Below, piece by piece: positions 1 through 64,000 of a DNA stretch of 64,000 bases. The first letter of the stretch is position 1. Every line of letters starts with the position of its first letter. Both the position numbers and the translations under genes were made by a program. The DNA is taken from the NCBI GenBank assembly GCA_030447875.1, contig JAUJOA010000007.1, positions 1-64,000 of the forward strand. Direction: 5' to 3'. The notes beneath the pieces were generated by a model. The model made no database searches. It was not told the origin of the DNA and saw only the letters and a program-made list of their open reading frames with translations. The stretch is from Thermoleophilaceae bacterium (GTDB taxonomy: Bacteria; Actinomycetota; Thermoleophilia; Solirubrobacterales; Thermoleophilaceae).

Positions 1-185
1 CCCGCGCCGCCGGCCGGGGAGGTGCCCCGGCCCGGCACCACCGACGACACGGTCGCCAGCTCGACCAATCCGCCGACGGATGGCGGCAGGACGATCACCG
101 AGCCGGATCCGACGCCACGCCTGGCCCACCCGGGCTCGGCGACGACGCACGCCGCCACCCCGGCTGATCCTGCTGCGGCCGGCGC
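1..185. other. window edge, no supported gene
   Basis: This is the stretch downstream of the R2-like gene at the window edge. Short open frames exist on both strands, but none shows a recognisable domain or a convincing start. The adjacent sequence is full of apparent indels, so a real gene fragment could be hidden here. I see nothing that can be named. Confidence 0.4.
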
Positions 186-1101
186 TCAGCCACCGACGGC
201 GATCGTCGGCCTTCTCGGCCGTCGCTCGGAAGCGCCTTCATCGCAAAGGCGCGAGCGTCGCCGACACGCGCCGAGCAGCTCGGTATCCTCCGCGTAGGCC
301 TCCGCCCCACGGCGGCTGCAGGACGCCGTCGGCGGCAGGGCCGGACTCCACGGGAAGCGTTCGCTGGATCGCCTCCGCGTAGCGCGAGTCGTGCTGGGCC
401 ATGTCGCGAAGGAACCGAGCGCCGAAGAGCCGGTGCTCGTCGCGCGCCGTTGTTGAGCCCTCCACGAAGCCGGGCAGCGTGCCGACGGACTCGTTTTGTA
501 GCTGATGATGAAGTGCTGGCCAGTCAGGGCGAGCATTCCCTCGATGACCATGTGGTAGAGCGTGATCGCCTCGACCAGCGTCTCGAGTCCTCCCGGCTCA
601 CGGGCGAGCCGATCGACCCTGCCGGCGAGCATCTCGTCGAAGGCGGCCGAAGTTCTCGTTGAGGTGTGCGCTCGTCTCCTCGAGCCGCCCGCCCTGGTCT
701 GCGGTGCTCGGCGCCACCTCGTGGTAGAAACGGTTGAAGGAATGCGACGTGTCGCCCCTCGTCGGCGATCTGGTGCAGCGATGCGCATCTCCTCGTCCGG
801 GCAGGCGCGCATCATGGGACCAAGCTCGGCCGCCACCCGCTGCTCGCCGATGAAGAGCGAGGACAAGGCCGTACATGCGCTGTAGGCCGCTCGGCCTCGG
901 GGATGCGCTCGTGCCAATCGACGCGGTCCTGCGTGAAGTCGAGATCCTGAACGCGCCTGCTGACCGCTCCCACAGCAGATAGAGCTCGGCGTAGGTGAGC
1001 AGTTGGCCCCGACCGCTGTCCGCCGACTCCAGGAGAGCCGGATCCCGGGTGGCCCGGAAGTCATCGCGCTCGATGTTGCGGTGGATCGCGGTCTCGGTCA
1101 C
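186..1101 (-). pseudogene. R2-like diiron (ribonucleotide reductase small-subunit/ferritin-like) protein, frameshifted
   Basis: Joining the three minus-strand frames gives one protein of about 300 residues that resembles the ribonucleotide reductase R2 / R2-like oxidase superfamily. Recognisable pieces in order are YAELYLLWER, DLDFTQDRVDWHERIP, LFIGEQRVAAEL, a helix with E..H near NRFYHEV, YHMVIEGMLALTG and ARDEHRLFGARF. These carry the expected carboxylate and histidine metal ligands. The start is a GTG at 1101 preceded by GGAGGAGG, giving VTETAIHRN. At least three frame changes interrupt it. Since neighbouring unrelated genes show the same damage, I think the gene is intact in the organism and the indels are assembly errors. 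Whether it is a true NrdF-type subunit or an R2lox-like oxidase cannot be decided here. Confidence 0.6.
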
Positions 1102-1150
1102 CGGTCTGACCTCCTCCGGGCCGTGGGCGAACTGGGTTGCCGCGGGCCAC

Positions 1151-1546
1151 CTAACGCAGGACTGGCCGGCCAGCCGCGCCATCGCCGCCGGGCTCGGCGG
1201 GGGCTCGGTCTCCTGGTCGAGCGCGCGCCAGCTCCCAACAGCCAGCACGCCGATCAGCATTCCGATCCGGGTCTCCTCCGCCAGCAGCGTGCGCACCGCC
1301 AGCAGCCGCTCATCCGGGTCGGGGGTCGTCGCGACCTTCAGGACCTGGAGTTGTGCGCCTCGTCGAACCATCCCCATCCTCGAGCGCGCGCGCGCGGGGA
1401 TGCTGGAGCTGCGGCGCCATGGCCGCCCGCGTTCCTCGGCGCGCCGGAGCCGGTCCGGATCGGCGAGGGCCTCGAGCGCCGCGTCGATCTCCGCGTCGGT
1501 CGGCCGTGGCGCGGCGCTCCCCCTCGCTTGGCTGAGGCTCCGCCAC
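1151..1546 (-). pseudogene. conserved hypothetical protein, frameshifted
   Basis: Assembled across frames, this reads as a small helical protein of about 130 residues. It starts at GTG 1546 (VAEPQPSEGERRA), continues with PTDAEIDAALEALADPDRL and a segment with MAPQLQHI, then VLKVATTPDPDERLLAVRTL and LLAEETRIGMLIGVLAVG. After one frame correction it ends at a TAG at 1151-1153. It lies just upstream of, and in the same direction as, the R2-like gene and is divergent from selD, so it may share an operon with the diiron protein. I do not recognise a functional domain. The coherent amphipathic sequence makes a real gene likely even though two or more frameshifts break it in this assembly. Confidence 0.4.
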
Positions 1547-1562
1547 GGCGGATAATAGGTGC

Positions 1563-2566
1563 GTGGAAGCAGTCAAGCTGACGAGCCTGTCGCACGGCGC
1601 CGGCTGCGCGTGCAAGCTGTCGCCGGCTGACCTGCATCCCCTGATCGAGGGCTTCCGAGGTCCTCGGCCGGACCTCATCGTTGGAATGGAGACGGCCGAC
1701 GACGCCGCCGTCTATCGCCTGACCGACGAGCTCGCGCTGATCTCTCACCGTCGACTTCTTCACCGATCGTCGACGACCCCTACGACTTCGGACGCATCGC
1801 GACCACCAACGCTCTCCTCGGACGTCTACGCGATGGGCGGCGAGCCGGTCACGGCGCTCAACCTGGTGGCCTACTCGCTCGAGTCGCTCGGCGGTGAGGT
1901 GCTCCGCGCGATCCTCCGCGGCGGGGCGACGTGGCGGCGGCCGCCGGCGTGGCCGTGGCCGGAGGCACTCGATCGACGACGCGGAGCCCAAGTACGGCAT
2001 GGCGGTGACCGGCACGGTGCATCCGGACCGCCTGCTGCGGAACTCGGCGCGCGCGGCGGATGACCTGCTGCTCACGAAGCCGGTGGGCGGAGGCGGCCAC
2101 CACCGCGGCAAAGCGCGGGCTGGCGAGCGACGGATCTGACGGCGCGAACGGTGGCCGTGATGACGGAGCTCAACCGCGACGCCTCGCGCGCGGCCCTGGT
2201 CGCCGGCGCCAGCGCGATGACCGACGTCACGGGCTTCGGGCTGCTCGGCCATCTGCACGAGCTGGCGAGCGCCAGCGGGGTCGCCGCCGCCGAGGTGGAC
2301 GCCTCCGCCATCCCCGGCGATCGCGGGCGTGCTCGACCTCCTGCGCTCGGACCGGCCGCCGATCGCCGGCGGCGCGCCGCAACCGCGACTGGGTCGAGTC
2401 GTGGGTCGAGTGGTCGCCGGACGTGCCGGATGAGCTGCGGTGGCTCGCATGCGACGCGATGACATCCGGCGGACTGCGTGGCGGCCCTCCGGGATCGGGC
2501 GCCCCGGGCACGCCGATCGGTCGCCTCACCGGCGGCGACGCGGGGCGGATAGCCGTCAGCGCCTGA
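1563..2566 (+). pseudogene. selD: selenide, water dikinase (selenophosphate synthetase), frameshifted in this assembly
   Basis: SelD makes selenophosphate from selenide and ATP, the selenium donor for selenocysteine and 2-selenouridine. The GTG start at 1563 leads into SLSHGAGCACKLSPADL, the glycine-rich N-terminus with catalytic Cys and Lys (a Cys form, not Sec). Further family pieces are [74 protein letters not shown] and the C-terminal DAMTSGGLL region. Length after joining frames is about 330 residues, normal for SelD. Frame changes are single- or two-base slips, for example an extra T near 1744 and missing C bases near 1762. Its 3' end overlaps the convergent rhomboid gene by about 11 bases. 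It is the only selenium-pathway enzyme in the window and matters for the UGA-containing gene at 61559-62230. Confidence 0.85.
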
Positions 2567-3292
2567 GCGCGCCGAGCATGGCCCGGAGAGCGTGCCGGCG
2601 GCTCCCCCGCCGCGGCGGCGATGCGCGTCCTCGTCGGCGACCGACAGCAGGATGAGCACGGCGGCGATGACGTAGACCCCATCAGGTCGTTGCCGCGGTC
2701 ATCCCCGCGGCGCAGCGCGCGCCGGTCATCCACGAGCCAGGCGCACAGCAGGCCGAGCGCAGCGCCGTTGGCGCCGATCGCCGGGTACACGTCGAGCGCC
2801 ACCGACAGGGCCGCGCCGGCGCGCGCCCGCGAGCAGGAAGACCGCGATCGGCGCGAGCCAGCCGAAGCGCCGCTCGAGATGCGTCGAAGATGCCCACGGT
2901 GATCATCGTGATGAACAGGTAGCCGAGGTTCTGGTGCACGAACGGCGTGACGAGCAGGCGCCACGGGTCGCCGTCCAGCGGTCCGAAGACGCCGAGGTCG
3001 AGGACCGAGAGCTCCCCGGTGCTCTGCGCGAGCGTCACGAGAAGCGACGCGGTGACGAGCCCCATCACCGCCCACGGGCGGGTCTCCGGCGCTATGCCGG
3101 GGATCTCATCGCGGCGCAGGCGGGGGAGTGACGGCGGACGAGCCCGCCGCTTCGCCCGCGGCTCCTCGGCGCCCTCCTTCTCGATCTTCGGCGCGCTTGC
3201 GGACGCGCTGGCCGCAGTCGGGGCATTCCGTTGCAGGGGCTGACCTCGGAGCTGCAGTTCTTGCAGATGACGAAGAGGTCCGGCTCGCTCAC
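2556..3292 (-). pseudogene. zinc-ribbon rhomboid-family membrane protein, frameshifted
   Basis: The N-terminus (GTG 3292, MSEPDLFVICKNCSSEVSPC, then a second CPDCG pair in another frame) forms a four-cysteine zinc ribbon. A membrane domain follows: AVMGLVTASLLVTLAQST, FGPLDGDPWRLLVTPFVH, NLGYLFITMITVGIFD, AALSVALDVYPAIGANGAALGLL, then a C-terminal helix with a histidine near DEDAHIAAAAGG. The layout matches actinobacterial rhomboid proteases. The serine of the usual GxSG motif reads as asparagine (GANG, codon AAC), which is not an indel artefact. Its GTG overlaps the stop of the glutamate-cysteine-ligase-like gene (GTGA), indicating translational coupling. Several frameshifts break the frame, as in all neighbours. 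It may be a pseudoprotease or a divergent active form. Confidence 0.65.
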
Positions 3293-4431
3293 GGGGGAAC
3301 GAGGATACTGGGAGCCGGCCGAGAGTCAGGCCCCGACTTCTCGACGATCTCCTCCATGACCTCGCGCAGGTCGTGGTTGGCCTCATAGACGACGACCTGC
3401 CGGGAGCCGCCGTTACCCCGGTCGAGCAGGTCCTCGATCGGGCAAGCTCGTCGGCGGAGCCCGGTCCTGTGCGTGCTCTCGCATCCGCCCAGCGCATGCG
3501 GCGCGCCAGTTCCTTGGTCGAGACGCGGTCGTCGCTCGGCAGGTCCACGACCTCGCCGTCGAGCCCGTGGCGGGCGGCCAGCCACTTGTTCTCGTCGAGC
3601 ATCTCGTATAGGGGTAGCGCGAGTAGCTCCACCCCCGCGTCGAAGTGCTCGGCAAGCTCCTTGACCATCGCCTGTATGAGCGCCGCCAGCCCGAGCGTGT
3701 GCTCCACGCGCGTCTGGGCGTCCATCACCCGCACCTCCACGGTGCCGAAGTTCGGGGTGCGGGCGCACGTCGTACCAGAGGTAGGTGTAGTCCTCGATCA
3801 CCTTGCTGTCGACCATGAACTTCACTTCGCGCGAGTAGTCGTCGAAGTCGCGGTAGCGGGCGGGATGCCGACCGCGGAAACGCGCGGAAGATGGGCGTGC
3901 GGGTGGAAGCGTGGCATCCGCCCGCCAGAACGGCGAGTTGGCCGACAGCGCCACGAGCAGGGGCATGTGCACGCGCATGCCGTTGGCCACGTGGATCGCC
4001 TTGTCCGGATCGTCGATCCCCACGTGCACGTGCGCCGAAGATGAGCTCCTGCCTCGCCACGAACCGCAGCGCCGCCACCAGGTCGCGATGCCGCGGCCGT
4101 GCCACGATCCGCTGGTCCTCCCACATGGCGAAGGGGTGGGTGCCGGCGGATCCGATCGCGAGGCCGTGCTCGGCGGCGGTCTGCTGGACCTCGCGGCGCA
4201 GGTCGCGAAGCTGGCGTCCCGCGTCGCGCGTGTTGGGCACGGAGTCGTGGCCACCTCGAGCACCGACTCCGCGAGCTCGGCTTCACCTCGCCCTCGAGCT
4301 CCGGTGGAACCGACTCCAGCATCGACTCGATCGAGTTGGAGAGATCGAGCGTCTCTGGTCGACGATCTGAGCTCCTCCTCGGATCCCCAACGTGTAGGAG
4401 GGGCCCGTGAAATCGTGCTCCACGCGCGCAT
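3289..4431 (-). pseudogene. glutamate-cysteine ligase family 2 (YbdK-type carboxylate-amine ligase), frameshifted
   Basis: The family joins a carboxylate to an amine using ATP, typically glutamate plus cysteine. The ATG at 4431 starts MR, and after one slip reads VEHDFTGPSYTLGI followed by an EEEL motif typical of GCS2. Later pieces are PELAESVLEVATTPCP, GSAGTHPFAMWEDQRI, HVHVGIDDPDKAIHVANGMR, SANSPFWRADAT, SREVKFMVDSKVIEDYTYLW, FGTVEVRVMDAQTRVEHT and ENKWLAARHGLDGEV. These run in correct order for about 380 residues, the family's usual length. At least five frame changes are needed. The stop overlaps the start of the rhomboid gene. A role in low-molecular-weight thiol synthesis is plausible, but substrate cannot be read from sequence. 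Confidence 0.8.
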
Positions 4432-4543
4432 CTAGCCGCGGATCCGGGCAGCGCAGGCACACCGACCCGGGCGTCGAGGCGCAGGGTCGCGCGTATATCC
4501 TGGCCGCGCAAGCACGACCCGTCGAAGCAAGGAACTCTGAGAC

Positions 4544-5450
4544 ATGGATCTGGGTTATCACGAGAAGCTGCATACGTCCTGGCGTTCGACCATCGCGGGT
4601 CGTTCCAGAAGAAGTTCTTCGGCATCGAGGGCGATCCGAACGCGGAGGAGACGGCGCGGATCGCCGACGCCAAGCACCTGATCTACGAGGGCCTCGAGCG
4701 CGCGGCCGACGACGGGGCGGAGGCCAGCGCGATCGGCGCGCTCGTGGACGAGCAGTTCGGCGGCGACATTCCCGAGCAGGCGAGGGCTACGCGCCATCAA
4801 GCTCGCCATGCCGGTCGAGAAGAGCGGCCAGGAGGAGTTCGACTTCCAGTACGGCGAGCACTTCGGGGCACATCGAGCGCTTCGATCCGGACTTCTCGAA
4901 GGTGCTCGTTCGTTACAACCCCGACGGCGACGCCGACGTGAACGCACGCCAGGTCGCGCGGCTCCGCGAGCTGTCGGAGTGGCTCCACTCGAACGACCGA
5001 AGTTCCTCTTCGAGCTCCTGGTGCCGGCCGAGGACGTACAGCTCGAGTCGGTAGGGGGCGACACGGACCGCTGCGACGACGAGCTTCGACCCGAGCTGAT
5101 GCGCCGCGCCATCGCCGACATGCAGGACGCCGGCGTGGAGGTCGACGTCTGGAAGATCGAGGGCGTGGAGCGGCGGGAGGAGTGCGAGATGCTCGTCGAG
5201 CAGGCGCGCTCGGGGGGCCGCGACGGCGTCACGTGCGTGCTGCTTGGCCGCGGCGCGGACGACGAGAAGGTCGACCACTGGCTGACCCAGGTAGCGCCGG
5301 TCGAGGGGTTCATCGGCTTCGCGATCGGTCGCAGCATCTGGTCGGGGCCGCTGAAGGGCTACCTCGACGGCTCGGTCGAGCGTGACGACAGCGGCCACGA
5401 TCGCCGACAACTACCTGCGCTTCATCAAGGTCTACGAGTCGAGCGAATAG
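4544..5450 (+). pseudogene. DUF2090 / class I aldolase-like protein (IolC C-terminal family), frameshifted
   Basis: The ATG at 4544 begins MDLGYHEKL and, after a slip, VLAFDHRGSFQKKFFGI, the signature opening of the DUF2090 aldolase-like barrel found as the C-terminal half of some myo-inositol-catabolism proteins. Downstream pieces include IGALVDEQFGGDIPEQA, LAMPVEKSGQEEFDFQYGEH, FDPDFSKVLVRYNPDGD, FLFELLVPAEDVQLE, VDVWKIEGVERREECEMLV, VTCVLLGRGADDEKVDHWL and GFIGFAIGRSIWSGPLKGYL, ending IADNYLRFIKVYES. The total of about 300 residues fits a stand-alone family member. Four or more frameshifts are present. The family is thought to act on sugar phosphates. The exact substrate here is unknown and no inositol genes are nearby. 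Confidence 0.7.
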
Positions 5451-5512
5451 GCCGCGGCGGAGGGCGATCGGCGCCGAGAATCCCGGCTGCGGGTTGGATA
5501 ACCTGTCGACCC

Positions 5513-5783
5513 ATGCGGATGCGACAGACACTCGCCGACTTCGAGGCGGCCTTCCACGAGGAGACCGCCGAGGAGCAGGCGCGCAGAGCGAGACTACGCC
5601 GAGCAGGCGGCCGTGCGGTCGCGCACGCGGCGGGTGGAGAAGGTTCACAAGCAGCGGAAACCTGCGCTTCGCAGGGCTCGTCCTTGCGCTCTGGCCACGA
5701 CCATCATCGTCATCGTGGTGATGTTTCAGGCCCTCGCCCGCCCTGATGAGACCCCTGAGGGCTGCGCTCGGGCGGTGCGGTAG
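5513..5783 (+). pseudogene. small membrane-anchored hypothetical protein, frameshifted
   Basis: The ATG at 5513 opens MRMRQTLADFEAAFHEE, a charged, probably helical cytoplasmic segment. After frame correction it continues through RDYAEQAAVRSRTRRVEKVH and then a single hydrophobic stretch, LRFAGLVLALVATTIIVIVV, followed by about 20 residues ending at TAG 5783. That describes a single-pass membrane protein of roughly 85-90 residues. I recognise no family. At least two base slips break it. It follows the DUF2090 gene by about 60 bases in the same direction and converges with csrA. Confidence 0.4.
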
Positions 5784-5814
5784 GGCTCGCGACCCGTCTC
5801 GGGTCCGGGCTCGG

Positions 5815-6027
5815 CTACTTCGGGTCGACTTCGTCGTCGACGGCCGCGGCGATGCTCTCCGCGTCGCGGTCGTCCTGGATCTCGAGGTAGACCTCGCGAC
5901 GGAAGACCGGTATCGACCGCGGGGCGATGCCCAGCCGGACTTTCTCGCCCGAGACGGCGAGTACGGAGACCTCGATGTCGTCTCCGATCATGATGCTCTC
6001 GTTCGACTTCCTGGTGAGAACCAGCAT
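5815..6027 (-). CDS. csrA: carbon storage regulator CsrA, mRNA-binding translational regulator
   Basis: The protein has 70 residues starting [20 protein letters not shown]. CsrA dimers bind GGA-containing leader regions of mRNAs and alter translation or stability. The first strand (MLVLTRK.. ESIMIGD), the central VRLGI and the distal [10 protein letters not shown], which holds the RNA-contacting arginine-rich turn, all match the family. An acidic tail follows. The ATG at 6027 is chosen because it is the universal CsrA start, although the frame stays open upstream. It is the only gene in the first 6.8 kb without an apparent frameshift. CsrA usually travels with flagellar genes, and none is present in this window. 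It is divergent from the gene starting near 6116, so the roughly 90 bases between them should hold promoters for both. Confidence 0.85.
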
Positions 6028-6115
6028 TGGACGCCTCCCGTGGCTGCCCGGACGACCAGTGTATCGGTCGGCGCGGACAATCTCCGGTTGGCTGAGAAGA
6101 AGGTCGCCTTCCCGC

Positions 6116-6797
6116 ATGAGCATGCGGCCGAGCGCAGGCGGATTGCTAGTCTTGCCGCCGCTCGTGGCCCGGAGATCCTCAAGCCCCAGCTCAACCAGAT
6201 CCGGACGTGGGTACGGCAGGGTCGGACCGACGCTTGGATCGCGCACCAGCTCGAGGTCACCGTGAAGGACCTCCGTGCCTTCAAGCGAGAGCATGACCTC
6301 GCCCCGGACGGCGCGGGCGACGACGCCGACGCCCGCTCCCGGCCTCGAGGACGAGCGGGACCTGCGCGAGGAGGACGACGCGCTGATCGCCGCGGAGCTC
6401 GATGCGATCGCCGAGAAGGCGGAGGAGGAGGAATCCGAGCCCGCCGCCGAGCGCGAGCCGGACGATGCCTCCGAGGAAGACGCCCAGGGCCTCGACGCCG
6501 GGGCCGCCGCGGTGGGCGCCGCCGCCGCACCGGCGGCGGTCGCGGGCGACGTCAGCCGCTCGAGGGCACCTTCGATCACGGCGAGGAGGTTACGGGCTGT
6601 GGCTCGACCCCGGCGTGCAGGATGATCCCGTCTACGCCGAGCACTGGGCGGGACACCGTCCGGTGACCGTGACGATCGAGCCGGACCGCATCGTCATTCG
6701 CCGCAGCGGCGAACAGGACGATGCGTCCGAATCAGGCGCCTCGGAGGCGGCAGAGAGCTCGGTCGCCGAGCCGGATCCCGACGAGTTCGCCGCCTAG
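6116..6797 (+). pseudogene. conserved hypothetical protein with acidic Ala/Glu-rich middle, frameshifted
   Basis: Joined frames give about 225 residues. The N-terminal part reads [19 protein letters not shown] and [20 protein letters not shown], which looks like a small helix-turn-helix-like domain. A long acidic, alanine-rich linker follows ([18 protein letters not shown]). The C-terminal module [37 protein letters not shown] looks like a compact beta domain. The exact start is uncertain. An ATG at 6116 lies 12 bases after GAAGAAGG, which resembles a ribosome-binding site, but a slip is needed soon after. I do not recognise a named family. The DNA-binding-like head suggests a regulatory or nucleoid role, which is only an inference. 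Confidence 0.45.
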
Positions 6798-6878
6798 CCG
6801 GGCGCAGGCCACGGCTGGCCGCCGTGCCGCCGTTCGGTGGGCCGGCCTGCCGAGCTTCTCGCGTACACGCCGGCCGGA

Positions 6879-6961
6879 CGCTGGCGCTTTACGAGAATCG
6901 GTTTGCATCCCACGCAACTTTCTTGCATGGGATGAAAACTCGTTGTCGTAAGTGCCCAGCG
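6879..6961. repeat. palindromic interspersed repeat, copy 1 (83 bp)
   Basis: Nested inverted repeats are visible. The outer arms are CGCTGGCGCTTTACGA (6879-6894) and TCGTAAGTGCCCAGCG (6946-6961), pairing at 12 of 16 positions. The inner hairpin is CATCCCACGCAA (6906-6917), loop CTTTC, TTGCATGGGATG (6923-6934), pairing at 11 of 12. A near-identical, better-preserved element lies at 33155-33237. It sits in the intergenic space between two convergent genes. No transposase is nearby, so a REP- or MITE-like element is the simplest reading. Confidence 0.8.
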
Positions 6962-6971
6962 AGCGCGAGGG

Positions 6972-7067
6972 CTCTCCACCGGATGCCTCGCCTCTCCACC
7001 GATGCCCCGCCTCTCCGCCGATGCCTCGCCTCTCCAGCGATGCCTCGCCTCTCCACCGATGCCCCGC
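6972..7067. repeat. tandem repeat, five copies of a 19-bp unit
   Basis: Five head-to-tail copies of a unit close to CTCTCCACCGATGCCTCGC run without gaps. The first has one extra G, and the others differ at one to three positions. It lies directly beside the palindromic repeat and downstream of both flanking genes. 19 is not a multiple of 3 and no gene spans it, so it does not encode a peptide repeat. Function is unknown. Confidence 0.85.
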
Positions 7068-7087
7068 CTAATCGACTCGGGCGCGCC

Positions 7088-7414
7088 TCAGAGCCTGCCG
7101 TACTGCTCGCGCGCCCGTCCGCCGGCAAAGTTGGCCGCTTCCCGCGCGTAGCGCCCAAAGGCGGCGTCGACGACCCAGCCGGCGTCGCTGCCGGCCGACT
7201 CACCTCGGGCGATGGCCGCCGCCCAGTCCACGCCCTCGCCGTAGAAGGCGGCCAGCTCGTCCACGGTGAAGGAGGAGCCGAGCCGACGCCGCAGCTCGTC
7301 GAGGACGCTCCTCACCGCGCGCTCGAGGTCCGCCCGTTCGAGCTCGGGCGCTTCCCGGATCCGCTGCTCGCCTTCCTCCCACTGGAAGAGGGCGTTCTCG
7401 AGCGCGTATGGCAT
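7088..7414 (-). CDS. conserved hypothetical protein, helical, about 108 residues
   Basis: The protein starts MPYALENALFQWEEGEQRI and is rich in charged helix-forming residues (APELERADLERAVRSVLDEL), followed by a segment with SSFTVDELAAFYGEGVDW and a C-terminal GRYAREAANFAGGRAREQYG. The ATG at 7414 is preferred over the longer frame because the upstream residues look like untranslated leader. It lies about 60 bases downstream of ftsB in the same direction, at the end of the mfd-surA-mazG-eno-ftsB run, so it may be co-transcribed. No signal peptide or membrane segment is seen and I recognise no family. Confidence 0.65.
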   Translation of the reverse strand: MPYALENALFQWEEGEQRIREAPELERADLERAVRSVLDELRRRLGSSFTVDELAAFYGEGVDWAAAIARGESAGSDAGWVVDAAFGRYAREAANFAGGRAREQYGRL

Positions 7415-7474
7415 GAGCGGCACGGTACCCCGTGGACCGCGTCGGGAAACGAGTCGCCCCGCGGGCAACGGGCG

Positions 7475-7834
7475 CTAGGGCTTCGGCAGGTTCTCCACGA
7501 CTAGCGGCCGCTCGCCGCGACGCACCATGCCCAGCCGGCGGGCTTCGCGCTCGACCGTCTCCGGCCGCATGAGCGCCTCCTTGCGCTCCTCGAGCATGGC
7601 GTTCTCCTGCTCGAGCTGACGCAGCTCCACGCGGTCCTGCTCAGCGGTCCGCGACTGGGAGATCCAGTGGCTGACCGGGGAGATGTAGAGGAGCAGGATC
7701 ACGCCGAGCACGAGGAGCAGCGCAGTCCGGCCCACGCGGTCCCAGCGGATGGCGGAGTGCCGGCGGCGAGGGCGGGGGCGAGCTCGGCGCGCGCCTGCGC
7801 CGCCTCGTGATCGCGCCGTGGTCGCCCGGGCCAT
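7475..7834 (-). CDS. ftsB: FtsB/DivIC-type septum formation initiator
   Basis: A 119-residue bitopic membrane protein of the divisome. It has an Arg-rich cytoplasmic head (about residues 1-35), one membrane helix (TALLLVLGVILLLYISPVSH), then a coiled coil (EQDRVELRQLEQENAMLEER) and a short distal segment EREARRLGMVRRGERPLVV typical of actinobacterial DivIC. The family links FtsL and FtsQ during septation. The ATG at 7834 gives the usual length. It follows eno by about 64 bases on the same strand, the arrangement common in actinobacteria, and is expected to be in the same operon. Confidence 0.85.
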   Translation of the reverse strand: MARATTARSRGGAGARRARPRPRRRHSAIRWDRVGRTALLLVLGVILLLYISPVSHWISQSRTAEQDRVELRQLEQENAMLEERKEALMRPETVEREARRLGMVRRGERPLVVENLPKP

Positions 7835-7898
7835 GTCCCCGCGTTCGCCCTCACCGCGCGACCTCCTGCTCGCGCAACGCCCCCGTCCGGTGCGGGCC

Positions 7899-9850
<1,952 letters not shown>

Positions 9851-9900
9851 GAGAGCTGCCGCCGGCTGATCGCCCCGATCGGGCGAAGGCGCCTCGACGC

Positions 9901-11361
9901 CTAGCCTCCGGGGCCGCCGCCTTGGGGCGGGACGCCCTGGGGAGGAACACCCTGCGGCGGGACGCCCTGAGGAGGTGCGCCTTGGGGCGGCACGCCCTGG
10001 GGAGGAGCACCTTGCGGCGGGGCACCCGGCGGCACGCCCTGCGGAGGTGCACCCTGCGGAGGAGCACCCTGTGGCGGGACGCCCTGGGGAGGAGCGCCTT
10101 GTGGCGGGACACCCTGCGGAGGCGCGCCCTGCGGTGGGGCGCCCTGGGGAGGAGCGCCGCCGGGCGGAGCGCCCGGGGCCGGCTGGCTCTCCGGCTCGGG
10201 GCCGTTCTTGCAACCCTGGACGACGTAGTCCTCGGCGCAGACGGTCTCCTCGGTGGACTTCTTCTGGAAGTCCTCGATGAAGTCGTTCAGGACCTCCTGC
10301 TCGCGTTGCGAGCGGAGGATGTCGGTGATCGCCTCGCGTGACTCCTCGAGCGACTGCTGCTCGGCCGGCGTGACGTCTGTGACACGAAAGACGTAGAAGC
10401 CGAACTCGGTCTCGATGGGACCGACGAGCTCACCCTCCTCGGCGTCGAAGACGGCCTGGTCGAGCGCCATCTCCTGCTGCCCCGGCTCGACGTCCTCGAG
10501 CTTGCCGCCGTTCGATCGCGACGCCTGGTCGCTCGAGTACTTCTTGGCGACCGCAGCGAAGTTGCCGTCGTCCTCGAGCTCCTCGAGGGCCTTTTCGGCG
10601 TCCTCCTCCTTGTCGGTGAGGACGACCTCCAGATCGCGCTGCTCGGGCTTCCCGATCGGAGGCCGCTCCTTGTTCTCCTCGTAGTACTTCTGGATGTCGG
10701 CATCCGAGATCTCGGGGGCGGCTTCGACGACCGACTCGCGGATCTTGTTCGACAGCAGGTCGAGCCGGACCTGGAACAGCAGGTCCTCCTCGGTCCGGCC
10801 GGATTCCTCCACGAACTTCTGGAAGTCCTCGTCGTTGGGGAACGACTGCTCCTTGAGCTCCGTGAACTGCTGCTGGACCTCCGCGTCGGAGAGCTCGACG
10901 TTGCGCTCCTCGGCCTCCTGCTCGATCGCCTCGGCCTGGATGAGGAACTGCATGACCTGACCCTTGAGCGCGTCGTACTCCTGCTGGCACTGCTGCTTGA
11001 GCTCCTCAGGACTCGGCGTCGGCGGCGGCTGCTGGCCCTCCGCGGGCGGGACCTGAGCCTGCTGCTCCTTCGAAGCGATGCACCGCTCGAAGCCCGGCGG
11101 ATCCGGCGCCACGACCTCGCCCCCGGCCCCAGGCGGCTGCTGGCTCTTGGCGGCGGCGGCCAGCCAGCGGTCGAACTCCGACTTCTCGATCGGGGCGTCG
11201 CCCACCTTGGCCACCGAGTTCGACGGCACGTCGCTTCCGCATCCGGCGAACGCGAGGCTTGCGATCACGCCGGTCGCGGCCAGCGCGGCCACGCGCTTGG
11301 CACCGCGGCGGCGCACGGCGGCGGCAAGGGTGTCGAGGCGGAAGCGGTTCTTCACAGGCAA
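9901..11361 (-). CDS. SurA/PrsA-like parvulin peptidyl-prolyl isomerase, secreted lipoprotein
   Basis: This is an extracytoplasmic folding chaperone of 486 residues. The N-terminus has basic residues, a hydrophobic core (VAALAATGVIASLAFAGC) and a probable lipobox ending AGC at about residue 41, so it is likely lipid-anchored. A SurA N-domain-like helical part follows (VAKVGDAPIEKSEFDRWLAA, then QFLIQAEAIEQEAEERNVEL). The parvulin isomerase domain spans about residues 255-345 (RDLEVVLTDKEEDAEKAL, DQASRSNGGKLEDVEPGQQ, GELVGPIETEFGFYVFRV). The last 85 or so residues are a low-complexity tail with 15 PPQG motifs, unusual for the family. It lies between mfd and mazG on the same strand. Confidence 0.88.
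   Translation of the reverse strand: MPVKNRFRLDTLAAAVRRRGAKRVAALAATGVIASLAFAGCGSDVPSNSVAKVGDAPIEKSEFDRWLAAAAKSQQPPGAGGEVVAPDPPGFERCIASKEQQAQVPPAEGQQPPPTPSPEELKQQCQQEYDALKGQVMQFLIQAEAIEQEAEERNVELSDAEVQQQFTELKEQSFPNDEDFQKFVEESGRTEEDLLFQVRLDLLSNKIRESVVEAAPEISDADIQKYYEENKERPPIGKPEQRDLEVVLTDKEEDAEKALEELEDDGNFAAVAKKYSSDQASRSNGGKLEDVEPGQQEMALDQAVFDAEEGELVGPIETEFGFYVFRVTDVTPAEQQSLEESREAITDILRSQREQEVLNDFIEDFQKKSTEETVCAEDYVVQGCKNGPEPESQPAPGAPPGGAPPQGAPPQGAPPQGVPPQGAPPQGVPPQGAPPQGAPPQGVPPGAPPQGAPPQGVPPQGAPPQGVPPQGVPPQGVPPQGGGPGG
9919..10152 (-). repeat. coding repeat, 15 copies of PPQG(A/V) in the SurA-like tail
   Basis: The 3' end of the SurA-like gene is a 15-bp coding repeat giving PPQGA and PPQGV units, with one shortened PPGA unit in the middle. 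The 15-nt periodicity keeps the frame. Such proline-rich tails may span cell wall. Repeat arrays like this can also vary in copy number between strains. Confidence 0.9.
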
Positions 11362-11475
11362 GTCTTATCTAGCGGCGCGCACTTAAGGGCGCGTAAAGCG
11401 GGGCCGTTACGCCCCCTGCGCCCGGCCTGGCGCCGCGGCGGCCAGATCCCGGCGAGGGATGGTAGCGGACACCGT

Positions 11476-14400
11476 TCAGGTCGCGGCCGGTTCGGTGGCG
11501 ACCTTGAGGATCGCCTCGGCGGCCGCGACGATCGCCGGCAGCCGTGCGGCCGGGTCGTCGGGCACGCGGACCGTGACGGTGCTTCGACCCGACTCGAAGG
11601 CGGACTCGGGGAGCTCCTCACGAAGCGCGGCCACCCCCGCGGCCTCCAGCTCGATCGGGGACACCGCGAGCCGGCCCGCTCGGAAGCTGACCGCCTTGGC
11701 GCCGGCCGCCCCGAGCTTGATGCGCGCGTCCTGGACGCGAATCAGATCGTCGAGCGGCTCCGGGATCGGCCCGAAGCGATCCTCGAGCTCCTCCCGGAGG
11801 AGGATCAGGTCCGCGACCTCCCGCGCTCCGGCCACCCGCCGGTGGACTTCGATCTTCGCCGCCTCGTAGGCGACGTAGTCGGCGGGGACGTACGCGTTGA
11901 CGGCCACGTCCATCCTGACGGGCTCGGGCGCCTCGTCGGCGGATGTGCCGGCGAGCTCCGCCACCGCCTGGTCGAGCATGCCCACGTAGAGCTCGAAGCC
12001 GACCGCGGCCACGTGACCGGACTGCTCGTCGCCGAGCAAGTTGCCGGCGCCGCGGAGCTCGAGATCGCGCATGGCGATCTTGAACCCCGAGCCGAGCTCC
12101 GTGTAGTCGGACAGCGTGGCCAGCCGCGCCGCGGCCTCCTCGGTGAGGACCGCGGACGACGGATAGAGCAGGTACGCGTGGGCGCGCTCGCGCGAGCGCC
12201 CGACGCGCCCCCTGATCTGGTACAGCTGCGCCAGCCCCATGTGGTCGGCGCGCTCGACGATCAGCGTGTTGGCGCTCGGGATGTCGAGGCCGGCCTCGAC
12301 GATCGTGGTGCACACGAGCACGTCGGCCTCGCCGCGAAGGAACTCCATCATCGCCGGCTCGAGCCGCTTCTCGTCCATCTGGCCGTGGGCGACCGCGACC
12401 CGCGCCTCCGGGCACATGGCGCGCACGCGCTCGGCGGTCTCGTCGATCGTCTCCACGCGGTTGTGGATGAAGAACGCCTGGCCCCCGCGGCGGCGCTCGC
12501 GCTCGATCGCCTGCTTGACGAGCTCCTCGTCGTACTCGCCCACGTACGTGCGCACCGGGCGCCGCCCCTCCGGCGGCGTCTCGATCACCGAGATGTCGCG
12601 CAGGCCGGCGAGCGACATCTGAAGCGTGCGCGGGATCGGCGTGGCCGACATCGACAGCACGTCCACGCGGAGCCGAAGCTGGCGCAGGAGCTCCTTCTGC
12701 TTGACGCCGAAGCGCTGCTCCTCGTCGACGATCAGGAGCCCCAGGTCCTTCGGGCGCACGTCGCGTGAGAGCAGGCGATGCGTCCCGATCAGGATGTCCA
12801 CGCGGCCGTCGGCGAAGCCCTTGAGCGCGCCGGTCACATCACGCTGAGAGCGAAAGCGCGAAGCCACCTCGATCGTGAACGGGTAGTCGCGCAGGCGCTC
12901 CGTGAACGTGCCGAAGTGTTGCTGCGCGAGAACCGTGGTCGGGACCAGGAACATCACCTGCTTGCCCTCGGCCGCGGCCTTGAACGCACCTCGGAGGGCG
13001 ACCTCGGTCTTCCCGTATCCCACGTCGCCGCAGATCAGCCGGTCCATCGGCCGGGCCTCCTCCATGTCCCCCTTGACGTGCTCGATCGCCTCGAGCTGGT
13101 CGGACGTCTCGCGGTACGGGAAGGCGTTCTCGAACTCCATCTGCCACTCGCCGTCCCCCGCGAACGCGTGACCCGCTCGGCGTCGCCGCTCCGCGTAGAG
13201 GTTGATCAGCTCGCCCGCCAGCGCGTGAGCCGCGCGGCGGGCGCGCAGCTTCATCTGCTCCCACTGCTTGCCGCCGAGCTTCGAGAGCGGCGGGTCGCCG
13301 GCCTCGGCGCCGACGTAGCGGCTGACCTTGTGCAGTTGATCCGAGGGCACGAAGACTCGATCGCCGCCGCGGTACTCGAGCTCGAGATAGTCGCGGGTGA
13401 TGCCGCCCACGCTCTTCGTCTCGAAGCCGGTGAAGAGGGCGATGCCGTGGTCCTCGTGCACCACCGCGTCGCCCGCACGCAGGTCGGTGAAGGAGGCGAT
13501 CGTGCCACGCCCTCCTCCGGGGCCCGAGCGCGGCTCCGCACGGCGGCGGCGAAGCAGCCGGTGCTCCGGAAGGATCGCGAGCTTGAGGCCGGGGGCCAGG
13601 AAGCCCTCGCGGAGGCTGGCGGCGGCGAACAGGACCCCCGGCTCGGGCGGAGCCGCCCGCCCGTCGAGGAACGCCGCCCTGACGCGTGCGAGGTTGTACT
13701 GCGCGCGCTCGGCCTCGCCGCGGCGCGCCCAGGCGACCACCGTCCGGTAACCCGAGCGGACCAGCTTCTCGAGCTCGGCCTCCGCCTCCCCCAGGGACTT
13801 GGCCGCCGTGTCGGCGGCCTGGGCTCGGAAGAAATGGGGCTGATCGCCCGAGATGCTCGAGAGGCGGAGCGCGGTGCGCGCGTCGAGCGCGGCGGTGAGG
13901 TCGTCGGGAGGGACGTAGAGGTGATGCGCCTCGGCGTCGTGGAAGCTCGTAGTGACGTCCTCCCAGTGATCGGAGATCGACGGTCCGAGCTCCTCCTCGG
14001 CGGCGATCGCGACGAGCGAGCTGTCGGGAAGGAGCGAGAGCAGGTCGCGGAAGCGGTCTACCGGGAGCAACTCGGCGATGTCAGGCCGCTCCGCCTCGTC
14101 CTCGAGCGCCGCGATCTCGGCAAGCTCGCGATGCTCGGGCGCCAGCTCCGCGGCGGGTGCTATCTCCACGCGCTCGGCCTCCTCGAGCGAGCGCTGCGTG
14201 AAGGTGGAGAAGAAGGACAGGCGCTCGATCTCCACGTCGAACAACTCGCAGCGCACTGCGCGCTCCTCAGTCGCCGGATAGACGTCGACGATGTCGCCGC
14301 GGAGCGCGAACTGGCCGCGGTCCTCGACCTGGTCGACCCGCTCGTACCCGCAGGCCAAGAGCTGGGAGGCGGTCTCGTCGAGGTCGATGAGCTCCCCGCG

Positions 14401-14844
14401 CTCGAGCGTGAAGCCATGCGGGCGGAGCGCCGGGTCGGGCACCTTCTCCGCCAGTGCCGCTGCCGAGGCCACCACGACCGCCGCCTCGCCGGCGGCCGGG
14501 CGGTCGACCAGCGCGTCGAGCGCCGCCACGCGCAGTCCGACGAGATGCGGAGCCGGCGCGAGGTGCGACTCGTAGCGCACGCCGCGCGAGGGATAGAGGC
14601 GCACGAGCCGCGGCGCCAGGAACGCCTTCAGGTCGGCGGCGAGGTCGCGGGCGCCGCGGTCGTCGCCCGCCACGATCAGCGCCGGCCGGTCGGGCTCTGA
14701 GTCGACCAGCGCCGCGAGCAGGTACGGCCGCATGCTGGCCGAGACGAACACGCGTTGCGGCTCGCCGCCCGCACGAGCGGCGTCGGCGAGACGCGCGACG
14801 GCGTCGTCTTCCTGGGCGTAGGTGAGGAGCTGGCGCAGCGACAT
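11476..14844 (-). CDS. mfd: transcription-repair coupling factor Mfd
   Basis: Mfd removes stalled RNA polymerase from DNA lesions and recruits UvrA. The protein has about 1122 residues from ATG 14844 (MSLRQLLTYAQED). In order: UvrB-like N-terminal module, the CarD-like RNA polymerase-interacting domain (FTDLRAGDAVVHEDHGIALF ... RGGDRVFVPSDQLHKVSRYV), the RecG-like motor with Walker A CGDVGYGKTEVALR, DEEQRFG box, SMSATPIPRTL and VEAGLDIPSANTLI, then the C-terminal TRCF domain. Length is in the normal range. A start nine codons upstream is possible, but MSLRQ is preferred. It runs with pth upstream and the SurA-like gene downstream. Confidence 0.97.
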   Translation of the reverse strand: MSLRQLLTYAQEDDAVARLADAARAGGEPQRVFVSASMRPYLLAALVDSEPDRPALIVAGDDRGARDLAADLKAFLAPRLVRLYPSRGVRYESHLAPAPHLVGLRVAALDALVDRPAAGEAAVVVASAAALAEKVPDPALRPHGFTLERGELIDLDETASQLLACGYERVDQVEDRGQFALRGDIVDVYPATEERAVRCELFDVEIERLSFFSTFTQRSLEEAERVEIAPAAELAPEHRELAEIAALEDEAERPDIAELLPVDRFRDLLSLLPDSSLVAIAAEEELGPSISDHWEDVTTSFHDAEAHHLYVPPDDLTAALDARTALRLSSISGDQPHFFRAQAADTAAKSLGEAEAELEKLVRSGYRTVVAWARRGEAERAQYNLARVRAAFLDGRAAPPEPGVLFAAASLREGFLAPGLKLAILPEHRLLRRRRAEPRSGPGGGRGTIASFTDLRAGDAVVHEDHGIALFTGFETKSVGGITRDYLELEYRGGDRVFVPSDQLHKVSRYVGAEAGDPPLSKLGGKQWEQMKLRARRAAHALAGELINLYAERRRRAGHAFAGDGEWQMEFENAFPYRETSDQLEAIEHVKGDMEEARPMDRLICGDVGYGKTEVALRGAFKAAAEGKQVMFLVPTTVLAQQHFGTFTERLRDYPFTIEVASRFRSQRDVTGALKGFADGRVDILIGTHRLLSRDVRPKDLGLLIVDEEQRFGVKQKELLRQLRLRVDVLSMSATPIPRTLQMSLAGLRDISVIETPPEGRRPVRTYVGEYDEELVKQAIERERRRGGQAFFIHNRVETIDETAERVRAMCPEARVAVAHGQMDEKRLEPAMMEFLRGEADVLVCTTIVEAGLDIPSANTLIVERADHMGLAQLYQIRGRVGRSRERAHAYLLYPSSAVLTEEAAARLATLSDYTELGSGFKIAMRDLELRGAGNLLGDEQSGHVAAVGFELYVGMLDQAVAELAGTSADEAPEPVRMDVAVNAYVPADYVAYEAAKIEVHRRVAGAREVADLILLREELEDRFGPIPEPLDDLIRVQDARIKLGAAGAKAVSFRAGRLAVSPIELEAAGVAALREELPESAFESGRSTVTVRVPDDPAARLPAIVAAAEAILKVATEPAAT

Positions 14845-14892
14845 TGGGCAGCACGAACGACCGCGCTGCACGCGCGGCCGGCAGAGAGGATT

Positions 14893-15480
14893 CTAGGAAG
14901 CCACGATCCGCTCTACCACGTCCGCGGCGCGCTCGATCAGCGCCCGCACGTCGGCCTCCGGCTCGCTGAAGCGACCGAGCACGTGCGCGGATACGACGTT
15001 CGGGTCCGTGGACTCCGGACGCCCGACTCCCACCCTCACGCGGTGGAAGTCCGGGCCGCCCAGCTCACGACTCAGTGACTTGAGTCCGTTGTGCCCGGCC
15101 AGGCCGCCGCCCAGGCGCGCGCGCACCTCGCCGAACGTCAGATCGATCTCGTCATGGATCACGAGCACGCGGTCGAGCGCCACTCCCGTGGCTCCGCGCG
15201 CCGGGCTCGCGGAGCGTCCCGCGTCGTTCATGAACGTCTGCGGCAGCAGCACTCCCACCCGCGGGCCGCCCGGACCGGTGCGGCCGTCCGTGTAGAGGCC
15301 CGCGAAGCGCTTCTTGGCCCGTGGCAGGGTCCACCGTGCGGCCACGGCGCCCGCCACCTCGAAGCCGACGTTATGACGTGTTCGCCCGTAGCGCTCGCCC
15401 GGGTTGCCGAGTCCCACGACCAGCCAATCGACGGGGGCGCTGCCTCCGCCCCCCCGGCCACGCCGGAAGAAGCGGCTCAG
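14893..15480 (-). CDS. pth: peptidyl-tRNA hydrolase
   Basis: Pth releases tRNA from prematurely dissociated peptidyl-tRNA. Motifs are VDWLVVGLGNPGERYGRTRH NVGFEV (catalytic His and Asn), LLPQTFMNDAG, VIHDEIDLTFGEVR, GGLAGHNGLKSL and FHRVRVGVGRP. The first normal start codon, GTG 15417, would cut off the first beta strand just before GLGNPG. The frame stays open to a CTG at 15480 whose last two bases belong to the TGA stop of rplY (CTGA overlap), with GAGGA just upstream. Starting there gives 195 residues, normal for Pth, so I place the start at CTG. The rplY-pth-mfd order is conserved in actinobacteria. Confidence 0.92.
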   Translation of the reverse strand: MSRFFRRGRGGGGSAPVDWLVVGLGNPGERYGRTRHNVGFEVAGAVAARWTLPRAKKRFAGLYTDGRTGPGGPRVGVLLPQTFMNDAGRSASPARGATGVALDRVLVIHDEIDLTFGEVRARLGGGLAGHNGLKSLSRELGGPDFHRVRVGVGRPESTDPNVVSAHVLGRFSEPEADVRALIERAADVVERIVAS

Positions 15481-16160
15481 GAATCCTCGCCGCCGGCCTG
15501 GCCTTCGTCGCCCTCGGCACCCGCTTCGGCCGCCTCTGCCTCGTCGCCCACGAGCTCGGTCTCCTCCTCGACCTCGGGCTCCTCGGCCACCTCGGAGGGC
15601 ACCGTGATGGTTGCGATGATCGTCTCCTCGAGGTCATCGAGGAGCTCCACGCCCTGAGGCGACGTGAGCTCGCTGAGGTGCATGGTGGCCGCCACCTCCA
15701 TGCCGGAGACGTCGGCGACGATGCGCTCGGGAATGTCGGTCGGAAGGGCCTCGATGTTCAGCTCGCGCGTGACGTGTTCGAGCACGCCGCCCTCCTTCAC
15801 CCCCGGAGCATCGTCGGCGCCCTCCAGCTCGACGGCGACGGTCGACTGGATCTTCTCGTCGAGGCGCACCTGCAGCAGGTCGATGTGGAGCAGCTCCGGG
15901 CGGACGGGATGGAGTTGCTGGTCCTTGACGATCACGGGGCGCGACTTCTGCCCGTCGATCTCGACGTCGAGCACGGCCGAGCCCTCCTGCAGCGCCTGGC
16001 GTAGGGCGCGCGAGCCGACCTGGAAGGAGATCGCCTCCCCGTCGCCGCCGCCGTAGAGGATGCCCGGCACGAGGCCGGCACGCCGAAGCCGGCGCGCTGC
16101 GCGCGAGCCGCGCTCGGCACGCTCCTCGACCGCGAGTGATGGGCGCTGCGATGCTGCCAT
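15477..16160 (-). CDS. rplY: 50S ribosomal protein L25/general stress protein Ctc
   Basis: This protein binds 5S rRNA in the large subunit. The 227-residue long (CTC-type) form has an N-terminal L25 domain (GSRAARRLRRAGLVPGILYG, about residues 18-95) and a C-terminal TL5-like domain (VAVELEGADDAPGVKEGGVL, ELNIEALPTDIPERIVADVS). An acidic tail rich in Glu/Ala/Gly ends GGEDS. The start ATG 16160 fits the family. The stop overlaps the proposed CTG start of pth. The divergent ABC1 kinase begins about 47 bases upstream on the other strand. Confidence 0.93.
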   Translation of the reverse strand: MAASQRPSLAVEERAERGSRAARRLRRAGLVPGILYGGGDGEAISFQVGSRALRQALQEGSAVLDVEIDGQKSRPVIVKDQQLHPVRPELLHIDLLQVRLDEKIQSTVAVELEGADDAPGVKEGGVLEHVTRELNIEALPTDIPERIVADVSGMEVAATMHLSELTSPQGVELLDDLEETIIATITVPSEVAEEPEVEEETELVGDEAEAAEAGAEGDEGQAGGEDS

Positions 16161-16207
16161 GACGGCTCGGCAGTGTAGCGAGGGGTGCTCGGTACCCTTG
16201 GCAGCGG

Positions 16208-17626
16208 GTGGCCGAAAAGGACGAGATTCCGACCGGCAGGGTCCGGCGCACCGCCAAGGTCACTCAGGTCGTGGGAAGTCAGGGGGCACGGTACGCGGGC
16301 ACGCGCGCGGCGAACGTGACCCGCTCGCGGGAGCGCGCGAGCGAGCGCCTCGACGAGCGTCACCTCGAGGCGGCGGAGCGGATGGTCGACGCGCTCGGGA
16401 CCATGAAGGGCGCCGCCATGAAGGTCGGCCAGCTCGCCTCCTTCATCGACACCGACTTCCTGCCGCCGGAGTACCGAGAGCTCTACCAGGAGAAGCTCGC
16501 GACGCTGCGCACGTCCGCGCCGCCGATGCCGTGGAGCAAGGTCAAGAAGGTGCTCGACGAGGACTGGGAGGAGCCTGTCGAATCGCTGTTCGAGGACTTC
16601 GAGCACGACGCGGCCGCCGCGGCATCGATCGGGCAGGTGCATCGCGCAGTGCTGCCGGACGGACGCCGCGTGGCGGTCAAGATCCAGTACCCGGGCGTCG
16701 CGAGAGCGCTGCGGGCGGACCTGCAGAACGCGGGGATGATCCTGCGGATGGCGAAGGCGATCGCGCCCGGGCTGGACGCCAAGGCTGCCGCCGAGGAGCT
16801 CAAGGAACGCGTTCTCGAGGAGCTCGACTACGAGTACGAGGGGCAGAACCAGCGCACCTTCGCACGCGCGTACCGCGGCCATCCCTTCGTTCTCGTGCCG
16901 GATGTGGTCAGCCGCCTCTCGACCGGTCGGATCCTGGTGAGCGAATGGGTCGACGGGATGTCGTTCGAGGAGGTCCGCGAGCTGCCCCAGGAGGAGCGCG
17001 ACCGCTTCGGCGAGATCGTCTACCGCTTCTGCTTCGGCTCGATCTACCACCTCCAGCACTTCAACGCCGACGCCCACCCGGGGAACTACCTGCTGATGGC
17101 CGACGGCCGGGTGGCCTTTCTCGACTTCGGCATGACGAAGCAGCTCGACAAGGAGCAGATCGAGCTGGAGATCGCCGCAGTGGAGGCGGTGCTCGAGAAC
17201 GATCCGGAGCGGCTACGGGTCGCGCTCGGTGATCTCGGCTTCCTGCGACGCCCAAAGCGGGTGGACGCCGAGCGGCTGATGGCGCACGTCAGGGAGGTCG
17301 GGGGCTGGTACATGGAGGATCGGGAGTACACGATCGACTCCGAGGTGGTGATGCGCGCGATTGCCGCGGTGTCGGACCCCCGGTCGGACTTCTTCGACCT
17401 GATGCGGCGCGAGAACGTGCCCGCGAACGAGCTGATGGGCCGCCGCATGGAGTCCGGCGTGCTCGCCGTGCTGGGCCAGCTGGGAGCTACCCGCAACTGG
17501 ATGCGGATCGGCCGCGAGTGGTGGTTCGGCGACCAGCCGGCGACCGAGCTCGGCCGGGAGGAATGGGCCTACTTCGAGTCGCGCGGCCAGCGCCGGACCC
17601 GCAAGTTCGCGGCGCGCGACGTGTGA
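16208..17626 (+). CDS. ABC1/UbiB-family atypical kinase
   Basis: A 472-residue protein of the ADCK/UbiB family. Seen in sequence: the family KxGQ motif (AAMKVGQLAS, about residue 78), the Ala-rich loop AAAASIGQVHRAVL that replaces the P-loop, the lysine in RRVAVKIQYPG, the ExD-type ELDYEYEGQNQ, the catalytic HFNADAHPGNYLL and the metal-binding LDFGM. Start is GTG 16208. UbiB-type members support quinone biosynthesis in respiring bacteria. In actinobacteria the substrate is unknown. It lies on the opposite strand between rplY and prs, genes that are often adjacent elsewhere, so it interrupts a conserved block. Confidence 0.85.
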   Translation: MAEKDEIPTGRVRRTAKVTQVVGSQGARYAGTRAANVTRSRERASERLDERHLEAAERMVDALGTMKGAAMKVGQLASFIDTDFLPPEYRELYQEKLATLRTSAPPMPWSKVKKVLDEDWEEPVESLFEDFEHDAAAAASIGQVHRAVLPDGRRVAVKIQYPGVARALRADLQNAGMILRMAKAIAPGLDAKAAAEELKERVLEELDYEYEGQNQRTFARAYRGHPFVLVPDVVSRLSTGRILVSEWVDGMSFEEVRELPQEERDRFGEIVYRFCFGSIYHLQHFNADAHPGNYLLMADGRVAFLDFGMTKQLDKEQIELEIAAVEAVLENDPERLRVALGDLGFLRRPKRVDAERLMAHVREVGGWYMEDREYTIDSEVVMRAIAAVSDPRSDFFDLMRRENVPANELMGRRMESGVLAVLGQLGATRNWMRIGREWWFGDQPATELGREEWAYFESRGQRRTRKFAARDV

Positions 17627-17671
17627 CCGCTCGGCCACGAGGCTCCGAAAACCGAGGAGAGCAAGGACGCA

Positions 17672-17704
17672 GGGGCGAAGCTTTGGTGGGCCAAAGCGAG
17701 CCCC
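17672..17704. terminator. strong hairpin between convergent genes, probable bidirectional terminator
   Basis: GGGGC-GAA-GCTTTGG, loop TGGG, CCAAAGC-GA-GCCCC forms 12 base pairs with small internal loops. It lies between the end of the ABC1 kinase (17626) and the end of prs (17741), as expected for a shared terminator. No T-run follows, so it may be factor-assisted. Confidence 0.5.
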
Positions 17705-17740
17705 GAGGACGCAGCTATCCGACGGTTTGCAGGGGCCTCG

Positions 17741-18772
17741 TCAGAAGAGTTGGTTCTCGCCGGAGAAGATCTCCGAAACCGAATCGTCGGTGAAGATCCG
17801 GCGCACCGAGTCGGTGAGGATGTCCGCGCTCGTGAGCACGTGGATCATGTCCGGCGCGCCGTCGCGTAACGGCACCGTGTCCGTCACCACGATGCTCGAG
17901 AGCGGCGAGGCGGCGAGCGTCTCGAACGCGTTGCCGGAGAAGAGCCCGTGCGTAGCGACCGCGTGGACCTCGGAGGCACCCTCGTCGAGCACGGTCTGCG
18001 CGGCGGCGGCGAGCGTTCCCCCCGTGTCGATGATGTCGTCGACGATCACTGCGGTCTTCCCGGTGACCTCGCCGATCACGTAGCCGATCTCGGCCACCTC
18101 CTGCGCGGGCCGCTCCTTCTCGAGCAGGGCGTAGCGGGCACCGATCTTCTGCGCGAACTTGCGCGTGAGCTTCACGCGGCCGGCGTCGGGCGAGATGATC
18201 ACGATGTCGGCGGCGTCCGCGATCTGGTCCTTGACGTACTGGGTGAGGACCGGCATCGCGGTCATGTGGTCCACCGGCTTCGAGAAGAAGCCCTGCATCT
18301 GGCCGGCGTGCAGGTCCATGGTGAGCAGGCGGTCGATGCCGGCCGTCTCGAGCATCTTCGCCACGAGCCGGGCGGTTATGGGCTCACGCGGCGCGGACTT
18401 CTTGTCCTGGCGCGAGTAGCCGTACCACGGAGAGACCGCGATCACCCGGTGCGCCGAGGCGCCTACCGCCGCCTCGACCATCACGAGCAGCTCCATCAGG
18501 GCGTCGTTCACCGTCAGGCCCTCCCGCTCGGAGCCGGCGGTGGACTGGACGATGAAGATGTCGGCGCCGCGGATCGACTCCTGGTAACGGCAGTAGACCT
18601 CGCCGTCGGTGAACGTCTTGAGGCCCGCGTCGGTGAGGTCGACCCCCAGCCGCGAGGCGATCTTCTGCCCGAGATCTCCGCTCGCCCGACCCGCGGCGAC
18701 CATCATCCGCTTGTCGTAGCCGATCGGGAGGCTCGACTGAACCGGAAGTGCTTCGGTCTCCAGGCTGCTCAT
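17741..18772 (-). CDS. prs: ribose-phosphate pyrophosphokinase (PRPP synthetase)
   Basis: The enzyme transfers pyrophosphate from ATP to ribose 5-phosphate, giving PRPP for nucleotide, His and Trp synthesis. The 343-residue protein has a slightly extended N-terminus, then KTFTDGEVYCRYQESIRGAD, the ATP-binding YGYSRQDKKSAPREPI, DLHAGQMQGFF, and the PRPP-binding loop AVIVDDIIDTGGTLAAAA. The catalytic flexible-loop basic residues (GRVKLTRKFAQKIG region) are present. Its ATG overlaps the glmU stop by four bases, so the pair is translationally coupled. Confidence 0.96.
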   Translation of the reverse strand: MSSLETEALPVQSSLPIGYDKRMMVAAGRASGDLGQKIASRLGVDLTDAGLKTFTDGEVYCRYQESIRGADIFIVQSTAGSEREGLTVNDALMELLVMVEAAVGASAHRVIAVSPWYGYSRQDKKSAPREPITARLVAKMLETAGIDRLLTMDLHAGQMQGFFSKPVDHMTAMPVLTQYVKDQIADAADIVIISPDAGRVKLTRKFAQKIGARYALLEKERPAQEVAEIGYVIGEVTGKTAVIVDDIIDTGGTLAAAAQTVLDEGASEVHAVATHGLFSGNAFETLAASPLSSIVVTDTVPLRDGAPDMIHVLTSADILTDSVRRIFTDDSVSEIFSGENQLF

Positions 18773-20148
18773 TCGCGGTGTCCCTCGCTCACTCGATCCG
18801 CGTATCCCTCGACGTTCTTCTGCTCCGGACGTGAGATGCCGAGGGCGCCATCGGGGACGTCCTCGGTGATCACCGACCCAGCGCCAGTGTACGCACCGGC
18901 CCCGATGTGCACGGGGGCGACGAAGGACGTGTGCACGCCCGTATGCACGCCTTCCCCGATGACCGTGCGGTGCTTTCGCCGGCCGTCGTAATTGGCGGTG
19001 ATGTTGCCCGCCGCGACGTTTGCCCCGTCGCCGACCTCTGCGTCGCCGATGTAGGACAGGTGCGGCACCTTCGCTCCCCTTCCGACCTCTGAGTTCTTGA
19101 CCTCCACGAAGGTGCCCACCTTGGCGCCCTCGCCGATGGCCGCGCCAGGGCGCAGATAGGCGAAGGGCCCGACGCTGGCCCCCGCCGCGACACGGCAGTC
19201 GACGAGGTACGAATGGGCGACGCTGACGCCGTCTTCGAGCGTGGCGTCCATGAGCGTCGCCTGCGGGCCGACCGAGCAGCCGCTTCCGATCCGGGTGGCG
19301 CCGCGGAGGACCGTCCCGAGAGCGATCTCGGAGTCGGTGCCGATCTCCACCGACACGTCGATCGAGACGGCCTCCGGCGCCCGGATCGTGACGCCGGCGA
19401 GCGCGTGCCGCTCGACTATCTGACGCTGCGCCACCCCCTCCACCTCCATGAGCCCTGCACGGGTATTGACCCCCATGGCACTCGACGTGTCGGTCGTCGG
19501 ATGGATCGCGACCGTGTCTCCCGCTTCGCGCAAGATCGGGAAGACGCCCGTGAGGTAGCGCTCGCCGTCCTGCTCTCCGACCTGGTCGAGTGCAGCGAGG
19601 AGGGCGTCTGCGTCAAAGGCGTAGGTGCCGAGGTTGATCTCGCGGATCGACAGCTCCGTCCGGCTGAGACCCTCGGTGGACTTCGTCTCGACGATGCGCT
19701 CGACGGAGCCGTCCTGCGCGCGGACCACGCGACCGTAGCCGCTCGGATCGAGCTGCTCCGTCGTGAGGAGGGTTGCCGCCGCGCCCGCTCGCGTGTGCGT
19801 CGCCACGAGCTCGGCGATGAGCTCCCACGAGATGAGGGGGTGATCGCCCGACAGCGTGAGCACCGTGCCGCCGCGCTCGAGCTGCTCTCGAGCGGCGAGC
19901 ACCGCGGCAGCCGTGCCCTCGCCCTCCGTCTGCTCGGCGGCTACGACGCCCTCCGGCAACGCGTCGGCCACGCCGTCACCGGGCCGGGTGACGCAGACGA
20001 CCTTCCCGGCACCGCCCTGGCGCGCCGCCTCGATCACCCAGTGGAGCATCGGGCGCCCGCACACCTTGTGCAATACCTTCGGGAGGGTCGAGTGCATCCG
20101 CGTGCCATGGCCCGCGGCCATGATCAGCGCGGTCGGCTGGTCGGGCAC
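18769..20148 (-). CDS. glmU: bifunctional UDP-N-acetylglucosamine pyrophosphorylase / glucosamine-1-phosphate N-acetyltransferase
   Basis: GlmU makes UDP-GlcNAc for peptidoglycan in two steps. The N-terminal uridylyltransferase domain shows AAGHGTRMHSTLPKVLH, the G-x-G-T-x-R-type loop, and LSGDHPLISWELIAEL. The C-terminal left-handed beta-helix acyltransferase follows, with hexapeptide repeats and the conserved PFAYLRPGAAIGEGAKVGTF, KNSEVGRGAKVPHLSYIGDA, ANYDGRRKHRTVIG. Total 459 residues, normal. Start is GTG 20148. glmU-prs is a conserved actinobacterial pair. tRNA-Gln lies just upstream on the same strand. Confidence 0.96.
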   Translation of the reverse strand: MPDQPTALIMAAGHGTRMHSTLPKVLHKVCGRPMLHWVIEAARQGGAGKVVCVTRPGDGVADALPEGVVAAEQTEGEGTAAAVLAAREQLERGGTVLTLSGDHPLISWELIAELVATHTRAGAAATLLTTEQLDPSGYGRVVRAQDGSVERIVETKSTEGLSRTELSIREINLGTYAFDADALLAALDQVGEQDGERYLTGVFPILREAGDTVAIHPTTDTSSAMGVNTRAGLMEVEGVAQRQIVERHALAGVTIRAPEAVSIDVSVEIGTDSEIALGTVLRGATRIGSGCSVGPQATLMDATLEDGVSVAHSYLVDCRVAAGASVGPFAYLRPGAAIGEGAKVGTFVEVKNSEVGRGAKVPHLSYIGDAEVGDGANVAAGNITANYDGRRKHRTVIGEGVHTGVHTSFVAPVHIGAGAYTGAGSVITEDVPDGALGISRPEQKNVEGYADRVSEGHRE

Positions 20149-20182
20149 GCGCGGAGGGTACAGCGGCGCACGGCGCGGGAGG

Positions 20183-20255
20183 CTGGGGAGCCAGGATTCG
20201 AACCTGATCTTCGAGATTCAAAGTCTCGCGTGCTGGCCGCTTACACCACTCCCCA
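20183..20255 (-). tRNA. tRNA-Gln (anticodon TTG)
   Basis: The minus strand folds as a cloverleaf: acceptor TGGGGAG with CTCCCCA, anticodon stem CGAGA/TCTCG with loop CTTTGAA (anticodon TTG, reads CAA), and T-arm with GGTTCGAATCC. The discriminator base is G, as expected for Gln. CCA is not encoded. It sits between glmU and the PucR-type regulator. Confidence 0.93.
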
Positions 20256-20283
20256 GCGCGCGCGGGCGACGTTACCAATCGAC

Positions 20284-21564
20284 CTAGCGGTCGCTCTCCT
20301 CTCTGGGCACCTTGCCGCCCTCCGCGCCGGGCTCCGTGGCCGGGCCGTGCGGCGGCGCGATGCCGAGCACGCGCATCGCCTTCAGGCCGAGGCTCAGACG
20401 CTCACGTCCGTCCGTCGAGCTAACGTCCAGGCCGCTGAGGTCGCGCACGCGCTCCAGCCGGTAGCGGACCGTGTGCCGGTGGGTGAAGAGCCGCTGCGCG
20501 GTGTTCGCCACGTTCCCATCGGCCTCGAGGAAAGTCTCCAGGGTCTTCAGCAGGTCGGTCTCGTACTGCTCGTCGTAGGCGAGCAGTGGAGCCACGGTTT
20601 CGTCGTAGAAGGCTCGGAGCTCACGCGGGTCCTCGCTCATCGCGGGGAGAAGCAGCCGGTAGGCACCGGTGTCCTCGAAGGCGAGCGCCGACTGACCCTG
20701 GACCTCGGCCACGTTGGCGGCCAGGACGGCCTCCGCCGCGGCGCGGTGGATGTCGACCGGGTCGCTCGCCGGACGACTCGTGGCGATGGCGAAGCCGTAG
20801 CCGAAAAGCCCGCCCTCGAGCTCCCGACGGACGGCGGTCGCGCCGCGGCGCAGGGGCTCGGGATCGGAGCCCGGCACGACGATCACGAGCTCCTCCCCGT
20901 TCGCCGCCTCCGCCCTTCCGCCCCCGGCTCGCCCCACGGCCAGCGGAACCGTTGCGGTGAGCGCCGACCGCGCTACGCCTCGAACACCGCGCTCGGCCAG
21001 CATCAGCACCCGCGCGCGCCAATCACCCTCTTCCGGCTGATGCGGACGAGCCCGCACGACGATCACGGTCGCGCCCGCCTCGAGGTCGGCCCCGAGCTCC
21101 TTTCCGCGCGCCACGATGTTCTCGCGGTCGGTGACCCGCCGGTTCAGCAGATCGGCGAGGAACGCTGCCACGGCGGCATCGCTCGCGCGCTCCGGCGCGC
21201 GTGAGCGCTCGACGTCGAGCGCGATGAGCGTCCCCACCATGCGCACCAGCTGGGCCGGGGGCCGGCCACCGCGCGCCCGGTACCGGAGCTGGCCCACGAC
21301 CGCGTCCGCCACCCGCAACTCGAGCGCCTCGCTGCCCTCCGCTCCGGAGAGCACGGCGCGCTCGTCCTCGGGCGATGCGCACGCTACCGCCAGCACGCTA
21401 CTGGAGGCGTCGATCACGGCGACGCTGGCGTTCATGGCCCGGCTGGCGGCCCTTACGACCTCGGGCAGTCCCGCCCCGGACTCCACCGCGGCCGACACGT
21501 CGCCGAAGGCGTTGAGGAACGCGCTGTCGCCCCCGCCGTTCGCGCGTTCGCGCGCGGTTGGCAT
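20284..21564 (-). CDS. PucR/CdaR-family transcriptional regulator
   Basis: A 426-residue predicted DNA-binding protein. The N-terminal half looks like a sensory (GAF-like) region (SAAVESGAGLPEVVRAASRA, SVAVIDASSSVLAVA). The middle resembles the CdaR GGDEF-like domain (VARGKELGADLEAGATVIVV). The C-terminal HTH_30 module is clear: LLKTLETFLEADGNVANTA, RLFTHRHTVRYRLERV, SLGLKAMRVLG. ATG 21564 (MPTARERANGG) is preferred, since the longer frame runs through the neighbouring small gene region. It follows the 72-residue membrane protein gene on the same strand. Family members sense small metabolites. The ligand is unknown here. Confidence 0.85.
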   Translation of the reverse strand: MPTARERANGGGDSAFLNAFGDVSAAVESGAGLPEVVRAASRAMNASVAVIDASSSVLAVACASPEDERAVLSGAEGSEALELRVADAVVGQLRYRARGGRPPAQLVRMVGTLIALDVERSRAPERASDAAVAAFLADLLNRRVTDRENIVARGKELGADLEAGATVIVVRARPHQPEEGDWRARVLMLAERGVRGVARSALTATVPLAVGRAGGGRAEAANGEELVIVVPGSDPEPLRRGATAVRRELEGGLFGYGFAIATSRPASDPVDIHRAAAEAVLAANVAEVQGQSALAFEDTGAYRLLLPAMSEDPRELRAFYDETVAPLLAYDEQYETDLLKTLETFLEADGNVANTAQRLFTHRHTVRYRLERVRDLSGLDVSSTDGRERLSLGLKAMRVLGIAPPHGPATEPGAEGGKVPREESDR

Positions 21565-21599
21565 GGCCCGATTGTACGAGCGGGCTGCGTCCGGCTGGT

Positions 21600-21818
21600 C
21601 TAGCCGTAGATGTCGTAGAAGTAGACGATCGACAGGCCGATCGTCAGCCCAAGCCCGAGGAGCGAGACCAGGATGAAGAGCGTCATGAAGCCTGCGGCGA
21701 TGCGCTCCCACAAGCGCTCGTAGGACGCCCACGCGGGCAGCAGGATGTATGCCACGTAAGCCACCAGGGTAACCCCGCCTCCCACGGCGATGACGATGTT
21801 GACCGGTGTCAGCTCCAT
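21600..21818 (-). CDS. small two-helix membrane protein
   Basis: The 72-residue protein starts MELTPVNIVIAVGGGVTLVA and has two hydrophobic segments (VIAVGGGVTLVAYVAYILL and MTLFILVSLLGLGLTIGLS) joined by WASYERLWERIAAG. It lies about 35 bases upstream of the PucR-type regulator and about 50 bases downstream of ispE, all on the same strand. I recognise no family. The composition and spacing argue for a real small integral membrane protein. Confidence 0.6.
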   Translation of the reverse strand: MELTPVNIVIAVGGGVTLVAYVAYILLPAWASYERLWERIAAGFMTLFILVSLLGLGLTIGLSIVYFYDIYG

Positions 21819-21867
21819 GGACGCGCCGAGGGCAGTCGCGCCCTCGCTACGGGGCCATTGTGCCCGA

Positions 21868-22722
21868 TCACGGCGACGGCTTGATCCGGCGGGGGTGCTC
21901 GAGCAGACTGGTGACCAACGCCCCGGGCAGCCCGTCCGCGGCGCTCCGGGCCTCCTCGTCGTCCTCGAACACGCCGAACACGGTCGGGCCCGAGCCGGTC
22001 ACCGCGGCGGACAGCGCGCCGCGAGCGTAGAGCGCTTCGAGGTGGTCCGCGAGCCCCGGCCGAAGCGACAGCGCGGCGGCCTCGAGGTCGTTCTCCAGCT
22101 CCGACGCCAGGATCGGGAGCGGCTCCTTCGCGAGCGCGCGAACGCGCTGCGGGTCGAGCCGGTCCCGGGTCGCTCCGAGCCGATCGGCCTCCGCGTAGAC
22201 GTCGGCGGTGGCGAGCCCCTCCGCCTGCGGGACCAGGACCAGCGCCATGGCCGGCAGCTCGATCGGCTCGACGCGCTCGCCGGCGCCCGTGACGAGCGCG
22301 TGCCCTACCTCAACCTGACTCGGCACGTCGGCGCCCACGCGCGCGGCCACGGCGCGCAGCCCCGAGCCATCGAGCGGGCTGCCGGCGAGCTCGTTCGCCG
22401 CCCGTAGCGCCGCGGCGGCGTCCGCGCTTCCGCCTCCCAGCCCCGCCGCGACAGGGATTCGCTTGTCGATCGTCACGTCGAGCGCAGGCAAGTCCCCGTC
22501 GATCGCCGCGCGAAATATGGCCAACGCTCGCTGGCAGATGTTCTCTCCGTCGACCCCGTTGCACACCACGCGGTCCGCCGCCGCCGTGGACGGCTCGACG
22601 GTCACATCGTCGCTGAGCCGGATCGAGGCGAACAGAGAGCAGAGCTCGTGCAGTCCGTCCTCGCGTGGAGGTCCCACGTGGAGCAGCAGGTTGACCTTCG
22701 CCGGCGCATGCTCGCGGATCAT
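21868..22722 (-). CDS. ispE: 4-diphosphocytidyl-2-C-methyl-D-erythritol kinase
   Basis: A GHMP kinase of the MEP isoprenoid pathway that phosphorylates CDP-methylerythritol. The 284-residue sequence opens MIREHAPAKVNLLLHVG and contains the ATP-binding loop IPVAAGLGGGSADAAAAL, GADVPSQVEVGHALVTGAGE and the third GHMP motif AAVTGSGPTVFGVF. In the GADVPSQ stretch, relatives more often have PF in place of SQ, a minor difference. The ATG at 22722 overlaps the stop of rsmA (ATGA). The metG-tatD-rsmA-ispE order is widespread in actinobacteria. Confidence 0.95.
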   Translation of the reverse strand: MIREHAPAKVNLLLHVGPPREDGLHELCSLFASIRLSDDVTVEPSTAAADRVVCNGVDGENICQRALAIFRAAIDGDLPALDVTIDKRIPVAAGLGGGSADAAAALRAANELAGSPLDGSGLRAVAARVGADVPSQVEVGHALVTGAGERVEPIELPAMALVLVPQAEGLATADVYAEADRLGATRDRLDPQRVRALAKEPLPILASELENDLEAAALSLRPGLADHLEALYARGALSAAVTGSGPTVFGVFEDDEEARSAADGLPGALVTSLLEHPRRIKPSP

Positions 22723-23597
22723 CGCGGGGCCAGCGGGGACAACCGCTCGCTTCCCAGCTCGCGCGCGAGAGCGACGAAGTCGGACGGCGCAAGCCGCTCC
22801 GCGCGGGCGTCGCGCGGGTGGCCGAGCCGCTCGAGCGCGTCCTGGGCCGCCTCCCGACTTCCCGGAGGCGCTCCGGAGCTCAGCTCGAGCGATCCCGCCA
22901 GCGTCTTGCGCCGGTGGGCGAAAGCGGCGTGGATCAGCGCCACGGACTCCGACGGGGGCGGGGGCGCCGTCCGGCGAAGCACGACGAGTGCCGAGTCCAC
23001 GTTCGGCGCGGGATGGAACACGGACCGGCCGACGCGGCGAAGCACACGCACCTCGCACGCCAGCTGCACGATGGCCGATGTGACTCCGTAGGTGCGAGAT
23101 CCCGGGCCGGCCGCGAGCCGCTCGGCGACCTCGAGCTGCACCATGGCGACCCACAACTGCGCCCCCGGCAGCTCGCGAACGGAGCGGATCAGCACGGTGG
23201 CAGCCACCCCGTAGGGCAGGTTGCCCACCACCTTGGTGGGCGCCGGCGCGAGCGCCCGCAGATCGAGCCGCACGGCATCGGCGAGGTGCAGCGTCGCGCT
23301 GCGAAACGGCGCCAGCGCCTCCTCGAGCGGATGGGCGAGCGACCGATCGACCTCGACGACGTGAAGGTGCCCGACGCGCGCCGCTAGGTACTCCGACAGC
23401 GTGCCCAGCCCGCCGCCCACCTCGAGGACGACGTCCTCACGTGAGAGCTCCGCCGCCTCGCCGATCACACCGAGGAGGTTGTCATCGACGAGGAAGTTCT
23501 GACCGAGCTCGCGGTTGGGGTGAACGCCGAAGTCGCGCAACCGGCGCAGGCTCGCCTGCCGCGCCGAGCTTCGCTCGCCGCCGCGCGACTCGGCCAT
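22719..23597 (-). CDS. rsmA: 16S rRNA (adenine1518/1519-N6) dimethyltransferase RsmA/KsgA
   Basis: This enzyme dimethylates two adjacent adenines in the 3' hairpin of 16S rRNA. The 292-residue protein shows PNRELGQNFLVDDNLLG, SAM-binding motif I VVLEVGGGLGTLSEYLA, an acidic residue at the end of beta-2 (HVVEVDRSL), and the catalytic NLPYGVAATVLIR (NLPY motif IV). The substrate region AVIVQLACEV.. FHPAPNVDSALVVL is normal. The ATG at 23597 shares one base with the tatD stop (TGATG) and the 3' end overlaps ispE, so the three genes form a tight operon. Confidence 0.95.
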   Translation of the reverse strand: MAESRGGERSSARQASLRRLRDFGVHPNRELGQNFLVDDNLLGVIGEAAELSREDVVLEVGGGLGTLSEYLAARVGHLHVVEVDRSLAHPLEEALAPFRSATLHLADAVRLDLRALAPAPTKVVGNLPYGVAATVLIRSVRELPGAQLWVAMVQLEVAERLAAGPGSRTYGVTSAIVQLACEVRVLRRVGRSVFHPAPNVDSALVVLRRTAPPPPSESVALIHAAFAHRRKTLAGSLELSSGAPPGSREAAQDALERLGHPRDARAERLAPSDFVALARELGSERLSPLAPR

Positions 23598-24346
23598 CAC
23601 CACCGGAAGACGCGGGCGGCGTTGCGCTCCACCACGGCCTCTAGCTCCAGGTAGCTCACGCCGCGGGCCGCCGCGACGAACTCCGCCGTGGCCACCACGT
23701 TGGCCGGCTCGTTTCGCCGGCCGCGCAGCGGCTGCGGCGTGAGGTAGGGCGAGTCGGTCTCCACGAGGAGGAGCTCGTCGGGCACATCGCGCGCGGCCGC
23801 CTGGAGCGCGGTCGCCTTGGGGTAGGTCACGTTCCCCGCGAACGAGCACAAATAGCGGCGCTCCACGCATTCGTCGAGGCGGTCGGGCGCCGAGAAGCAG
23901 TGGAGTACGACCGTTACCTCGGCCGCCCGCTCGCGAATGATCGCGAACGTGTCCTCCTCCGCCGCGCGCGTGTGGATCACGAGCGGCAGGCGTGCGCGCG
24001 CCGCCAGGTCGATCTGCGCCTCAAACGCGCGCCGCTGATCGACCCGAGGGGCGTGGTCGCGGTAGTAGTCGAGCCCCGTCTCTCCGACAGCGCACGCACG
24101 GGGGTCCCGGGTCGCCAGCTCGATCGCTTCGAGATCCTGGTCCGTGAAGCCCTCGGCCTCGTGAGGATGGCGGCCCACGATCGCGGCCACCTCCTCGTGC
24201 TCGGCGGCCGCCTCCAGCGCACGCGCGATCGAGGTGGCGTCCGTGCCCACCGTCGCGAGCCGCCGCACGCCGCTCGCCCGCGCGCGCTCCACCAGCTCGA
24301 GCGTGGCTGGCTCACAGGCGTCGAGATGGCAGTGGGTGTCGACCAC
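23597..24346 (-). CDS. tatD: TatD-family metal-dependent deoxyribonuclease
   Basis: A TIM-barrel hydrolase of about 249 residues starting at GTG 24346 (VVDTHCHLDACEP). Metal-binding and catalytic motifs are present: DTHCHLD at the N-terminus, CAVGETGLDYYRDHAPR, PLVIHTRAAEEDTF, VVLHCFSAPDRLDE and LLVETDSPYLTPQPLRGRRN with EPANV. The longer open frame upstream has no domain content and overlaps metG, so the GTG is chosen. It sits between metG and rsmA on the same strand. TatD proteins act as DNases in quality control and repair. Confidence 0.93.
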   Translation of the reverse strand: MVDTHCHLDACEPATLELVERARASGVRRLATVGTDATSIARALEAAAEHEEVAAIVGRHPHEAEGFTDQDLEAIELATRDPRACAVGETGLDYYRDHAPRVDQRRAFEAQIDLAARARLPLVIHTRAAEEDTFAIIRERAAEVTVVLHCFSAPDRLDECVERRYLCSFAGNVTYPKATALQAAARDVPDELLLVETDSPYLTPQPLRGRRNEPANVVATAEFVAAARGVSYLELEAVVERNAARVFRW

Positions 24347-24381
24347 GGGGCAAGACCGCGGGCCGGGACGCCGCTCCGCCG

Positions 24382-25905
24382 TCAGGCGGCCGGCTCCGGC
24401 TGGCGCTCGATCTTCGGAAACAGAGGTGAGAAGCCGGCGATCTCCCCGAAGCCGCCGCCGGCCCCGAAGCGGGCCGCCTCCATCGTGAGCTCCGGCCGGC
24501 CGAGCGCCTCCAGCAGGCGCTCCGTGGCCTCGGGCAGGAACGGATTGAGCAGGACGGATACGACGCGGACGCCCTCCACCAGTCCGTACAGCACCGTGTC
24601 GAGGCGGTCCGCCGCCGCCGGATCCTTCGCCAGCTGCCACGGCGCCTCCTCCTGCGCCCACTGGTTCAGGCGCCGGACGAGCTGCCAGGTCTCGTCGAGC
24701 GCGCCGCTCACGTCGACGCGATCGAAGTGATCGCAGACGCCTTCGGCCAGTCCCTCGAAGTCGCCCGCGATCGCGGGCGCGGCGTCCGGCTCCGGCACCA
24801 CGCCGTCGCGGTAACGAGCCACCATCGCCAGCGCCCGGCTTGCGAGGTTTCCGTACTCGTTCGCGAGCTCGGTCGTATAGCGCGTCTCGAACCCCTCGGG
24901 CGACACCGAGCCGTCGCCTCCGAAGCTGACCTCTCGGAACAGGTAGAAACGGAGCGCGTCGGTCCCGTAGAGATCGATGACCTCGAACGGGTCGATCACG
25001 TTGCCGAGCGACTTCGACATCTTCTCCTCGTCCATCAGCAGGTAGCCGTGGATGAAGAGGCGCCGCGGCAACGGAAGGTCCGCCGCCATCAGAAGCGCGG
25101 GCCAGATGACGGCGTGGAACTTGAGGATGTCCTTGGCGAGCACGTGCACCGTGGGCGGCCAGAAGCGCTCGGTCAGGTCGTCGCCGTCGGCCGCGTAGGT
25201 CAGCGCGGTGTAGTAGTTGAGGAGCGCGTCGAACCAGACGTAGAAGACGTGGCGCTCGTCCCATGGAACGGGCACGCCCCAGGTGAGGCTCGAACGGCTG
25301 AGCGAGATGTCGTTCAGGCCCTGGTCGATGAACGACCGCGCCTCGTTGTAGCGCCCGGCGGGGAGCACCCACTCGGGCTGCTCCCCGTAGAGGCGCTCGA
25401 GCGGCTCCTGAAACTCCGACAGGCGGAAGAAGTAGTTCTCCTCCCGCTCCCGCTCGAGCGCGATCTTGTGGATCGCGCAGCGGTTGCCTTCGATCAACTC
25501 GCCCTCCGTCTTGAAGTCGGCGCAGCGCGGGCAGTACCAGCCCTCGTACGTGCCCAGGTAGACGTGGCCGGCGTCGTAGACGCGCTGGAGGATCCGCTGA
25601 ACGGCCTCCACGTGCTGCGGATCGCTCGTCCTGATGAAGAAGTCGTTGGTGGCCCCGAGCCGCCCGACCATGTCGCGAAAGCGCGGGGCGTTCTTGTCGG
25701 CGAGCTCGCGGGGGGTCATTCCAAGCCGCTCGGCCGCCTGCGCCACCGGCTCTCCGTGCTCGTCCGTGCCGGTGAGGAAGAAGACATCCTCCCCGCGCTG
25801 GCGCATGTGCCGCGCGAGGACGTCGACGGCGATCGTGGTGTACGCGTGGCCGAGGTGCGGCTCCGCGTTGACGTAGTAGATCGGCGTCGTGACGTAGTAG
25901 CCCAT
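24382..25905 (-). CDS. metG: methionyl-tRNA synthetase
   Basis: A class I aminoacyl-tRNA synthetase of 507 residues starting MGYYVTTPIYYVNAEPHLGH. The HIGH-type motif is PHLGHAYTT and the KMSKS loop is EEKMSKSLGNVIDP. One CPRC pair in the connective-peptide region (GWYCPRCADFKTEGEL) and CAIHK suggest a single zinc knuckle. It lacks the C-terminal EMAP-like tRNA-binding domain, as do many short bacterial MetRS. The tail ends at the anticodon-binding helical bundle. It is the first gene of the metG-tatD-rsmA-ispE cluster. Confidence 0.96.
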   Translation of the reverse strand: MGYYVTTPIYYVNAEPHLGHAYTTIAVDVLARHMRQRGEDVFFLTGTDEHGEPVAQAAERLGMTPRELADKNAPRFRDMVGRLGATNDFFIRTSDPQHVEAVQRILQRVYDAGHVYLGTYEGWYCPRCADFKTEGELIEGNRCAIHKIALEREREENYFFRLSEFQEPLERLYGEQPEWVLPAGRYNEARSFIDQGLNDISLSRSSLTWGVPVPWDERHVFYVWFDALLNYYTALTYAADGDDLTERFWPPTVHVLAKDILKFHAVIWPALLMAADLPLPRRLFIHGYLLMDEEKMSKSLGNVIDPFEVIDLYGTDALRFYLFREVSFGGDGSVSPEGFETRYTTELANEYGNLASRALAMVARYRDGVVPEPDAAPAIAGDFEGLAEGVCDHFDRVDVSGALDETWQLVRRLNQWAQEEAPWQLAKDPAAADRLDTVLYGLVEGVRVVSVLLNPFLPEATERLLEALGRPELTMEAARFGAGGGFGEIAGFSPLFPKIERQPEPAA

Positions 25906-25981
25906 CGCTCGTCCGATGCTACTGGCGGGGGGTCACCCAACCCTCGGGCGAACGCCGGCGGGCGGCGTCTCGCTTGAGCCC

Positions 25982-27058
25982 TCAGCCGCGGCCGAGCAGG
26001 GGGCGCACGATGGCAGCCACAGCGGTGCGCCCGCGTGCGCCGGCCTTCTGTGCCGCCTCACGCCTGAACAGCGCCGCCCCGGCGAGCAGCAGGCCGCCAC
26101 ACGCGACGACCCAGCCGAGGTCGACGCCCGCGCTCGGGCGTCGGGCGGGGCGATCGGCGACGACGGGGCCCGGGTCGGCCGACAGCCCGAAGCCCGGGAG
26201 GCTCGGTCCGGGGCGCCTCACACCTTGCGGGCCGAAGCTCGGGCGCGGAGCCTGCTCGGGTTCCTGACCCGCTGCGTCGCCGCGAGGGGCCGGCGCCGGT
26301 GCCGGGATCCTGGGCTGCGACGGCTCTGGCCGGCCGGCGGGAGCCGGGCGCCTGGCCGGACGGGCGGCGGGCAGCGGCCGGCGGATGGGAAACGCGTGCG
26401 GGCGGCGACCGCGAGCAGGAACCGGCAGGGCCCCAGGCAGCGGAACAGCACCCGGCGCACCGACGGGCGGCCGGACCGGAGCCGGCCACGGAGCTCCCCG
26501 AGGGGCCGGCGCCCGCACGCGTGCCGGGTCCGGTCGCGCCGGGACGGTGACCGGTACGGGCACAGGCACGGGCCGCGGCTTCGGCGACGCGGACGGAGCC
26601 GGGAGAAAGTCGAGCGGATCGCGGTATGCATGATCACTGCCGGCCTCCCGAACGCCGAAGTGAAGGTGCGGGCGGGCGATCGAGCCGCGCCCCGTCGCGC
26701 CCACCGAACCGAGCGCGGCGCCGGCGTCGACTTCGTCGCCCTCTCGGACGTCGATCGCTCCGAGGTGGAGGTACGAGGTGTCGAAGCTGCCGTCCTTCGT
26801 GCGGATGGACACCGTGAGGCCGGACGAGCCGACCGAACCGGCGAAGGTGACGGTGCCGGCAGTGGCTACGGTGACGGCCCGACCGGCCGGAGCCGCGACA
26901 TCGATGCCCCGGTGCTGACCGCCGGCGTACGGGTCGGCCACGTTGCGATAGCGGGTCACGAGCTCGCCCTCGACCGGCCAGACCCAGCCGTCGGCCGCCG
27001 ATGCCGGCGCCGGCGCGAGCAAGACCATGAGCAACGAAGCGAGGAAGATCCATCTCAT
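25982..27058 (-). CDS. secreted M23 (LytM-type) peptidase-like protein with Pro-rich region
   Basis: The 358-residue protein has a signal peptide (MRWIFLASLLMVLLAPAPAS, cut near ASA), then a LytM domain: GGQHRGIDVAAPAGRAV (first His and Asp), SYLHLGAIDVREGDEVDAG and ARPHLHFGVREAG (HxH). The zinc ligands appear complete, so endopeptidase activity on peptidoglycan is plausible. About residues 160-310 are Pro/Ala/Arg-rich and low in complexity, followed by one membrane helix (GWVVACGGLLLAGAALF) and a basic tail. It may therefore be tethered at both ends of the linker. It lies next to metG and rsmI. Confidence 0.85.
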   Translation of the reverse strand: MRWIFLASLLMVLLAPAPASAADGWVWPVEGELVTRYRNVADPYAGGQHRGIDVAAPAGRAVTVATAGTVTFAGSVGSSGLTVSIRTKDGSFDTSYLHLGAIDVREGDEVDAGAALGSVGATGRGSIARPHLHFGVREAGSDHAYRDPLDFLPAPSASPKPRPVPVPVPVTVPARPDPARVRAPAPRGAPWPAPVRPPVGAPGAVPLPGALPVPARGRRPHAFPIRRPLPAARPARRPAPAGRPEPSQPRIPAPAPAPRGDAAGQEPEQAPRPSFGPQGVRRPGPSLPGFGLSADPGPVVADRPARRPSAGVDLGWVVACGGLLLAGAALFRREAAQKAGARGRTAVAAIVRPLLGRG

Positions 27059-27181
27059 GCGGTGCGAGGCTAGGACCGCTCGGCCTTGCGGCCGGCCGTC
27101 GCGTCGCAGTCCCGTCGCAGTTCTTTACGCCGGTGTGCCCGTCAACGTCCGGCCCTTGACGCAACGCGCGTCAACTGCCGC

Positions 27182-28006
27182 TCAGTTGCCCTCGCCCTTT
27201 TGGATGAATCGCTCGTAGAGGGCGTTCGCGCTCGTACCCGTGAGCTCGGCGATGACCGCCGCGGCGGGGCGCGGGCGGGCGCCCGCATCGACCAGCCGAC
27301 CGAGCGCGTCGAGCGCCGCCGGACCCGGGCTCTCGTCCTCGGGAGCGCTCGGCCCGACCACGAGCACGATCTCGCCTCGCGGCGGGGCACCCGCATAGCG
27401 CTCCGCGAGCTCCCCGGCGCTCCCGCGCAGCACCTCCTCGTGGGCCTTCGTGAGCTCGCGGCACACGGCCACCGGCCGGCTCGCGTCCAGCTCCGCCAGT
27501 ACGGCCAGCGTCGCCGGAAGCCGCCTCGGCGACTCGAAGGCCACGAGCGTGCCTCCGGGCTCCGCGAGCGCGCGCTGCAGCTCGCCCCGCTTGCGCGGGA
27601 GGAACCCCGCGAAGCGCCAGCGCTCGGAGGGCAGCGCGGAGGCCACGAGTGCCGCCAGCACCGCAGAGGGCCCGGGGAGCACCTCCACGGCGAGCCCCGC
27701 GGCCGCGCACGCGCGGACGAGCGCGTAGCCCGGATCGGAGACGAGCGGCATGCCCGCGTCGGAGACGAGCGCCACGGTGTCGCCGGCCTTCATCCGCTCG
27801 ACGAGCTCGGTCGCCCGCCGCTCCTCGTTGTGCTCGTGGTAGGAGACGAGTCGCGCCCTGACGCCGTAGCGATCCAGCAGGACGCGCGTTCGCCGCGTGT
27901 CCTCGCAGGCCACGACGTCCGCCTGCCGCAGAGCGGCCAGCACTCGCAGCGTCACGTCCTCGAGGTTCCCGATCGGCGTCGGGCAGACCACGAGATGGCC
28001 GGTCAA
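27182..28006 (-). CDS. rsmI: 16S rRNA (cytidine1402-2'-O)-methyltransferase
   Basis: RsmI methylates the ribose of C1402 in the ribosomal P site. The 274-residue protein opens MTGHLVVCPTPIGNLEDVTL, with VACEDTRRTRVLLDRYGV, YHEHNEERRATELVERMKAG, VALVSDAGMPLVSDPGYALV, and EVLPGPSAVLAALVASALPS, the classic SAM-binding tetrapyrrole-methylase fold motifs. The C-terminal helix is also typical. Its ATG overlaps the stop of the ROK kinase (ATGA). Confidence 0.95.
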   Translation of the reverse strand: MTGHLVVCPTPIGNLEDVTLRVLAALRQADVVACEDTRRTRVLLDRYGVRARLVSYHEHNEERRATELVERMKAGDTVALVSDAGMPLVSDPGYALVRACAAAGLAVEVLPGPSAVLAALVASALPSERWRFAGFLPRKRGELQRALAEPGGTLVAFESPRRLPATLAVLAELDASRPVAVCRELTKAHEEVLRGSAGELAERYAGAPPRGEIVLVVGPSAPEDESPGPAALDALGRLVDAGARPRPAAAVIAELTGTSANALYERFIQKGEGN

Positions 28007-28962
28007 GCCACTCCGCCTTCCTCGAGCGCGAGCGCCGCCGCCCCGAGCATGCCGGCCTCGACCCCGAACCCCGCCGGGACGATCCGCACGAGGTCCCGGC
28101 TCGGTCGCAGGGCTCGTTCGGCGACCACCTCACGGGCGGGTTCGAGCAGCAGCTCACCCGCCTCCATGACCCCGCCGCCGACGACCACGACCTCGGGATT
28201 GAAGGCGTTCACGAGGCCGGTGACTCCCGCCCCGAGCAGCCGGCCGGCGCGATGAACCACCGCCCGGGCCGTGGCGTCTCCCGCGCGCGCCGCCTGGGTC
28301 ACGAGCACCCCGGTCACCTCCTCGCCACGCACCAGCGCCCGACCGAGGGCCGAGTCGGGCTCCGCGCGAGCGGCCTGCGCCCCGTCGCGGGCGATCGCCG
28401 ACCCGGAGGCGACGGCCTCCAGGCACCCGCGCCCCGGACAGCTGCCGAAGCAATCGGGCCCGTCCACGTCGACCACCATGTGACCGAGCTCGGCGCCGGC
28501 GCCCATGCTGCCGCGGTAGACGCGGCCGTCGAGCACGAGCCCGCCGCCGATGCCGGTGCCGAGCGTGAGCAGCACGACGTCGTCGGCGCCGCGCGCCGCC
28601 CCGTAGCGCTGCTCGGCCAGGACTGCCGCGTTCGCGTCGTTGTCCACGTGGACCGGCAGGCCGACGCGCTCGCTCATGACCTCGCGGAAGGGAACGCCGT
28701 CGAGCGGCAGATGGACCGAGCTCAGCGAGACCCCGCGCGCGTGGTCCACCAGGGAGGGGATGCCGAACCCCACGGCCTCCACCTCCGGGGCGGCCGCCAG
28801 CGCCTCTTCGACGGACTCGACCATGGCGTCCAGCACCGCGGCTCGGTCCGCCGCGCCCCAGAGATGGTGGACGCGATGGTGCACCTCGAGATTGTCGTCG
28901 ACCACCCCACCGAGGAGCTTCGTGCCGCCGGCGTCGATCCCGATCACGCGCCGCCCCGACAT
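28003..28962 (-). CDS. ROK-family sugar kinase, probably glucokinase
   Basis: A 319-residue ROK protein. The ATP-binding motif is VIGIDAGGTKLLGGVVDD, the substrate region LPVHVDNDANAAVLAEQRYG contains the catalytic Asp, followed by LLTLGTGIGGGLVLDGRVYR and GAELGHMVVD (ExGH). The ROK zinc motif is CPGRGCLEAVASG. No N-terminal helix-turn-helix is present, so it is a kinase and not a repressor. ATG 28962 is preferred over a longer frame that overlaps the divergent LCP gene. Coupled to rsmI through an ATGA overlap. Glucose is the likely substrate but this is inference. Confidence 0.88.
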   Translation of the reverse strand: MSGRRVIGIDAGGTKLLGGVVDDNLEVHHRVHHLWGAADRAAVLDAMVESVEEALAAAPEVEAVGFGIPSLVDHARGVSLSSVHLPLDGVPFREVMSERVGLPVHVDNDANAAVLAEQRYGAARGADDVVLLTLGTGIGGGLVLDGRVYRGSMGAGAELGHMVVDVDGPDCFGSCPGRGCLEAVASGSAIARDGAQAARAEPDSALGRALVRGEEVTGVLVTQAARAGDATARAVVHRAGRLLGAGVTGLVNAFNPEVVVVGGGVMEAGELLLEPAREVVAERALRPSRDLVRIVPAGFGVEAGMLGAAALALEEGGVA

Positions 28963-28985
28963 CACGGGACGATATATACCTAGGG

Positions 28986-30059
28986 ATGCCCGACGACCGG
29001 CGCGGCCAGAGGCCCGACTACAAGGTCTATCGCTCCGGCGGACCGCTGGCGAAGACCAAGCCCAAGGAACGTGGCGGCGGGCTCCCTCGACCCGGCGGTC
29101 GGGACGACGACGGGCGCCCCGGCGACAAGCGAAGCGGCTGGAGCACACGCCGGAGGGTCCTCACCGCCCTGTTGGCGCTGCTTGGCGGATGGCTCCTGCT
29201 GTCGCTGGTGCTGTTCTTCGTGAGCGCGGGGACCGAGAAGGGCGTCTCGCCGCAGGCCGAGAGGGCCCTCTCCCCGGGGGGAAGCCTCTTGACGGGAAGC
29301 ACGATCCTCGTGCTCGGCTCGGACGAGCGCCCGGGCAACAACAAGACCGCACCGGGTGAGGGCGGGCGCGCCGACAGCATCCTCCTCCTACGCGTGGGCT
29401 TCGGAACCGTCAGGCGACTGTCGATCCTGCGCGACTCCCTGGCGGAGATACCCGGCGTCGGGCCTGACCGGATCAACTCCGCCTACGCGGTGGGCGGTCC
29501 GGAGCTCATGATCGAGACGGTCGAGAACTTCCTCGGGAACGGCCTCGAGATCAACCACCTCGTGGAGGTGAACCTGTCCCGGTTCCCGAAGCTGATCGAT
29601 TCGCTGGGCGGGGTCACGGTCGACAACAAGAGCAAGATCTGCTCGCCCGTGTTCGACAGCAACCTCACCGGCGAGTTCAACCTGGGCAAGGGCGAGCAGC
29701 AGCTGAGCGGTCCCGAGGCGCTCTCATACGCGCGCGTGCGCACGAACCCATGCGCTCCGGGCGAGGACGATCGCGCCAGGGCCGCGCGTCAGCAGCAGGT
29801 GGTGTCCGGGATCCGGGACCAGCTGCTCTCGCCGACCACCTTCTTCCGGCTGCCCTGGGTGAGCTGGCGGGCGCCGCGCACCATTCGCAGCGACCTCGAG
29901 GGCCCCGGCCTGTCAGCGCTGTTCGCGGACATCGTGACGGGGGGAACGGGCAAGACGCGCGTGCTGCAGCCCGACGAGACCTCGCTCAACGCCGGGGGCG
30001 CGCTGACCATCCCCGAGGAGGAGAGGGCGCAAGCGGTCGACGAGCTGCTGGGGAACTAG
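28986..30059 (+). CDS. LytR-CpsA-Psr (LCP) family glycopolymer ligase
   Basis: LCP proteins transfer glycopolymers from lipid carriers to the cell wall. The 357-residue protein has a cytoplasmic basic head (about 1-55), one membrane helix (VLTALLALLGGWLLLSLVLF), then the LCP domain: STILVLGSDERPG, GRADSILLLRVGFG, SILRDSLAEIPGVGPDRIN, YAVGGPELMIETVENFLG, FPKLIDSLGGVTVDN, and GPEALSYARVRT. The conserved Arg and Asp residues that bind the pyrophosphate lipid are present. Start is ATG 28986. It is divergent from the ROK kinase with only 23 bases between starts and overlaps the fmdB gene at the 3' end. Confidence 0.9.
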   Translation: MPDDRRGQRPDYKVYRSGGPLAKTKPKERGGGLPRPGGRDDDGRPGDKRSGWSTRRRVLTALLALLGGWLLLSLVLFFVSAGTEKGVSPQAERALSPGGSLLTGSTILVLGSDERPGNNKTAPGEGGRADSILLLRVGFGTVRRLSILRDSLAEIPGVGPDRINSAYAVGGPELMIETVENFLGNGLEINHLVEVNLSRFPKLIDSLGGVTVDNKSKICSPVFDSNLTGEFNLGKGEQQLSGPEALSYARVRTNPCAPGEDDRARAARQQQVVSGIRDQLLSPTTFFRLPWVSWRAPRTIRSDLEGPGLSALFADIVTGGTGKTRVLQPDETSLNAGGALTIPEEERAQAVDELLGN

Positions 30060-30391
30060 TCGGTCGCGCCGGACTTGGCCGCGCTCGACTCGGACTTCTT
30101 CCCGGAATCGGAGCCGGTGCCGCCCTTGGCGCCGTTGCTCTTGGCGTCGTCGCTCTTGGCGCCTTCCCTCTTCGCCCCGTCATCCGAGCCCGACTCGCCA
30201 CCCACACCGCTCTTCCGCTTGCCGTAGTCGGTCGTGTAGAAGCCCGACCCCTTGAAGTGGACGGCTATGGGCTGGAGCACGCGCTGCACCGGGGCCTCGC
30301 AGGTCGTGCAGGTGGAGACCGGGTCGTCGCTCATGCGCTGCAGAACCTCGAACGTATGGCCTCGGTCGCAGCGGTATTCGTAGAACGGCAT
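30056..30391 (-). CDS. FmdB-family zinc ribbon protein with Lys/Ser/Gly-rich tail
   Basis: The 111-residue protein starts MPFYEYRCDRGHTFEVLQRM and has a second cysteine pair STCTTCEAPVQRVL, forming the FmdB/CxxC-CxxC regulatory zinc ribbon. The segment FKGSGFYTTDYGKRKSG is the usual family follow-on. The rest (about residues 65-111) is a low-complexity Lys/Asp/Ser/Gly tail. It converges with the LCP gene (3' overlap of 4 bases) and is divergent from glyS. The role of this family is poorly defined. Regulation or metal binding is inferred. Confidence 0.85.
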   Translation of the reverse strand: MPFYEYRCDRGHTFEVLQRMSDDPVSTCTTCEAPVQRVLQPIAVHFKGSGFYTTDYGKRKSGVGGESGSDDGAKREGAKSDDAKSNGAKGGTGSDSGKKSESSAAKSGATD

Positions 30392-30414
30392 GGCACTCTC
30401 AGTATAGGAGTGCC
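30392..30414 (-). promoter_or_regulatory. -10-like box inside an inverted repeat just before fmdB start
   Basis: GGCACTC (30392-30398) and GAGTGCC (30408-30414) form a perfect 7-bp inverted repeat. On the minus strand its spacer contains TATACT, which resembles a sigma-70 -10 hexamer, only about 10 bases from the fmdB ATG. Transcription from it would give a nearly leaderless mRNA. No clear -35 is visible, so this is tentative. Confidence 0.35.
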
Positions 30415-30450
30415 GATCTACGGATTTGCGCCGCCGTTAGGGTTCGGCGC

Positions 30451-31815
30451 GTGGCGGCGACGAGAAAGGACGCGGCGACGATGGAGAAGATCGTCGCGCT
30501 CTGCAAGCGCCGCGGTTTCATCTTCCAGTCGTCGGAGATCTACGGCGGGCTCGCGTCGACCTACGACTACGGCCACTACGGCGTCCTGCTGAAGTCGAAC
30601 GTCAAGGGCGAGTGGTGGCGAGCGGTAGTCCAGGAGCGCGACGACATGGTCGCCCTCGACGCGGCGATCCTCATGCATCCGAAGACCTGGGAGGCGTCGG
30701 GGCACCTCGAGGGCTTCACCGACCCGCTCGTGCAGTGCCTCGGCGAGTGCAAGCGCCGCTGGCGTGAGGACCACCTGCGCGACGAGCAGGGCGACGGCGA
30801 GCTACGTTGCCCGGTCTGCGGGGGCGAGCTGTCGGAGCCGCGTCAGTTCAACCTCATGTTCGAGACCCATATGGGGCCCGTCGAGGACGAGGGCTCGCGC
30901 GTGTTCCTGCGTCCGGAGACCGCCCAGGGGATCTTCGTCAACTTCAAGAACGTCCTCCAGTTCGCGCGCAAGCGGCCGCCGTTCGGGATCGCGCAGATCG
31001 GCAAGGCGTTCCGGAACGAGATCACCCCCGGGAACTTCGTCTTCCGCACGCGCGAGTTCGAGCAGATGGAGATCGAGTTCTTCGTGCCCCCGAACGACGC
31101 CCCCGACTGGTACGGGACGTGGATGGAGGCTCGCATGCGCTGGTACACGGAGCTCGGCATCCGCCCCGATCATCTGCGACTGCGCGAGCACCGGCCCGAC
31201 GAGCTGTCGCACTACTCGAGCGCGACGTCTGACATCGAGTACCTGTTCCCCATGGGTTGGTCGGAGCTCGAGGGAATCGCCAACCGAGGCGATTTCGACC
31301 TGGCTCAGCACGCGGCGCACTCGGGCGAGAAGCTCGAGTACGTCGACTCGGCCACCGGCGAGCGCTACGTGCCCCACGTCGTGGAGCCGTCGGCGGGGGC
31401 GGATCGCGCCACGCTCGCGTTCATGGTGGACGCCTACGACGAGGAGGAGGTCGAGGGCCGCCAGCGGGTCGTGCTGAGGCTCCACCCGCGCCTGGCCCCC
31501 GTCAAGGTCGCCGTTCTTCCGCTCGTGAACAAGGACGGCCAGCCCGAGCGCGCGCGCGCGATCTACGAGGAGCTGCGCGGCCGTATGCCGGCGGAGTACG
31601 ACGCGGGCGGATCGATCGGCAAGCGCTACCGGCGCCAGGACGAGATCGGCACGCCGTGGGGCGTGACGGTGGACCACCAGACGATGGAGGACGCCACGGT
31701 CACGCTGCGCGACCGCGACTCGCTCGAGCAGTCGCGCGTCGCGATCGATTGTCTCGGCGACGAGCTGGCGCGCCGCCTGGCGGCGTCCTGGCTCACGCCG
31801 AAGACGAGCGGCTGA
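30451..31815 (+). CDS. glyS: glycyl-tRNA synthetase, dimeric class II type
   Basis: A 454-residue single-chain GlyRS (alpha-2 type). Start GTG 30451 gives MAATRKDAATMEKIVALCKR. Seen: GFIFQSSEIYGGLASTYDYG, CPVCGGELSEPRQFNLMF (a CxxC pair in the insertion), motif 2 PPFGIAQIGKAFRNEITPG with FRTREFEQMEIEFF, motif 3-like glycine-rich EPSAGADRATLAFM, and a C-terminal anticodon-binding domain (PVKVAVLPLVNKDGQPERA). Length fits the family. It is divergent from fmdB and followed after about 40 bases by an alpha/beta hydrolase. Confidence 0.96.
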   Translation: MAATRKDAATMEKIVALCKRRGFIFQSSEIYGGLASTYDYGHYGVLLKSNVKGEWWRAVVQERDDMVALDAAILMHPKTWEASGHLEGFTDPLVQCLGECKRRWREDHLRDEQGDGELRCPVCGGELSEPRQFNLMFETHMGPVEDEGSRVFLRPETAQGIFVNFKNVLQFARKRPPFGIAQIGKAFRNEITPGNFVFRTREFEQMEIEFFVPPNDAPDWYGTWMEARMRWYTELGIRPDHLRLREHRPDELSHYSSATSDIEYLFPMGWSELEGIANRGDFDLAQHAAHSGEKLEYVDSATGERYVPHVVEPSAGADRATLAFMVDAYDEEEVEGRQRVVLRLHPRLAPVKVAVLPLVNKDGQPERARAIYEELRGRMPAEYDAGGSIGKRYRRQDEIGTPWGVTVDHQTMEDATVTLRDRDSLEQSRVAIDCLGDELARRLAASWLTPKTSG

Positions 31816-31855
31816 GCAAGCCGCGTCGCCCGCGTGGGGTAGATTTTCTCCCTGC

Positions 31856-32710
31856 GTGCAGCCGCTCTTCGAGCACCGGCTCACCCTGGCGGGCTACGAG
31901 ACGCGCGCCCTCGAGCTCGAGGGAGACGGCGCGCCGCTGCTGCTCCTGCACGGCTGGGCCGACAGCGCCGACACGTGGCGCATCGTGCTCGACCGGCTCG
32001 GACGTGGTGACCGCCGCGCGATCGCCCTGGACATGCCGGGGTTCGGCGCCGCGTCGCGCCTCAAGTCGGGTCCCGTGCTGCCCCAGCTCGACCGCTTCGC
32101 GCAGGCAGCGCTGGAGTACCTGGCGCCCGACGGGGGCGCCGTCGTGGCCGGGAACTCGCTCGGCGGCTGCGTGGCCATGCGTCTGGCCGAGCGGCCCGAC
32201 CTGGAGCTCGCGGGTGTGGTGCCCGTGGCTCCGGCGGGTCTCGACATGGCGCGCTGGTTCGTGCTCGTGGAGCGCGACCCGATACTGCGCACGCTGCTGG
32301 CCGCGCCGCTTCCCGTGCCCGGCTCCGTCCTTCGCTCGGCGGTTGCAGAGGTCTACAGGCGCCTGGCGTTCGCGCGTCCGAGGAGCATCGATCCCAGGGT
32401 TGCGGCCACCTTCGCGAGCCACCTGTCCGATCGGGCGTCGATCGGGCGCCGCCTGGAGGTCGGGCGCCGCCTGCTAGCTGAGCTGCGCGATCCGTTCGAC
32501 CTGGAGCGCGTGGCGTGCCCGGTGCTGCTCGTCTGGGGTCGTCAGGACCTGCTGGTCTTTCAGGCCGGCGCCGGGCGCGTCCTGGCGACCGTGCCCGACG
32601 GTCGGCTCGTCGTTCTCGACGACTGTGGCCACTGCCCTCAGCTCGAGGCGGCCGAGCGCTTCACCGAGCTGCTTCGAGACTTCCCCTCGCCGCTCGTGCG
32701 CGCCGCCTGA
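31856..32710 (+). CDS. alpha/beta hydrolase
   Basis: A 284-residue cytoplasmic hydrolase from GTG 31856 (MQPLFEHRLTLAGYET). The oxyanion-hole region is LLLLHGWADSADTWRIV, the nucleophile elbow is VVAGNSLGGCVAMRLAE (Ser in GNSLGG), and the acid and histidine of the triad are in LLVWGRQDLLVF and DDCGHCPQLEAAERF. A cap domain lies between about residues 120 and 200. Substrate is unknown. Esterase or C-C hydrolase activity are both possible. Its 3' end overlaps the convergent XRE regulator by about 70 bases. Confidence 0.85.
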   Translation: MQPLFEHRLTLAGYETRALELEGDGAPLLLLHGWADSADTWRIVLDRLGRGDRRAIALDMPGFGAASRLKSGPVLPQLDRFAQAALEYLAPDGGAVVAGNSLGGCVAMRLAERPDLELAGVVPVAPAGLDMARWFVLVERDPILRTLLAAPLPVPGSVLRSAVAEVYRRLAFARPRSIDPRVAATFASHLSDRASIGRRLEVGRRLLAELRDPFDLERVACPVLLVWGRQDLLVFQAGAGRVLATVPDGRLVVLDDCGHCPQLEAAERFTELLRDFPSPLVRAA

Positions 32711-33114
32711 GCACGGCACACCCGGCCGATCGCCTCGTCGGGCGTCAGGCCGAGCCGCCGGGTGACCTTGACCAACGTCATCTCCGCCTCTGTTACCTCC
32801 CTTTGAGCATCGTCGGGGCCGAGCAGTCGACCCGGCGCGACCTGAAGCACGTCCGCGATGGCCAGGTAGACGTACAGCGGCGCCGTGGCCCACCCGCGCT
32901 CGAGCCTTGAGATGTAGCCGGGGCTATAGCCACCGCCGCCGGGCTTCTCCAGGAGGCGCGCGAGCTGCACGAGCGTCAGGCCGCGAGCGTTCCGGAGTCG
33001 CCTGATGCGGTCGCCGACGACCACCGCCCACTCACAGAAGTAGGGGTCCGCCCAGCGAGGCCCGCCCTGATAACCGAGCTGAAGGCTGTTCACGTGGATC
33101 CTGTGCCGCCCCAT
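32638..33114 (-). CDS. XRE-family helix-turn-helix regulator
   Basis: About 158 residues from ATG 33114 (MGRHRIHVNSLQLGYQ). A GTG seven codons in, with AGGA upstream, is an alternative start. The HTH is clear: VVGDRIRRLRNARGLTLVQL ARLLEKPGGGGYSPGYISRL ERGWATAPLYVYLAIADVL. A C-terminal part with EAEMTLVKVTRRLGLTPDEA follows and may bind a ligand or partner. The gene's upstream region contains the second palindromic repeat (33155-33237), so transcription may cross or be affected by it. Targets are unknown. Confidence 0.7.
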   Translation of the reverse strand: MGRHRIHVNSLQLGYQGGPRWADPYFCEWAVVVGDRIRRLRNARGLTLVQLARLLEKPGGGGYSPGYISRLERGWATAPLYVYLAIADVLQVAPGRLLGPDDAQREVTEAEMTLVKVTRRLGLTPDEAIGRVCRAQAARTSGEGKSRSSSVKRSAASS

Positions 33115-33154
33115 GCAGTGACGGCAAGCGCTGTTCGCCGGCGCCCTCTCCCCT

Positions 33155-33237
33155 CGCTGGCGCTTTACGACAACGAATGTTCGTCCCACGCAACTTTCTT
33201 GCGTGGGACGCAACTTCGGATTCGTAAACCGCCAGCG
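33155..33237. repeat. palindromic interspersed repeat, copy 2 (83 bp, best-preserved)
   Basis: Outer arms CGCTGGCGCTTTACGA (33155-33170) and TCGTAAACCGCCAGCG (33222-33237) pair at 15 of 16 positions. The inner hairpin CGTCCCACGCAA, loop CTTTC, TTGCGTGGGACG pairs at 12 of 12. The same length, arms and loop occur at 6879-6961, about 26 kb away. The element lies between the TetR stop and the XRE start. Compensatory differences between the copies in the inner stem suggest that the fold is conserved. Confidence 0.85.
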
Positions 33238-33368
33238 TCCTCGTGAAGAGCAGCGGATCGCCACGTCCTTGTGCAACCTGTGGCTTTCCGAGCCGTCAGC
33301 CCCCCCGGGCGCCGCGTGGGCCGGCGGGCCTACGGCTATCCGAGGCCGAGAGCGCCGCCGCAGCGGGG

Positions 33369-34004
33369 TCAGCCGGAGTCGCCCAGGAGGAAGCGCGCGG
33401 TGAGGATCCCCGCCCGAAACGCCTCCGAGGCATCCCACGCGGGATCGGAGAGCAGTTGGAGAGCCACGCCGTCGCCCATGGCGAGCAGCACCGAGGCGAC
33501 TCCGTCGGCGTCGCCGCGCAAGCTCACCACCCCGTCGTCCTGCTTGGCCCTGAGAGCCGCGGCCACCTGGTCGCGGACCTTGCGGTAGAGCTCCGCCATC
33601 TCCTCGCGCAGCTCCTCGTTGTGCCGTGACGCGCTGAAGAGCTCGAAGACCAGCGCGTACGCGCCCGGGTCGTGCTCGACGAGGTCCTCGAGGTGCTGCA
33701 CCAGCACGGCCACGATGGCGTCGACCGAACCGGCGGCCGACATCCCCTCCTCGAGCGCATCCATCCTGATGTCGCAGTCGTGGCGCACCACCTCCACGAG
33801 CAGGCGCTCCTTTGAGCCGAAGTAGTAATGGAGAAGGCCCCGGGAGACGCCCGCCTCCTGCGCGACATGGTCGAACGTCGAGCCGGCCGCCCCGCGCAGG
33901 CCGACGCTGGCTCGCATGGCGCTCACGATCCGCTGAGCCTTCTCGCCGTCGAGCCGCCGACGGCCCTGGCCGAGCTCGCTGGCCACCTGTGTCGAAGCCT
34001 CCAC
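33369..34004 (-). CDS. TetR/AcrR-family transcriptional regulator
   Basis: The protein has about 211 residues from GTG 34004 (VEASTQVASELG). A longer frame from 34046 exists. The N-terminal HTH is EKAQRIVSAMRASVGLRGAA GSTFDHVAQEAGVSRGLLHY YFGSKERLLVEV, a textbook TetR motif. The C-terminal ligand-binding domain is all-helical (ALVFELFSASRHNEELREEM). It is separated from the gene upstream by a strong terminator (34068-34093), so it has its own promoter. Its likely targets are nearby but cannot be named. Confidence 0.88.
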   Translation of the reverse strand: MEASTQVASELGQGRRRLDGEKAQRIVSAMRASVGLRGAAGSTFDHVAQEAGVSRGLLHYYFGSKERLLVEVVRHDCDIRMDALEEGMSAAGSVDAIVAVLVQHLEDLVEHDPGAYALVFELFSASRHNEELREEMAELYRKVRDQVAAALRAKQDDGVVSLRGDADGVASVLLAMGDGVALQLLSDPAWDASEAFRAGILTARFLLGDSG

Positions 34005-34067
34005 GGATGGCAGCCTAGCTGTCCCGCCCGCGTTTCCCGGCCCCATAGCTGCCCGGGCTCGTCAACG

Positions 34068-34093
34068 AAAAAGGCGCCCCGAAGGGCGCCTTT
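34068..34093 (-). terminator. intrinsic terminator for the 34119-34586 gene
   Basis: AAAGGCGCCC, loop CGAA, GGGCGCCTTT is a perfect 10-bp hairpin. On the minus strand it is followed by a run of five T, the right layout to end the transcript of the hypothetical gene just upstream. The other strand has three T, so it may also work in reverse. Confidence 0.85.
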
Positions 34094-34118
34094 CCGACAA
34101 TCGATCGGATGGCCGCGG

Positions 34119-34586
34119 CTAGGTCGTGGACGCCGCCGGCTCGCTCGCTGCGCTCGGAGAGGTGGTCGAGGTGTACTCGAACTCCTCCTCGGCACCGAAC
34201 AGCGCGTCGAGGACCTTCTTGCGCACGTCCTCGCTCAAAGCGACTGCAGCCACCGCGCCGACGATCGCGACGAGCAGCAGCTTCCCGAGCCGCCCGCGCT
34301 TGCGCTTGCGCTTGGCGCCCCGAAGCGTGTTGGCGGCGTCTCGAAAGGACTCGGCCGCCTCCTTCAGCTCGCGCTGGGTCTTCTTGTCGTCCAAGATCGC
34401 CTTCGCCGGCCCCTTGCCGTTGGCGATCCGCCCGTAGGCCTTCTTGCTCGCCTGGAAGGCGTCGGCCAGGTTCTCTCGCAGGCCCTCGTCCTCGATGAGG
34501 CGCTGCACGTAGACGTTCGAGCGAGCCGCCTTGCCCGCCGCCACCGCTCCGGCGCCCGCACTCGCGGCCTTCTTCTTAGCTGCCAT
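34119..34586 (-). CDS. conserved hypothetical protein with basic head and one membrane helix
   Basis: A 155-residue protein beginning MAAKKKAASAGAGAVAAGKA. A helical, charged part (YVQRLIEDEGLRENLADAF, AYGRIANGKGPAKAILDDKK) is followed by a basic patch RGAKRKRKRGRLGK, then a hydrophobic helix LLLVAIVGAVAAVALSEDV, and an acidic, Ser/Thr-rich tail. This looks like a single-pass membrane protein with a cytoplasmic N-terminus. It has its own terminator downstream and lies just downstream of lon on the same strand. I recognise no family. Confidence 0.65.
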   Translation of the reverse strand: MAAKKKAASAGAGAVAAGKAARSNVYVQRLIEDEGLRENLADAFQASKKAYGRIANGKGPAKAILDDKKTQRELKEAAESFRDAANTLRGAKRKRKRGRLGKLLLVAIVGAVAAVALSEDVRKKVLDALFGAEEEFEYTSTTSPSAASEPAASTT

Positions 34587-34669
34587 GACTCTCCTCGCGA
34601 TCCGCTTACGCTCGCGACGAGCATACCCGGAGCCAGCAGGCCAAACACCTCCGGTGCATCGCTGCCTTC

Positions 34670-37111
34670 CTACGCCGGGTTGGCCGCGATCCGCTCGGGC
34701 GAGGGTCGCCCCGCCGCGCGGCGCCGCTTTGCCGGGGGGTGCTCCTCCTCGAGCGCCTCGCGGAGCACCGTGTCGATCGTGTCGACGAAGACGAAGTCGA
34801 TGTCACGCCGCAGGTGCGCAGGGATGTCCTCGAGATCCGGCTGATTGAGCTTCGGCGCGATGACTCGCCTCAGCTCCGCGCGCTGCGCGGCCAGCGCCTT
34901 CTCCTTGAGCCCGCCGATCGGCAGCACCTTCCCGGTGAGGGTGATCTCGCCCGTCATCGCCGTGTCCGAGCGAACCGCCCGCCCGGTCACGAGCGACACG
35001 AGCGCCGTGGCCATCGTGATGCCGGCGCTCGGGCCGTCCTTCGGGATGGCGCCGGCCGGCACGTGTACATGGATGTCGTGCGTGCTGAACCACTCCTCCG
35101 GGACCGACGGCCCCCATCGCCCGGCGTTCGCCTTCACATACGAGAGGGCGGCCGCGGCCGACTCCTTCATCACATCGCCGAGCTGGCCGGTGATCTGAAG
35201 CTTGCCCTCGCCGGGGAACGCCGTGGCCTCGACGAACAGCCGGTCGCCGCCGACGGGCGTCCACGCGAGCCCGGTCGCCACCCCCGGCTGGTCGGTGCGC
35301 CGCCGTACATCCGAGAGGAACTTGCGCCGGCCGAGCAGCTCCGTGACCTGCTTGGGCCGGATCATGCGCTTGCGGTTCTGCGCGCCCTCGGCCTGCCGGC
35401 GGGCCAGCTTGCGGCACACCGCGCCGATCTCGCGCTCGAGGTTGCGAACCCCCGCCTCGCGCGTGTAGCCGTCGATGATCAACCTCAGCGCCTCGTCGGA
35501 GAACTCGACCTTCGCGGGGTCGAGCCCGTTGCGCTCGATCTGGCGCCCGACCAGGTATCGCTTGGCGATCTGGAGCTTCTCCTCCTCCGTGTAGCCGGCG
35601 AGCTGGATCGTCTCCATGCGGTCGCGCAATGCACCGGGAACCGGCTCGAGCTGGTTGGCGGTCGTGATGAACATGACCTTCGAGAGGTCGAAGGGCAGAT
35701 CCAGGTAGTGGTCGCGGAAGCTCGAGTTCTGCTCGGGGTCGAGCACCTCGAGCATCGCGCTCGCCGGGTCGCCGCGGAAGTCGGCGCCCATCTTCTCGAT
35801 CTCGTCGATCATGACGACGGGGTTGTTGGACTCCGCGTCGCGCAGCGCCCGGATGATCGTGCCGGGCAGGGCGCCGATGTACGTGCGGCGGTGACCGCGG
35901 ATCTCGGACTCGTCGCGCACGCCTCCAACCGAGATGCGCTCGAACTTACGTCCCATCGCGCCGGCGATGGAGCGGCCGAGCGAGGTCTTCCCCACTCCCG
36001 GCGGACCGACGAAGCAGAGGATCGACGAGGGCGCGCCCGGATTCAGCTTCTGAACCGCGAGGAACTCGAGGATGCGGTCCTTCACCTTGTCGATGTCGTA
36101 GTGGTCACGATCGAGCGTGCGACGTGCCTTCTTCAGGTCCAGGTCGTCGTCGGTCGACTTCGACCACGGCAGGTCGACGATCCACTCGAGGTATGTCCGG
36201 ATCACGCCGTGCTCCGCCGACTGCGGGGGCAGCCGCTCGAAGCGGGTGAGCTCTCGTTCGGCCTGCCTGCGCGCGTGCCCAGGCAGCTCGGCTGACTCGA
36301 TGCGCTCGCGCAGCTCAGTCGCCTCGGCCTGCTGCTCGTCCACCTCGCCGAGCTCCTCCTGGATCGCTCGCAGCTGCTGCCGAAGGAAGTACTCGCGCTG
36401 CCCCTTCTCCATCTCCGATTGGACCTGCGACTGGATCCGTGAGCCGATCGAGATCAGCTCGAGCTCGCGCGCGAGGAGCTCCGACAGCCGCCGGAGGCGC
36501 TTCGCCAGGTCGCGCTGCTCGAGCAGCTCCTGCTTCTCCTCGGTCTTGATGCGCAGGGCTCCGGCGATCATGTGGGTCAGCTCGGCCGGGTCCTCCAGGT
36601 TCGCCACGGCGAGCTGGAGCTCCTCGGGCAGGTAGGGCACCTGCTCGATGATCTGCGTGAACGTGGATTGAACGCTGCGGGCGAGACCCTCGAGCTCCGA
36701 TGACGGCGACACGATGTCCGGCTCCTCGGCGATCGCCGCGACGAGGTAGGGCTCGGTGGTCACGAAGCTCTCGAGCCGCACACGCTGACCTCCCTGGACC
36801 AGGATCCGCAACGTGCCGTCGGGCACCTTCATCATTCGCGCGACGGTCCCGACGACGCCTATCCGGTAGAGGTCACCCGGTCCCGGCTCCTCGTTCTCGG
36901 CGTCGGTCGACGCCACCATCACGAGCGTCCGCTCGCCTCCCAGCACGTCGTTCACGAGCCGGACCGAGCGCTCCTGCCCAACGGCGAGCGGTATGAGCGT
37001 GTCCGGGAACGGAACGCTCTCTCTCAGGGGAAGGACGGGTAGCGCCGCCGGAAGGGCGCCGTCGCTCTTCGGCTCTCCCGCCCCGTCGAGCTGCGGAATC
37101 TCGACGCTCAC
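34670..37111 (-). CDS. lon: ATP-dependent protease Lon
   Basis: An 813-residue cytoplasmic AAA+ protease. N-terminal substrate-binding domain (LPVLPLRESVPFPDTLIPLA), coiled-coil region, ATPase with Walker A CFVGPPGVGKTSLGRSIA and Walker B VVMIDEIEKMGAD, sensor NQLEPVPGALRDRME, and the C-terminal S16 protease with catalytic Ser in PKDGPSAGITMATALVS and Lys in LPIGGLKEKALAAQRA. Start GTG 37111 overlaps the hsp20 stop (GTGA). Pairing with a small heat-shock protein suggests joint stress regulation. No HAIR or CIRCE operator was recognised upstream of hsp20. Confidence 0.97.
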   Translation of the reverse strand: MSVEIPQLDGAGEPKSDGALPAALPVLPLRESVPFPDTLIPLAVGQERSVRLVNDVLGGERTLVMVASTDAENEEPGPGDLYRIGVVGTVARMMKVPDGTLRILVQGGQRVRLESFVTTEPYLVAAIAEEPDIVSPSSELEGLARSVQSTFTQIIEQVPYLPEELQLAVANLEDPAELTHMIAGALRIKTEEKQELLEQRDLAKRLRRLSELLARELELISIGSRIQSQVQSEMEKGQREYFLRQQLRAIQEELGEVDEQQAEATELRERIESAELPGHARRQAERELTRFERLPPQSAEHGVIRTYLEWIVDLPWSKSTDDDLDLKKARRTLDRDHYDIDKVKDRILEFLAVQKLNPGAPSSILCFVGPPGVGKTSLGRSIAGAMGRKFERISVGGVRDESEIRGHRRTYIGALPGTIIRALRDAESNNPVVMIDEIEKMGADFRGDPASAMLEVLDPEQNSSFRDHYLDLPFDLSKVMFITTANQLEPVPGALRDRMETIQLAGYTEEEKLQIAKRYLVGRQIERNGLDPAKVEFSDEALRLIIDGYTREAGVRNLEREIGAVCRKLARRQAEGAQNRKRMIRPKQVTELLGRRKFLSDVRRRTDQPGVATGLAWTPVGGDRLFVEATAFPGEGKLQITGQLGDVMKESAAAALSYVKANAGRWGPSVPEEWFSTHDIHVHVPAGAIPKDGPSAGITMATALVSLVTGRAVRSDTAMTGEITLTGKVLPIGGLKEKALAAQRAELRRVIAPKLNQPDLEDIPAHLRRDIDFVFVDTIDTVLREALEEEHPPAKRRRAAGRPSPERIAANPA

Positions 37112-37554
37112 GCTTGGCCCGACTCGATCGGCACACGGCGTACGGCGTCGTCGGCCTGGGCGAGTGGGATCTCCACCCTGAGGATCCCGTCCTCATAGGT
37201 CGCTCGCGCCCGCTCCGCCACCACGTCGGCCCCGAGCTCCACGACGCGCCGGAAGGGGCCCCGCTCGATCTCGATCTGCTGGTAGAGGCGGCCGCCGGCG
37301 TCGGAGGAGCGGCGCTGTCCCGCGATGAGGAGCTGCCGCCCACGGATCTCGAGGCCGACCTCATCGATCCCGACGCCCGCCAGCTCCGCCTTCACGGTCG
37401 CAAGCGGCGGATCGCCGCAGTAGAAGACGTCCACGTGGGGTGAGAAGCCTCGCCGCGGGGCGAACCCGGTGCGCTCGAAGACGTCGCCGAACAGCTCGTC
37501 GATGTCCCGGCGCATCCGCTCGAAGTTGGCGAAGAGGTCCCTGTCCGGCGGCAC
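37108..37554 (-). CDS. Hsp20/alpha-crystallin small heat-shock protein
   Basis: The 148-residue protein has a short N-terminal arm (LFANFERMRRDIDELFGDVF) and the alpha-crystallin domain (PHVDVFYCGDPPLATVKAEL, VGLEIRGRQLLIAGQR, GPFRRVVELGADVVAERARA, YEDGILRVEIPLA). The C-terminal I-x-I/V-like tail is represented by RRVPIESGQA. It holds unfolded proteins for refolding or degradation. It is directly upstream of lon with overlapping start and stop codons, so translation is coupled. Confidence 0.9.
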   Translation of the reverse strand: MPPDRDLFANFERMRRDIDELFGDVFERTGFAPRRGFSPHVDVFYCGDPPLATVKAELAGVGIDEVGLEIRGRQLLIAGQRRSSDAGGRLYQQIEIERGPFRRVVELGADVVAERARATYEDGILRVEIPLAQADDAVRRVPIESGQA

Positions 37555-37582
37555 GTGCGAAGGGTAGCCCGGGCGGCCTTCG

Positions 37583-38377
37583 CTAAACCTCGAACACGGC
37601 CCCCTCGCGCGCGAACTCGACCGGTCCCTCGAAGCCAGCCGACGCCTCGGCGCGCGCCCAGAGCAGGTCGAGCTCGTCGGAGATGTGAGTGAGCACCAGC
37701 CGCTTGGCGCCGCCTGAGCGACCGTGCTCGCCGGCCTCCCGCGGCGTGAGATGACCGCGCATGCCGGTGCGCTCGGGGCGCGGCAGCGTGGCCTCGATGA
37801 TGAAGACGTCGGCCCCGTCGACGAAGTCGCTCAGGGTCTCGGTGGGTCCCGAGTCAGCGCCGAAGACTATGCGCCCGCTTCCCTTCGACGACGAGACGCA
37901 GATCGCGTATGTCTCCTTGAAGTGCGGCACCGCCCGGAAGACGAACCGGAGCGATCCCACCTCGGGCCGCGAGTCCTGTCCGTACTCCTCGAGTGCGAAG
38001 GCGTTGTCGATCAAGTCGTCGTTGCCCCAGGCGCCGACCACCTGGCGGAACGTCGCGCCGGCCTCCGGCGGAGCGATCAGTCGCGGTCGCGCCGGCTCGT
38101 CCGTGCCGGCCCAGCGGTCGACCGCAACCGGCTGCTGGCGAGGCGCGTAGGTGAGCGCGTATGAGTAGGGAACGAGGTCGAGGAAGTGGTCGGCGTGAAG
38201 GTGCGAGATGAGCACGGCGTCCACGCGCGTGTAGTCGCGGAAGCGGCGAAGCTTGGAGAAGACGCCGTTCCCGCAGTCGATCAGGACGGAGGTGTCACCG
38301 TCCTCGACCAGGTAGCCCGAGCAGGCGCCGTCGGCATCCTGCCATGAGGGCGACTTGCCGAGGACCGTCAGCCGCAT
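37583..38377 (-). CDS. MBL-fold metallohydrolase (RNase Z-like)
   Basis: A 264-residue protein. The metal-binding HxHxDH is in VLISHLHADHFLDLVPYSYA, a third ligand region FRAVPHFKETYAIC, a further Asp in GRIVFGADSGPTETL, and HLTPREAGEHGRSGGAKRLV plus LTHIS complete the set. The opening MRLTVLGKSPSWQDADGACS GYLVEDG is typical of the RNase Z-like branch annotated as cyclic-nucleotide or tRNA-processing hydrolases. Without the tRNase Z exosite a different substrate is likely. It lies just upstream of hsp20-lon on the same strand. Confidence 0.85.
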   Translation of the reverse strand: MRLTVLGKSPSWQDADGACSGYLVEDGDTSVLIDCGNGVFSKLRRFRDYTRVDAVLISHLHADHFLDLVPYSYALTYAPRQQPVAVDRWAGTDEPARPRLIAPPEAGATFRQVVGAWGNDDLIDNAFALEEYGQDSRPEVGSLRFVFRAVPHFKETYAICVSSSKGSGRIVFGADSGPTETLSDFVDGADVFIIEATLPRPERTGMRGHLTPREAGEHGRSGGAKRLVLTHISDELDLLWARAEASAGFEGPVEFAREGAVFEV

Positions 38378-38448
38378 TCGCGGACTCTATCCCGAAGCGC
38401 ATGGGGCATCCCCGCTTCCGTCGAGCACGACGCCGGGTCGCCTTCCGG

Positions 38449-38640
38449 CTAACGAGGCGGCGGAAAGGCGTAAGCGGTGCGGGTGCGCTCCGTGCGGAAG
38501 ACAAACGCGAGCTGTCGCTCGGGCACCAGGCCGCGCTCGGCTGACCGGAAGGTCGGACAGGGCTTTGACAGGTCGAGGGCACAGAGCATGTTCTTGCGGA
38601 AGTAGCAGTCGTCGCAGGTGATGCTCTTCGCCTTTGCCAT
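38449..38640 (-). CDS. small cysteine-rich hypothetical protein
   Basis: The 63-residue protein from ATG 38640 reads MAKAKSITCDDCYFRKNMLC ALDLSKPCPTFRS and then a basic tail. Four cysteines (CDDC, then C at 20 and 28) could bind zinc or an iron-sulfur cluster. The clean Cys spacing and the ATG favour a real gene. I cannot assign function. It lies between the MBL hydrolase and msrB, all on the minus strand. Confidence 0.6.
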   Translation of the reverse strand: MAKAKSITCDDCYFRKNMLCALDLSKPCPTFRSAERGLVPERQLAFVFRTERTRTAYAFPPPR

Positions 38641-38720
38641 ATCCGTGTCGAGCCTCCGTGGTGGTGTCCTTGCGCCGCGGGGCATCTTGCACGAACGGTG
38701 TCGCGTTGGCGACCCCGGTT

Positions 38721-38766
38721 GACGCAAATGGCGTCTTTTCGTCGACCCTGCAATCTGCAGGGTTTT
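38721..38766 (+). terminator. two tandem terminator-like hairpins on the plus strand
   Basis: GACGC-AAATG-GCGTC followed by TTTT (38721-38739), then CCCTGCA-ATC-TGCAGGG followed by TTTT (38746-38766). Both have the stem plus T-tract layout of intrinsic terminators reading in the plus direction, yet no plus-strand gene precedes them. They may end a small RNA or antisense transcript. Confidence 0.5.
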
Positions 38767-38871
38767 CCGTCGCGCCCGCCGAAGCCTGCCGGTCTTTGCG
38801 GTCTTTCCTCCCCGTCCGGAGGGGGCGAGTTCCGAGCCGGCTTCAGCCGGACGCGGCGACGACCTTCGGAG

Positions 38872-39270
38872 CTACGACTTCGCGTCGAGGTCCAGCGCGC
38901 AGGAGTTGATGCAGTACCGCTGACCGGTGGGAGCCGGGCCGTCATCGAAGACGTGGCCAAGGTGCGAGTCGCAGGTCGCGCACACCACCTCGGTCCGCCG
39001 CATGAAGAGGCTCTTGTCGGACCGCAGCTCGACGTTCTCAGAGTTGGCGACGTCGGTGAAGCTCGGCCAACCGGTACCCGAGTCGAACTTCGTGTCCGAG
39101 CTGAACAGCTCGGTGCCGCACGCGGCGCACCGGTACATGCCGTCTTCCTTGCTCTGCACGTACTTTCCGGCGAACGGCCGCTCCGTGCCGTGCTTTCGGA
39201 GCACCTCGTACTGCTCAGGAGTGAGCTCCTCGCGCCACTCCGCGTCCGTCTTCGTCACCTTCGTGCTCAT
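38872..39270 (-). CDS. msrB: peptide-methionine (R)-S-oxide reductase MsrB
   Basis: MsrB reduces methionine-R-sulfoxide in proteins. The 132-residue protein has [40 protein letters not shown] (first zinc CxxC), [25 protein letters not shown] (second CxxC) and the catalytic [13 protein letters not shown], with Cys in RYCIN. An extra Cys three residues later replaces the usual Ala/Ser and could act in resolution. ATG 39270 follows a GAGGTGGC-type ribosome-binding site. The long upstream frame is not coding. It is divergent from the NmrA-like gene. Confidence 0.94.
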
Positions 39271-39425
39271 TGAGCCACCTCCGCGTCGGTCTGCGCGCGC
39301 ACGCCCGATGGCGCGGCACCTCTCCAAGCCTACGCGTCGGGAGTTACGAGACCCTGACGCCGCGCGGCCTCCGCGACCCTTGGCCGTCTGCGAGCCAGGT
39401 TTCGCCCGCTGGGCAACCGTGAACA

Positions 39426-40364
39426 ATGGCCCTCGCCATGGAACTCGTGACCGGAGCCAGCGGATATGTCGGAGGCCTGCTCGTGGATCGACTCGTCCGC
39501 GACGGGCGCGAGGTTCGCGCCTTGGCGCGCGACCCGGCACGCGTCGAGCCGCGGACCGGAGTCGAGCTCGTGAGGGGCGACCTCCTACGCGGCCGCGGAT
39601 TGCGACGCGCGCTCGACGGATGCTCCACCGCCTACTACCTGGTGCACTCGATGGAGGCGGCCGGGTCGAACGGCGGCGCCGGCGACTTCGCGAGCCGCGA
39701 CCGCCGTGCGGCCCGCAACTTCGCCCGTGCCGCCCGTGCGGCAGGCGTGTCCCGCATCGTGTACCTCGGGGGGCTCGTGCCCGCCGGCGGACCGCGCTCA
39801 CCGCACCTGGCCTCTCGCCTCGAGGTCGAGGAGATCCTGCTGGATGCCCTGCCGCGATCAACCGCTCTGCGCGCATCGATCCTGATCGGAGCGCGCTCCT
39901 CGTCGTTCCGGATCCTCGTTCGGCTGGTGGAGCGCCTGCGCTTCCTGCCCCTGCCCTCCTGGCGTCGGAATCGGACGCAGCCGATCGACGAGCGCGACGC
40001 CGTGGAGTATCTCGCCCGCAGCCTGGAGACGCGCGGCGCGGAAGGGCGCTCGCTCGACATCGGCGGCCCGGACGTGCTCTCGTACGCGGAGATGATCAAG
40101 CGAATTGCCGACCTGATGGGTGTCGCGCGCACGCCCGTCGGCCTCGGCCTCTCGCAGACGCCGTCCGCGAGCGCCGTGGTGAGCGCCCTCACCAATCAGC
40201 CGGTCGACCTCGTGCGCCCGCTCATGGAGAGCCTCGAGCACGACCTCCTGCCGCGCGACGAGGAGGCTCGCTCGATCTATCGACTCCGTCCCCGCCGGTT
40301 CGACCGCGCGGTCGAGCACGCCCTCCGGGACTGGGAGTCGCGGGAGGCGCTGGCGGCGCGATGA
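39426..40364 (+). CDS. NAD(P)-binding NmrA/SDR-like protein
   Basis: A 312-residue atypical short-chain dehydrogenase family protein. The Rossmann motif is [20 protein letters not shown], with ALARDPARV at the end of beta-2 suggesting NADP preference. [20 protein letters not shown] lacks the usual YxxxK, and [19 protein letters not shown] is the family's middle segment. The C-terminal [20 protein letters not shown] supports the family seen next to SRPBCC proteins. A start at 39438 (MELVTG) is equally possible. Its stop overlaps the start of the next gene (ATGA), indicating a two-gene operon. Confidence 0.8.
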
Positions 40365-40798
40365 AGGTCGAGCGCTCGATCGAGATCGCAGCTACCCCCG
40401 AGGAGGTCTACCGCGTCGTGATGGACCCCGGCCGACTGGGCGACTGGGTCTCGATTCACGAGGAGCTCCAGGACGCCCCCGGCGGGGAGCTGGCAGCGGG
40501 GTCGAAGCTGACGCAGTGCCTGAAGGTCGCCGGGCAGACGTTCACCGTTCGCTGGACCGTCGCCGAGGACGACTGCCCGAACCGCGTCGTCTGGGAGGGC
40601 CAGGGGCCCGTAAGCACCAAGGCGAGGGTGATCTACGACTTCACGAAGAACGGCAGGGCCACGACCTTCTGCTACCTCAACGAGTACGAGCTGCCCGGCG
40701 GCATAGCCGGCAAGCTGGCCGGCCGCGCCGTCGCCGGAGCAGCCGGCCGCGAGACCGAGAAGTCCCTGGAGCGCCTCAAAGCCCTGCTAGAGCACTAG
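40361..40798 (+). CDS. SRPBCC/polyketide cyclase-like protein
   Basis: A 145-residue START/SRPBCC-fold protein: [36 protein letters not shown], then VAGQTFTVRWTVAEDDCPNR and VVWEGQGPVSTKARVIYDFT, ending in a helix EKSLERLKALLEH. The fold has a hydrophobic ligand cavity. The ligand is unknown. Translation is coupled to the NmrA-like gene upstream, so the two probably act on the same lipid-like or aromatic compound. It converges with mdh. Confidence 0.85.
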   Translation: MKVERSIEIAATPEEVYRVVMDPGRLGDWVSIHEELQDAPGGELAAGSKLTQCLKVAGQTFTVRWTVAEDDCPNRVVWEGQGPVSTKARVIYDFTKNGRATTFCYLNEYELPGGIAGKLAGRAVAGAAGRETEKSLERLKALLEH

Positions 40799-40827
40799 GG
40801 CGAGGGTCGAGAGGCCCCCGGAGCTCC

Positions 40828-41760
40828 CTACCCCAGGGCGGCCATAGCTTCGACCAGCTCGCTGACCGCACCAGCCGACTTCTGGAGCTCCTCCTTTTCA
40901 CGGTCCGCCAAGTCGATCTCGACGATCTCCTCGACCCCGTCCCTGCCGAGCCTCACGGGCACCCCGACGAACAGCCCGTCCACCCCGTACTCACCCTGGC
41001 ACAGGGCCGCGCACGGAAGGACCCGCTTCTGGTCGAAGATGATCGAGTCGATCATCTCCGCCGTCGCCGCCGACGGCGCGTAGAAGGCCGAGCCCTTCTG
41101 GAGCAGCTTCCCGACCTCAGCGCCCCCACCGCGCGTGCGCTGAACGATCTCTTCGAGGCGGTCGTCGGATAGCCTCTGGCTCACGGGAACCCCCGCGACG
41201 CTCGTGTAGCTCACGACGGGCACCATCGTGTCGCCGTGGCCGCCGAGCACGAAACCGGTCACATCGCGGACTGAGACGCCGAGCTCCCAGGCGAGGAAGG
41301 TCCGAAAGCGAGCGGAGTCGAGGATCCCGGCCATCCCGATCAGGCGGTGGCGCGGAAAGCTCGTGACATCCGCGGCGACGTGGCACATGGCGTCGAGCGG
41401 GTTGGTGACGACGATGACGACGGCGTCGGGCGAGCGGTCGGCCACCTCCTTGCAGACACTGCCCACGATCCCCTTGTTCGTCTCGAGCAGATCGTCGCGG
41501 CTCATACCCGGCTTGCGTGGCGAGCCGGATGTGATGACCACTATCTCCGATCCGGCGGTCTCCTCATAACCGTTGGTTCCGACTACGTTCGGCTCGTAGC
41601 CGACGACGGGGCCCGACTGGTTCATGTCGAGTGCCTTACCCTGAGGCAGGCCCTCCACGATGTCCACCAGCACCACGTTGGCATAGTCACGTTCAGCGAG
41701 TCTCTGTGCTGTTGTCGCACCGACGTTACCTGCACCTACTACAGTTATCTTCGTACGCAT
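40828..41760 (-). CDS. mdh: malate dehydrogenase (LDH-like type)
   Basis: A 310-residue enzyme that interconverts malate and oxaloacetate with NAD+. The NAD motif is [20 protein letters not shown] with an acidic residue after beta-2 (VVLVDIVEG). The substrate-specificity loop [13 protein letters not shown] carries Arg where lactate dehydrogenases have Gln, so malate is the likely substrate. Catalytic [15 protein letters not shown] has the His. ATG 41760 is close to the divergent DNA-binding protein, leaving 25 bases between starts. With icd and sdhABE nearby it completes a local TCA group. Confidence 0.95.
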
Positions 41761-41785
41761 CGATTCACCTCACACTAGGAGTGTC

Positions 41786-42148
41786 ATGGCCGATTTCTTG
41801 GATCAAACCCGAACGGATATCGACAACCGACTCAAGGAGCTGCGGCCGCTCCACGAGGAGTACCTTAAGCTGGAACGCGCGAAGGCGGCTCTCGACGGGA
41901 TCGAGACGCGGCGCGGCCCGGGCCGCCCGCGCGGGTCCGGGAGCGCGCGGAGACGTCGCCGGCGCCGCAGCGGCGGCACGCGGGCGGACGAGGCGCTTCA
42001 GGCCGTCCGCCAGAACCCGGGCGCCACGGTCGGCCAGCTCGCCGAGCAGCTCGGCGTCAAGCAGAAGAACTACCTGTACCGAGTGATGAACGGACTCGAG
42101 AGCGATGGCGCCGTTCGGAAGGAAGGGCGCGGCTACGTGGCCGCCTGA
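41786..42148 (+). CDS. small winged-helix DNA-binding protein with coiled-coil head
   Basis: The 120-residue protein starts MADFLDQTRTDIDNRLKELR with a helical coiled-coil part (about 1-45), a very basic AT-hook-like linker (RRGPGRPRGSGSARRRRRRR) and a C-terminal winged-helix module (NPGATVGQLAEQLGVKQKNY, LYRVMNGLESDGAVRKEGRG). The GRPRG core is typical of minor-groove binding. A nucleoid or local regulatory role is likely. It is divergent from mdh with AGGAG before the ATG and might regulate the TCA genes around it, which is inference. Confidence 0.75.
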   Translation: MADFLDQTRTDIDNRLKELRPLHEEYLKLERAKAALDGIETRRGPGRPRGSGSARRRRRRRSGGTRADEALQAVRQNPGATVGQLAEQLGVKQKNYLYRVMNGLESDGAVRKEGRGYVAA

Positions 42149-42160
42149 GGCGCCGATGCG

Positions 42161-43264
42161 TCACGGGTGGCCCGCCGCGGCGCCGTTCATCCTGGCGATC
42201 ACGGCGTCGGCCACGTCCGAGGTGCCGACCGCGGTCGGGTCGTCGCGCGTGGGCTTCATGTCGTAGGTCACCGACTCGCCCTCGCGGATCACGTCGGCGA
42301 TGGCCTGCTCGAGCCGGTCGGCGGCCTCGCGTTCGTCGATGTGGCGGAGGAGCATCACGCCCGAGAGCATCAGCGCCATCGGGTTCACCTTGTTCTGGCC
42401 CTTGTACTTCGGGGCCGAGCCGTGCACCGCCTCGAATACCGCGTAGTCGTCCCCGATGTTCGCGCCCGGGGCCACCCCCAGGCCGCCGATCAATCCCGCC
42501 CCCAGGTCGGAGACGATGTCACCGTAGAGGTTCGGAAGCACGATTACGTCGTACTCCTCCGGCCGTGACACCAACTGATTGCACAGGTTGTCCACGATCC
42601 GGTCCTCGAACTCCACGTCCGGATACTCCTGCTCGGCAACCTCGCGCGCCGTGGCGAGGAACAGGCCATCCGTGAACTTCATGATGTTCGCCTTGTGCAC
42701 AACAGTTACCTTCGAGCGACCGTACGCCTTCGCGTACTCGAACGCCTCGCGGACGATTCGCTTGGTGCCGTAGACGGATATCGGCTTGATCGAGACGCCG
42801 ATGTCCTCGCGAAGCGCCGTGCCCTCGCTCTCCTCGATGAACGCGCGGAGGTCCGCCGTCGACTGGTCACCCAGCTCGTACTCCACGCCGGCGTACAGGT
42901 CCTCGTGATTCTCGCGGACGACCACTATGTCGGTCTCCGGAAAGCGCGTCCGGACGCCCTCGTAGGACTTGCAGGGGCGAAGGCAGGCGTACAGGTCAAG
43001 CTCCTTGCGCAGCGCCACGTTGATGGAGCGGAAGCCGGAGCCGACCGGGGTGGTGACCGGCCCCTTGATCGCCAGCCCGCGCTCCCTGACCGAGTCGAGG
43101 ACGCGGTCGGGCAGCGGCGTGCCCTCCTCCTCATAGACATCCGCCCCGGCGCTCTGCCAGTCCCACTCGAACTGGATCCCGGTGCCCTCGAGCACGCGGC
43201 GCACGGCCTCGGAGATCTCGGGGCCGGTGCCGTCGCCGGGGATGAAAGTCACGCGGTGTGCCAA
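42161..43264 (-). CDS. icd: isocitrate dehydrogenase (isocitrate/isopropylmalate dehydrogenase family)
   Basis: A 367-residue decarboxylating dehydrogenase. Substrate-binding FRSINVALRKELDLYACLRP contains the Ser, Asn and Arg residues typical of isocitrate binding, and VVVRENHEDLYAGVEYELG follows. Metal-binding Asp residues are in IVLPNLYGDIVSDLGAGLIG. The cofactor loop HGSAPKYKGQNKVNP has Lys-Tyr and Val at the positions that favour NADP in E. coli Icd, so NADP+ use is likely, although the size is closer to NAD-dependent enzymes. It converges with the DNA-binding protein gene and is divergent from the M50 protease. Confidence 0.92.
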   Translation of the reverse strand: MAHRVTFIPGDGTGPEISEAVRRVLEGTGIQFEWDWQSAGADVYEEEGTPLPDRVLDSVRERGLAIKGPVTTPVGSGFRSINVALRKELDLYACLRPCKSYEGVRTRFPETDIVVVRENHEDLYAGVEYELGDQSTADLRAFIEESEGTALREDIGVSIKPISVYGTKRIVREAFEYAKAYGRSKVTVVHKANIMKFTDGLFLATAREVAEQEYPDVEFEDRIVDNLCNQLVSRPEEYDVIVLPNLYGDIVSDLGAGLIGGLGVAPGANIGDDYAVFEAVHGSAPKYKGQNKVNPMALMLSGVMLLRHIDEREAADRLEQAIADVIREGESVTYDMKPTRDDPTAVGTSDVADAVIARMNGAAAGHP

Positions 43265-43358
43265 GGCTGCTTCCTTTCGGTCTCTCGCCTGCTGGGGCGC
43301 GGATTATGGCCTGCGCGTTCCGGTGGGGGCCGGTCGGACCGTGTGAGACGATGAATCC

Positions 43359-44549
43359 ATGCTCGGAGGACGGTCGATCCAGCTCGCGCGGGTGTTCGGC
43401 GTGCGCATCGGGGTGGATCCGAGCTGGTTCATCGTCCTCTTCCTGATCATCTGGCTCCTCTCCGACGTCTACGGCGACGTCTATCCGACCGACGACACGA
43501 AGGCGTTCGCGCTCGCGACCGTCAGCGCTCTCCTCTTCTTCCTGTCGGTGGTGCTGCACGAGCTAGGCCACGCTCTCGTGGCGATCCGCAATGGCATCGG
43601 GATCGCGGGCATCGACCTGTGGATGTTCGGCGGCATCGCGAAGATGACCCGCGACACCGACTCCGCCGGCGTCGAGTTCCGGGTCGCGATCGCCGGTCCG
43701 CTCGTGACGCTCGCGATCGTCGTGCTGTGCGCCGGTCTGGGGATCCTGCTGACGGGTGGGGGCGGCTTCGCAGTCGGGCTCGACTCGACGGCGCAGACCA
43801 GTGGGGTGGAGCTCGTGCTCGCCTACCTTACTTTCGTCAATACGGTCCTGCTGCTGTTCAACCTCATCCCCGGCTTCCCACTGGACGGAGGTCGGATAGC
43901 TCGGGCCATCGCGTGGTGGCGCACCGGGGACCGGGCGCGCGCTACGCGCTTTGCGGCAACGCTCGGCCGCGGCTTCTCGCTCCTGATGATCGCGCTCGGC
44001 ATCTTGCTCGTTCTCCTTCCCGAGGACACGCTCTTGCCCGGCCGTCCGGTGCTCACCGGCGTCTGGCTGGTGCTGATCGGCTTCGTCCTCGGCGGGGCCG
44101 CGCGCTCCGCCGACCTGCAGTCGCGCCTGGCTTCGCGGATCGGCGGGATCCGTGTGGCCGACGTGATGGACGCACAGCCGGTGGCCGTCGGCAGCGGCGC
44201 TCATCTCGACAGGGCTCTCGAGGACTTCTTCCTGCGCTACCGCTGGCCGTGGTTCCCGGTCGTCGACGACGTGGGTCGGTTCGTGGGTCTGATCACCAGG
44301 AGCGAAGTGGAGACCGTGCCCGAATCGGCGCGGGCCGGCCAGACCGTGGAAGACGTGATGACGCGTGACCTGTCCGGAACCCTGCGCGTGAGCACCGACG
44401 AGTCGCTGGAGCGCGTTCTCGATGCCCATACCGATGGCCTCCAGCGACTCGGGGCGGTCATGGCGGTGGACGGCGACGGCATCCTGCGCGGCGTGGTCAC
44501 GCTGAACCAGGTCAAGCGCGCGCTCCGGCCGGCCACGTCCGCTGTCTAG
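43359..44549 (+). CDS. M50-family site-2-type metalloprotease with two CBS domains
   Basis: A 396-residue integral membrane protease. Zinc motif VVLHELGHALVAIRNGIGI in the second helix region, third ligand NLIPGFPLDGGRIARAIAWW. Several membrane helices fill residues 30-225 (for example VSALLFFLSVVL and PLVTLAIVVLCAGLGILL). Two CBS domains occupy about 260-390 (VADVMDAQPVAVGSGAHLDR, VEDVMTRDLSGTLRVSTDES) and likely sense adenine nucleotides. Bacterial homologues cut anti-sigma factors or peptides in the membrane. Substrate here is unknown. Confidence 0.93.
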   Translation: MLGGRSIQLARVFGVRIGVDPSWFIVLFLIIWLLSDVYGDVYPTDDTKAFALATVSALLFFLSVVLHELGHALVAIRNGIGIAGIDLWMFGGIAKMTRDTDSAGVEFRVAIAGPLVTLAIVVLCAGLGILLTGGGGFAVGLDSTAQTSGVELVLAYLTFVNTVLLLFNLIPGFPLDGGRIARAIAWWRTGDRARATRFAATLGRGFSLLMIALGILLVLLPEDTLLPGRPVLTGVWLVLIGFVLGGAARSADLQSRLASRIGGIRVADVMDAQPVAVGSGAHLDRALEDFFLRYRWPWFPVVDDVGRFVGLITRSEVETVPESARAGQTVEDVMTRDLSGTLRVSTDESLERVLDAHTDGLQRLGAVMAVDGDGILRGVVTLNQVKRALRPATSAV

Positions 44550-44705
44550 CGCCGCGCGACCTCAGCCGGACTCGATGCGTCGCCCGCTCTTGAGCCTCCC
44601 GACCAGACGCGTCCGTAATCCGGGTGCAAGGCCCATTCGCATAGACTGCCGCCGCCCGCAGCGCCCAATCCGGGCTCTCGGAGCGACCCAAGGAGACCCC
44701 CTCGA

Positions 44706-46388
44706 ATGCCCCAGCACGACGTTCTCGTGATCGGAGCCGGCCTCGCCGGCCAGCGCGCCGCCCTCGCCGCCGCCGACGAGGGCGTCTCGGTGGGAGTCAT
44801 CTCGAAGATTCATCCGGTGCGCTCGCACTCGAACGCGGCGCAGGGGGGGATCAACGCCGCGCTCAACCCCGGGGACTCCTGGGAGTCGCACGCCTTCGAC
44901 ACCATCAAGGGCTCGGACTACCTCGGTGACCAGGACGCGATCGAGATCATGTGCCGCGAGGCGCCGAAGGAGATCCTCGACCTGGAGCACCTGGGCGTGA
45001 CGTTCCACCGCAACGAGGAGGGGAAGCTCGGGACCCGCGCTTTCGGCGGCGCCTCGGCGGCGAGGACCTACTACGTGGCCGACATCACCGGCCAGGCGAT
45101 CCTCCACGTGCTCTACGAGCAGCTCATGAAGCGCTCGGAGGTCTATCGCTACGAGGAGTGGTTCACCACCGCGCTGGTGCAGGACGATGCGGGCGAGGTC
45201 GCCGGGTGCATCGGGCGCAACATCCGCGACGGCTCGATGGAGCTCTTCTCCGCCAAGTCGGTGATCCTCGCGAGCGGTGGCAACGGGCAGATCTACAACC
45301 CGACGACCAACGCGCTCGTCTGCACGGGCGACGGGATCGCCATGGCGTACCGGATCGGCGCCCCGCTGATGGACATGGAGATGGTCCAGTATCACCCCAC
45401 CACCCTTGCGGGGCTCGGCCTTCTGATCACGGAGGGCGCGCGCGGCGAGGGCGCCCACCTGTACAACGCCGAGGGCGAGCGCTTCATGGAGAAGTACGCG
45501 CCCAACAAGATGGAGCTCGCCTCGCGCGACGTGGTCTCCCGCGCGGAGCAGACCGAGATCGACGAGGGGCGCGGGTTCCCCGACGGCACCGTCGCGCTCG
45601 ACATCACGGTGGTGCCGCGCAAGCGCATCCACGAGGCGCTGCGGGAGATCGTGAACGTCGGGCGTGACTTCGCCAGCGTGGACATCACGAAGGAGCCGAT
45701 CCACATCAAGCCGGGAAACCACTACGTGATGGGCGGGGTCAAGACGGACATCGAGGGTCAGACCTCGATCCCCGGCCTGTACGCGGCCGGAGAGGTGGCG
45801 TGCGTATCGGTTCACGGCGGCAACCGGCTCGGCGCCAACTCGCTCCTCGACACACTCATATTCGGCCGGCGGTCGGGGGCCCACGCGGCCCACCGCTCGC
45901 ACGACACGCGGATGCCGAAGCCCTCCGCAAGCAAGCTCGCCGACGAGGAGCGCATGGTTCGCGAAGTCGTCGGCCGCGAGGCCGACGGTCGCCGCGTCTC
46001 GGAGATCAAGCACGAGCTCGGGGCCGCCATGGACAGGTACGCCGCCGTCTTCCGCGACGAGGAAGGCCTACGCGAGGGGCTCGAGATCGTTCAGCGACTG
46101 AAGGAGGAGGCGGGCCGGGTCGCCACCGACGACAAGGGCACCGTCTTCAACCAGGACGTGCTCGGTGCGATCGAGCTCGGCTTCATGCTGGACAACGCGG
46201 AGGCCATCGTGGCGAGCGCGCTCGAGCGCAAGGAGAGCCGCGGGGCGCAGTACCGTACCGACTTCCCCGAGCGTAACGACGACGAATGGCTGAAGCACAT
46301 CACGGTAGCCGCGAACGGCGACATGCCCGAGGTCTCCTACTCGGAAGTCACGATTACGCAATGGCAGCCCGAGGAGCGTACGTACTGA
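44706..46388 (+). CDS. sdhA: succinate dehydrogenase flavoprotein subunit
   Basis: Oxidises succinate to fumarate using covalent FAD. The 560-residue protein has the FAD-binding [20 protein letters not shown], the flavinylated His in [15 protein letters not shown], substrate residues in [20 protein letters not shown] and [20 protein letters not shown], and [19 protein letters not shown] near the C-terminal third. AAGGAG precedes the ATG at 44706. Two bases separate its stop from sdhB. The operon continues with sdhB and sdhE. Confidence 0.95.
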
Positions 46389-46389
46389 G

Positions 46390-47514
46390 ATGGCCGAATT
46401 TGCGCTGAAGGTTCGCCGCTACGACCCGGAGTCGGGCGAGGCGGCCTATTGGGAGGAGTTCGACGTGGACCTCCCCCCCGAGCGGTCGGTGCTCGACGGA
46501 ATCCTCAAGTACAAGGACGAGGAGGACGCGTCGCTCGCGATTCGCTGCTCGTGCCGCGCCGCCATCTGCGGCTCGTGCGGCGTGAAGATCAACGGCCAGT
46601 CGGCGCTGGCGTGCAACACCCGCATCAGCGACGCCGCCGAGAAGGCGAAGGACGGCGCGATCGTCGTCGAGCCGATGGGCAACATGCCCGTGCTCAAGGA
46701 CCTGATCGTGGACATGGACGCCGTCCACTGGAAGAAGATCCAGCGCGTAGTGCCGTGGCTGCTGCCCGAGGGCGATCCGCCCGAGCGCGAGTACATCGTC
46801 CCGGCCGAGTCGATGATCGACGTGACGCAGTCGATGGCCTGCATCCAGTGCGGCGCCTGCGTCTCCGCCTGCCTCTCGATGGAGGTCGACCCGGACTTCA
46901 TCGGTCCCGCAGCCCTGGCCAAGGCCTACCGCTTCGTGGGCGACCCACGCGACGCCCACACCGAGGAGCGCCTCGCCGATCTGGCCGAGGACCCCCACGG
47001 CATCTACGACTGCACGCACTGCTTCGCCTGCATCGAGGTGTGCCCGAAGGGCGTCGATCCGATGAACCAGATCATGCGGCTGCGTCGACACGCGACCGCC
47101 GACCACGAGATCAAGGACGGCAACAACGGCTACGGGCACGAGAAGGCGTTCGTGGACATCATCGAGAAGTGGGGAACGCTCCACGAGGCGCAGGTACTGC
47201 CCCGCTCATACGGTGAGGGGAGCATGCTCAAGGGCCAGACCGACCCGAAGGCGGTGAAGCAGCTCGCCGGTTCGCTGTCCACGGTCGTCCACGCACTCAG
47301 ATCCGGCAAGGTCACACCGAGGAAAGCCCTCTTGCATCACAAGCTCCCCGACCAGGACCAGGTGAGACGCATCTACCACGAGATCGAGTCCAAGGACGAG
47401 CGCCTGGAGCTCAACATGTACATCGTCGGCGAGGGCGACGCCGGTCTCGGCGAGGACGAGGGCGAGCAGGCCGACAAGGAGCCGGCCATGGGAGAGACCG
47501 GGGCCGACCAGTGA
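46390..47514 (+). CDS. sdhB: succinate dehydrogenase iron-sulfur subunit
   Basis: A 374-residue protein, longer than the usual 230-260. The 2Fe-2S domain shows IRCSCRAAICGSCGVKINGQ and SALACNT. The C-terminal ferredoxin-like part has two clusters, IQCGACVSACLSMEVDPDFI and THCFACIEVCPKGVDPMNQI. A C-terminal extension of about 90 residues (from about 285) ends in an acidic tail and has no cysteines. The start ATG 46390 follows sdhA closely and the stop overlaps the sdhE start (GTGA). Long SdhB forms accompany CCG-type anchor subunits, which fits this operon. Confidence 0.94.
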   Translation: MAEFALKVRRYDPESGEAAYWEEFDVDLPPERSVLDGILKYKDEEDASLAIRCSCRAAICGSCGVKINGQSALACNTRISDAAEKAKDGAIVVEPMGNMPVLKDLIVDMDAVHWKKIQRVVPWLLPEGDPPEREYIVPAESMIDVTQSMACIQCGACVSACLSMEVDPDFIGPAALAKAYRFVGDPRDAHTEERLADLAEDPHGIYDCTHCFACIEVCPKGVDPMNQIMRLRRHATADHEIKDGNNGYGHEKAFVDIIEKWGTLHEAQVLPRSYGEGSMLKGQTDPKAVKQLAGSLSTVVHALRSGKVTPRKALLHHKLPDQDQVRRIYHEIESKDERLELNMYIVGEGDAGLGEDEGEQADKEPAMGETGADQ

Positions 47515-48413
47515 AGCTCGCCTACTGGCCCGGCTGCGTATCGCGCGGCTTCACGCCCGAGCTCCACGGCTCTATGGCCAAGGTGGCTCCCAAGCTCGAT
47601 CTCGAGCTCGTTGAGCTCGACCGCGCCAACTGCTGTGGCGCAGGCGTGATCGCCGAGCACAACCAGGAGCTCGTGGACAGCCTCAACGCGCGCACCTTCG
47701 CGCTGGCCCAGCAGGTGGAGGGCGCCATGGGCATGATGAACATCTGCTCGACCTGCCAGGGAGCGCAGTCCGAGTGCCAGGAGCGACTCGACGCCGACAG
47801 CGCCTATCGCCGGCACGTCAACGGGCATCTCGAGCCGGAGGGGCTGTCGTACGAACACGACGGCGCCTGGTGGAACAAGAACTTCCTGTGGCTCCTCGTG
47901 GAGGACATCGGACTCGACAAGCTGCGAAGCCGCGTCGAGCGGCCGCTCCACGGGCTGAAGGTCGCTCCCTTCTACGGCTGCTACGTCGTGCGGCCGACCA
48001 CCCGGCTCGGCTACGACCACTACCCCGAGCGGGGCCAGTACCTCGAGATGGTCATCAGCGCGATCGGAGCCGAGCCGGTGGACTATGCGGGGCGGCACAA
48101 GTGCTGCGGCTTCCCAGTCATAACGATGAACAAGGCCACGTCGCTGAGGCAGGCGGGCCGGCATCTGGCCGACGCCATCGACGCTGACGCGGACTGCCTC
48201 GTCACGCCGTGCCCCCTGTGCCACCTGAACCTGGACATGCAGCAGCCTGACGCCTCCAAGTACGTGGAGCGCGACCTGAACGTGCCGGTCCTGCACTTCC
48301 CGCAGCTGATCGGGCTCGCGCTCGGGCTCGAGCCGAAGGAGCTCGGCATGGACAAGCACGTGGTGAAGACCCGCGACGTGCAGCGCAAAGTCGCGGACCT
48401 CGCGGCCGCCTAG
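47511..48413 (+). CDS. sdhE: CCG-domain subunit SdhE/HdrB-like (type E succinate:quinone reductase)
   Basis: The 300-residue protein contains two cysteine-rich CCG domains: YWPGCVSRGFTPE ... ANCCGAGVIAEHNQELVDSL and NICSTCQGAQSECQE, then FYGCYVVRPTTRLGY ... GRHKCCGFPVITMNKATSL and CLVTPCPLCHLNLDMQQ. This matches the HdrB-type subunit that replaces the SdhC/SdhD membrane anchors in class E succinate dehydrogenases of archaea and some bacteria. No hydrophobic anchor genes are present in the operon. Start is GTG 47511. A strong terminator lies just downstream (48441-48469). Confidence 0.9.
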   Translation: MKLAYWPGCVSRGFTPELHGSMAKVAPKLDLELVELDRANCCGAGVIAEHNQELVDSLNARTFALAQQVEGAMGMMNICSTCQGAQSECQERLDADSAYRRHVNGHLEPEGLSYEHDGAWWNKNFLWLLVEDIGLDKLRSRVERPLHGLKVAPFYGCYVVRPTTRLGYDHYPERGQYLEMVISAIGAEPVDYAGRHKCCGFPVITMNKATSLRQAGRHLADAIDADADCLVTPCPLCHLNLDMQQPDASKYVERDLNVPVLHFPQLIGLALGLEPKELGMDKHVVKTRDVQRKVADLAAA

Positions 48414-48440
48414 CGTCGGCAGAACCGCCTTCAGAAACGA

Positions 48441-48469
48441 GAAAACCGACCAGTGGCTGGTCGGTTTTC
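48441..48469 (+). terminator. intrinsic terminator after the sdh operon
   Basis: AAAACCGACCAG, loop TGG, CTGGTCGGTTTT is a perfect 12-bp hairpin ending in TTTTC. It lies 27 bases after the sdhE stop and reads correctly for that operon. It is also symmetric and could work in both directions. Confidence 0.88.
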
Positions 48470-48655
48470 ACGTGAGAACGTACCCCTAAGCCGTCCTTCG
48501 AGAAGTCTGCCAAGACTCGCCCCAGCCATCACTGACTGGTTGGTCACAGAATGCCTGGAGCGTGCGGCCTTCGCTTCCCCTCAGCGGTGTGATTTGAGGG
48601 GGGTACTAAGGGGGAGCCGGGGGTGAGAGCTCCCTTCACCTGCGTGGGGGAACTA

Positions 48656-48682
48656 GGGTGAGGGTGGCACTACCCCTCACCC
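48656..48682 (+). promoter_or_regulatory. inverted repeat upstream of the LuxR-type gene
   Basis: GGGTGAGGG (48656-48664) and CCCTCACCC (48674-48682) form a perfect 9-bp inverted repeat with a 9-base spacer, ending 17 bases before the ATG at 48700. That position suits an operator for autoregulation or a translation-blocking leader hairpin. A similar GGGGGTGAG half-site lies at about 48620. Confidence 0.45.
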
Positions 48683-48699
48683 TCCCTTACACTGCTCCG

Positions 48700-49317
48700 A
48701 TGCGCTCCTGCGTTCCGGTTGTCGCCGGCGAGTTCGAGGACCTGGTCGCCGTGGGTCTCCGGCAGCTCATCTCCGAGGACCCGAGCGTGCGACTGGTGGC
48801 GAGCGGCGTGCCGCTCGACCAGCTCGGCGGGGCCTTCGATGAGCACCGCCCCGCGGTCGCGCTGCTCAACTTCGGATCGCTGCCGAGTGCGGCAAGCGTC
48901 TACAAGCTCCACGAGTCGCACCCCGAGACGCGGATCGTCGTGCTGGCCAACCGTCCGAGCACGCCGGAGGCCACCCAGATGCTGTCGTTCGGCGCCGCGG
49001 CGTGCATCTCGAAGGAGACACAGGCCCGAGACATCATCAACGCGATCCACCTGGCGTCTCGCGGCATGAACGTCCTGCCGCGGACTGCGAAGCCGGGCGA
49101 GCGACCGGGGTTGCCCGGCCCGGACCTGCTCACGCCTCGAGAGGCCGACGTACTGGAGCAGCTACAGGACGGCCGCACGAACGCGCAGATCGCCAACGAC
49201 CTGTCGATCGGCGTCGAGACCGTCCGAACGCACGCCCGCAACATCTATCGGAAGCTCGGTATCTCCTCGCGCCGCGATCTGGCCAGCCTCGGTCGGCCAA
49301 ACGCTGCCATCGGCTAG
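48700..49317 (+). CDS. LuxR-family regulator with atypical receiver domain
   Basis: A 205-residue protein. The C-terminal LuxR HTH is clear: DLLTPREADVLEQLQDGRTN AQIANDLSIGVETVRTHARN IYRKLGISSRRDL. The N-terminal part has the length and secondary structure of a receiver but lacks key residues: the acidic pair region reads VVAGEFEDLV and the phosphoacceptor position reads LLNFGSLP, with Asn in place of Asp. So it is likely phosphorylation-independent. ATG 48700 is preferred to the GTG at 48658, which would lie inside an inverted repeat. No histidine kinase is nearby. Confidence 0.85.
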   Translation: MRSCVPVVAGEFEDLVAVGLRQLISEDPSVRLVASGVPLDQLGGAFDEHRPAVALLNFGSLPSAASVYKLHESHPETRIVVLANRPSTPEATQMLSFGAAACISKETQARDIINAIHLASRGMNVLPRTAKPGERPGLPGPDLLTPREADVLEQLQDGRTNAQIANDLSIGVETVRTHARNIYRKLGISSRRDLASLGRPNAAIG

Positions 49318-49332
49318 CTGCGACGCCGCCGT

Positions 49333-50364
49333 TCAGGCAGCGCGCGCCGTGCGCAGGAGGTTGCGCACGCTGAGCAGCTCGGCCACCTGCACGGCGTTGG
49401 TGGCGGCGCCCTTCCGAAGGTTGTCCCCCACGATCCAGAGGTTCAGGCAGCGCTCGTGCGACGGGTCGCGTCGAATGCGGCCGACCAGCACGTCGTCGCG
49501 GCCGGCGGCCTCGATGGCCAGGGGGTAGAGCGCGTGGGCGGGGTCGTCCAGCACCACGACGCCGGGCGCCCCGGAAAGCAGCTGCCGGCAGTCATCGGCC
49601 GACAGCGGCTCGCGCGTCTGCACGTTCACCGATTCCGAGTGGCCCGTGTAGACGGGCACGCGCACGCAGGTGGCCGATATGCCGATGTCGTCCCGTCCGA
49701 GGATCTTCCGCGTCTCGGCCATCATCTTGCGCTCCTCGGTCGTGTAGTCGTCGCCCTCGCGGAAGGTCTCGACCTGAGGCAGGACGTTGAAGGCGATCTG
49801 GTGCGGGTAAACGCTCGGCGGCGTGAGCTCCTTGGCGTCCAGGATCGCGCACGTCTGATCGTGCAGCTCCTCGACGGCGAGCTGGCCGGTCCCCGAGACC
49901 GACTGGTAGGTGGACAGCACGAGCCTCTCGATACCCGCCGCCTCGATAATCGGGGCCAGCGCCACGACCATCTGCATGGTCGAGCAGTTCGGATTCGCGA
50001 CGATGCCGTCGTGCGACTCGAGCGCGTGCGGGTTGACCTCCGCCACGACGAGCGGCACCCCATCCTTCATGCGCCAGCACGAGGAGTTGTCGACCACGAC
50101 CGCGCCGGCTTCGACGAACTTCGGGCCCCAGGTCTCGCTGATCCCCGAGCCGGCGGAGAAGAGGGCCAGGTCGAAATCCTGGATCGCGTCGTCCGAGAGG
50201 GCCTGGACGGTGAGGTCGCGATCGCCGTAGTCGATGGCGCGTCCGGCGGAGCGCTCGGAGGCGAACGGCACTACCTCGTCCGCCGGAAACCGGCGCTCGT
50301 TCATGACGCCGAGGATCGTCGAGCCGACGGCGCCCGTCGCCCCACCCACCGCTACTCGCTTCAG
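49333..50364 (-). CDS. asd: aspartate-semialdehyde dehydrogenase
   Basis: Reduces aspartyl phosphate with NADPH in Lys/Thr/Met and diaminopimelate synthesis. Motifs: [15 protein letters not shown] (NADP loop), [20 protein letters not shown], the catalytic Cys in [43 protein letters not shown] with the catalytic His. The first usual start, GTG 50349, would delete the KRVAV strand. A CTG at 50364, overlapping the lysC stop as CTGA, restores [15 protein letters not shown] therefore place the start there, giving 343 residues. Downstream of lysC in a coupled operon. Confidence 0.93.
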
Positions 50365-51719
50365 CTCGCCTCGCGGCGCAGGGACTCACCGCCGCCCGGG
50401 GGCGCCACGACCGGCCGATGGTCGCCGCTCACGTCCTCGCGCCTGACCGCGTCGGCCCCGAGGTCGAAGGCGGCGTGGAGCTCGCTCACCGCGCGCGGCA
50501 CGTCCTCCTCCTTCACGACGCACGAGATCTTGATCGGCGAGGTGGAGATCATCTCGATGTTCACCTCCGCCTGGCCGAGGACGGAGAACGCCTTGGCCGC
50601 GACTCCCGGGTGGCTCTTCATTCCCGCTCCGACGAGCGAGACCTTGCCCATGCCGGAGTCGGTCGCGACACCGCCGATGCCGAGCTCGTGGACCAGCGGC
50701 TCGAGCGCCTCACGAGCCAGCCGAGCGTCGGCGCGGGGCACCGTGAACGACATGTCGGCGCGATGGCGCTCGCCCTCGACGGCCGGCTCGTTCTGGATGA
50801 TCATGTCCACGTTCACGTTCGCGTCGGCAAGCACGGTCATCACACGCCCCGCAACGCCGGGTGTGTCCGGGAGACCGGTGAGCGTGACGCGCGCTTCGTC
50901 GGTCGAGTGCGTGACGGCTGTGATCAGCGGGCGTTCCATCGTCTCTTCCTCGGTGAGTACGAAGGTACCCGGTCCGTCGTCGAAGCTCGAGCGGCAGTGG
51001 ATGCGAACGCCGTGGTTTCGGGCGTACTCCACGCTGCGCAGCTGAAGCACCTTGGCACCCGAGGAGGCCATCTCGAGCATCTCCTCGAACGAGACCCGCG
51101 CCAGCTTGCGCGCGTTCGGGACGATTCTCGGATCGGCGCTGTAGACCCCCGCGACGTCCGTGTAGATCTCGCACACGTCGGCGTGGAGGGCGGCGGCGAG
51201 GGCCACCGCCGTGGTGTCCGAGCCGCCGCGCCCGAGCGTCGTGACGTCGTAGGCGGTCGATACGCCCTGGAAGCCGGCAACGAGAACGATCCGGTCCTTC
51301 TCCAGCGCGTCGCGGATCCGTTCGGCCCGGACGTCGAGGATCCGTGCCTTCGTGTGAGAGGTATCGGTCACGATGCCCGCCTGGGAGCCGGTGAGCGACT
51401 CCGCGTCATGCCCGAGGTCCTTGATCACCATGGCCGCGAGGGCACAGGAGATCCGCTCCCCGGTCGAGAGCAGCATGTCCATCTCGCGCGGGTCGGGTCG
51501 CTCAGAGACCTCCACCGCCATCGCCACGAGCTGGTCGGTCGTCTTCCCGCGCGCGGAGAGGACGGCAACCACCCGGTTACCCTGGTCCTTGCTTTGAACG
51601 ATTCGGCGCGCCGCGCGCTTGATCCGGTCGGCGTCGGCCACCGACGTCCCGCCGAACTTCATCACGACCGTCTGATGACGGGCGGGGCTCTGTCGAGCTG
51701 CGGAGCCGGCGCTGGGCAT
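50361..51719 (-). CDS. lysC: aspartate kinase
   Basis: Catalyses the first step of the aspartate family, making aspartyl phosphate from ATP. Length is 452 residues from ATG 51719. Kinase domain: [74 protein letters not shown]. Two ACT domains (about 300-450) are present: [20 protein letters not shown] and [20 protein letters not shown], the usual sites for Lys or Thr feedback. The stop overlaps the proposed CTG start of asd. It is divergent from the GH3-like gene. Confidence 0.95.
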
Positions 51720-51744
51720 GCCGCCCAAAGATAGCTTTCAGGGT

Positions 51745-52965
51745 ATGACGGACTTGTCACGACGCTTGACGGGCCGGCTGCCGGCGCCGCTGAGAGAACG
51801 GCTTCACGGCCTTCCCCCGGGGCGCTCGGCGCTGGTGGGAATTCTCGTGGTGCTGTTGATAGTCGCCTTGATCAGCGGCGGCGAGGAGGAGCCGGCGCCT
51901 GATCGACCGCCGGCGGCCCCCGCCGCGGATCAGCAGGAACCGCGCCTGCCTCGTGGCGCGGCCGATGCCATGGACGGCATGGCCGTGGAGGACAAGGTGG
52001 CGCAGCTTTTCCTGTTCGGCTTCGAGGGGACCGACAAGGACGCCGAGATCTTCTCCCGCATGCGCAAGATGGACCTCGGAGGGCTCGTTCCGACAAGCCG
52101 CAACTACCGCAGTCGGAACCAGCTCGAAGGCCTGACTGACGAAGCCGCAGCCGTGGCGAAGCGGGCCAAGCACGTGCCCCCGTGGATCATGGCCAGGCAA
52201 CCGGGTGGAGAGTTCTCGGCGTTCGGCGACCTGCCGCCCGAGGTCCCGCCGGCTGAGACGGAGTCTGCCGCCGCGGCCGCGAAGGCGGCGAGCGAAGCCG
52301 CCAAGGCGCTTCTGTCGGTCGGCGTCAACGGGTTACTTGGTCCGCCTCTCGACGTCGCTCCCGAGGAGGGGGGGTCCCTGGAGGGTCAGGCGTACTCGGA
52401 TCTCCCAGAGGAGGTAACTGAGTACACGCGGGCTACGGTGGAGGCCTATGACCGGGCCAAGCTCTTCGCGGCCGCCGAGCACTTCCCCGGCCTCGGCGGC
52501 GCCTCGTTGTCACCCGAGGTCGGGCCGGCCAGCGTAGGCCTGACGCTCGAGGACCTCGAGGAGCGCGACCTGAGGCCCTTTCGAGCCGCCATCGACAGCG
52601 GGGTGCCGGGCATAGTGGTCGGAAACGGCGTCTACGCGAGCGACGACTTCCTCACGCCGGCATCGATTTCCCCCTCCATCGTCACCGGCCTCCTACGCGA
52701 CGAGCTCGGCTTCGACGGCGTCGCGATCGCCGACGACCTGTCGCAACCCGGGGTTACGGCGACGATCCCGGTTCCCGAGGCCGCGGTCGAGGCGATCAAG
52801 GCAGGCGAGGACATGGTCTATATCAGCGGCCGCGAGGCCGATCAGAAGGACGCCTACGACGCCGTTCTGAGCGCCGTGGAAAAGGACGAGATCCCGATCG
52901 CCCGGATCGACGATGCGCTGAGTCGAGTGCTGACCGCGAAGAGCGACGCCGGCCTGCTCGAGTAA
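51745..52965 (+). CDS. GH3-fold (NagZ-like) membrane-anchored protein, probably catalytically altered
   Basis: The 406-residue protein from ATG 51745 (MTDLSRRLTGRLPAPL) has a membrane helix (SALVGILVVLLIVALISGG), a Pro/Ala linker, then a GH3 barrel: MAVEDKVAQLFLFGFEG, SVGVNGLLGPPLDVAPEE, AAAEHFPGLGGASLSPEVGP, LRDELGFDGVAIADDLSQP. The Asp-His dyad loop reads GGASLSPEVGP where NagZ has a GDT..DSH type motif, KHFPG reads EHFPG, and the DQEGG substrate motif is MARQPGG. The nucleophile Asp in ADDLSQ remains. Glycosidase activity is doubtful. It may bind cell-wall sugars. It is divergent from lysC. Confidence 0.8.
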   Translation: MTDLSRRLTGRLPAPLRERLHGLPPGRSALVGILVVLLIVALISGGEEEPAPDRPPAAPAADQQEPRLPRGAADAMDGMAVEDKVAQLFLFGFEGTDKDAEIFSRMRKMDLGGLVPTSRNYRSRNQLEGLTDEAAAVAKRAKHVPPWIMARQPGGEFSAFGDLPPEVPPAETESAAAAAKAASEAAKALLSVGVNGLLGPPLDVAPEEGGSLEGQAYSDLPEEVTEYTRATVEAYDRAKLFAAAEHFPGLGGASLSPEVGPASVGLTLEDLEERDLRPFRAAIDSGVPGIVVGNGVYASDDFLTPASISPSIVTGLLRDELGFDGVAIADDLSQPGVTATIPVPEAAVEAIKAGEDMVYISGREADQKDAYDAVLSAVEKDEIPIARIDDALSRVLTAKSDAGLLE

Positions 52966-52983
52966 GCGCCCCTCCGGAGACCC

Positions 52984-53583
52984 TCAGAGCGCGCGGCGGC
53001 CCTGGAAGGCCTTGCCGAGCGTTATCTCGTCGGCATACTCGAGATCCGCGCCCACCGGCAGCCCGCTCGCCAGGCGCGTGACCGACACGTCGGGCGCGCG
53101 CTCGCGGAGGGCATCGGCGATGTAGAGGGCGGTGGCCTCGCCCGTGGTGGTGGCGTTGGTGGCCACCACCACCTCGCGCGTGCCGTTCGACTCCACGCGG
53201 CTCACGAGCTCGGCAATCCGCAGGTCCTCGGGGTCCACTCCGTCGATCGGCGACAGCGCCCCGCCGAGCACGTGGTAGCGGCCGTGGTACTCGTTGGTGC
53301 GCTCGATCGGGATCACGTCGCTCGGCTCCTCGACCACGCAGATCACCTCCGCGTCGCGGCGCTCGTCCTCGCAGATGCGGCAGGTGGGCCCGACGGCGAG
53401 GTTGAAGCAGACCTCGCAGAGGCCGACGGTCTCCTTGACCTCGCGAATGGCGTCGGCTAGCCCGAGCGCCTCCTCGGGGGGCAGCCGCAGCACATGAAAT
53501 GCGAGCCGTTGTGCGGTTCGCTGACCGATCCCCGGCAGTCGCGCGAACTCAGTTATGAGGCGGTTGATTGGCGGGGCGAACAC
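52984..53583 (-). CDS. recR: recombination mediator RecR
   Basis: A 199-residue protein that helps load RecA with RecO/RecF. It has the helix-hairpin-helix region FARLPGIGQRTAQRLAFHVL, the zinc finger CEVCFNLAVGPTCRICEDER (four Cys) and a Toprim domain (VICVVEEPSDVIPIERTNEY, GRYHVLGGALSPIDGVDPED, VVATNATTTGEATALYIADA). Normal length. It is part of the dnaX-ybaB-recR group, although a 219-base gap with a terminator-like hairpin separates it from ybaB. Confidence 0.96.
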   Translation of the reverse strand: MFAPPINRLITEFARLPGIGQRTAQRLAFHVLRLPPEEALGLADAIREVKETVGLCEVCFNLAVGPTCRICEDERRDAEVICVVEEPSDVIPIERTNEYHGRYHVLGGALSPIDGVDPEDLRIAELVSRVESNGTREVVVATNATTTGEATALYIADALRERAPDVSVTRLASGLPVGADLEYADEITLGKAFQGRRAL

Positions 53584-53708
53584 GAGCTCCCGAGCTTAGA
53601 GGCGGAAGCGGCGGGCCCGCTCACGCGGGCGTGGGCGGCTCTCTCGTCTCCGAACTCGTCAGCTCCGCTGACCACCTGTGCTGAGCAGTTACGCCGAGTC
53701 CTCAGCTC

Positions 53709-53733
53709 AACTGGTCAGTTCGACTGACCAGTT
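53709..53733. terminator. symmetric hairpin between recR and ybaB
   Basis: AACTGGTCAG, loop TTCGA, CTGACCAGTT is a perfect 10-bp hairpin in the gap between ybaB (ends 53803) and recR (starts 53583). It could end the dnaX-ybaB transcript. No T-run follows, so it might instead be an operator. Nearby GTCAGC and GCTGAC half-sites repeat the same motif. Confidence 0.5.
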
Positions 53734-53802
53734 CGCGACGAAGAGTGCCCGCGGCGTTTCGGACGGCAGGTCGGCCCCGATGCGTCGAACCGCAGGACGA
53801 TC

Positions 53803-54147
53803 CTAAAGGCCCGGCAGGCCCATCCCGCCGGGCCCGCCGAGCTGGCCGAGCCCCGCGCTCGCGGCGCCCATCTTCGATGCCGCCAGCTCCTGTGCCGACC
53901 GGAGCGCCTCGTTGGTCGCCGCGAGCACCATGTCCTGGAGCAGCTCCACGTCCTCGGGATCGACCGCCTCGGGGTCGATCCTGATCTCGCGCAACTCGAG
54001 CCCACCGGTGATCTTCACGGTGACCATGCCCCCACCCGCGCTGGCCTCGAGCACCTCTGACTCGAGCTCCTCCTGGGCCTTGACCATCTCTGCCTGCATC
54101 TGTTGGACCTGCTTCATCATCTGGTTCATGTTCGGCTGCTTCGGCAT
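53803..54147 (-). CDS. ybaB: YbaB/EbfC-family nucleoid-associated protein
   Basis: The 114-residue protein reads MPKQPNMNQMMKQVQQMQAE MVKAQEELESEVLEASAGGG, then VTVKITGGLELREIRIDPEAV, DPEDVELLQDMVLAATNEAL and a Gly/Leu-rich tail. It forms a DNA-binding dimer. The start is ATG 54147. dnaX-ybaB-recR is a widely conserved cluster. dnaX ends five bases upstream. Confidence 0.93.
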   Translation of the reverse strand: MPKQPNMNQMMKQVQQMQAEMVKAQEELESEVLEASAGGGMVTVKITGGLELREIRIDPEAVDPEDVELLQDMVLAATNEALRSAQELAASKMGAASAGLGQLGGPGGMGLPGL

Positions 54148-54152
54148 GGCCG

Positions 54153-55898
54153 TCAGTCCTCTTCGCTCGGGGGCTCGTCGTCGAAGACCTCCTTCGCGCC
54201 GAAGTCCTCCCTGAGCCGCCGGAGCAGCTCGTCCTCCGAGAGAGTGGGCGATGCGCCGGGATGGTCTCCGCTCAGGTTGTACTGAAGGTCGAGCGCGTGG
54301 CCGGTTAGTCCGCGAAGGGCGGTCCTGACCAGCGCGCCGTTCGACTCCGCTTTCTTCTTCGAGAACTCGGCGTCCGCCGGAAAGTCGATCGTCAGGCTAT
54401 CTCCGTCGAGCGCCGATGGCCGCGCCTCGCCGAGGAGCGCGCCGACCATGGCGTTCTCGACCCGCACGGCGTCCACGACAGCCGGCCAGAGCGTGCGCAC
54501 CCGCTCGAGGTCGATCTGCGGCGCGGCTGTGGGCGCCGCATCCTCGGGGAGGGAGACCGCCTGGGCGGTGGCGGGCGCCGCAGCGCTCGCCGCCGTGCGC
54601 GCGCCGGTCGCTCGCGCCGAGCCGGACCCTCCGGCCGAGGCCTCATGCGTTCCACCCGACTTGATGGCGGACGCGACCGCGGCGTCCGTAGGAGCTTCCT
54701 CGCCACCCGTGCCGAGCTCGGTGGCCGCGCCACTCGCGCCGGCCGCACCGACCCGCCGCTCGAGCTGCTCGATGCGGAACATGAGCGCTTGCAGCGAGAG
54801 GTCGGCCTGCGGTTGGACCGCCTTCAGCAGCGCCAGCTCGAGGCGGATCCGCGGATCCGAGCCATCCTTCACCGCGCTCAGCGCCTCGGCGAGCAGATCG
54901 ATCGCCCGGAGCACCTCCCCGTGGGCGAGCCGGCCGGCCTGGCTTGAGAGCCGCTCGGTGTGCCCGGCCGTGACGGAGAAGGAGTCGGGCACCTCGCCAA
55001 GCGTCTGGACTACGTAGAGATGGCGGAGGTGAGCGGCGAGGTCGCGCATGAACTGGGTGAGGTCGCGTCCGGACGCCGACAGCCGCTCCACCGCGATCAG
55101 AGCCGCCTTCGGGTCGTGCTCCACGAGCGACTCGGCGGTCTCGAGCACGAGCTCCGCGTCGGCCACGCCGAGCACCTCGAGGACGTCGTCAAGCTTCACC
55201 TCGTTGCCGCCGTAGGTCACGAGCTGCTCGAGGGTGCCGAGCGCGTCGCGGAAGCTGCCGGTCGCCGAGCGGGCGATCATCGCGAGCGCGGGCTCCGGGA
55301 CCTCGATCGCCTCCTCGACGGCCACGCGCCGCAGCACGCTCGCCACCTGCTCGAGCGAGGGCCGCTGGAAGTCGAAGCGATGGCAGCGGTCGACGATCGT
55401 CGCGGGGACCTTGTGCGCCTCGGTCGTGGCGAGCACGAAGACGACGTGCGGCGGCGGCTCCTCGAGCGTCTTGAGGAACGCGTTCCACGCGGAGGTCGAG
55501 AGCATGTGCGCCTCGTCGAGGATGTAGACGCGGCGCCCCCCGCCCATCGGCGCGAGCACCACGTTCTCGCGGAGCTCGCGAACGTCGTCGACCGAGTTGT
55601 TCGAGGCGGCGTCCATCTCCACCACGTCGAGCGAGGTGCCGTTCGCGATCGCCTTGCAGGCGCTGTCCTCGGGCGAGAAGTCCGTCCGCGGACCATCGTC
55701 GGCGTTCAATGCGCAGGCCAGCAGCTTCGCCATGCTCGTCTTGCCGGTGCCCCGTGAGCCGACGAACAGGTAGGCGTGATGCACCTTGTCGAGCTCGACT
55801 GCGTTGCGCAGCGTGCGCACGATGTGCTCCTGGCCGACCACGTCCTCGAACGTCCGTGGGCGGTGGCGACGGTAGAGCGAGAGCATCTGGATGCCCAT
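54153..55898 (-). CDS. dnaX: DNA polymerase III subunit gamma/tau
   Basis: The clamp-loader ATPase, 581 residues. ATG 55898 starts MGIQMLSLYRRHRPRTFEDV, and MLSLYRR four codons later is also possible. Walker A is FVGSRGTGKTSMAKLLACAL, Walker B YILDEAHMLS, sensor I ATTEAHKVPATIVDRCHRFD and SRC-like FRDALGTLEQLV. The zinc module between them has lost most of its cysteines (NADDGPRTDFSPEDSACKAI). A long Ala/Gly/Ser linker and a tau-type C-terminal domain (VRTLWPAVVDAVRVENAMVG, LTIDFPADAEFSKKKAES) follow. No slippery A/T-rich frameshift site was recognised. Confidence 0.94.
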   Translation of the reverse strand: MGIQMLSLYRRHRPRTFEDVVGQEHIVRTLRNAVELDKVHHAYLFVGSRGTGKTSMAKLLACALNADDGPRTDFSPEDSACKAIANGTSLDVVEMDAASNNSVDDVRELRENVVLAPMGGGRRVYILDEAHMLSTSAWNAFLKTLEEPPPHVVFVLATTEAHKVPATIVDRCHRFDFQRPSLEQVASVLRRVAVEEAIEVPEPALAMIARSATGSFRDALGTLEQLVTYGGNEVKLDDVLEVLGVADAELVLETAESLVEHDPKAALIAVERLSASGRDLTQFMRDLAAHLRHLYVVQTLGEVPDSFSVTAGHTERLSSQAGRLAHGEVLRAIDLLAEALSAVKDGSDPRIRLELALLKAVQPQADLSLQALMFRIEQLERRVGAAGASGAATELGTGGEEAPTDAAVASAIKSGGTHEASAGGSGSARATGARTAASAAAPATAQAVSLPEDAAPTAAPQIDLERVRTLWPAVVDAVRVENAMVGALLGEARPSALDGDSLTIDFPADAEFSKKKAESNGALVRTALRGLTGHALDLQYNLSGDHPGASPTLSEDELLRRLREDFGAKEVFDDEPPSEED

Positions 55899-55981
55899 GC
55901 TAGCCGCGGCGCGGATGGCCGGTCAGGGGGCCGCTCACGCGACTAACCGGCACCCCCCCGCCGGGGTATCGGCGGAGTAGT

Positions 55982-56254
55982 GGACCGTGCACCCGACCTC
56001 GAAGCCTGCCTCCGGGCGTGCCCGCCGGCCCCGGACTCCGGCCAGGCTTCCCCGCGGCGCATGAACGGAATCGCTTAAGGCTGCTTCCTCCCGGATCTGA
56101 CCTGGTTCGCGAGCGTTCACCGCGCGGGACCTGGCCATCGACGCCCTCGACCGGCGTACTGACCCCAAAGACCTAGCCCCTCAGACGGGAGTTCGGCCTC
56201 GCTAGAGCGGATTGCGAGTGCAGGGCACCGCTACCTCCCCGCCTAGCACGGTCC
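55982..56254 (-). ncRNA. ffs: signal recognition particle RNA, large bacterial type
   Basis: The 5' end GGACCGTGC (56254-56246) pairs perfectly with the 3' end GCACGGTCC (55990-55982). The conserved 5' domain segments GGTGCCCTGC and CAATCCGCTCTAGCGAG match the Alu-type half of Bacillus-like SRP RNA. The S-domain core AGATCCGGGAGGAAGCAGCC with a GGGA tetraloop lies at about 56098-56079 and binds Ffh. Length is about 273 bases, so this is the long form and not the 4.5S form. It lies between dnaX and the TPM-like gene. Confidence 0.92.
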
Positions 56255-56312
56255 GCTGGGGATCTTAGCGGCCGTTTGACGGCGTCCATGGCGGGTACGA
56301 CCTCCCAGGCAA

Positions 56313-57629
56313 ATGATGCGCGCTCGCCTTCTGCTGCTCGCAGCGCTCGTGGCCATCGTGGCGCTCGCAACCGTCGCCCAGCCGGCCTACGCAGGCCCCT
56401 TGATCGACCGCGCCGTGAGCGGCCTGGAATCGGATCCCGTGTACGTGGACCCGGCGGTGGAGTCGGCGCTGTCCGACGCCGAGGCCTCGGAGCTTCGTGA
56501 CCGCATCGCAGCAGGCGACGGCGGGCCGATCTACATCGCGGTCCTCCCGGACGAGGCGCGCAACGAGGCCGGCGGCGACAGCGGCGAGGTGCTCAGGACG
56601 ATCGCCGAGACGCTCCGCCGGCCGGGCACCTATGCGGCCGTCGTCGGGGACCAGTTCCGAGCGGGCAGCACCGGCCTCGCGGAGGGTGAGGCGTCGGCGC
56701 TCGCCACCCAGGCGTTCGAGGAACACGAGTCGGAGGGCCTGGCGGCCACCTTGCTCGCCTTCGTGGACCTCGTGGGCCAGGCTCGCAACGGCGGCGGTGA
56801 GCCGGCCGCGGGTGCCGAGCCGCCGGGTGAGGGACCGTCCCTGGTCGGGCTCGGCGGGCTTGCGGTGATCGGGGGCGGCGCCGCCGGACTGCTCGCGTTG
56901 CGACGACGACGCCGGAACCAACGAGAGCTCGAGGAGGTCAAGGAATTCGCCCGGGACGACCTCGTGGCGCTCGGCGATGACATCCGCGCCCTGGACCTCG
57001 ACGTCGAGATGCCGGACGTAGACCCCGCCGCGAAGGAGGACTACGGGCGAGCGGTCACTCGCTACGACGAGGCCAACCAGGCGTTCGAGCGCGCCCGCCG
57101 CCCGGAGGACATCGAGCCGGTGACCGCCGCCCTCGAAGAGGGGCGTTTCGCCATGGCATCCGCCAAGGCGAGGTTCGCCGGGCAAGAGCCTCCGGAGCGG
57201 CGCTCGCCGTGCTTCTTCGATCCCCGCCACGGCCCGTCGGTCGGCGATGTGGAGTGGGCGCCGCCGGGCGGCATGCCGCGTCCGGTGCCGGCCTGCGCCG
57301 CCGATGCGCAGCGCGTGGAGGAAGGGCTCGAGCCGGCGGCGCGCGAGGTGATGGTCAGCGGGCAGGCCATGCCCTACTGGAACGCCCCCGCGGCGTACGG
57401 TCCCTGGGCCGGCGGATTCTTCGGAGGCTTCGGCGGTGGCTTCCTGCCCGCCATGTTCCTCGGCTCCATGCTCGGGTCCGGAATGGGCTTCGGGGGCCCG
57501 ATCTACATCGACGGGGACGGGGGCGCCGGCGACTTCGGCGACGGCGGGGACTTTGGTGACTTCGGAGGCGGGAACTTCGGAGGCGGAGACTTCGGTGGCG
57601 GAGACTTTGGTGGTGGCGGCGACTTCTAG
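56313..57629 (+). CDS. secreted TPM-like membrane protein with Gly-rich tail
   Basis: A 438-residue protein from ATG 56313. Signal peptide MMRARLLLLAALVAIVALAT, cut near AYA. The extracytoplasmic part (VYVDPAVESALSDAEASELR, GPIYIAVLPDEARNEAGGDS) resembles the TPM/TLP18 fold. A membrane helix (LVGLGGLAVIGGGAAGLLAL) and basic stop RRRRRNQRELEE follow, then a helical cytoplasmic part. It also has a conserved CFFDPRHGPSVGDVEW ... MPYWNAPAAYGPWAGG block. The tail is a GGGDFGG-type repeat. Function is unknown. Similar tails occur in membrane-repair or phosphatase-like TPM proteins. Confidence 0.75.
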   Translation: MMRARLLLLAALVAIVALATVAQPAYAGPLIDRAVSGLESDPVYVDPAVESALSDAEASELRDRIAAGDGGPIYIAVLPDEARNEAGGDSGEVLRTIAETLRRPGTYAAVVGDQFRAGSTGLAEGEASALATQAFEEHESEGLAATLLAFVDLVGQARNGGGEPAAGAEPPGEGPSLVGLGGLAVIGGGAAGLLALRRRRRNQRELEEVKEFARDDLVALGDDIRALDLDVEMPDVDPAAKEDYGRAVTRYDEANQAFERARRPEDIEPVTAALEEGRFAMASAKARFAGQEPPERRSPCFFDPRHGPSVGDVEWAPPGGMPRPVPACAADAQRVEEGLEPAAREVMVSGQAMPYWNAPAAYGPWAGGFFGGFGGGFLPAMFLGSMLGSGMGFGGPIYIDGDGGAGDFGDGGDFGDFGGGNFGGGDFGGGDFGGGGDF

Positions 57630-57659
57630 GCCGCTCTCATGCTGGCCCATGTGACACGG

Positions 57660-58177
57660 TCAGCCCCTCCACCCCTCCTGTGACGCGGGATAGGTGTACG
57701 CACGCAAGCGGTTGATGAACCCGTCGGGCGCCAAGCCTCCGCCAGTGTTCCAGGGGTTCAACTGAGCGCGTCCAGCTCGTCGGGCAGCCGACGTCCTATG
57801 CGCAGCTCACCGACCGGGCTGAAGCGACCAAGCACAGGCGAGACCGCCAGCGAGAACCGCAGGGCGCCGGTCGCGGCGGCGCGCTAGAGCCTCGCCTCGA
57901 GCGTCGCCCCACCACATCGTGGAGACCCGGCCACGCGGCGGAACCCCACGAGAAACAGCTCACTTCCGGCCCGGTAGGGAAGCGACGACGAGTACGGCGC
58001 TTGCTGGGGGTCCGTGACGGGGACGAAGACGTGCCTCGGGGGCGCCCGCGATACGGAAGACCCCCTCGTACACAGGCCTCTCGGGTGCAAGGACTTCGCC
58101 CCTCGGGCGCGGGAGGCGACTGGGAACGCCGCCCCGGCGACGCGGCCGTCGGCCTCAACGACCCGAGCCCGTATCAC
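57660..58177 (-). pseudogene. decayed gene, remnant of a conserved actinobacterial protein
   Basis: Three minus-strand frames, read in order, give coherent protein-like segments: VIRARVVEADGRVAGAAFPV, then VYEGVFRIAGAPEARLRP or PYSSSLPYRAGSELFLVGFR, then ALRFSLAVSPVLGRFSPVGE, LPDELDALS, and finally WNTGGGLAPDGFINRLRAYT ending EGWRG at 57660. The NPWNTGGG and PYRAGSELFL style matches a catalase-like/phosphodiesterase-annotated family I recall from actinobacteria, but that naming is uncertain. Stops and frame changes show decay. Unlike the first 6.8 kb, the surrounding genes are intact here, so this looks like true gene loss beside the tRNA-Val island. Confidence 0.45.
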
Positions 58178-58327
58178 CGGAACGCCGAGCCGCTCGCACG
58201 GCGCCAGAGCTACCCGGCGGCGCCGCCGCGAAACGCTCGCCCTCCGGCCCGGCTCATCGAGAAGGCAATGATCGTCGTCGAGCCAGAAGCTCGAAGGGTC
58301 CGGCCGGGCGGCCTACAATCCCCGTCC

Positions 58328-58399
58328 GGGCGCGTAGCTCAGTGGGAGAGCGCTCGCTTCACACGCGAGAGGCCGCTGGTTCGAACCCAGCCGCGCCCA
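58328..58399 (+). tRNA. tRNA-Val (anticodon CAC)
   Basis: Cloverleaf: acceptor GGGCGCG with CGCGCCC, D-arm GTAGCTCAGTGGGAGAGC, anticodon stem CTCGC/GCGAG with loop TTCACAC (anticodon CAC, reads GTG), T-arm CGCTGG-TTCGAAC-CCAGC. Discriminator A, CCA not encoded. Its 3' 45 bases recur at 61422-61466. Confidence 0.95.
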
Positions 58400-58443
58400 C
58401 TCAAGACCCTGCAGAGCGGCTTCGCGGAAGAGCTTTCGTCGAA

Positions 58444-60930
58444 CTATTCGCCGGCCTGCGGCCCTGAGGCTCGGCGCACGAGGGCGCCGCCTAACAAGAG
58501 CGCAATTCCGGCCAACACGAGGGCAATCAGTCCGAGGCCAGTGAAGGGCAGACTGCCGCCGGTGGTCCCCGTCGTCCCGTCGGTGGAGCTAGTCCTCGGT
58601 GAACCGTCGTCGTAGAAACCGGCGTTCGCGTCGGATGCCGTCACCGAATCGGCGCTCCCCCCGCCGGTGAAGCCGGTCGACCCTCCGCCGCTTTCACCGC
58701 GATTGCCGTCGTCGTCTGGTGGTGGCTGCGAATCCGGGTCGGCCGCCGTACGTGTGCACTTGCTCGGCTCGCGGCGCGGATCCTCGAGTAGCAGCTCGAC
58801 ATTGCGGTCCTTGCGCTCTCCCTCCCCCAGCTCTGGCCCCGCTTGGGGATCGTTGTAGGCGAGCGTCCGGCTGATTGACCCGAGGTCGAACGTGTCGAGG
58901 CCGCTGGCGTCCGTACCAGGGCTCGGCGCCTTGATCGGCGCGCCGGTGTCGACCACCGTGGCAAGGAACGAAAGCGTGCCGTCGCAGTTGTCCATCAGCT
59001 CGACCAGCCGGTTCTGCGGTGGGGAGTCAACGAGCGAGGCCGTCTCGATTCCCCAAAAATCGCCCGGACCTCCGTCAGCGCGGTCGAAGTCAGCGAGCTT
59101 GTGTTCATGTGTGTGGCCCGCGACATAGCTGATGACGTTGGGGAACTTGTGGAAAAGCGCCTCAAGGTCGTCGCCGAGGTGGATCGGGGTCGAGGTCCGC
59201 GGATCGCGGTCACAGCCGGGGTTGATGTCATGGCCGTGCTCGTCGTCGACAGTGCAGTCGCTTCCGGCCTGCGCCGGGGCGGGCAGTTCGTCCTGGAGGT
59301 TGCAGCTCAGGTTCCTGATGGGGTGATGGCCGAAGACGATGATCAGCTTGTCCCGCTGCTGCGCTCGTCGCAGCTCGCCCCGCAGCCACTGGAACTGGGG
59401 GTCGTCGATGTTGCCGTTCGACGCCGGTCCGGCCACGCCGCCCTCGCAGAGCGTGTCGATCGAGACCATACGGATCGCGGGAGTGGCGTTCCAGGCGTAG
59501 TAGGAGGCCGCTCGGCCAGAGGCCTTCAGCTCGTCCTTGTCGACGAAGCCAAAGCCGTGCGCGTCCTCCTGTGCGCCGGTGTCAAAGAGCGCCTTGTATT
59601 CGGCCTTGTCGACGTAGCGGCGACGCTCGTCCGGCGGCACGAACGTCGCCTGCCCGGGATTGCTCGTGAGCGGGTCAGCGAGGAAGTCGGGGTCGAGCAC
59701 CTCGGTCAGCGACTTCTCGAAGTCGTCGGGGTTGGTGAGAGAAGTCACCGGCACGATTGGCTTCACGCAGCCGGTGCCGACGTCCTCGAACGGACGAATC
59801 GCCTTCTGATTGCCCTGCGCAAGCCCGTCGTGGTTGCCGGGAGTGACGTAGGAGGGCACATCGAGACCGCTGGCGCGGAACCGCTTCTGAGCCCGGTCCA
59901 TCAGGTTCGGGTAGCGGGGCCAGTCGCTCCAGATCCCCGCCGGCTGCTCTGGGTCGTAGAACTGAAAGCCCTGCGCGAGATAGTCGTCGTAGTCCTGGAC
60001 GCCGGCGTACTTCCTCGGGTCGGCGGTCTGGCCTTGCGGTCTCTGCCCCGGTGGGCAACTCGATGGGTCGGTGCCGCTGTTGGGGTCAAGGCGTCCGCCC
60101 TCGAGCAGCCTTACGACCCAGCGCGTCTCGTTGAGCTGCTGGTTGTCGGCTTGGTCGCCGGTAAGGATCGTGAAGTCCATCGCGGCGCGCTTGCCGTTGC
60201 CTTGGCGATGCGGGCTGGCGTCCGTGAAGCGGTTGAGTTGCTGGATCGAGGTCTCGACGGCGAAGGGGTTGAACGCCTCCTGGGGGCGGTGCGCGGCGCT
60301 GAAGCTGTTCGGGAACGGCTCGTTAGCGGTGATGTCGAAGAACTCGACGCGCGAAGGCGATTCCTCGTCAGCGAGCTGCCAGTCGGTGGTTTGGGCGGCG
60401 TAGAGGAGCGAGCGACGCCTATCCCCGCGCCCTGGCTTCGCCTCGGCTAGGTCTTCGCGCACAATCCGCGGCTCGCCCGGCCCCTTCTTTAAAAACTGGA
60501 ATCGCTCGTCGCGATCGCCGCCCGTAATCGTCTGCTCGAGCGTGGTACGCCCGAGCGTGCGCCCGCTCGACGCTCCACCCTTGACTGCGGCTGCGGCGGT
60601 CCTCGGCGCCCTGTCGTCAGCGGACTGGGAACCGCCGTAGGCGTTGAAGTCAGAGCCATGCACGTTGTTGGGCACGGCGGCGCAATCAACGTGGTTGTGA
60701 GGCCGCTCCTCGCCGTGGCGATGACCAGCGTCGTCGGCATGGGCGCCGTGCGGCTCGCGGTGGGACTCCTCGCATCCACTCGGAGCGCCCGCCGTCCGGG
60801 CGTCCTGGCCCGACGCCGCCCCGGTTCCGAGCGCGATAGCCAGTGCCAATCCGGGTGCAGCAATCGCCGCGAAGACAGCGCGGCGTCGATGCAGTGACTC
60901 CCTTGACATTGGCCGCATCCCCTCGTTCAC
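58444..60930 (-). CDS. secreted metallophosphoesterase with LPFTG cell-wall anchor
   Basis: An 828-residue protein. The signal peptide includes RRRAVFAAIAAPGLALAIAL, cut near ASG. A His-rich segment (HREPHGAHADDAGHRHGEER) follows. Calcineurin-like phosphoesterase motifs are FTILTGDQADNQQL (GDxxDN), TPGNHDGLAQ (GNHD), VFGHHPIRNLSC and YVAGHTHEHKLADF (GHTH). The arrangement resembles the PPA1498-like (TIGR03767) metallophosphoesterases. The C-terminus has a Ser/Gly/Thr linker then SLPFTGLGLIALVLAGIALL and RRASG, a standard sortase signal. It should be attached to peptidoglycan. No sortase gene is in the window. It lies inside the tRNA-Val island. Confidence 0.9.
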   Translation of the reverse strand: MNEGMRPMSRESLHRRRAVFAAIAAPGLALAIALGTGAASGQDARTAGAPSGCEESHREPHGAHADDAGHRHGEERPHNHVDCAAVPNNVHGSDFNAYGGSQSADDRAPRTAAAAVKGGASSGRTLGRTTLEQTITGGDRDERFQFLKKGPGEPRIVREDLAEAKPGRGDRRRSLLYAAQTTDWQLADEESPSRVEFFDITANEPFPNSFSAAHRPQEAFNPFAVETSIQQLNRFTDASPHRQGNGKRAAMDFTILTGDQADNQQLNETRWVVRLLEGGRLDPNSGTDPSSCPPGQRPQGQTADPRKYAGVQDYDDYLAQGFQFYDPEQPAGIWSDWPRYPNLMDRAQKRFRASGLDVPSYVTPGNHDGLAQGNQKAIRPFEDVGTGCVKPIVPVTSLTNPDDFEKSLTEVLDPDFLADPLTSNPGQATFVPPDERRRYVDKAEYKALFDTGAQEDAHGFGFVDKDELKASGRAASYYAWNATPAIRMVSIDTLCEGGVAGPASNGNIDDPQFQWLRGELRRAQQRDKLIIVFGHHPIRNLSCNLQDELPAPAQAGSDCTVDDEHGHDINPGCDRDPRTSTPIHLGDDLEALFHKFPNVISYVAGHTHEHKLADFDRADGGPGDFWGIETASLVDSPPQNRLVELMDNCDGTLSFLATVVDTGAPIKAPSPGTDASGLDTFDLGSISRTLAYNDPQAGPELGEGERKDRNVELLLEDPRREPSKCTRTAADPDSQPPPDDDGNRGESGGGSTGFTGGGSADSVTASDANAGFYDDGSPRTSSTDGTTGTTGGSLPFTGLGLIALVLAGIALLLGGALVRRASGPQAGE

Positions 60931-61384
60931 GTGCCGATCCTCTCGGCGACAGTACCAGCGGGTGGCGCGGCTGGTCGCGGTCCCTTGGCGCTTCCTAGCG
61001 CCGTGCTATCAGGCCTGAGACGCGGCATCGAGCCTACGTCCGGCTCTAGGCCACGACAACCTCCAGCGCGGCGAGCATGACCGGAGCCCGTGCCGGGAGG
61101 CGATTTATGCGGTGGAGGCCGGCTGATCTGGTCCCCGAGTTCCGCGCGCGCTTCCTCGGCGCCCGCAAGGCGCGGGCTTACGGGGCTTACGGTGCGGCCC
61201 GACTGCTCCGGTGCGATCGGGAGAGCAGCCTTGCGCCTTCAGCACGACGGGCCGATGTCCTCGCCGTCTGCTTCCAATGGGCAGCGCTGGTAAAGGCAGT
61301 GCCCGAATCCACAGCCATCGGCCCATATCGGCGCCTATCTTGGCTAGCGACGGGTTAGATCCGCTTGTGAGGCGCCCCTTTCTA
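60931..61384. other. intergenic stretch, no supported gene
   Basis: About 450 bases upstream of the metallophosphoesterase and inside the proposed island. Short frames exist, for example 61077-61358 on the plus strand, but with no recognisable domain, no ribosome-binding site and an unlikely Arg/Ala composition. The promoter of the metallophosphoesterase is expected near 60940-61000, but I could not identify a clear one. Confidence 0.4.
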
Positions 61385-61402
61385 GAGCGGTATCGACCGC
61401 TC
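61385..61402. other. hairpin next to the partial tRNA copy
   Basis: GAGCGGT, loop ATCG, ACCGCTC is a perfect 7-bp stem, 20 bases before the tRNA-Val 3' fragment. Inverted repeats flanking an att core are typical recombinase-binding sites, so it may be a leftover of the attachment region. There is no direct evidence for that. Confidence 0.35.
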
Positions 61403-61421
61403 AGAAGCGCACGCGTCGCCG

Positions 61422-61466
61422 CGCTTCACACGCGAGAGGTCGCTGGTTCGAAACCAGCCGCGCCCA
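61422..61466 (+). repeat. partial tRNA-Val copy (3' 45 bases), putative attachment site
   Basis: This segment matches bases 58355-58399 of the intact tRNA-Val from the anticodon stem to the discriminator, with two differences (C to T after GAGAGG, C to A at the end of the T-loop). The 5' half of the tRNA is missing, so it cannot form a cloverleaf. Same orientation as the intact tRNA, as expected for an att direct repeat. Confidence 0.85.
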
Positions 61467-61558
61467 TGCTGAAGCCGTGCTGCCCTACCTGGCGGCACCG
61501 CGTACAGATAGAGGGGGTCGGCAAGCGCTCGCCAGTCGGCGACGACCCGGACCACGGA

Positions 61559-62230
61559 TTAACTGTCGACGTCGTCGCGCCTCACGACGCCAAGCAGCTT
61601 CCCGTGCGGGTCCGAGATAACGAACGTCTTCAGGTCGTGCTCTCGCATCCGCTCTGCGAGCGAGTCGAGTGCGGTGTCCGGACGAGTCGTCGTGGGACCG
61701 GGCTCCATGACCTCCTCGGCGGTCGCTTCCGGGGCTCCCTCGAGCGCGGCCCTGCGGACCCGCCCGAGGAGCGTCCCGCCCTCCGAGACGACGAGCGCAA
61801 ATCCGTAGGGAGACTGGTCGACCGGCTCGCGCAGCTCATGCATGCGGTCGGAGAGCCCGGCGGTGACTACGTCGTCTCGAATGACCTGGCCGACGCGCCG
61901 TAGGGTCGCGTTCTCTCCCTCGACCGGTAGCCCATGACCTACCCAGTCAGCCTTCCCGCCGACGTAGTCGTAGACGTCACGAAACCCGAGCGCTTCGAGC
62001 CGACACGCGGCTCGTGGGCTCATGTCTCACAGGGAGTCGTGGCAGTAGACGATGATCGGGCGCTCGCGGTCAAGGCTCGCAGTCGTCCCGGCGTCGAGCT
62101 GCTTCAGCGGAACGTGAATCGCGCCGGGTAGGTGCTCCTGCTCGTACTCGGCCCGCGGCAGCACCTCGACGAGCTGCGCCTCGTGGGCGAGGAGCCGCTG
62201 AAGCCCTTCCAGGCCGATGCTCTCAGGCAC
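61559..62230 (-). CDS. rhodanese-CBS fusion protein, predicted selenoprotein (in-frame TGA read as Sec)
   Basis: Read through one TGA at 62027-62029, the frame from GTG 62230 (VPESIGLEGLQRLLAHEAQL) to 61559 encodes 223 residues. N-terminal rhodanese: VEVLPRAEYEQEHLPGAIHV, RPIIVYCHDSL, then U68, then DMSPRAACRLEALGFRDVYD YVGGKADWVGHGLPVEG. Two CBS motifs follow (VGQVIRDDVVTAGLSDRMHE, AEEVMEPGPTTTRPDTALDS) with KTFVISDPHGKLLGVVRRDD at the end. Both sides of the TGA are in the same frame and belong to the same domain. U68 sits in the active-site loop, six residues after C62, with a U-x4-R spacing. A SECIS-like hairpin follows. The alternative is a nonsense mutation or a base error. Confidence 0.75.
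61996..62014 (-). promoter_or_regulatory. candidate bacterial SECIS hairpin
   Basis: Reading the minus strand after the TGA (62029-62027), 12 bases intervene, then CGAGCCG, loop CGTGT, CGGCTCG. This is a perfect 7-bp stem with a 5-base loop whose second base is G. The loop begins 19 bases after the UGA, inside the window described for bacterial SECIS elements. It overlaps coding sequence, as bacterial SECIS do. Binding by SelB is not shown. Confidence 0.6.
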
Positions 62231-62420
62231 CGAGCGCCGCCTCCTTCGGCGGGCAGCGCCGGTCGGCGTACGAGCAGAAGACGCAGCAGTCCCCCTCCTT
62301 CGCGCGGAGGAGATCGTGGCATCCCTCGCACTGATAGAAGCGCTGGCAGGCGTCGGTCGGCATCGCCTCGCGCTTCCGGTGCCCGCAGACCGGGCACGTG
62401 ATGGTCGCCTCGAGCTGCAT
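62223..62420 (-). CDS. GDCCVxC-type small cysteine-rich protein (family includes selenoproteins)
   Basis: The 65-residue protein reads MQLEATITCPVCGHRKREAM, PTDACQRFYQCEGCHDLL, AKEGDCCVFCSYADRRCPPK. The GDCCVxC motif with two CxxC-type pairs and PTDAC matches a small family known from bacterial genomes to include selenoproteins with Sec replacing a Cys. Here all positions are Cys. Metal or redox binding is likely. Its stop overlaps the start region of the rhodanese-CBS gene, so the two are probably one operon. The promoter lies upstream of 62420, facing away from the beta-propeller gene. Confidence 0.75.
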   Translation of the reverse strand: MQLEATITCPVCGHRKREAMPTDACQRFYQCEGCHDLLRAKEGDCCVFCSYADRRCPPKEAALGA

Positions 62421-62516
62421 GGGTCCCCAGACCCTAGAGGTACGTCAATCGGTCAGGGCGTTATGGTTCAGCCGAGCAGCTGAAAGGTCACTTACCGAGA
62501 TGAGCATCACAGGCAC

Positions 62517-63809
62517 GTGAGGAGCAGAAAGGCAACCGCAATCGTGTCGGCTGCGTTCGCGCTCGCAGTCGCGGCGCCTTCGGCATCCGCTGAACACCCC
62601 GCGAAGGATTCCGACCTCCGGCACGCGCTGTTCGTCGGCAACAACTGGGACGGGACCGCCGACGTGATCCGCCCGGGCGGGAACTTCAAGCGGATCGCAC
62701 GGCTCAACGTCATCCCGGACATCGAGCAACGGATGCTCGAGATCTACACCAACCCGGTTCGGCTCGGCTACTTCCTCGGCATCCGCGCGCTGGTCGGCGA
62801 GGGCCACGACCAGTACGTCGATGACATGTTCACGTCCAAGGACGGTCGGCTGGTCGTCGTCTCCAGGCCGAGCCTCGCCGACGTGGTGGCGCTCAACCTG
62901 CGGACGGGCAAGATCGTCTGGCGCTTCCGGGTGGACGGGCAGCGCTCCGACCACATGGCGATATCGCCGAGCGGCAGGCACGTCGCCGTCTCCGCCTCGA
63001 CGGGGAACGTCGTCCACATCCTCAGGACCCGCACCGGCGAGGAGGTGGGCAGATTCCCCTCGGGCGACTCTCCCCACGAGAACAACTACTCGGCCGACGG
63101 CAAGCTGATCTACCACGCCAGCATCGGGCTCGTCTACACGCCGGCGGACCAGCCGGTGGCGGACAGCACGAAGGGCGATCGCTACTTCCAGATCGTCGAC
63201 GCCAAGACCAACAAGGTCCTCGAGCGAATCGACATGGGCAAGAAGCTCGAGGAGGCCGGCTACCCCAACATGAGCTCCGCGGTCAGGCCGATGGCGTTGT
63301 CGCCGAACGAGCGGTTCGTCTACTTCCAGGTGTCGTTCTTCCACGGCTTCGTGGAGTACGACCTCAAGCGAGATCGGGTCACGCGCGTCAACCGACTCCC
63401 GATCGCCGACGAGGTCAAGGACATGCCGCGCGAGCAGTACCTGCTCGACTCCGCCCACCACGGAATCGCCATGAACGACAGAGGGACCAGGCTCTGCGTC
63501 GCGGGCACCATGTCCGACTACGCGGCGATCGTCTCACGCGACACCTTCCGCCACAAGCTCATCCACGGCGGGAAGAAGCCCTACTGGTCGACCAACAGCG
63601 GCAACAGCCGCTACTGCTTCGTCTCGTGGAGCGGCAGCGATCGGATCTCCGCCATCTCTTACAAGAAGAAGAAAGAGGTGGCGCGGATACCCGTCGGCGA
63701 TCATCCGCAGCGCATGCGGATGGGCAATGTGCGGGTGAGCTGGGTGAGCGCGCAGGACAGCGCCAGCGATCGCGAAGACGGACGCTTCCGCCGCGACAAC
63801 GCGCGCTAG
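62517..63809 (+). CDS. secreted YVTN-type beta-propeller protein
   Basis: A 430-residue protein from GTG 62517 (MRSRKATAIVSAAFALAVAA, signal peptide cut near ASA). Repeated blade-like segments occur: DDMFTSKDGRLVVVSRPSLA DVVALNLRTGKIVWRF, MAISPSGRHVAVSASTGNVV HILRTRTGEEVGRF, MALSPNERFVYFQVSFFHGF VEYDLKRDRV, and a final KKKKEVARIPVGDHPQRMRM. Such YVTN/WD-like propellers act as extracellular binding or enzyme scaffolds. No catalytic motif was recognised. It is divergent from the GDCCVxC gene. Confidence 0.8.
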   Translation: MRSRKATAIVSAAFALAVAAPSASAEHPAKDSDLRHALFVGNNWDGTADVIRPGGNFKRIARLNVIPDIEQRMLEIYTNPVRLGYFLGIRALVGEGHDQYVDDMFTSKDGRLVVVSRPSLADVVALNLRTGKIVWRFRVDGQRSDHMAISPSGRHVAVSASTGNVVHILRTRTGEEVGRFPSGDSPHENNYSADGKLIYHASIGLVYTPADQPVADSTKGDRYFQIVDAKTNKVLERIDMGKKLEEAGYPNMSSAVRPMALSPNERFVYFQVSFFHGFVEYDLKRDRVTRVNRLPIADEVKDMPREQYLLDSAHHGIAMNDRGTRLCVAGTMSDYAAIVSRDTFRHKLIHGGKKPYWSTNSGNSRYCFVSWSGSDRISAISYKKKKEVARIPVGDHPQRMRMGNVRVSWVSAQDSASDREDGRFRRDNAR

Positions 63810-63852
63810 CAAGGCTCGGCCCAGCAGGCGCGGAAGGCCGAGCCGGTAAAGA

Positions 63853-64000
63853 ATGGCGATGCCGGCTCGCCAGCCACTTCTGTTCGCCTACGACGGCTCC
63901 GAGCCCTCGCGCAGGGCCATCGAGCACGCGGCCCGGGTGCTCCTCGCTGGCCCCGCCGTCGTTCTCACCGTCTGGGAGTCGGTCGCCGCGGTGCTCTTGC
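63853..64000 (+). CDS. universal stress protein UspA family, truncated by window end
   Basis: The visible 49 residues read MAMPARQPLLFAYDGSEPSR and RAIEHAARVLLAGPAVVLTV, then WESVAAVLL. The AYDGSEPSRRAIEHAA pattern is the first strand and helix of the Usp fold, including the conserved Asp used in ATP binding. The rest lies beyond the window. The ATG at 63853 follows GGTAAAGA, a weak ribosome-binding site. It is just downstream of the beta-propeller gene. Confidence 0.8.
   Translation, partial: MAMPARQPLLFAYDGSEPSRRAIEHAARVLLAGPAVVLTVWESVAAVLL

Follow-up and report, generated by a model that had tools for sequence, protein, structure and literature searches.

The 2026 inventory of selenoproteins recognizes 119 prokaryotic families, and its Table 1 lists rhodanese proteins in five forms with the motifs UxxS, UxxG, CxU, UxxG, and UxxxxU, the last being TsoB, while CBS domains are unmentioned in it (PMC13188914). 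The described systems closest to the protein discussed here are TsoB (NF045694, form 5) and the LYCAU rhodanese-related (seleno)protein (NF041203, form 3), together with BH2092 (PDB 3nhv), a rhodanese with a C-x4-C loop. The locus described below encodes a rhodanese domain that keeps its catalytic Cys, an in-frame UGA five codons further on, and a C-terminal pair of CBS repeats.

The gene lies on the minus strand of the window, by which we mean the whole 64-kb stretch of Thermoleophilaceae DNA analyzed here. The initial annotation had joined two open frames in the same register across a single TGA, and this holds: from the GTG at 62230 to the TAA at 61561-61559 the frame is interrupted only by the TGA at 62029-62027, codon 68, which falls between VYCHDSL and DMSPRAAC. 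What looks like a broken gene is almost certainly an intact selenoprotein gene. We propose that UGA68 is read as selenocysteine (Sec) and that Cys63 and Sec68 form a redox or transfer pair, a statement to which, taken whole, we assign a probability of roughly 0.8; its first part, the decoding, is on the comparative sequence evidence close to certain. The features on which the argument draws are as follows.

61559..62230, minus strand: gene of the predicted rhodanese-CBS selenoprotein, 223 aa with Sec68, GTG start, TAA stop
62027..62029, minus strand: UGA codon predicted to be read as selenocysteine, residue 68; UGA in the same column of 51 distinct related genes
62042..62044, minus strand: catalytic rhodanese Cys63 of the C-x4-U motif; Cys in all aligned relatives but L032, which has UGA
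61940..62200, minus strand: Rhodanese domain, residues 11-97 (Pfam PF00581; fold match BH2092, 3nhv)
61565..61894, minus strand: tandem CBS pair (Bateman module), about residues 113-222, from the predicted model and Foldseek
61996..62014, minus strand: SECIS-like hairpin whose 7-bp stem, closed by a 5-nt loop, begins 12 nt 3' of the UGA
62240..62246, minus strand: Shine-Dalgarno-like AAGGAGG, 9 nt 5' of the GTG, from the sequence
62223..62420, minus strand: GDCCVxC (seleno)protein in its Cys form (NF041374, 97.9 bits, cut-off 40)
about 1575..2315 (limits of the matched pieces), plus strand: selD, selenophosphate synthase (TIGR00476, 139 bits against a cut-off of 125, with neighboring in-frame pieces joined)

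Two further statements of the initial annotation, that selD lies in the window and that the adjacent gene belongs to a family containing selenoproteins, are thus borne out. The stop of the GDCCVxC gene overlaps the start of the rhodanese-CBS gene, so the two probably form one operon.

Elsewhere in the window, downstream of the selenoprotein gene, the 3' half of tRNA-Val(CAC) is repeated over 43 nt (61424-61466, plus strand) in direct orientation with the intact tRNA-Val (58328-58400, plus strand), two mismatches being counted by eye. This copy resembles an integration (att) duplicate or a leftover piece of tRNA at the border of the 58.4-61.4 kb segment, in which a phosphodiesterase-like gene lies. 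The bacterial large SRP RNA (RF01854, 179 bits) is found at 55985-56251 on the minus strand, a short way upstream of a gene resembling that of DNA polymerase III gamma/tau.

Searched with Pfam, the read-through protein gives Rhodanese at residues 11-97 (54 bits, cut-off 22) and CBS at residues 172-221 (41 bits). Pfam detects the second CBS repeat only, and profile and fold matches to a CBS pair span residues 107-220; the AF2 model (mean pLDDT 92) consists of a rhodanese domain and a CBS pair, and Foldseek matches its C-terminal half to the CBS pairs of MgtE, MJ0100, and AcuB. The CBS sensor of the initial annotation is therefore present, but as a tandem pair and not as a single domain; conservation of the CBS ligand motif is not strict. 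Single-domain relatives carry a Cys exactly five residues after the catalytic Cys (YCSGPGC, YCRDAYC, YCWGPGC), as does BH2092, and Sec68 accordingly stands where a C-x4-C rhodanese loop has its second Cys. The initial annotation held that relatives have Cys at residue 68, and homologues indeed carry U or C there.

UGA occupies this codon in 51 distinct loci, distributed over many families of Actinomycetota and one Chloroflexota MAG, some of them in closed genomes or on plasmids (G384, Rubrobacter marinus, and two Pseudonocardia plasmids); the comparisons below use the 50 that remained after removal of duplicates, the 51st (L143) having been found later. Neither UAA nor UAG was seen at codon 68 in any of the homologous loci compared. 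Full-length relatives, each with exactly one TGA, occur in 10 of 61 genomes drawn from its own family and order, and family members were found in 17 of 299 genomes of the same class and in 43 of 397 genomes of an even Actinomycetota sample (about 11%). Three genes have Cys at codon 68 (TGC in Nonomuraea L043, TGT in L125, and TGC in L131), and in a tree of 53 proteins, rooted at the midpoint only and with moderate support, they are placed among the Sec genes, which suggests that Sec is the ancestral state of the family. Ser is found at codon 68 once, in a diverged second copy (L155, G118:C20:13586-14236; YCDGGLSDL) whose genome also has a Sec copy, and which is perhaps a non-redox paralogue. 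The Chloroflexota locus (L032), in a genome with selA (566 bits), has UGA at both positions of the motif (430-432 and 415-417), giving U-x4-U; it is possibly a double selenoprotein, resembling the motif of TsoB.

The hairpin reported in the initial annotation, with its 7-bp stem and 5-base loop 12 bases after the TGA, is confirmed and recurs with the UGA across the 51 loci. In the window it consists of CGAGCCG (62014-62008), the loop CGTGT (62007-62003), which falls 20-24 nt after the UGA, and CGGCTCG (62002-61996). Of 50 Sec loci, 47 keep all seven stem pairs, whereas synonymous recoding would leave them intact in 3.4% of sequences, and the folding energy lies below that of recoded copies in every one of the 50. 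The codons that build the stem are frozen (Ala GCC in 48/50, Ala GCG in 50/50, Arg CGG in 47/47, Leu CTC in 50/50), and the stem Arg is CGA in 33 of 50 loci, though CGA makes up only 10% of the Arg codons of these genes; synonymous choice is free at conserved Gly and Val codons near or downstream of the stem. Pairing reaches 99% in register and 19-51% once the partners are slid, L114 and L119 share a compensatory change from C-G to U-A, and L003 has one unpaired stem position. Two of the Cys genes have a broken stem (L125 and L131, with five and three pairs left), and that of Nonomuraea gerenzanensis (L043, 4160) retains a complete SECIS-like stem, which fits a fossil of a recent change from Sec to Cys or could be partly protein-driven. 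An evident bulged U is absent from the hairpin. The conservation of the stem far exceeds any demand of the protein and points to a SECIS-like element. At the Pro codon just before the stem, 26 of 50 Sec loci use CCA, although CCA makes up 6% of the Pro codons of these genes, and the A directly 5' of the stem may be part of what SelB recognizes.

Most of the machinery for decoding is at hand in the same genome. The initial annotation had called for a search of it for selA, selB, and selC; selA and selB were found adjacent to each other on contig 17, in addition to selD in the window, but selC was not found in this 77%-complete MAG even at loose thresholds, the best matches being tRNA-Cys, Ser, Tyr, Met, and Phe. 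The assembly probably lacks the selC region, since the MAG is incomplete and the gene found next to selC in several relatives is represented here only by a 36%-identical paralogue, the orthologues of the relatives being 60-89% identical. In most other carriers selC was found. Among the 53 Sec-carrying genomes, selA scores over its cut-off in 43, and selA, a piece of it, or a strong selC (tRNA-Sec) is present in 48; no Sec machinery was found in five Sec carriers (G046, G234, G397, G620, G624) or in the MAG G677, and these, except for G046, are MAGs of stated completeness of at most 86% or of unstated completeness. The genomes with the Cys form only (G629, G667) yielded neither selA nor selC. 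Within the 61 relatives, selA or selC accompanies the gene in 9 of 10 carriers versus 20 of 51 non-carriers (Fisher p = 0.0045), the value for selA alone being p = 0.075, in both cases with kinship ignored. Recurrence, hairpin conservation, and machinery together lend strong support to the earlier proposal that UGA is read as Sec68, and the checks that the initial annotation had named as able to refute it gave favorable or neutral outcomes.

As to what the protein does, SelB and tRNA-Sec, guided by the downstream hairpin, would read UGA68 as selenocysteine, and the active-site loop would then be Cys63-H-D-S-L-Sec68 in a single-domain rhodanese joined to a tandem CBS pair. Cys63 would accept sulfane sulfur or some other soft ligand; Sec68, as the resolving or accepting selenol, would form an Se-S bond or pass the group on, with the CBS pair perhaps tuning activity through an adenosyl ligand. 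Other Cys/Sec pairs offer an analogy by which a resolving or acceptor role for Sec68 would be the simplest reading of its position, and we infer a C63/U68 selenenylsulfide/persulfide relay. The likely setting is defense against thiophilic metals and organomercurials or against reactive sulfur, the first of these being plausible in its own right from the neighboring genes.

These neighbors were surveyed at 57 loci by means of GC3-filtered open reading frames and tblastn, and they bear on the alternative that survives best, namely that Sec is real but that the C-x4-U pair serves mainly to capture or relay Hg(II), organomercury, or other soft metals after MerB, and not to transfer sulfur. A DF family (seleno)protein gene (NF049942) lies near 17 of the 57 loci (one match weak, one partial), mostly directly upstream on the same strand and divergently in L138; ArsR is nearby in about 10 loci, MerB adjoins the gene in five (L042, L087, L088, L129, L151), a YHS protein is encoded near L153, and L088 has an arsenate reductase and an SBF-family transporter as neighbors. 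Two Pseudonocardia plasmids carry the gene, one copy adjoining MerR and alkylmercury lyase. Selenolates bind Hg tightly, which also favors such a role. About 30% of sampled loci stand beside DF-family, ArsR, or MerB genes, which suggests defense against thiophilic metals or organomercury. Most loci, however, lack such neighbors, and other lineages have unrelated ones, so the metal link may cover only part of the biology. The rhodanese fold, moreover, is typical of persulfide chemistry, and in the window itself the neighbor is GDCCVxC only. We regard a role mainly in metal capture as possible but on the whole doubtful. A broader scheme is equally tentative, in which a widespread actinobacterial family would pass on soft metals or persulfides through a nucleotide-gated Cys/Sec relay and be carried partly on plasmids and in MerB, ArsR, and DF clusters, with a U-x4-U version in the Chloroflexota locus L032. 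An operon conserved throughout the family was considered and rejected, as neighbors vary by lineage, and a search for carriage of the gene by phages found none.

Returning to the decoding itself, UGA68 might instead be a true stop, leaving a 67-aa rhodanese fragment and a separate CBS protein that starts at the ATG at 62023, two codons past the UGA. RefSeq annotates the two Pseudonocardia plasmid copies (L041, L042) in just this way, each as two CDS, rhodanese-like and CBS domain-containing, and an ATG stands two codons past the UGA in 32 of 50 loci. Yet Leu codons take its place in the other 18, and the split-gene or re-initiation model was rejected on the ground that this ATG is not conserved. 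The break would moreover fall inside the rhodanese fold, five residues past the catalytic Cys, with UGA the sole stop codon ever used; the Cys forms are single unbroken genes, and both the hairpin and the association with Sec machinery would be left unexplained. We consider termination at UGA68 very improbable. More improbable still is reassignment of UGA to another amino acid, or low-efficiency read-through, in place of Sec insertion. The frame would be open in other codes as well, but TGA ends 14 of the 26 clear genes in the window, so the genetic code is standard and genome-wide recoding of UGA is rejected; the residue found in place of the UGA, in the three genes and in the C-x4-C relatives, is Cys and not Trp or Gly, and the Sec machinery is present. 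A pseudogene or an error of sequencing or assembly carries negligible weight. Single-nucleotide nonsense changes are generally common in MAGs, but the same codon in 51 independent loci, closed genomes and plasmids included, excludes a sequencing error, and seven close pairs have a dN far lower than dS both before and after the UGA (with one misaligned 5' end as the exception), which indicates that purifying selection acts on either side of it.

Decoding of UGA68 as Sec thus being preferred, the protein can be set against the systems named at the outset. TsoB is likewise a rhodanese with two chalcogen residues spaced x4, but its motif is UxxxxU, as in L032, whereas the motif here is CxxxxU; it is a DsbD-like fusion with a model of 572 positions, in contrast to the fusion to a CBS pair described here, and membership was rejected at 30.2 bits against a cut-off of 805. 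The LYCAU protein shares the rhodanese fold and the presence of both Cys and Sec in the active-site loop, but its Sec follows the Cys by two residues instead of five and it has no CBS domain, and membership was again rejected (26.5 bits against a cut-off of 115; CxxxxU in place of CxU). Forms 1, 2, and 4 have a PF00581 domain with Sec in UxxS or UxxG (PMC13188914), whereas the present protein retains its catalytic Cys and has Sec as the second residue. BH2092 shares the fold (Foldseek probability 1.0, rmsd 1.6 Å, about 30% identity) but has Cys at the place of Sec68 (YCWGPAC), no Sec, and no CBS pair. GDCCVxC and DF (seleno)proteins, small families with Sec and Cys members that stand beside the gene in some loci, differ from it in fold or family, and the neighbors examined carry Cys and not Sec.

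No fitting model for the rhodanese-CBS protein was found in NCBIfam 20.0, and a search of open-licence literature found no description of CxxxxU, GDCCVxC, or rhodanese-CBS selenoproteins, though one may exist unseen; against the 2026 inventory and NCBIfam, the claim that no rhodanese-CBS selenoprotein had been described holds. It is because the family is missing from both that public genomes show two broken genes in its place, an annotation error that recurs in this family. We class rhodanese-CBS as a sixth form of rhodanese selenoproteins, previously unlisted, which adds a subfamily in about one in nine evenly sampled Actinomycetota genomes. Its Sec would stand at the resolving and not the catalytic place of a rhodanese, and with natural Cys, Ser, and double-Sec variants available for comparison, how selenium is used in sulfur or mercury chemistry can be tested directly.
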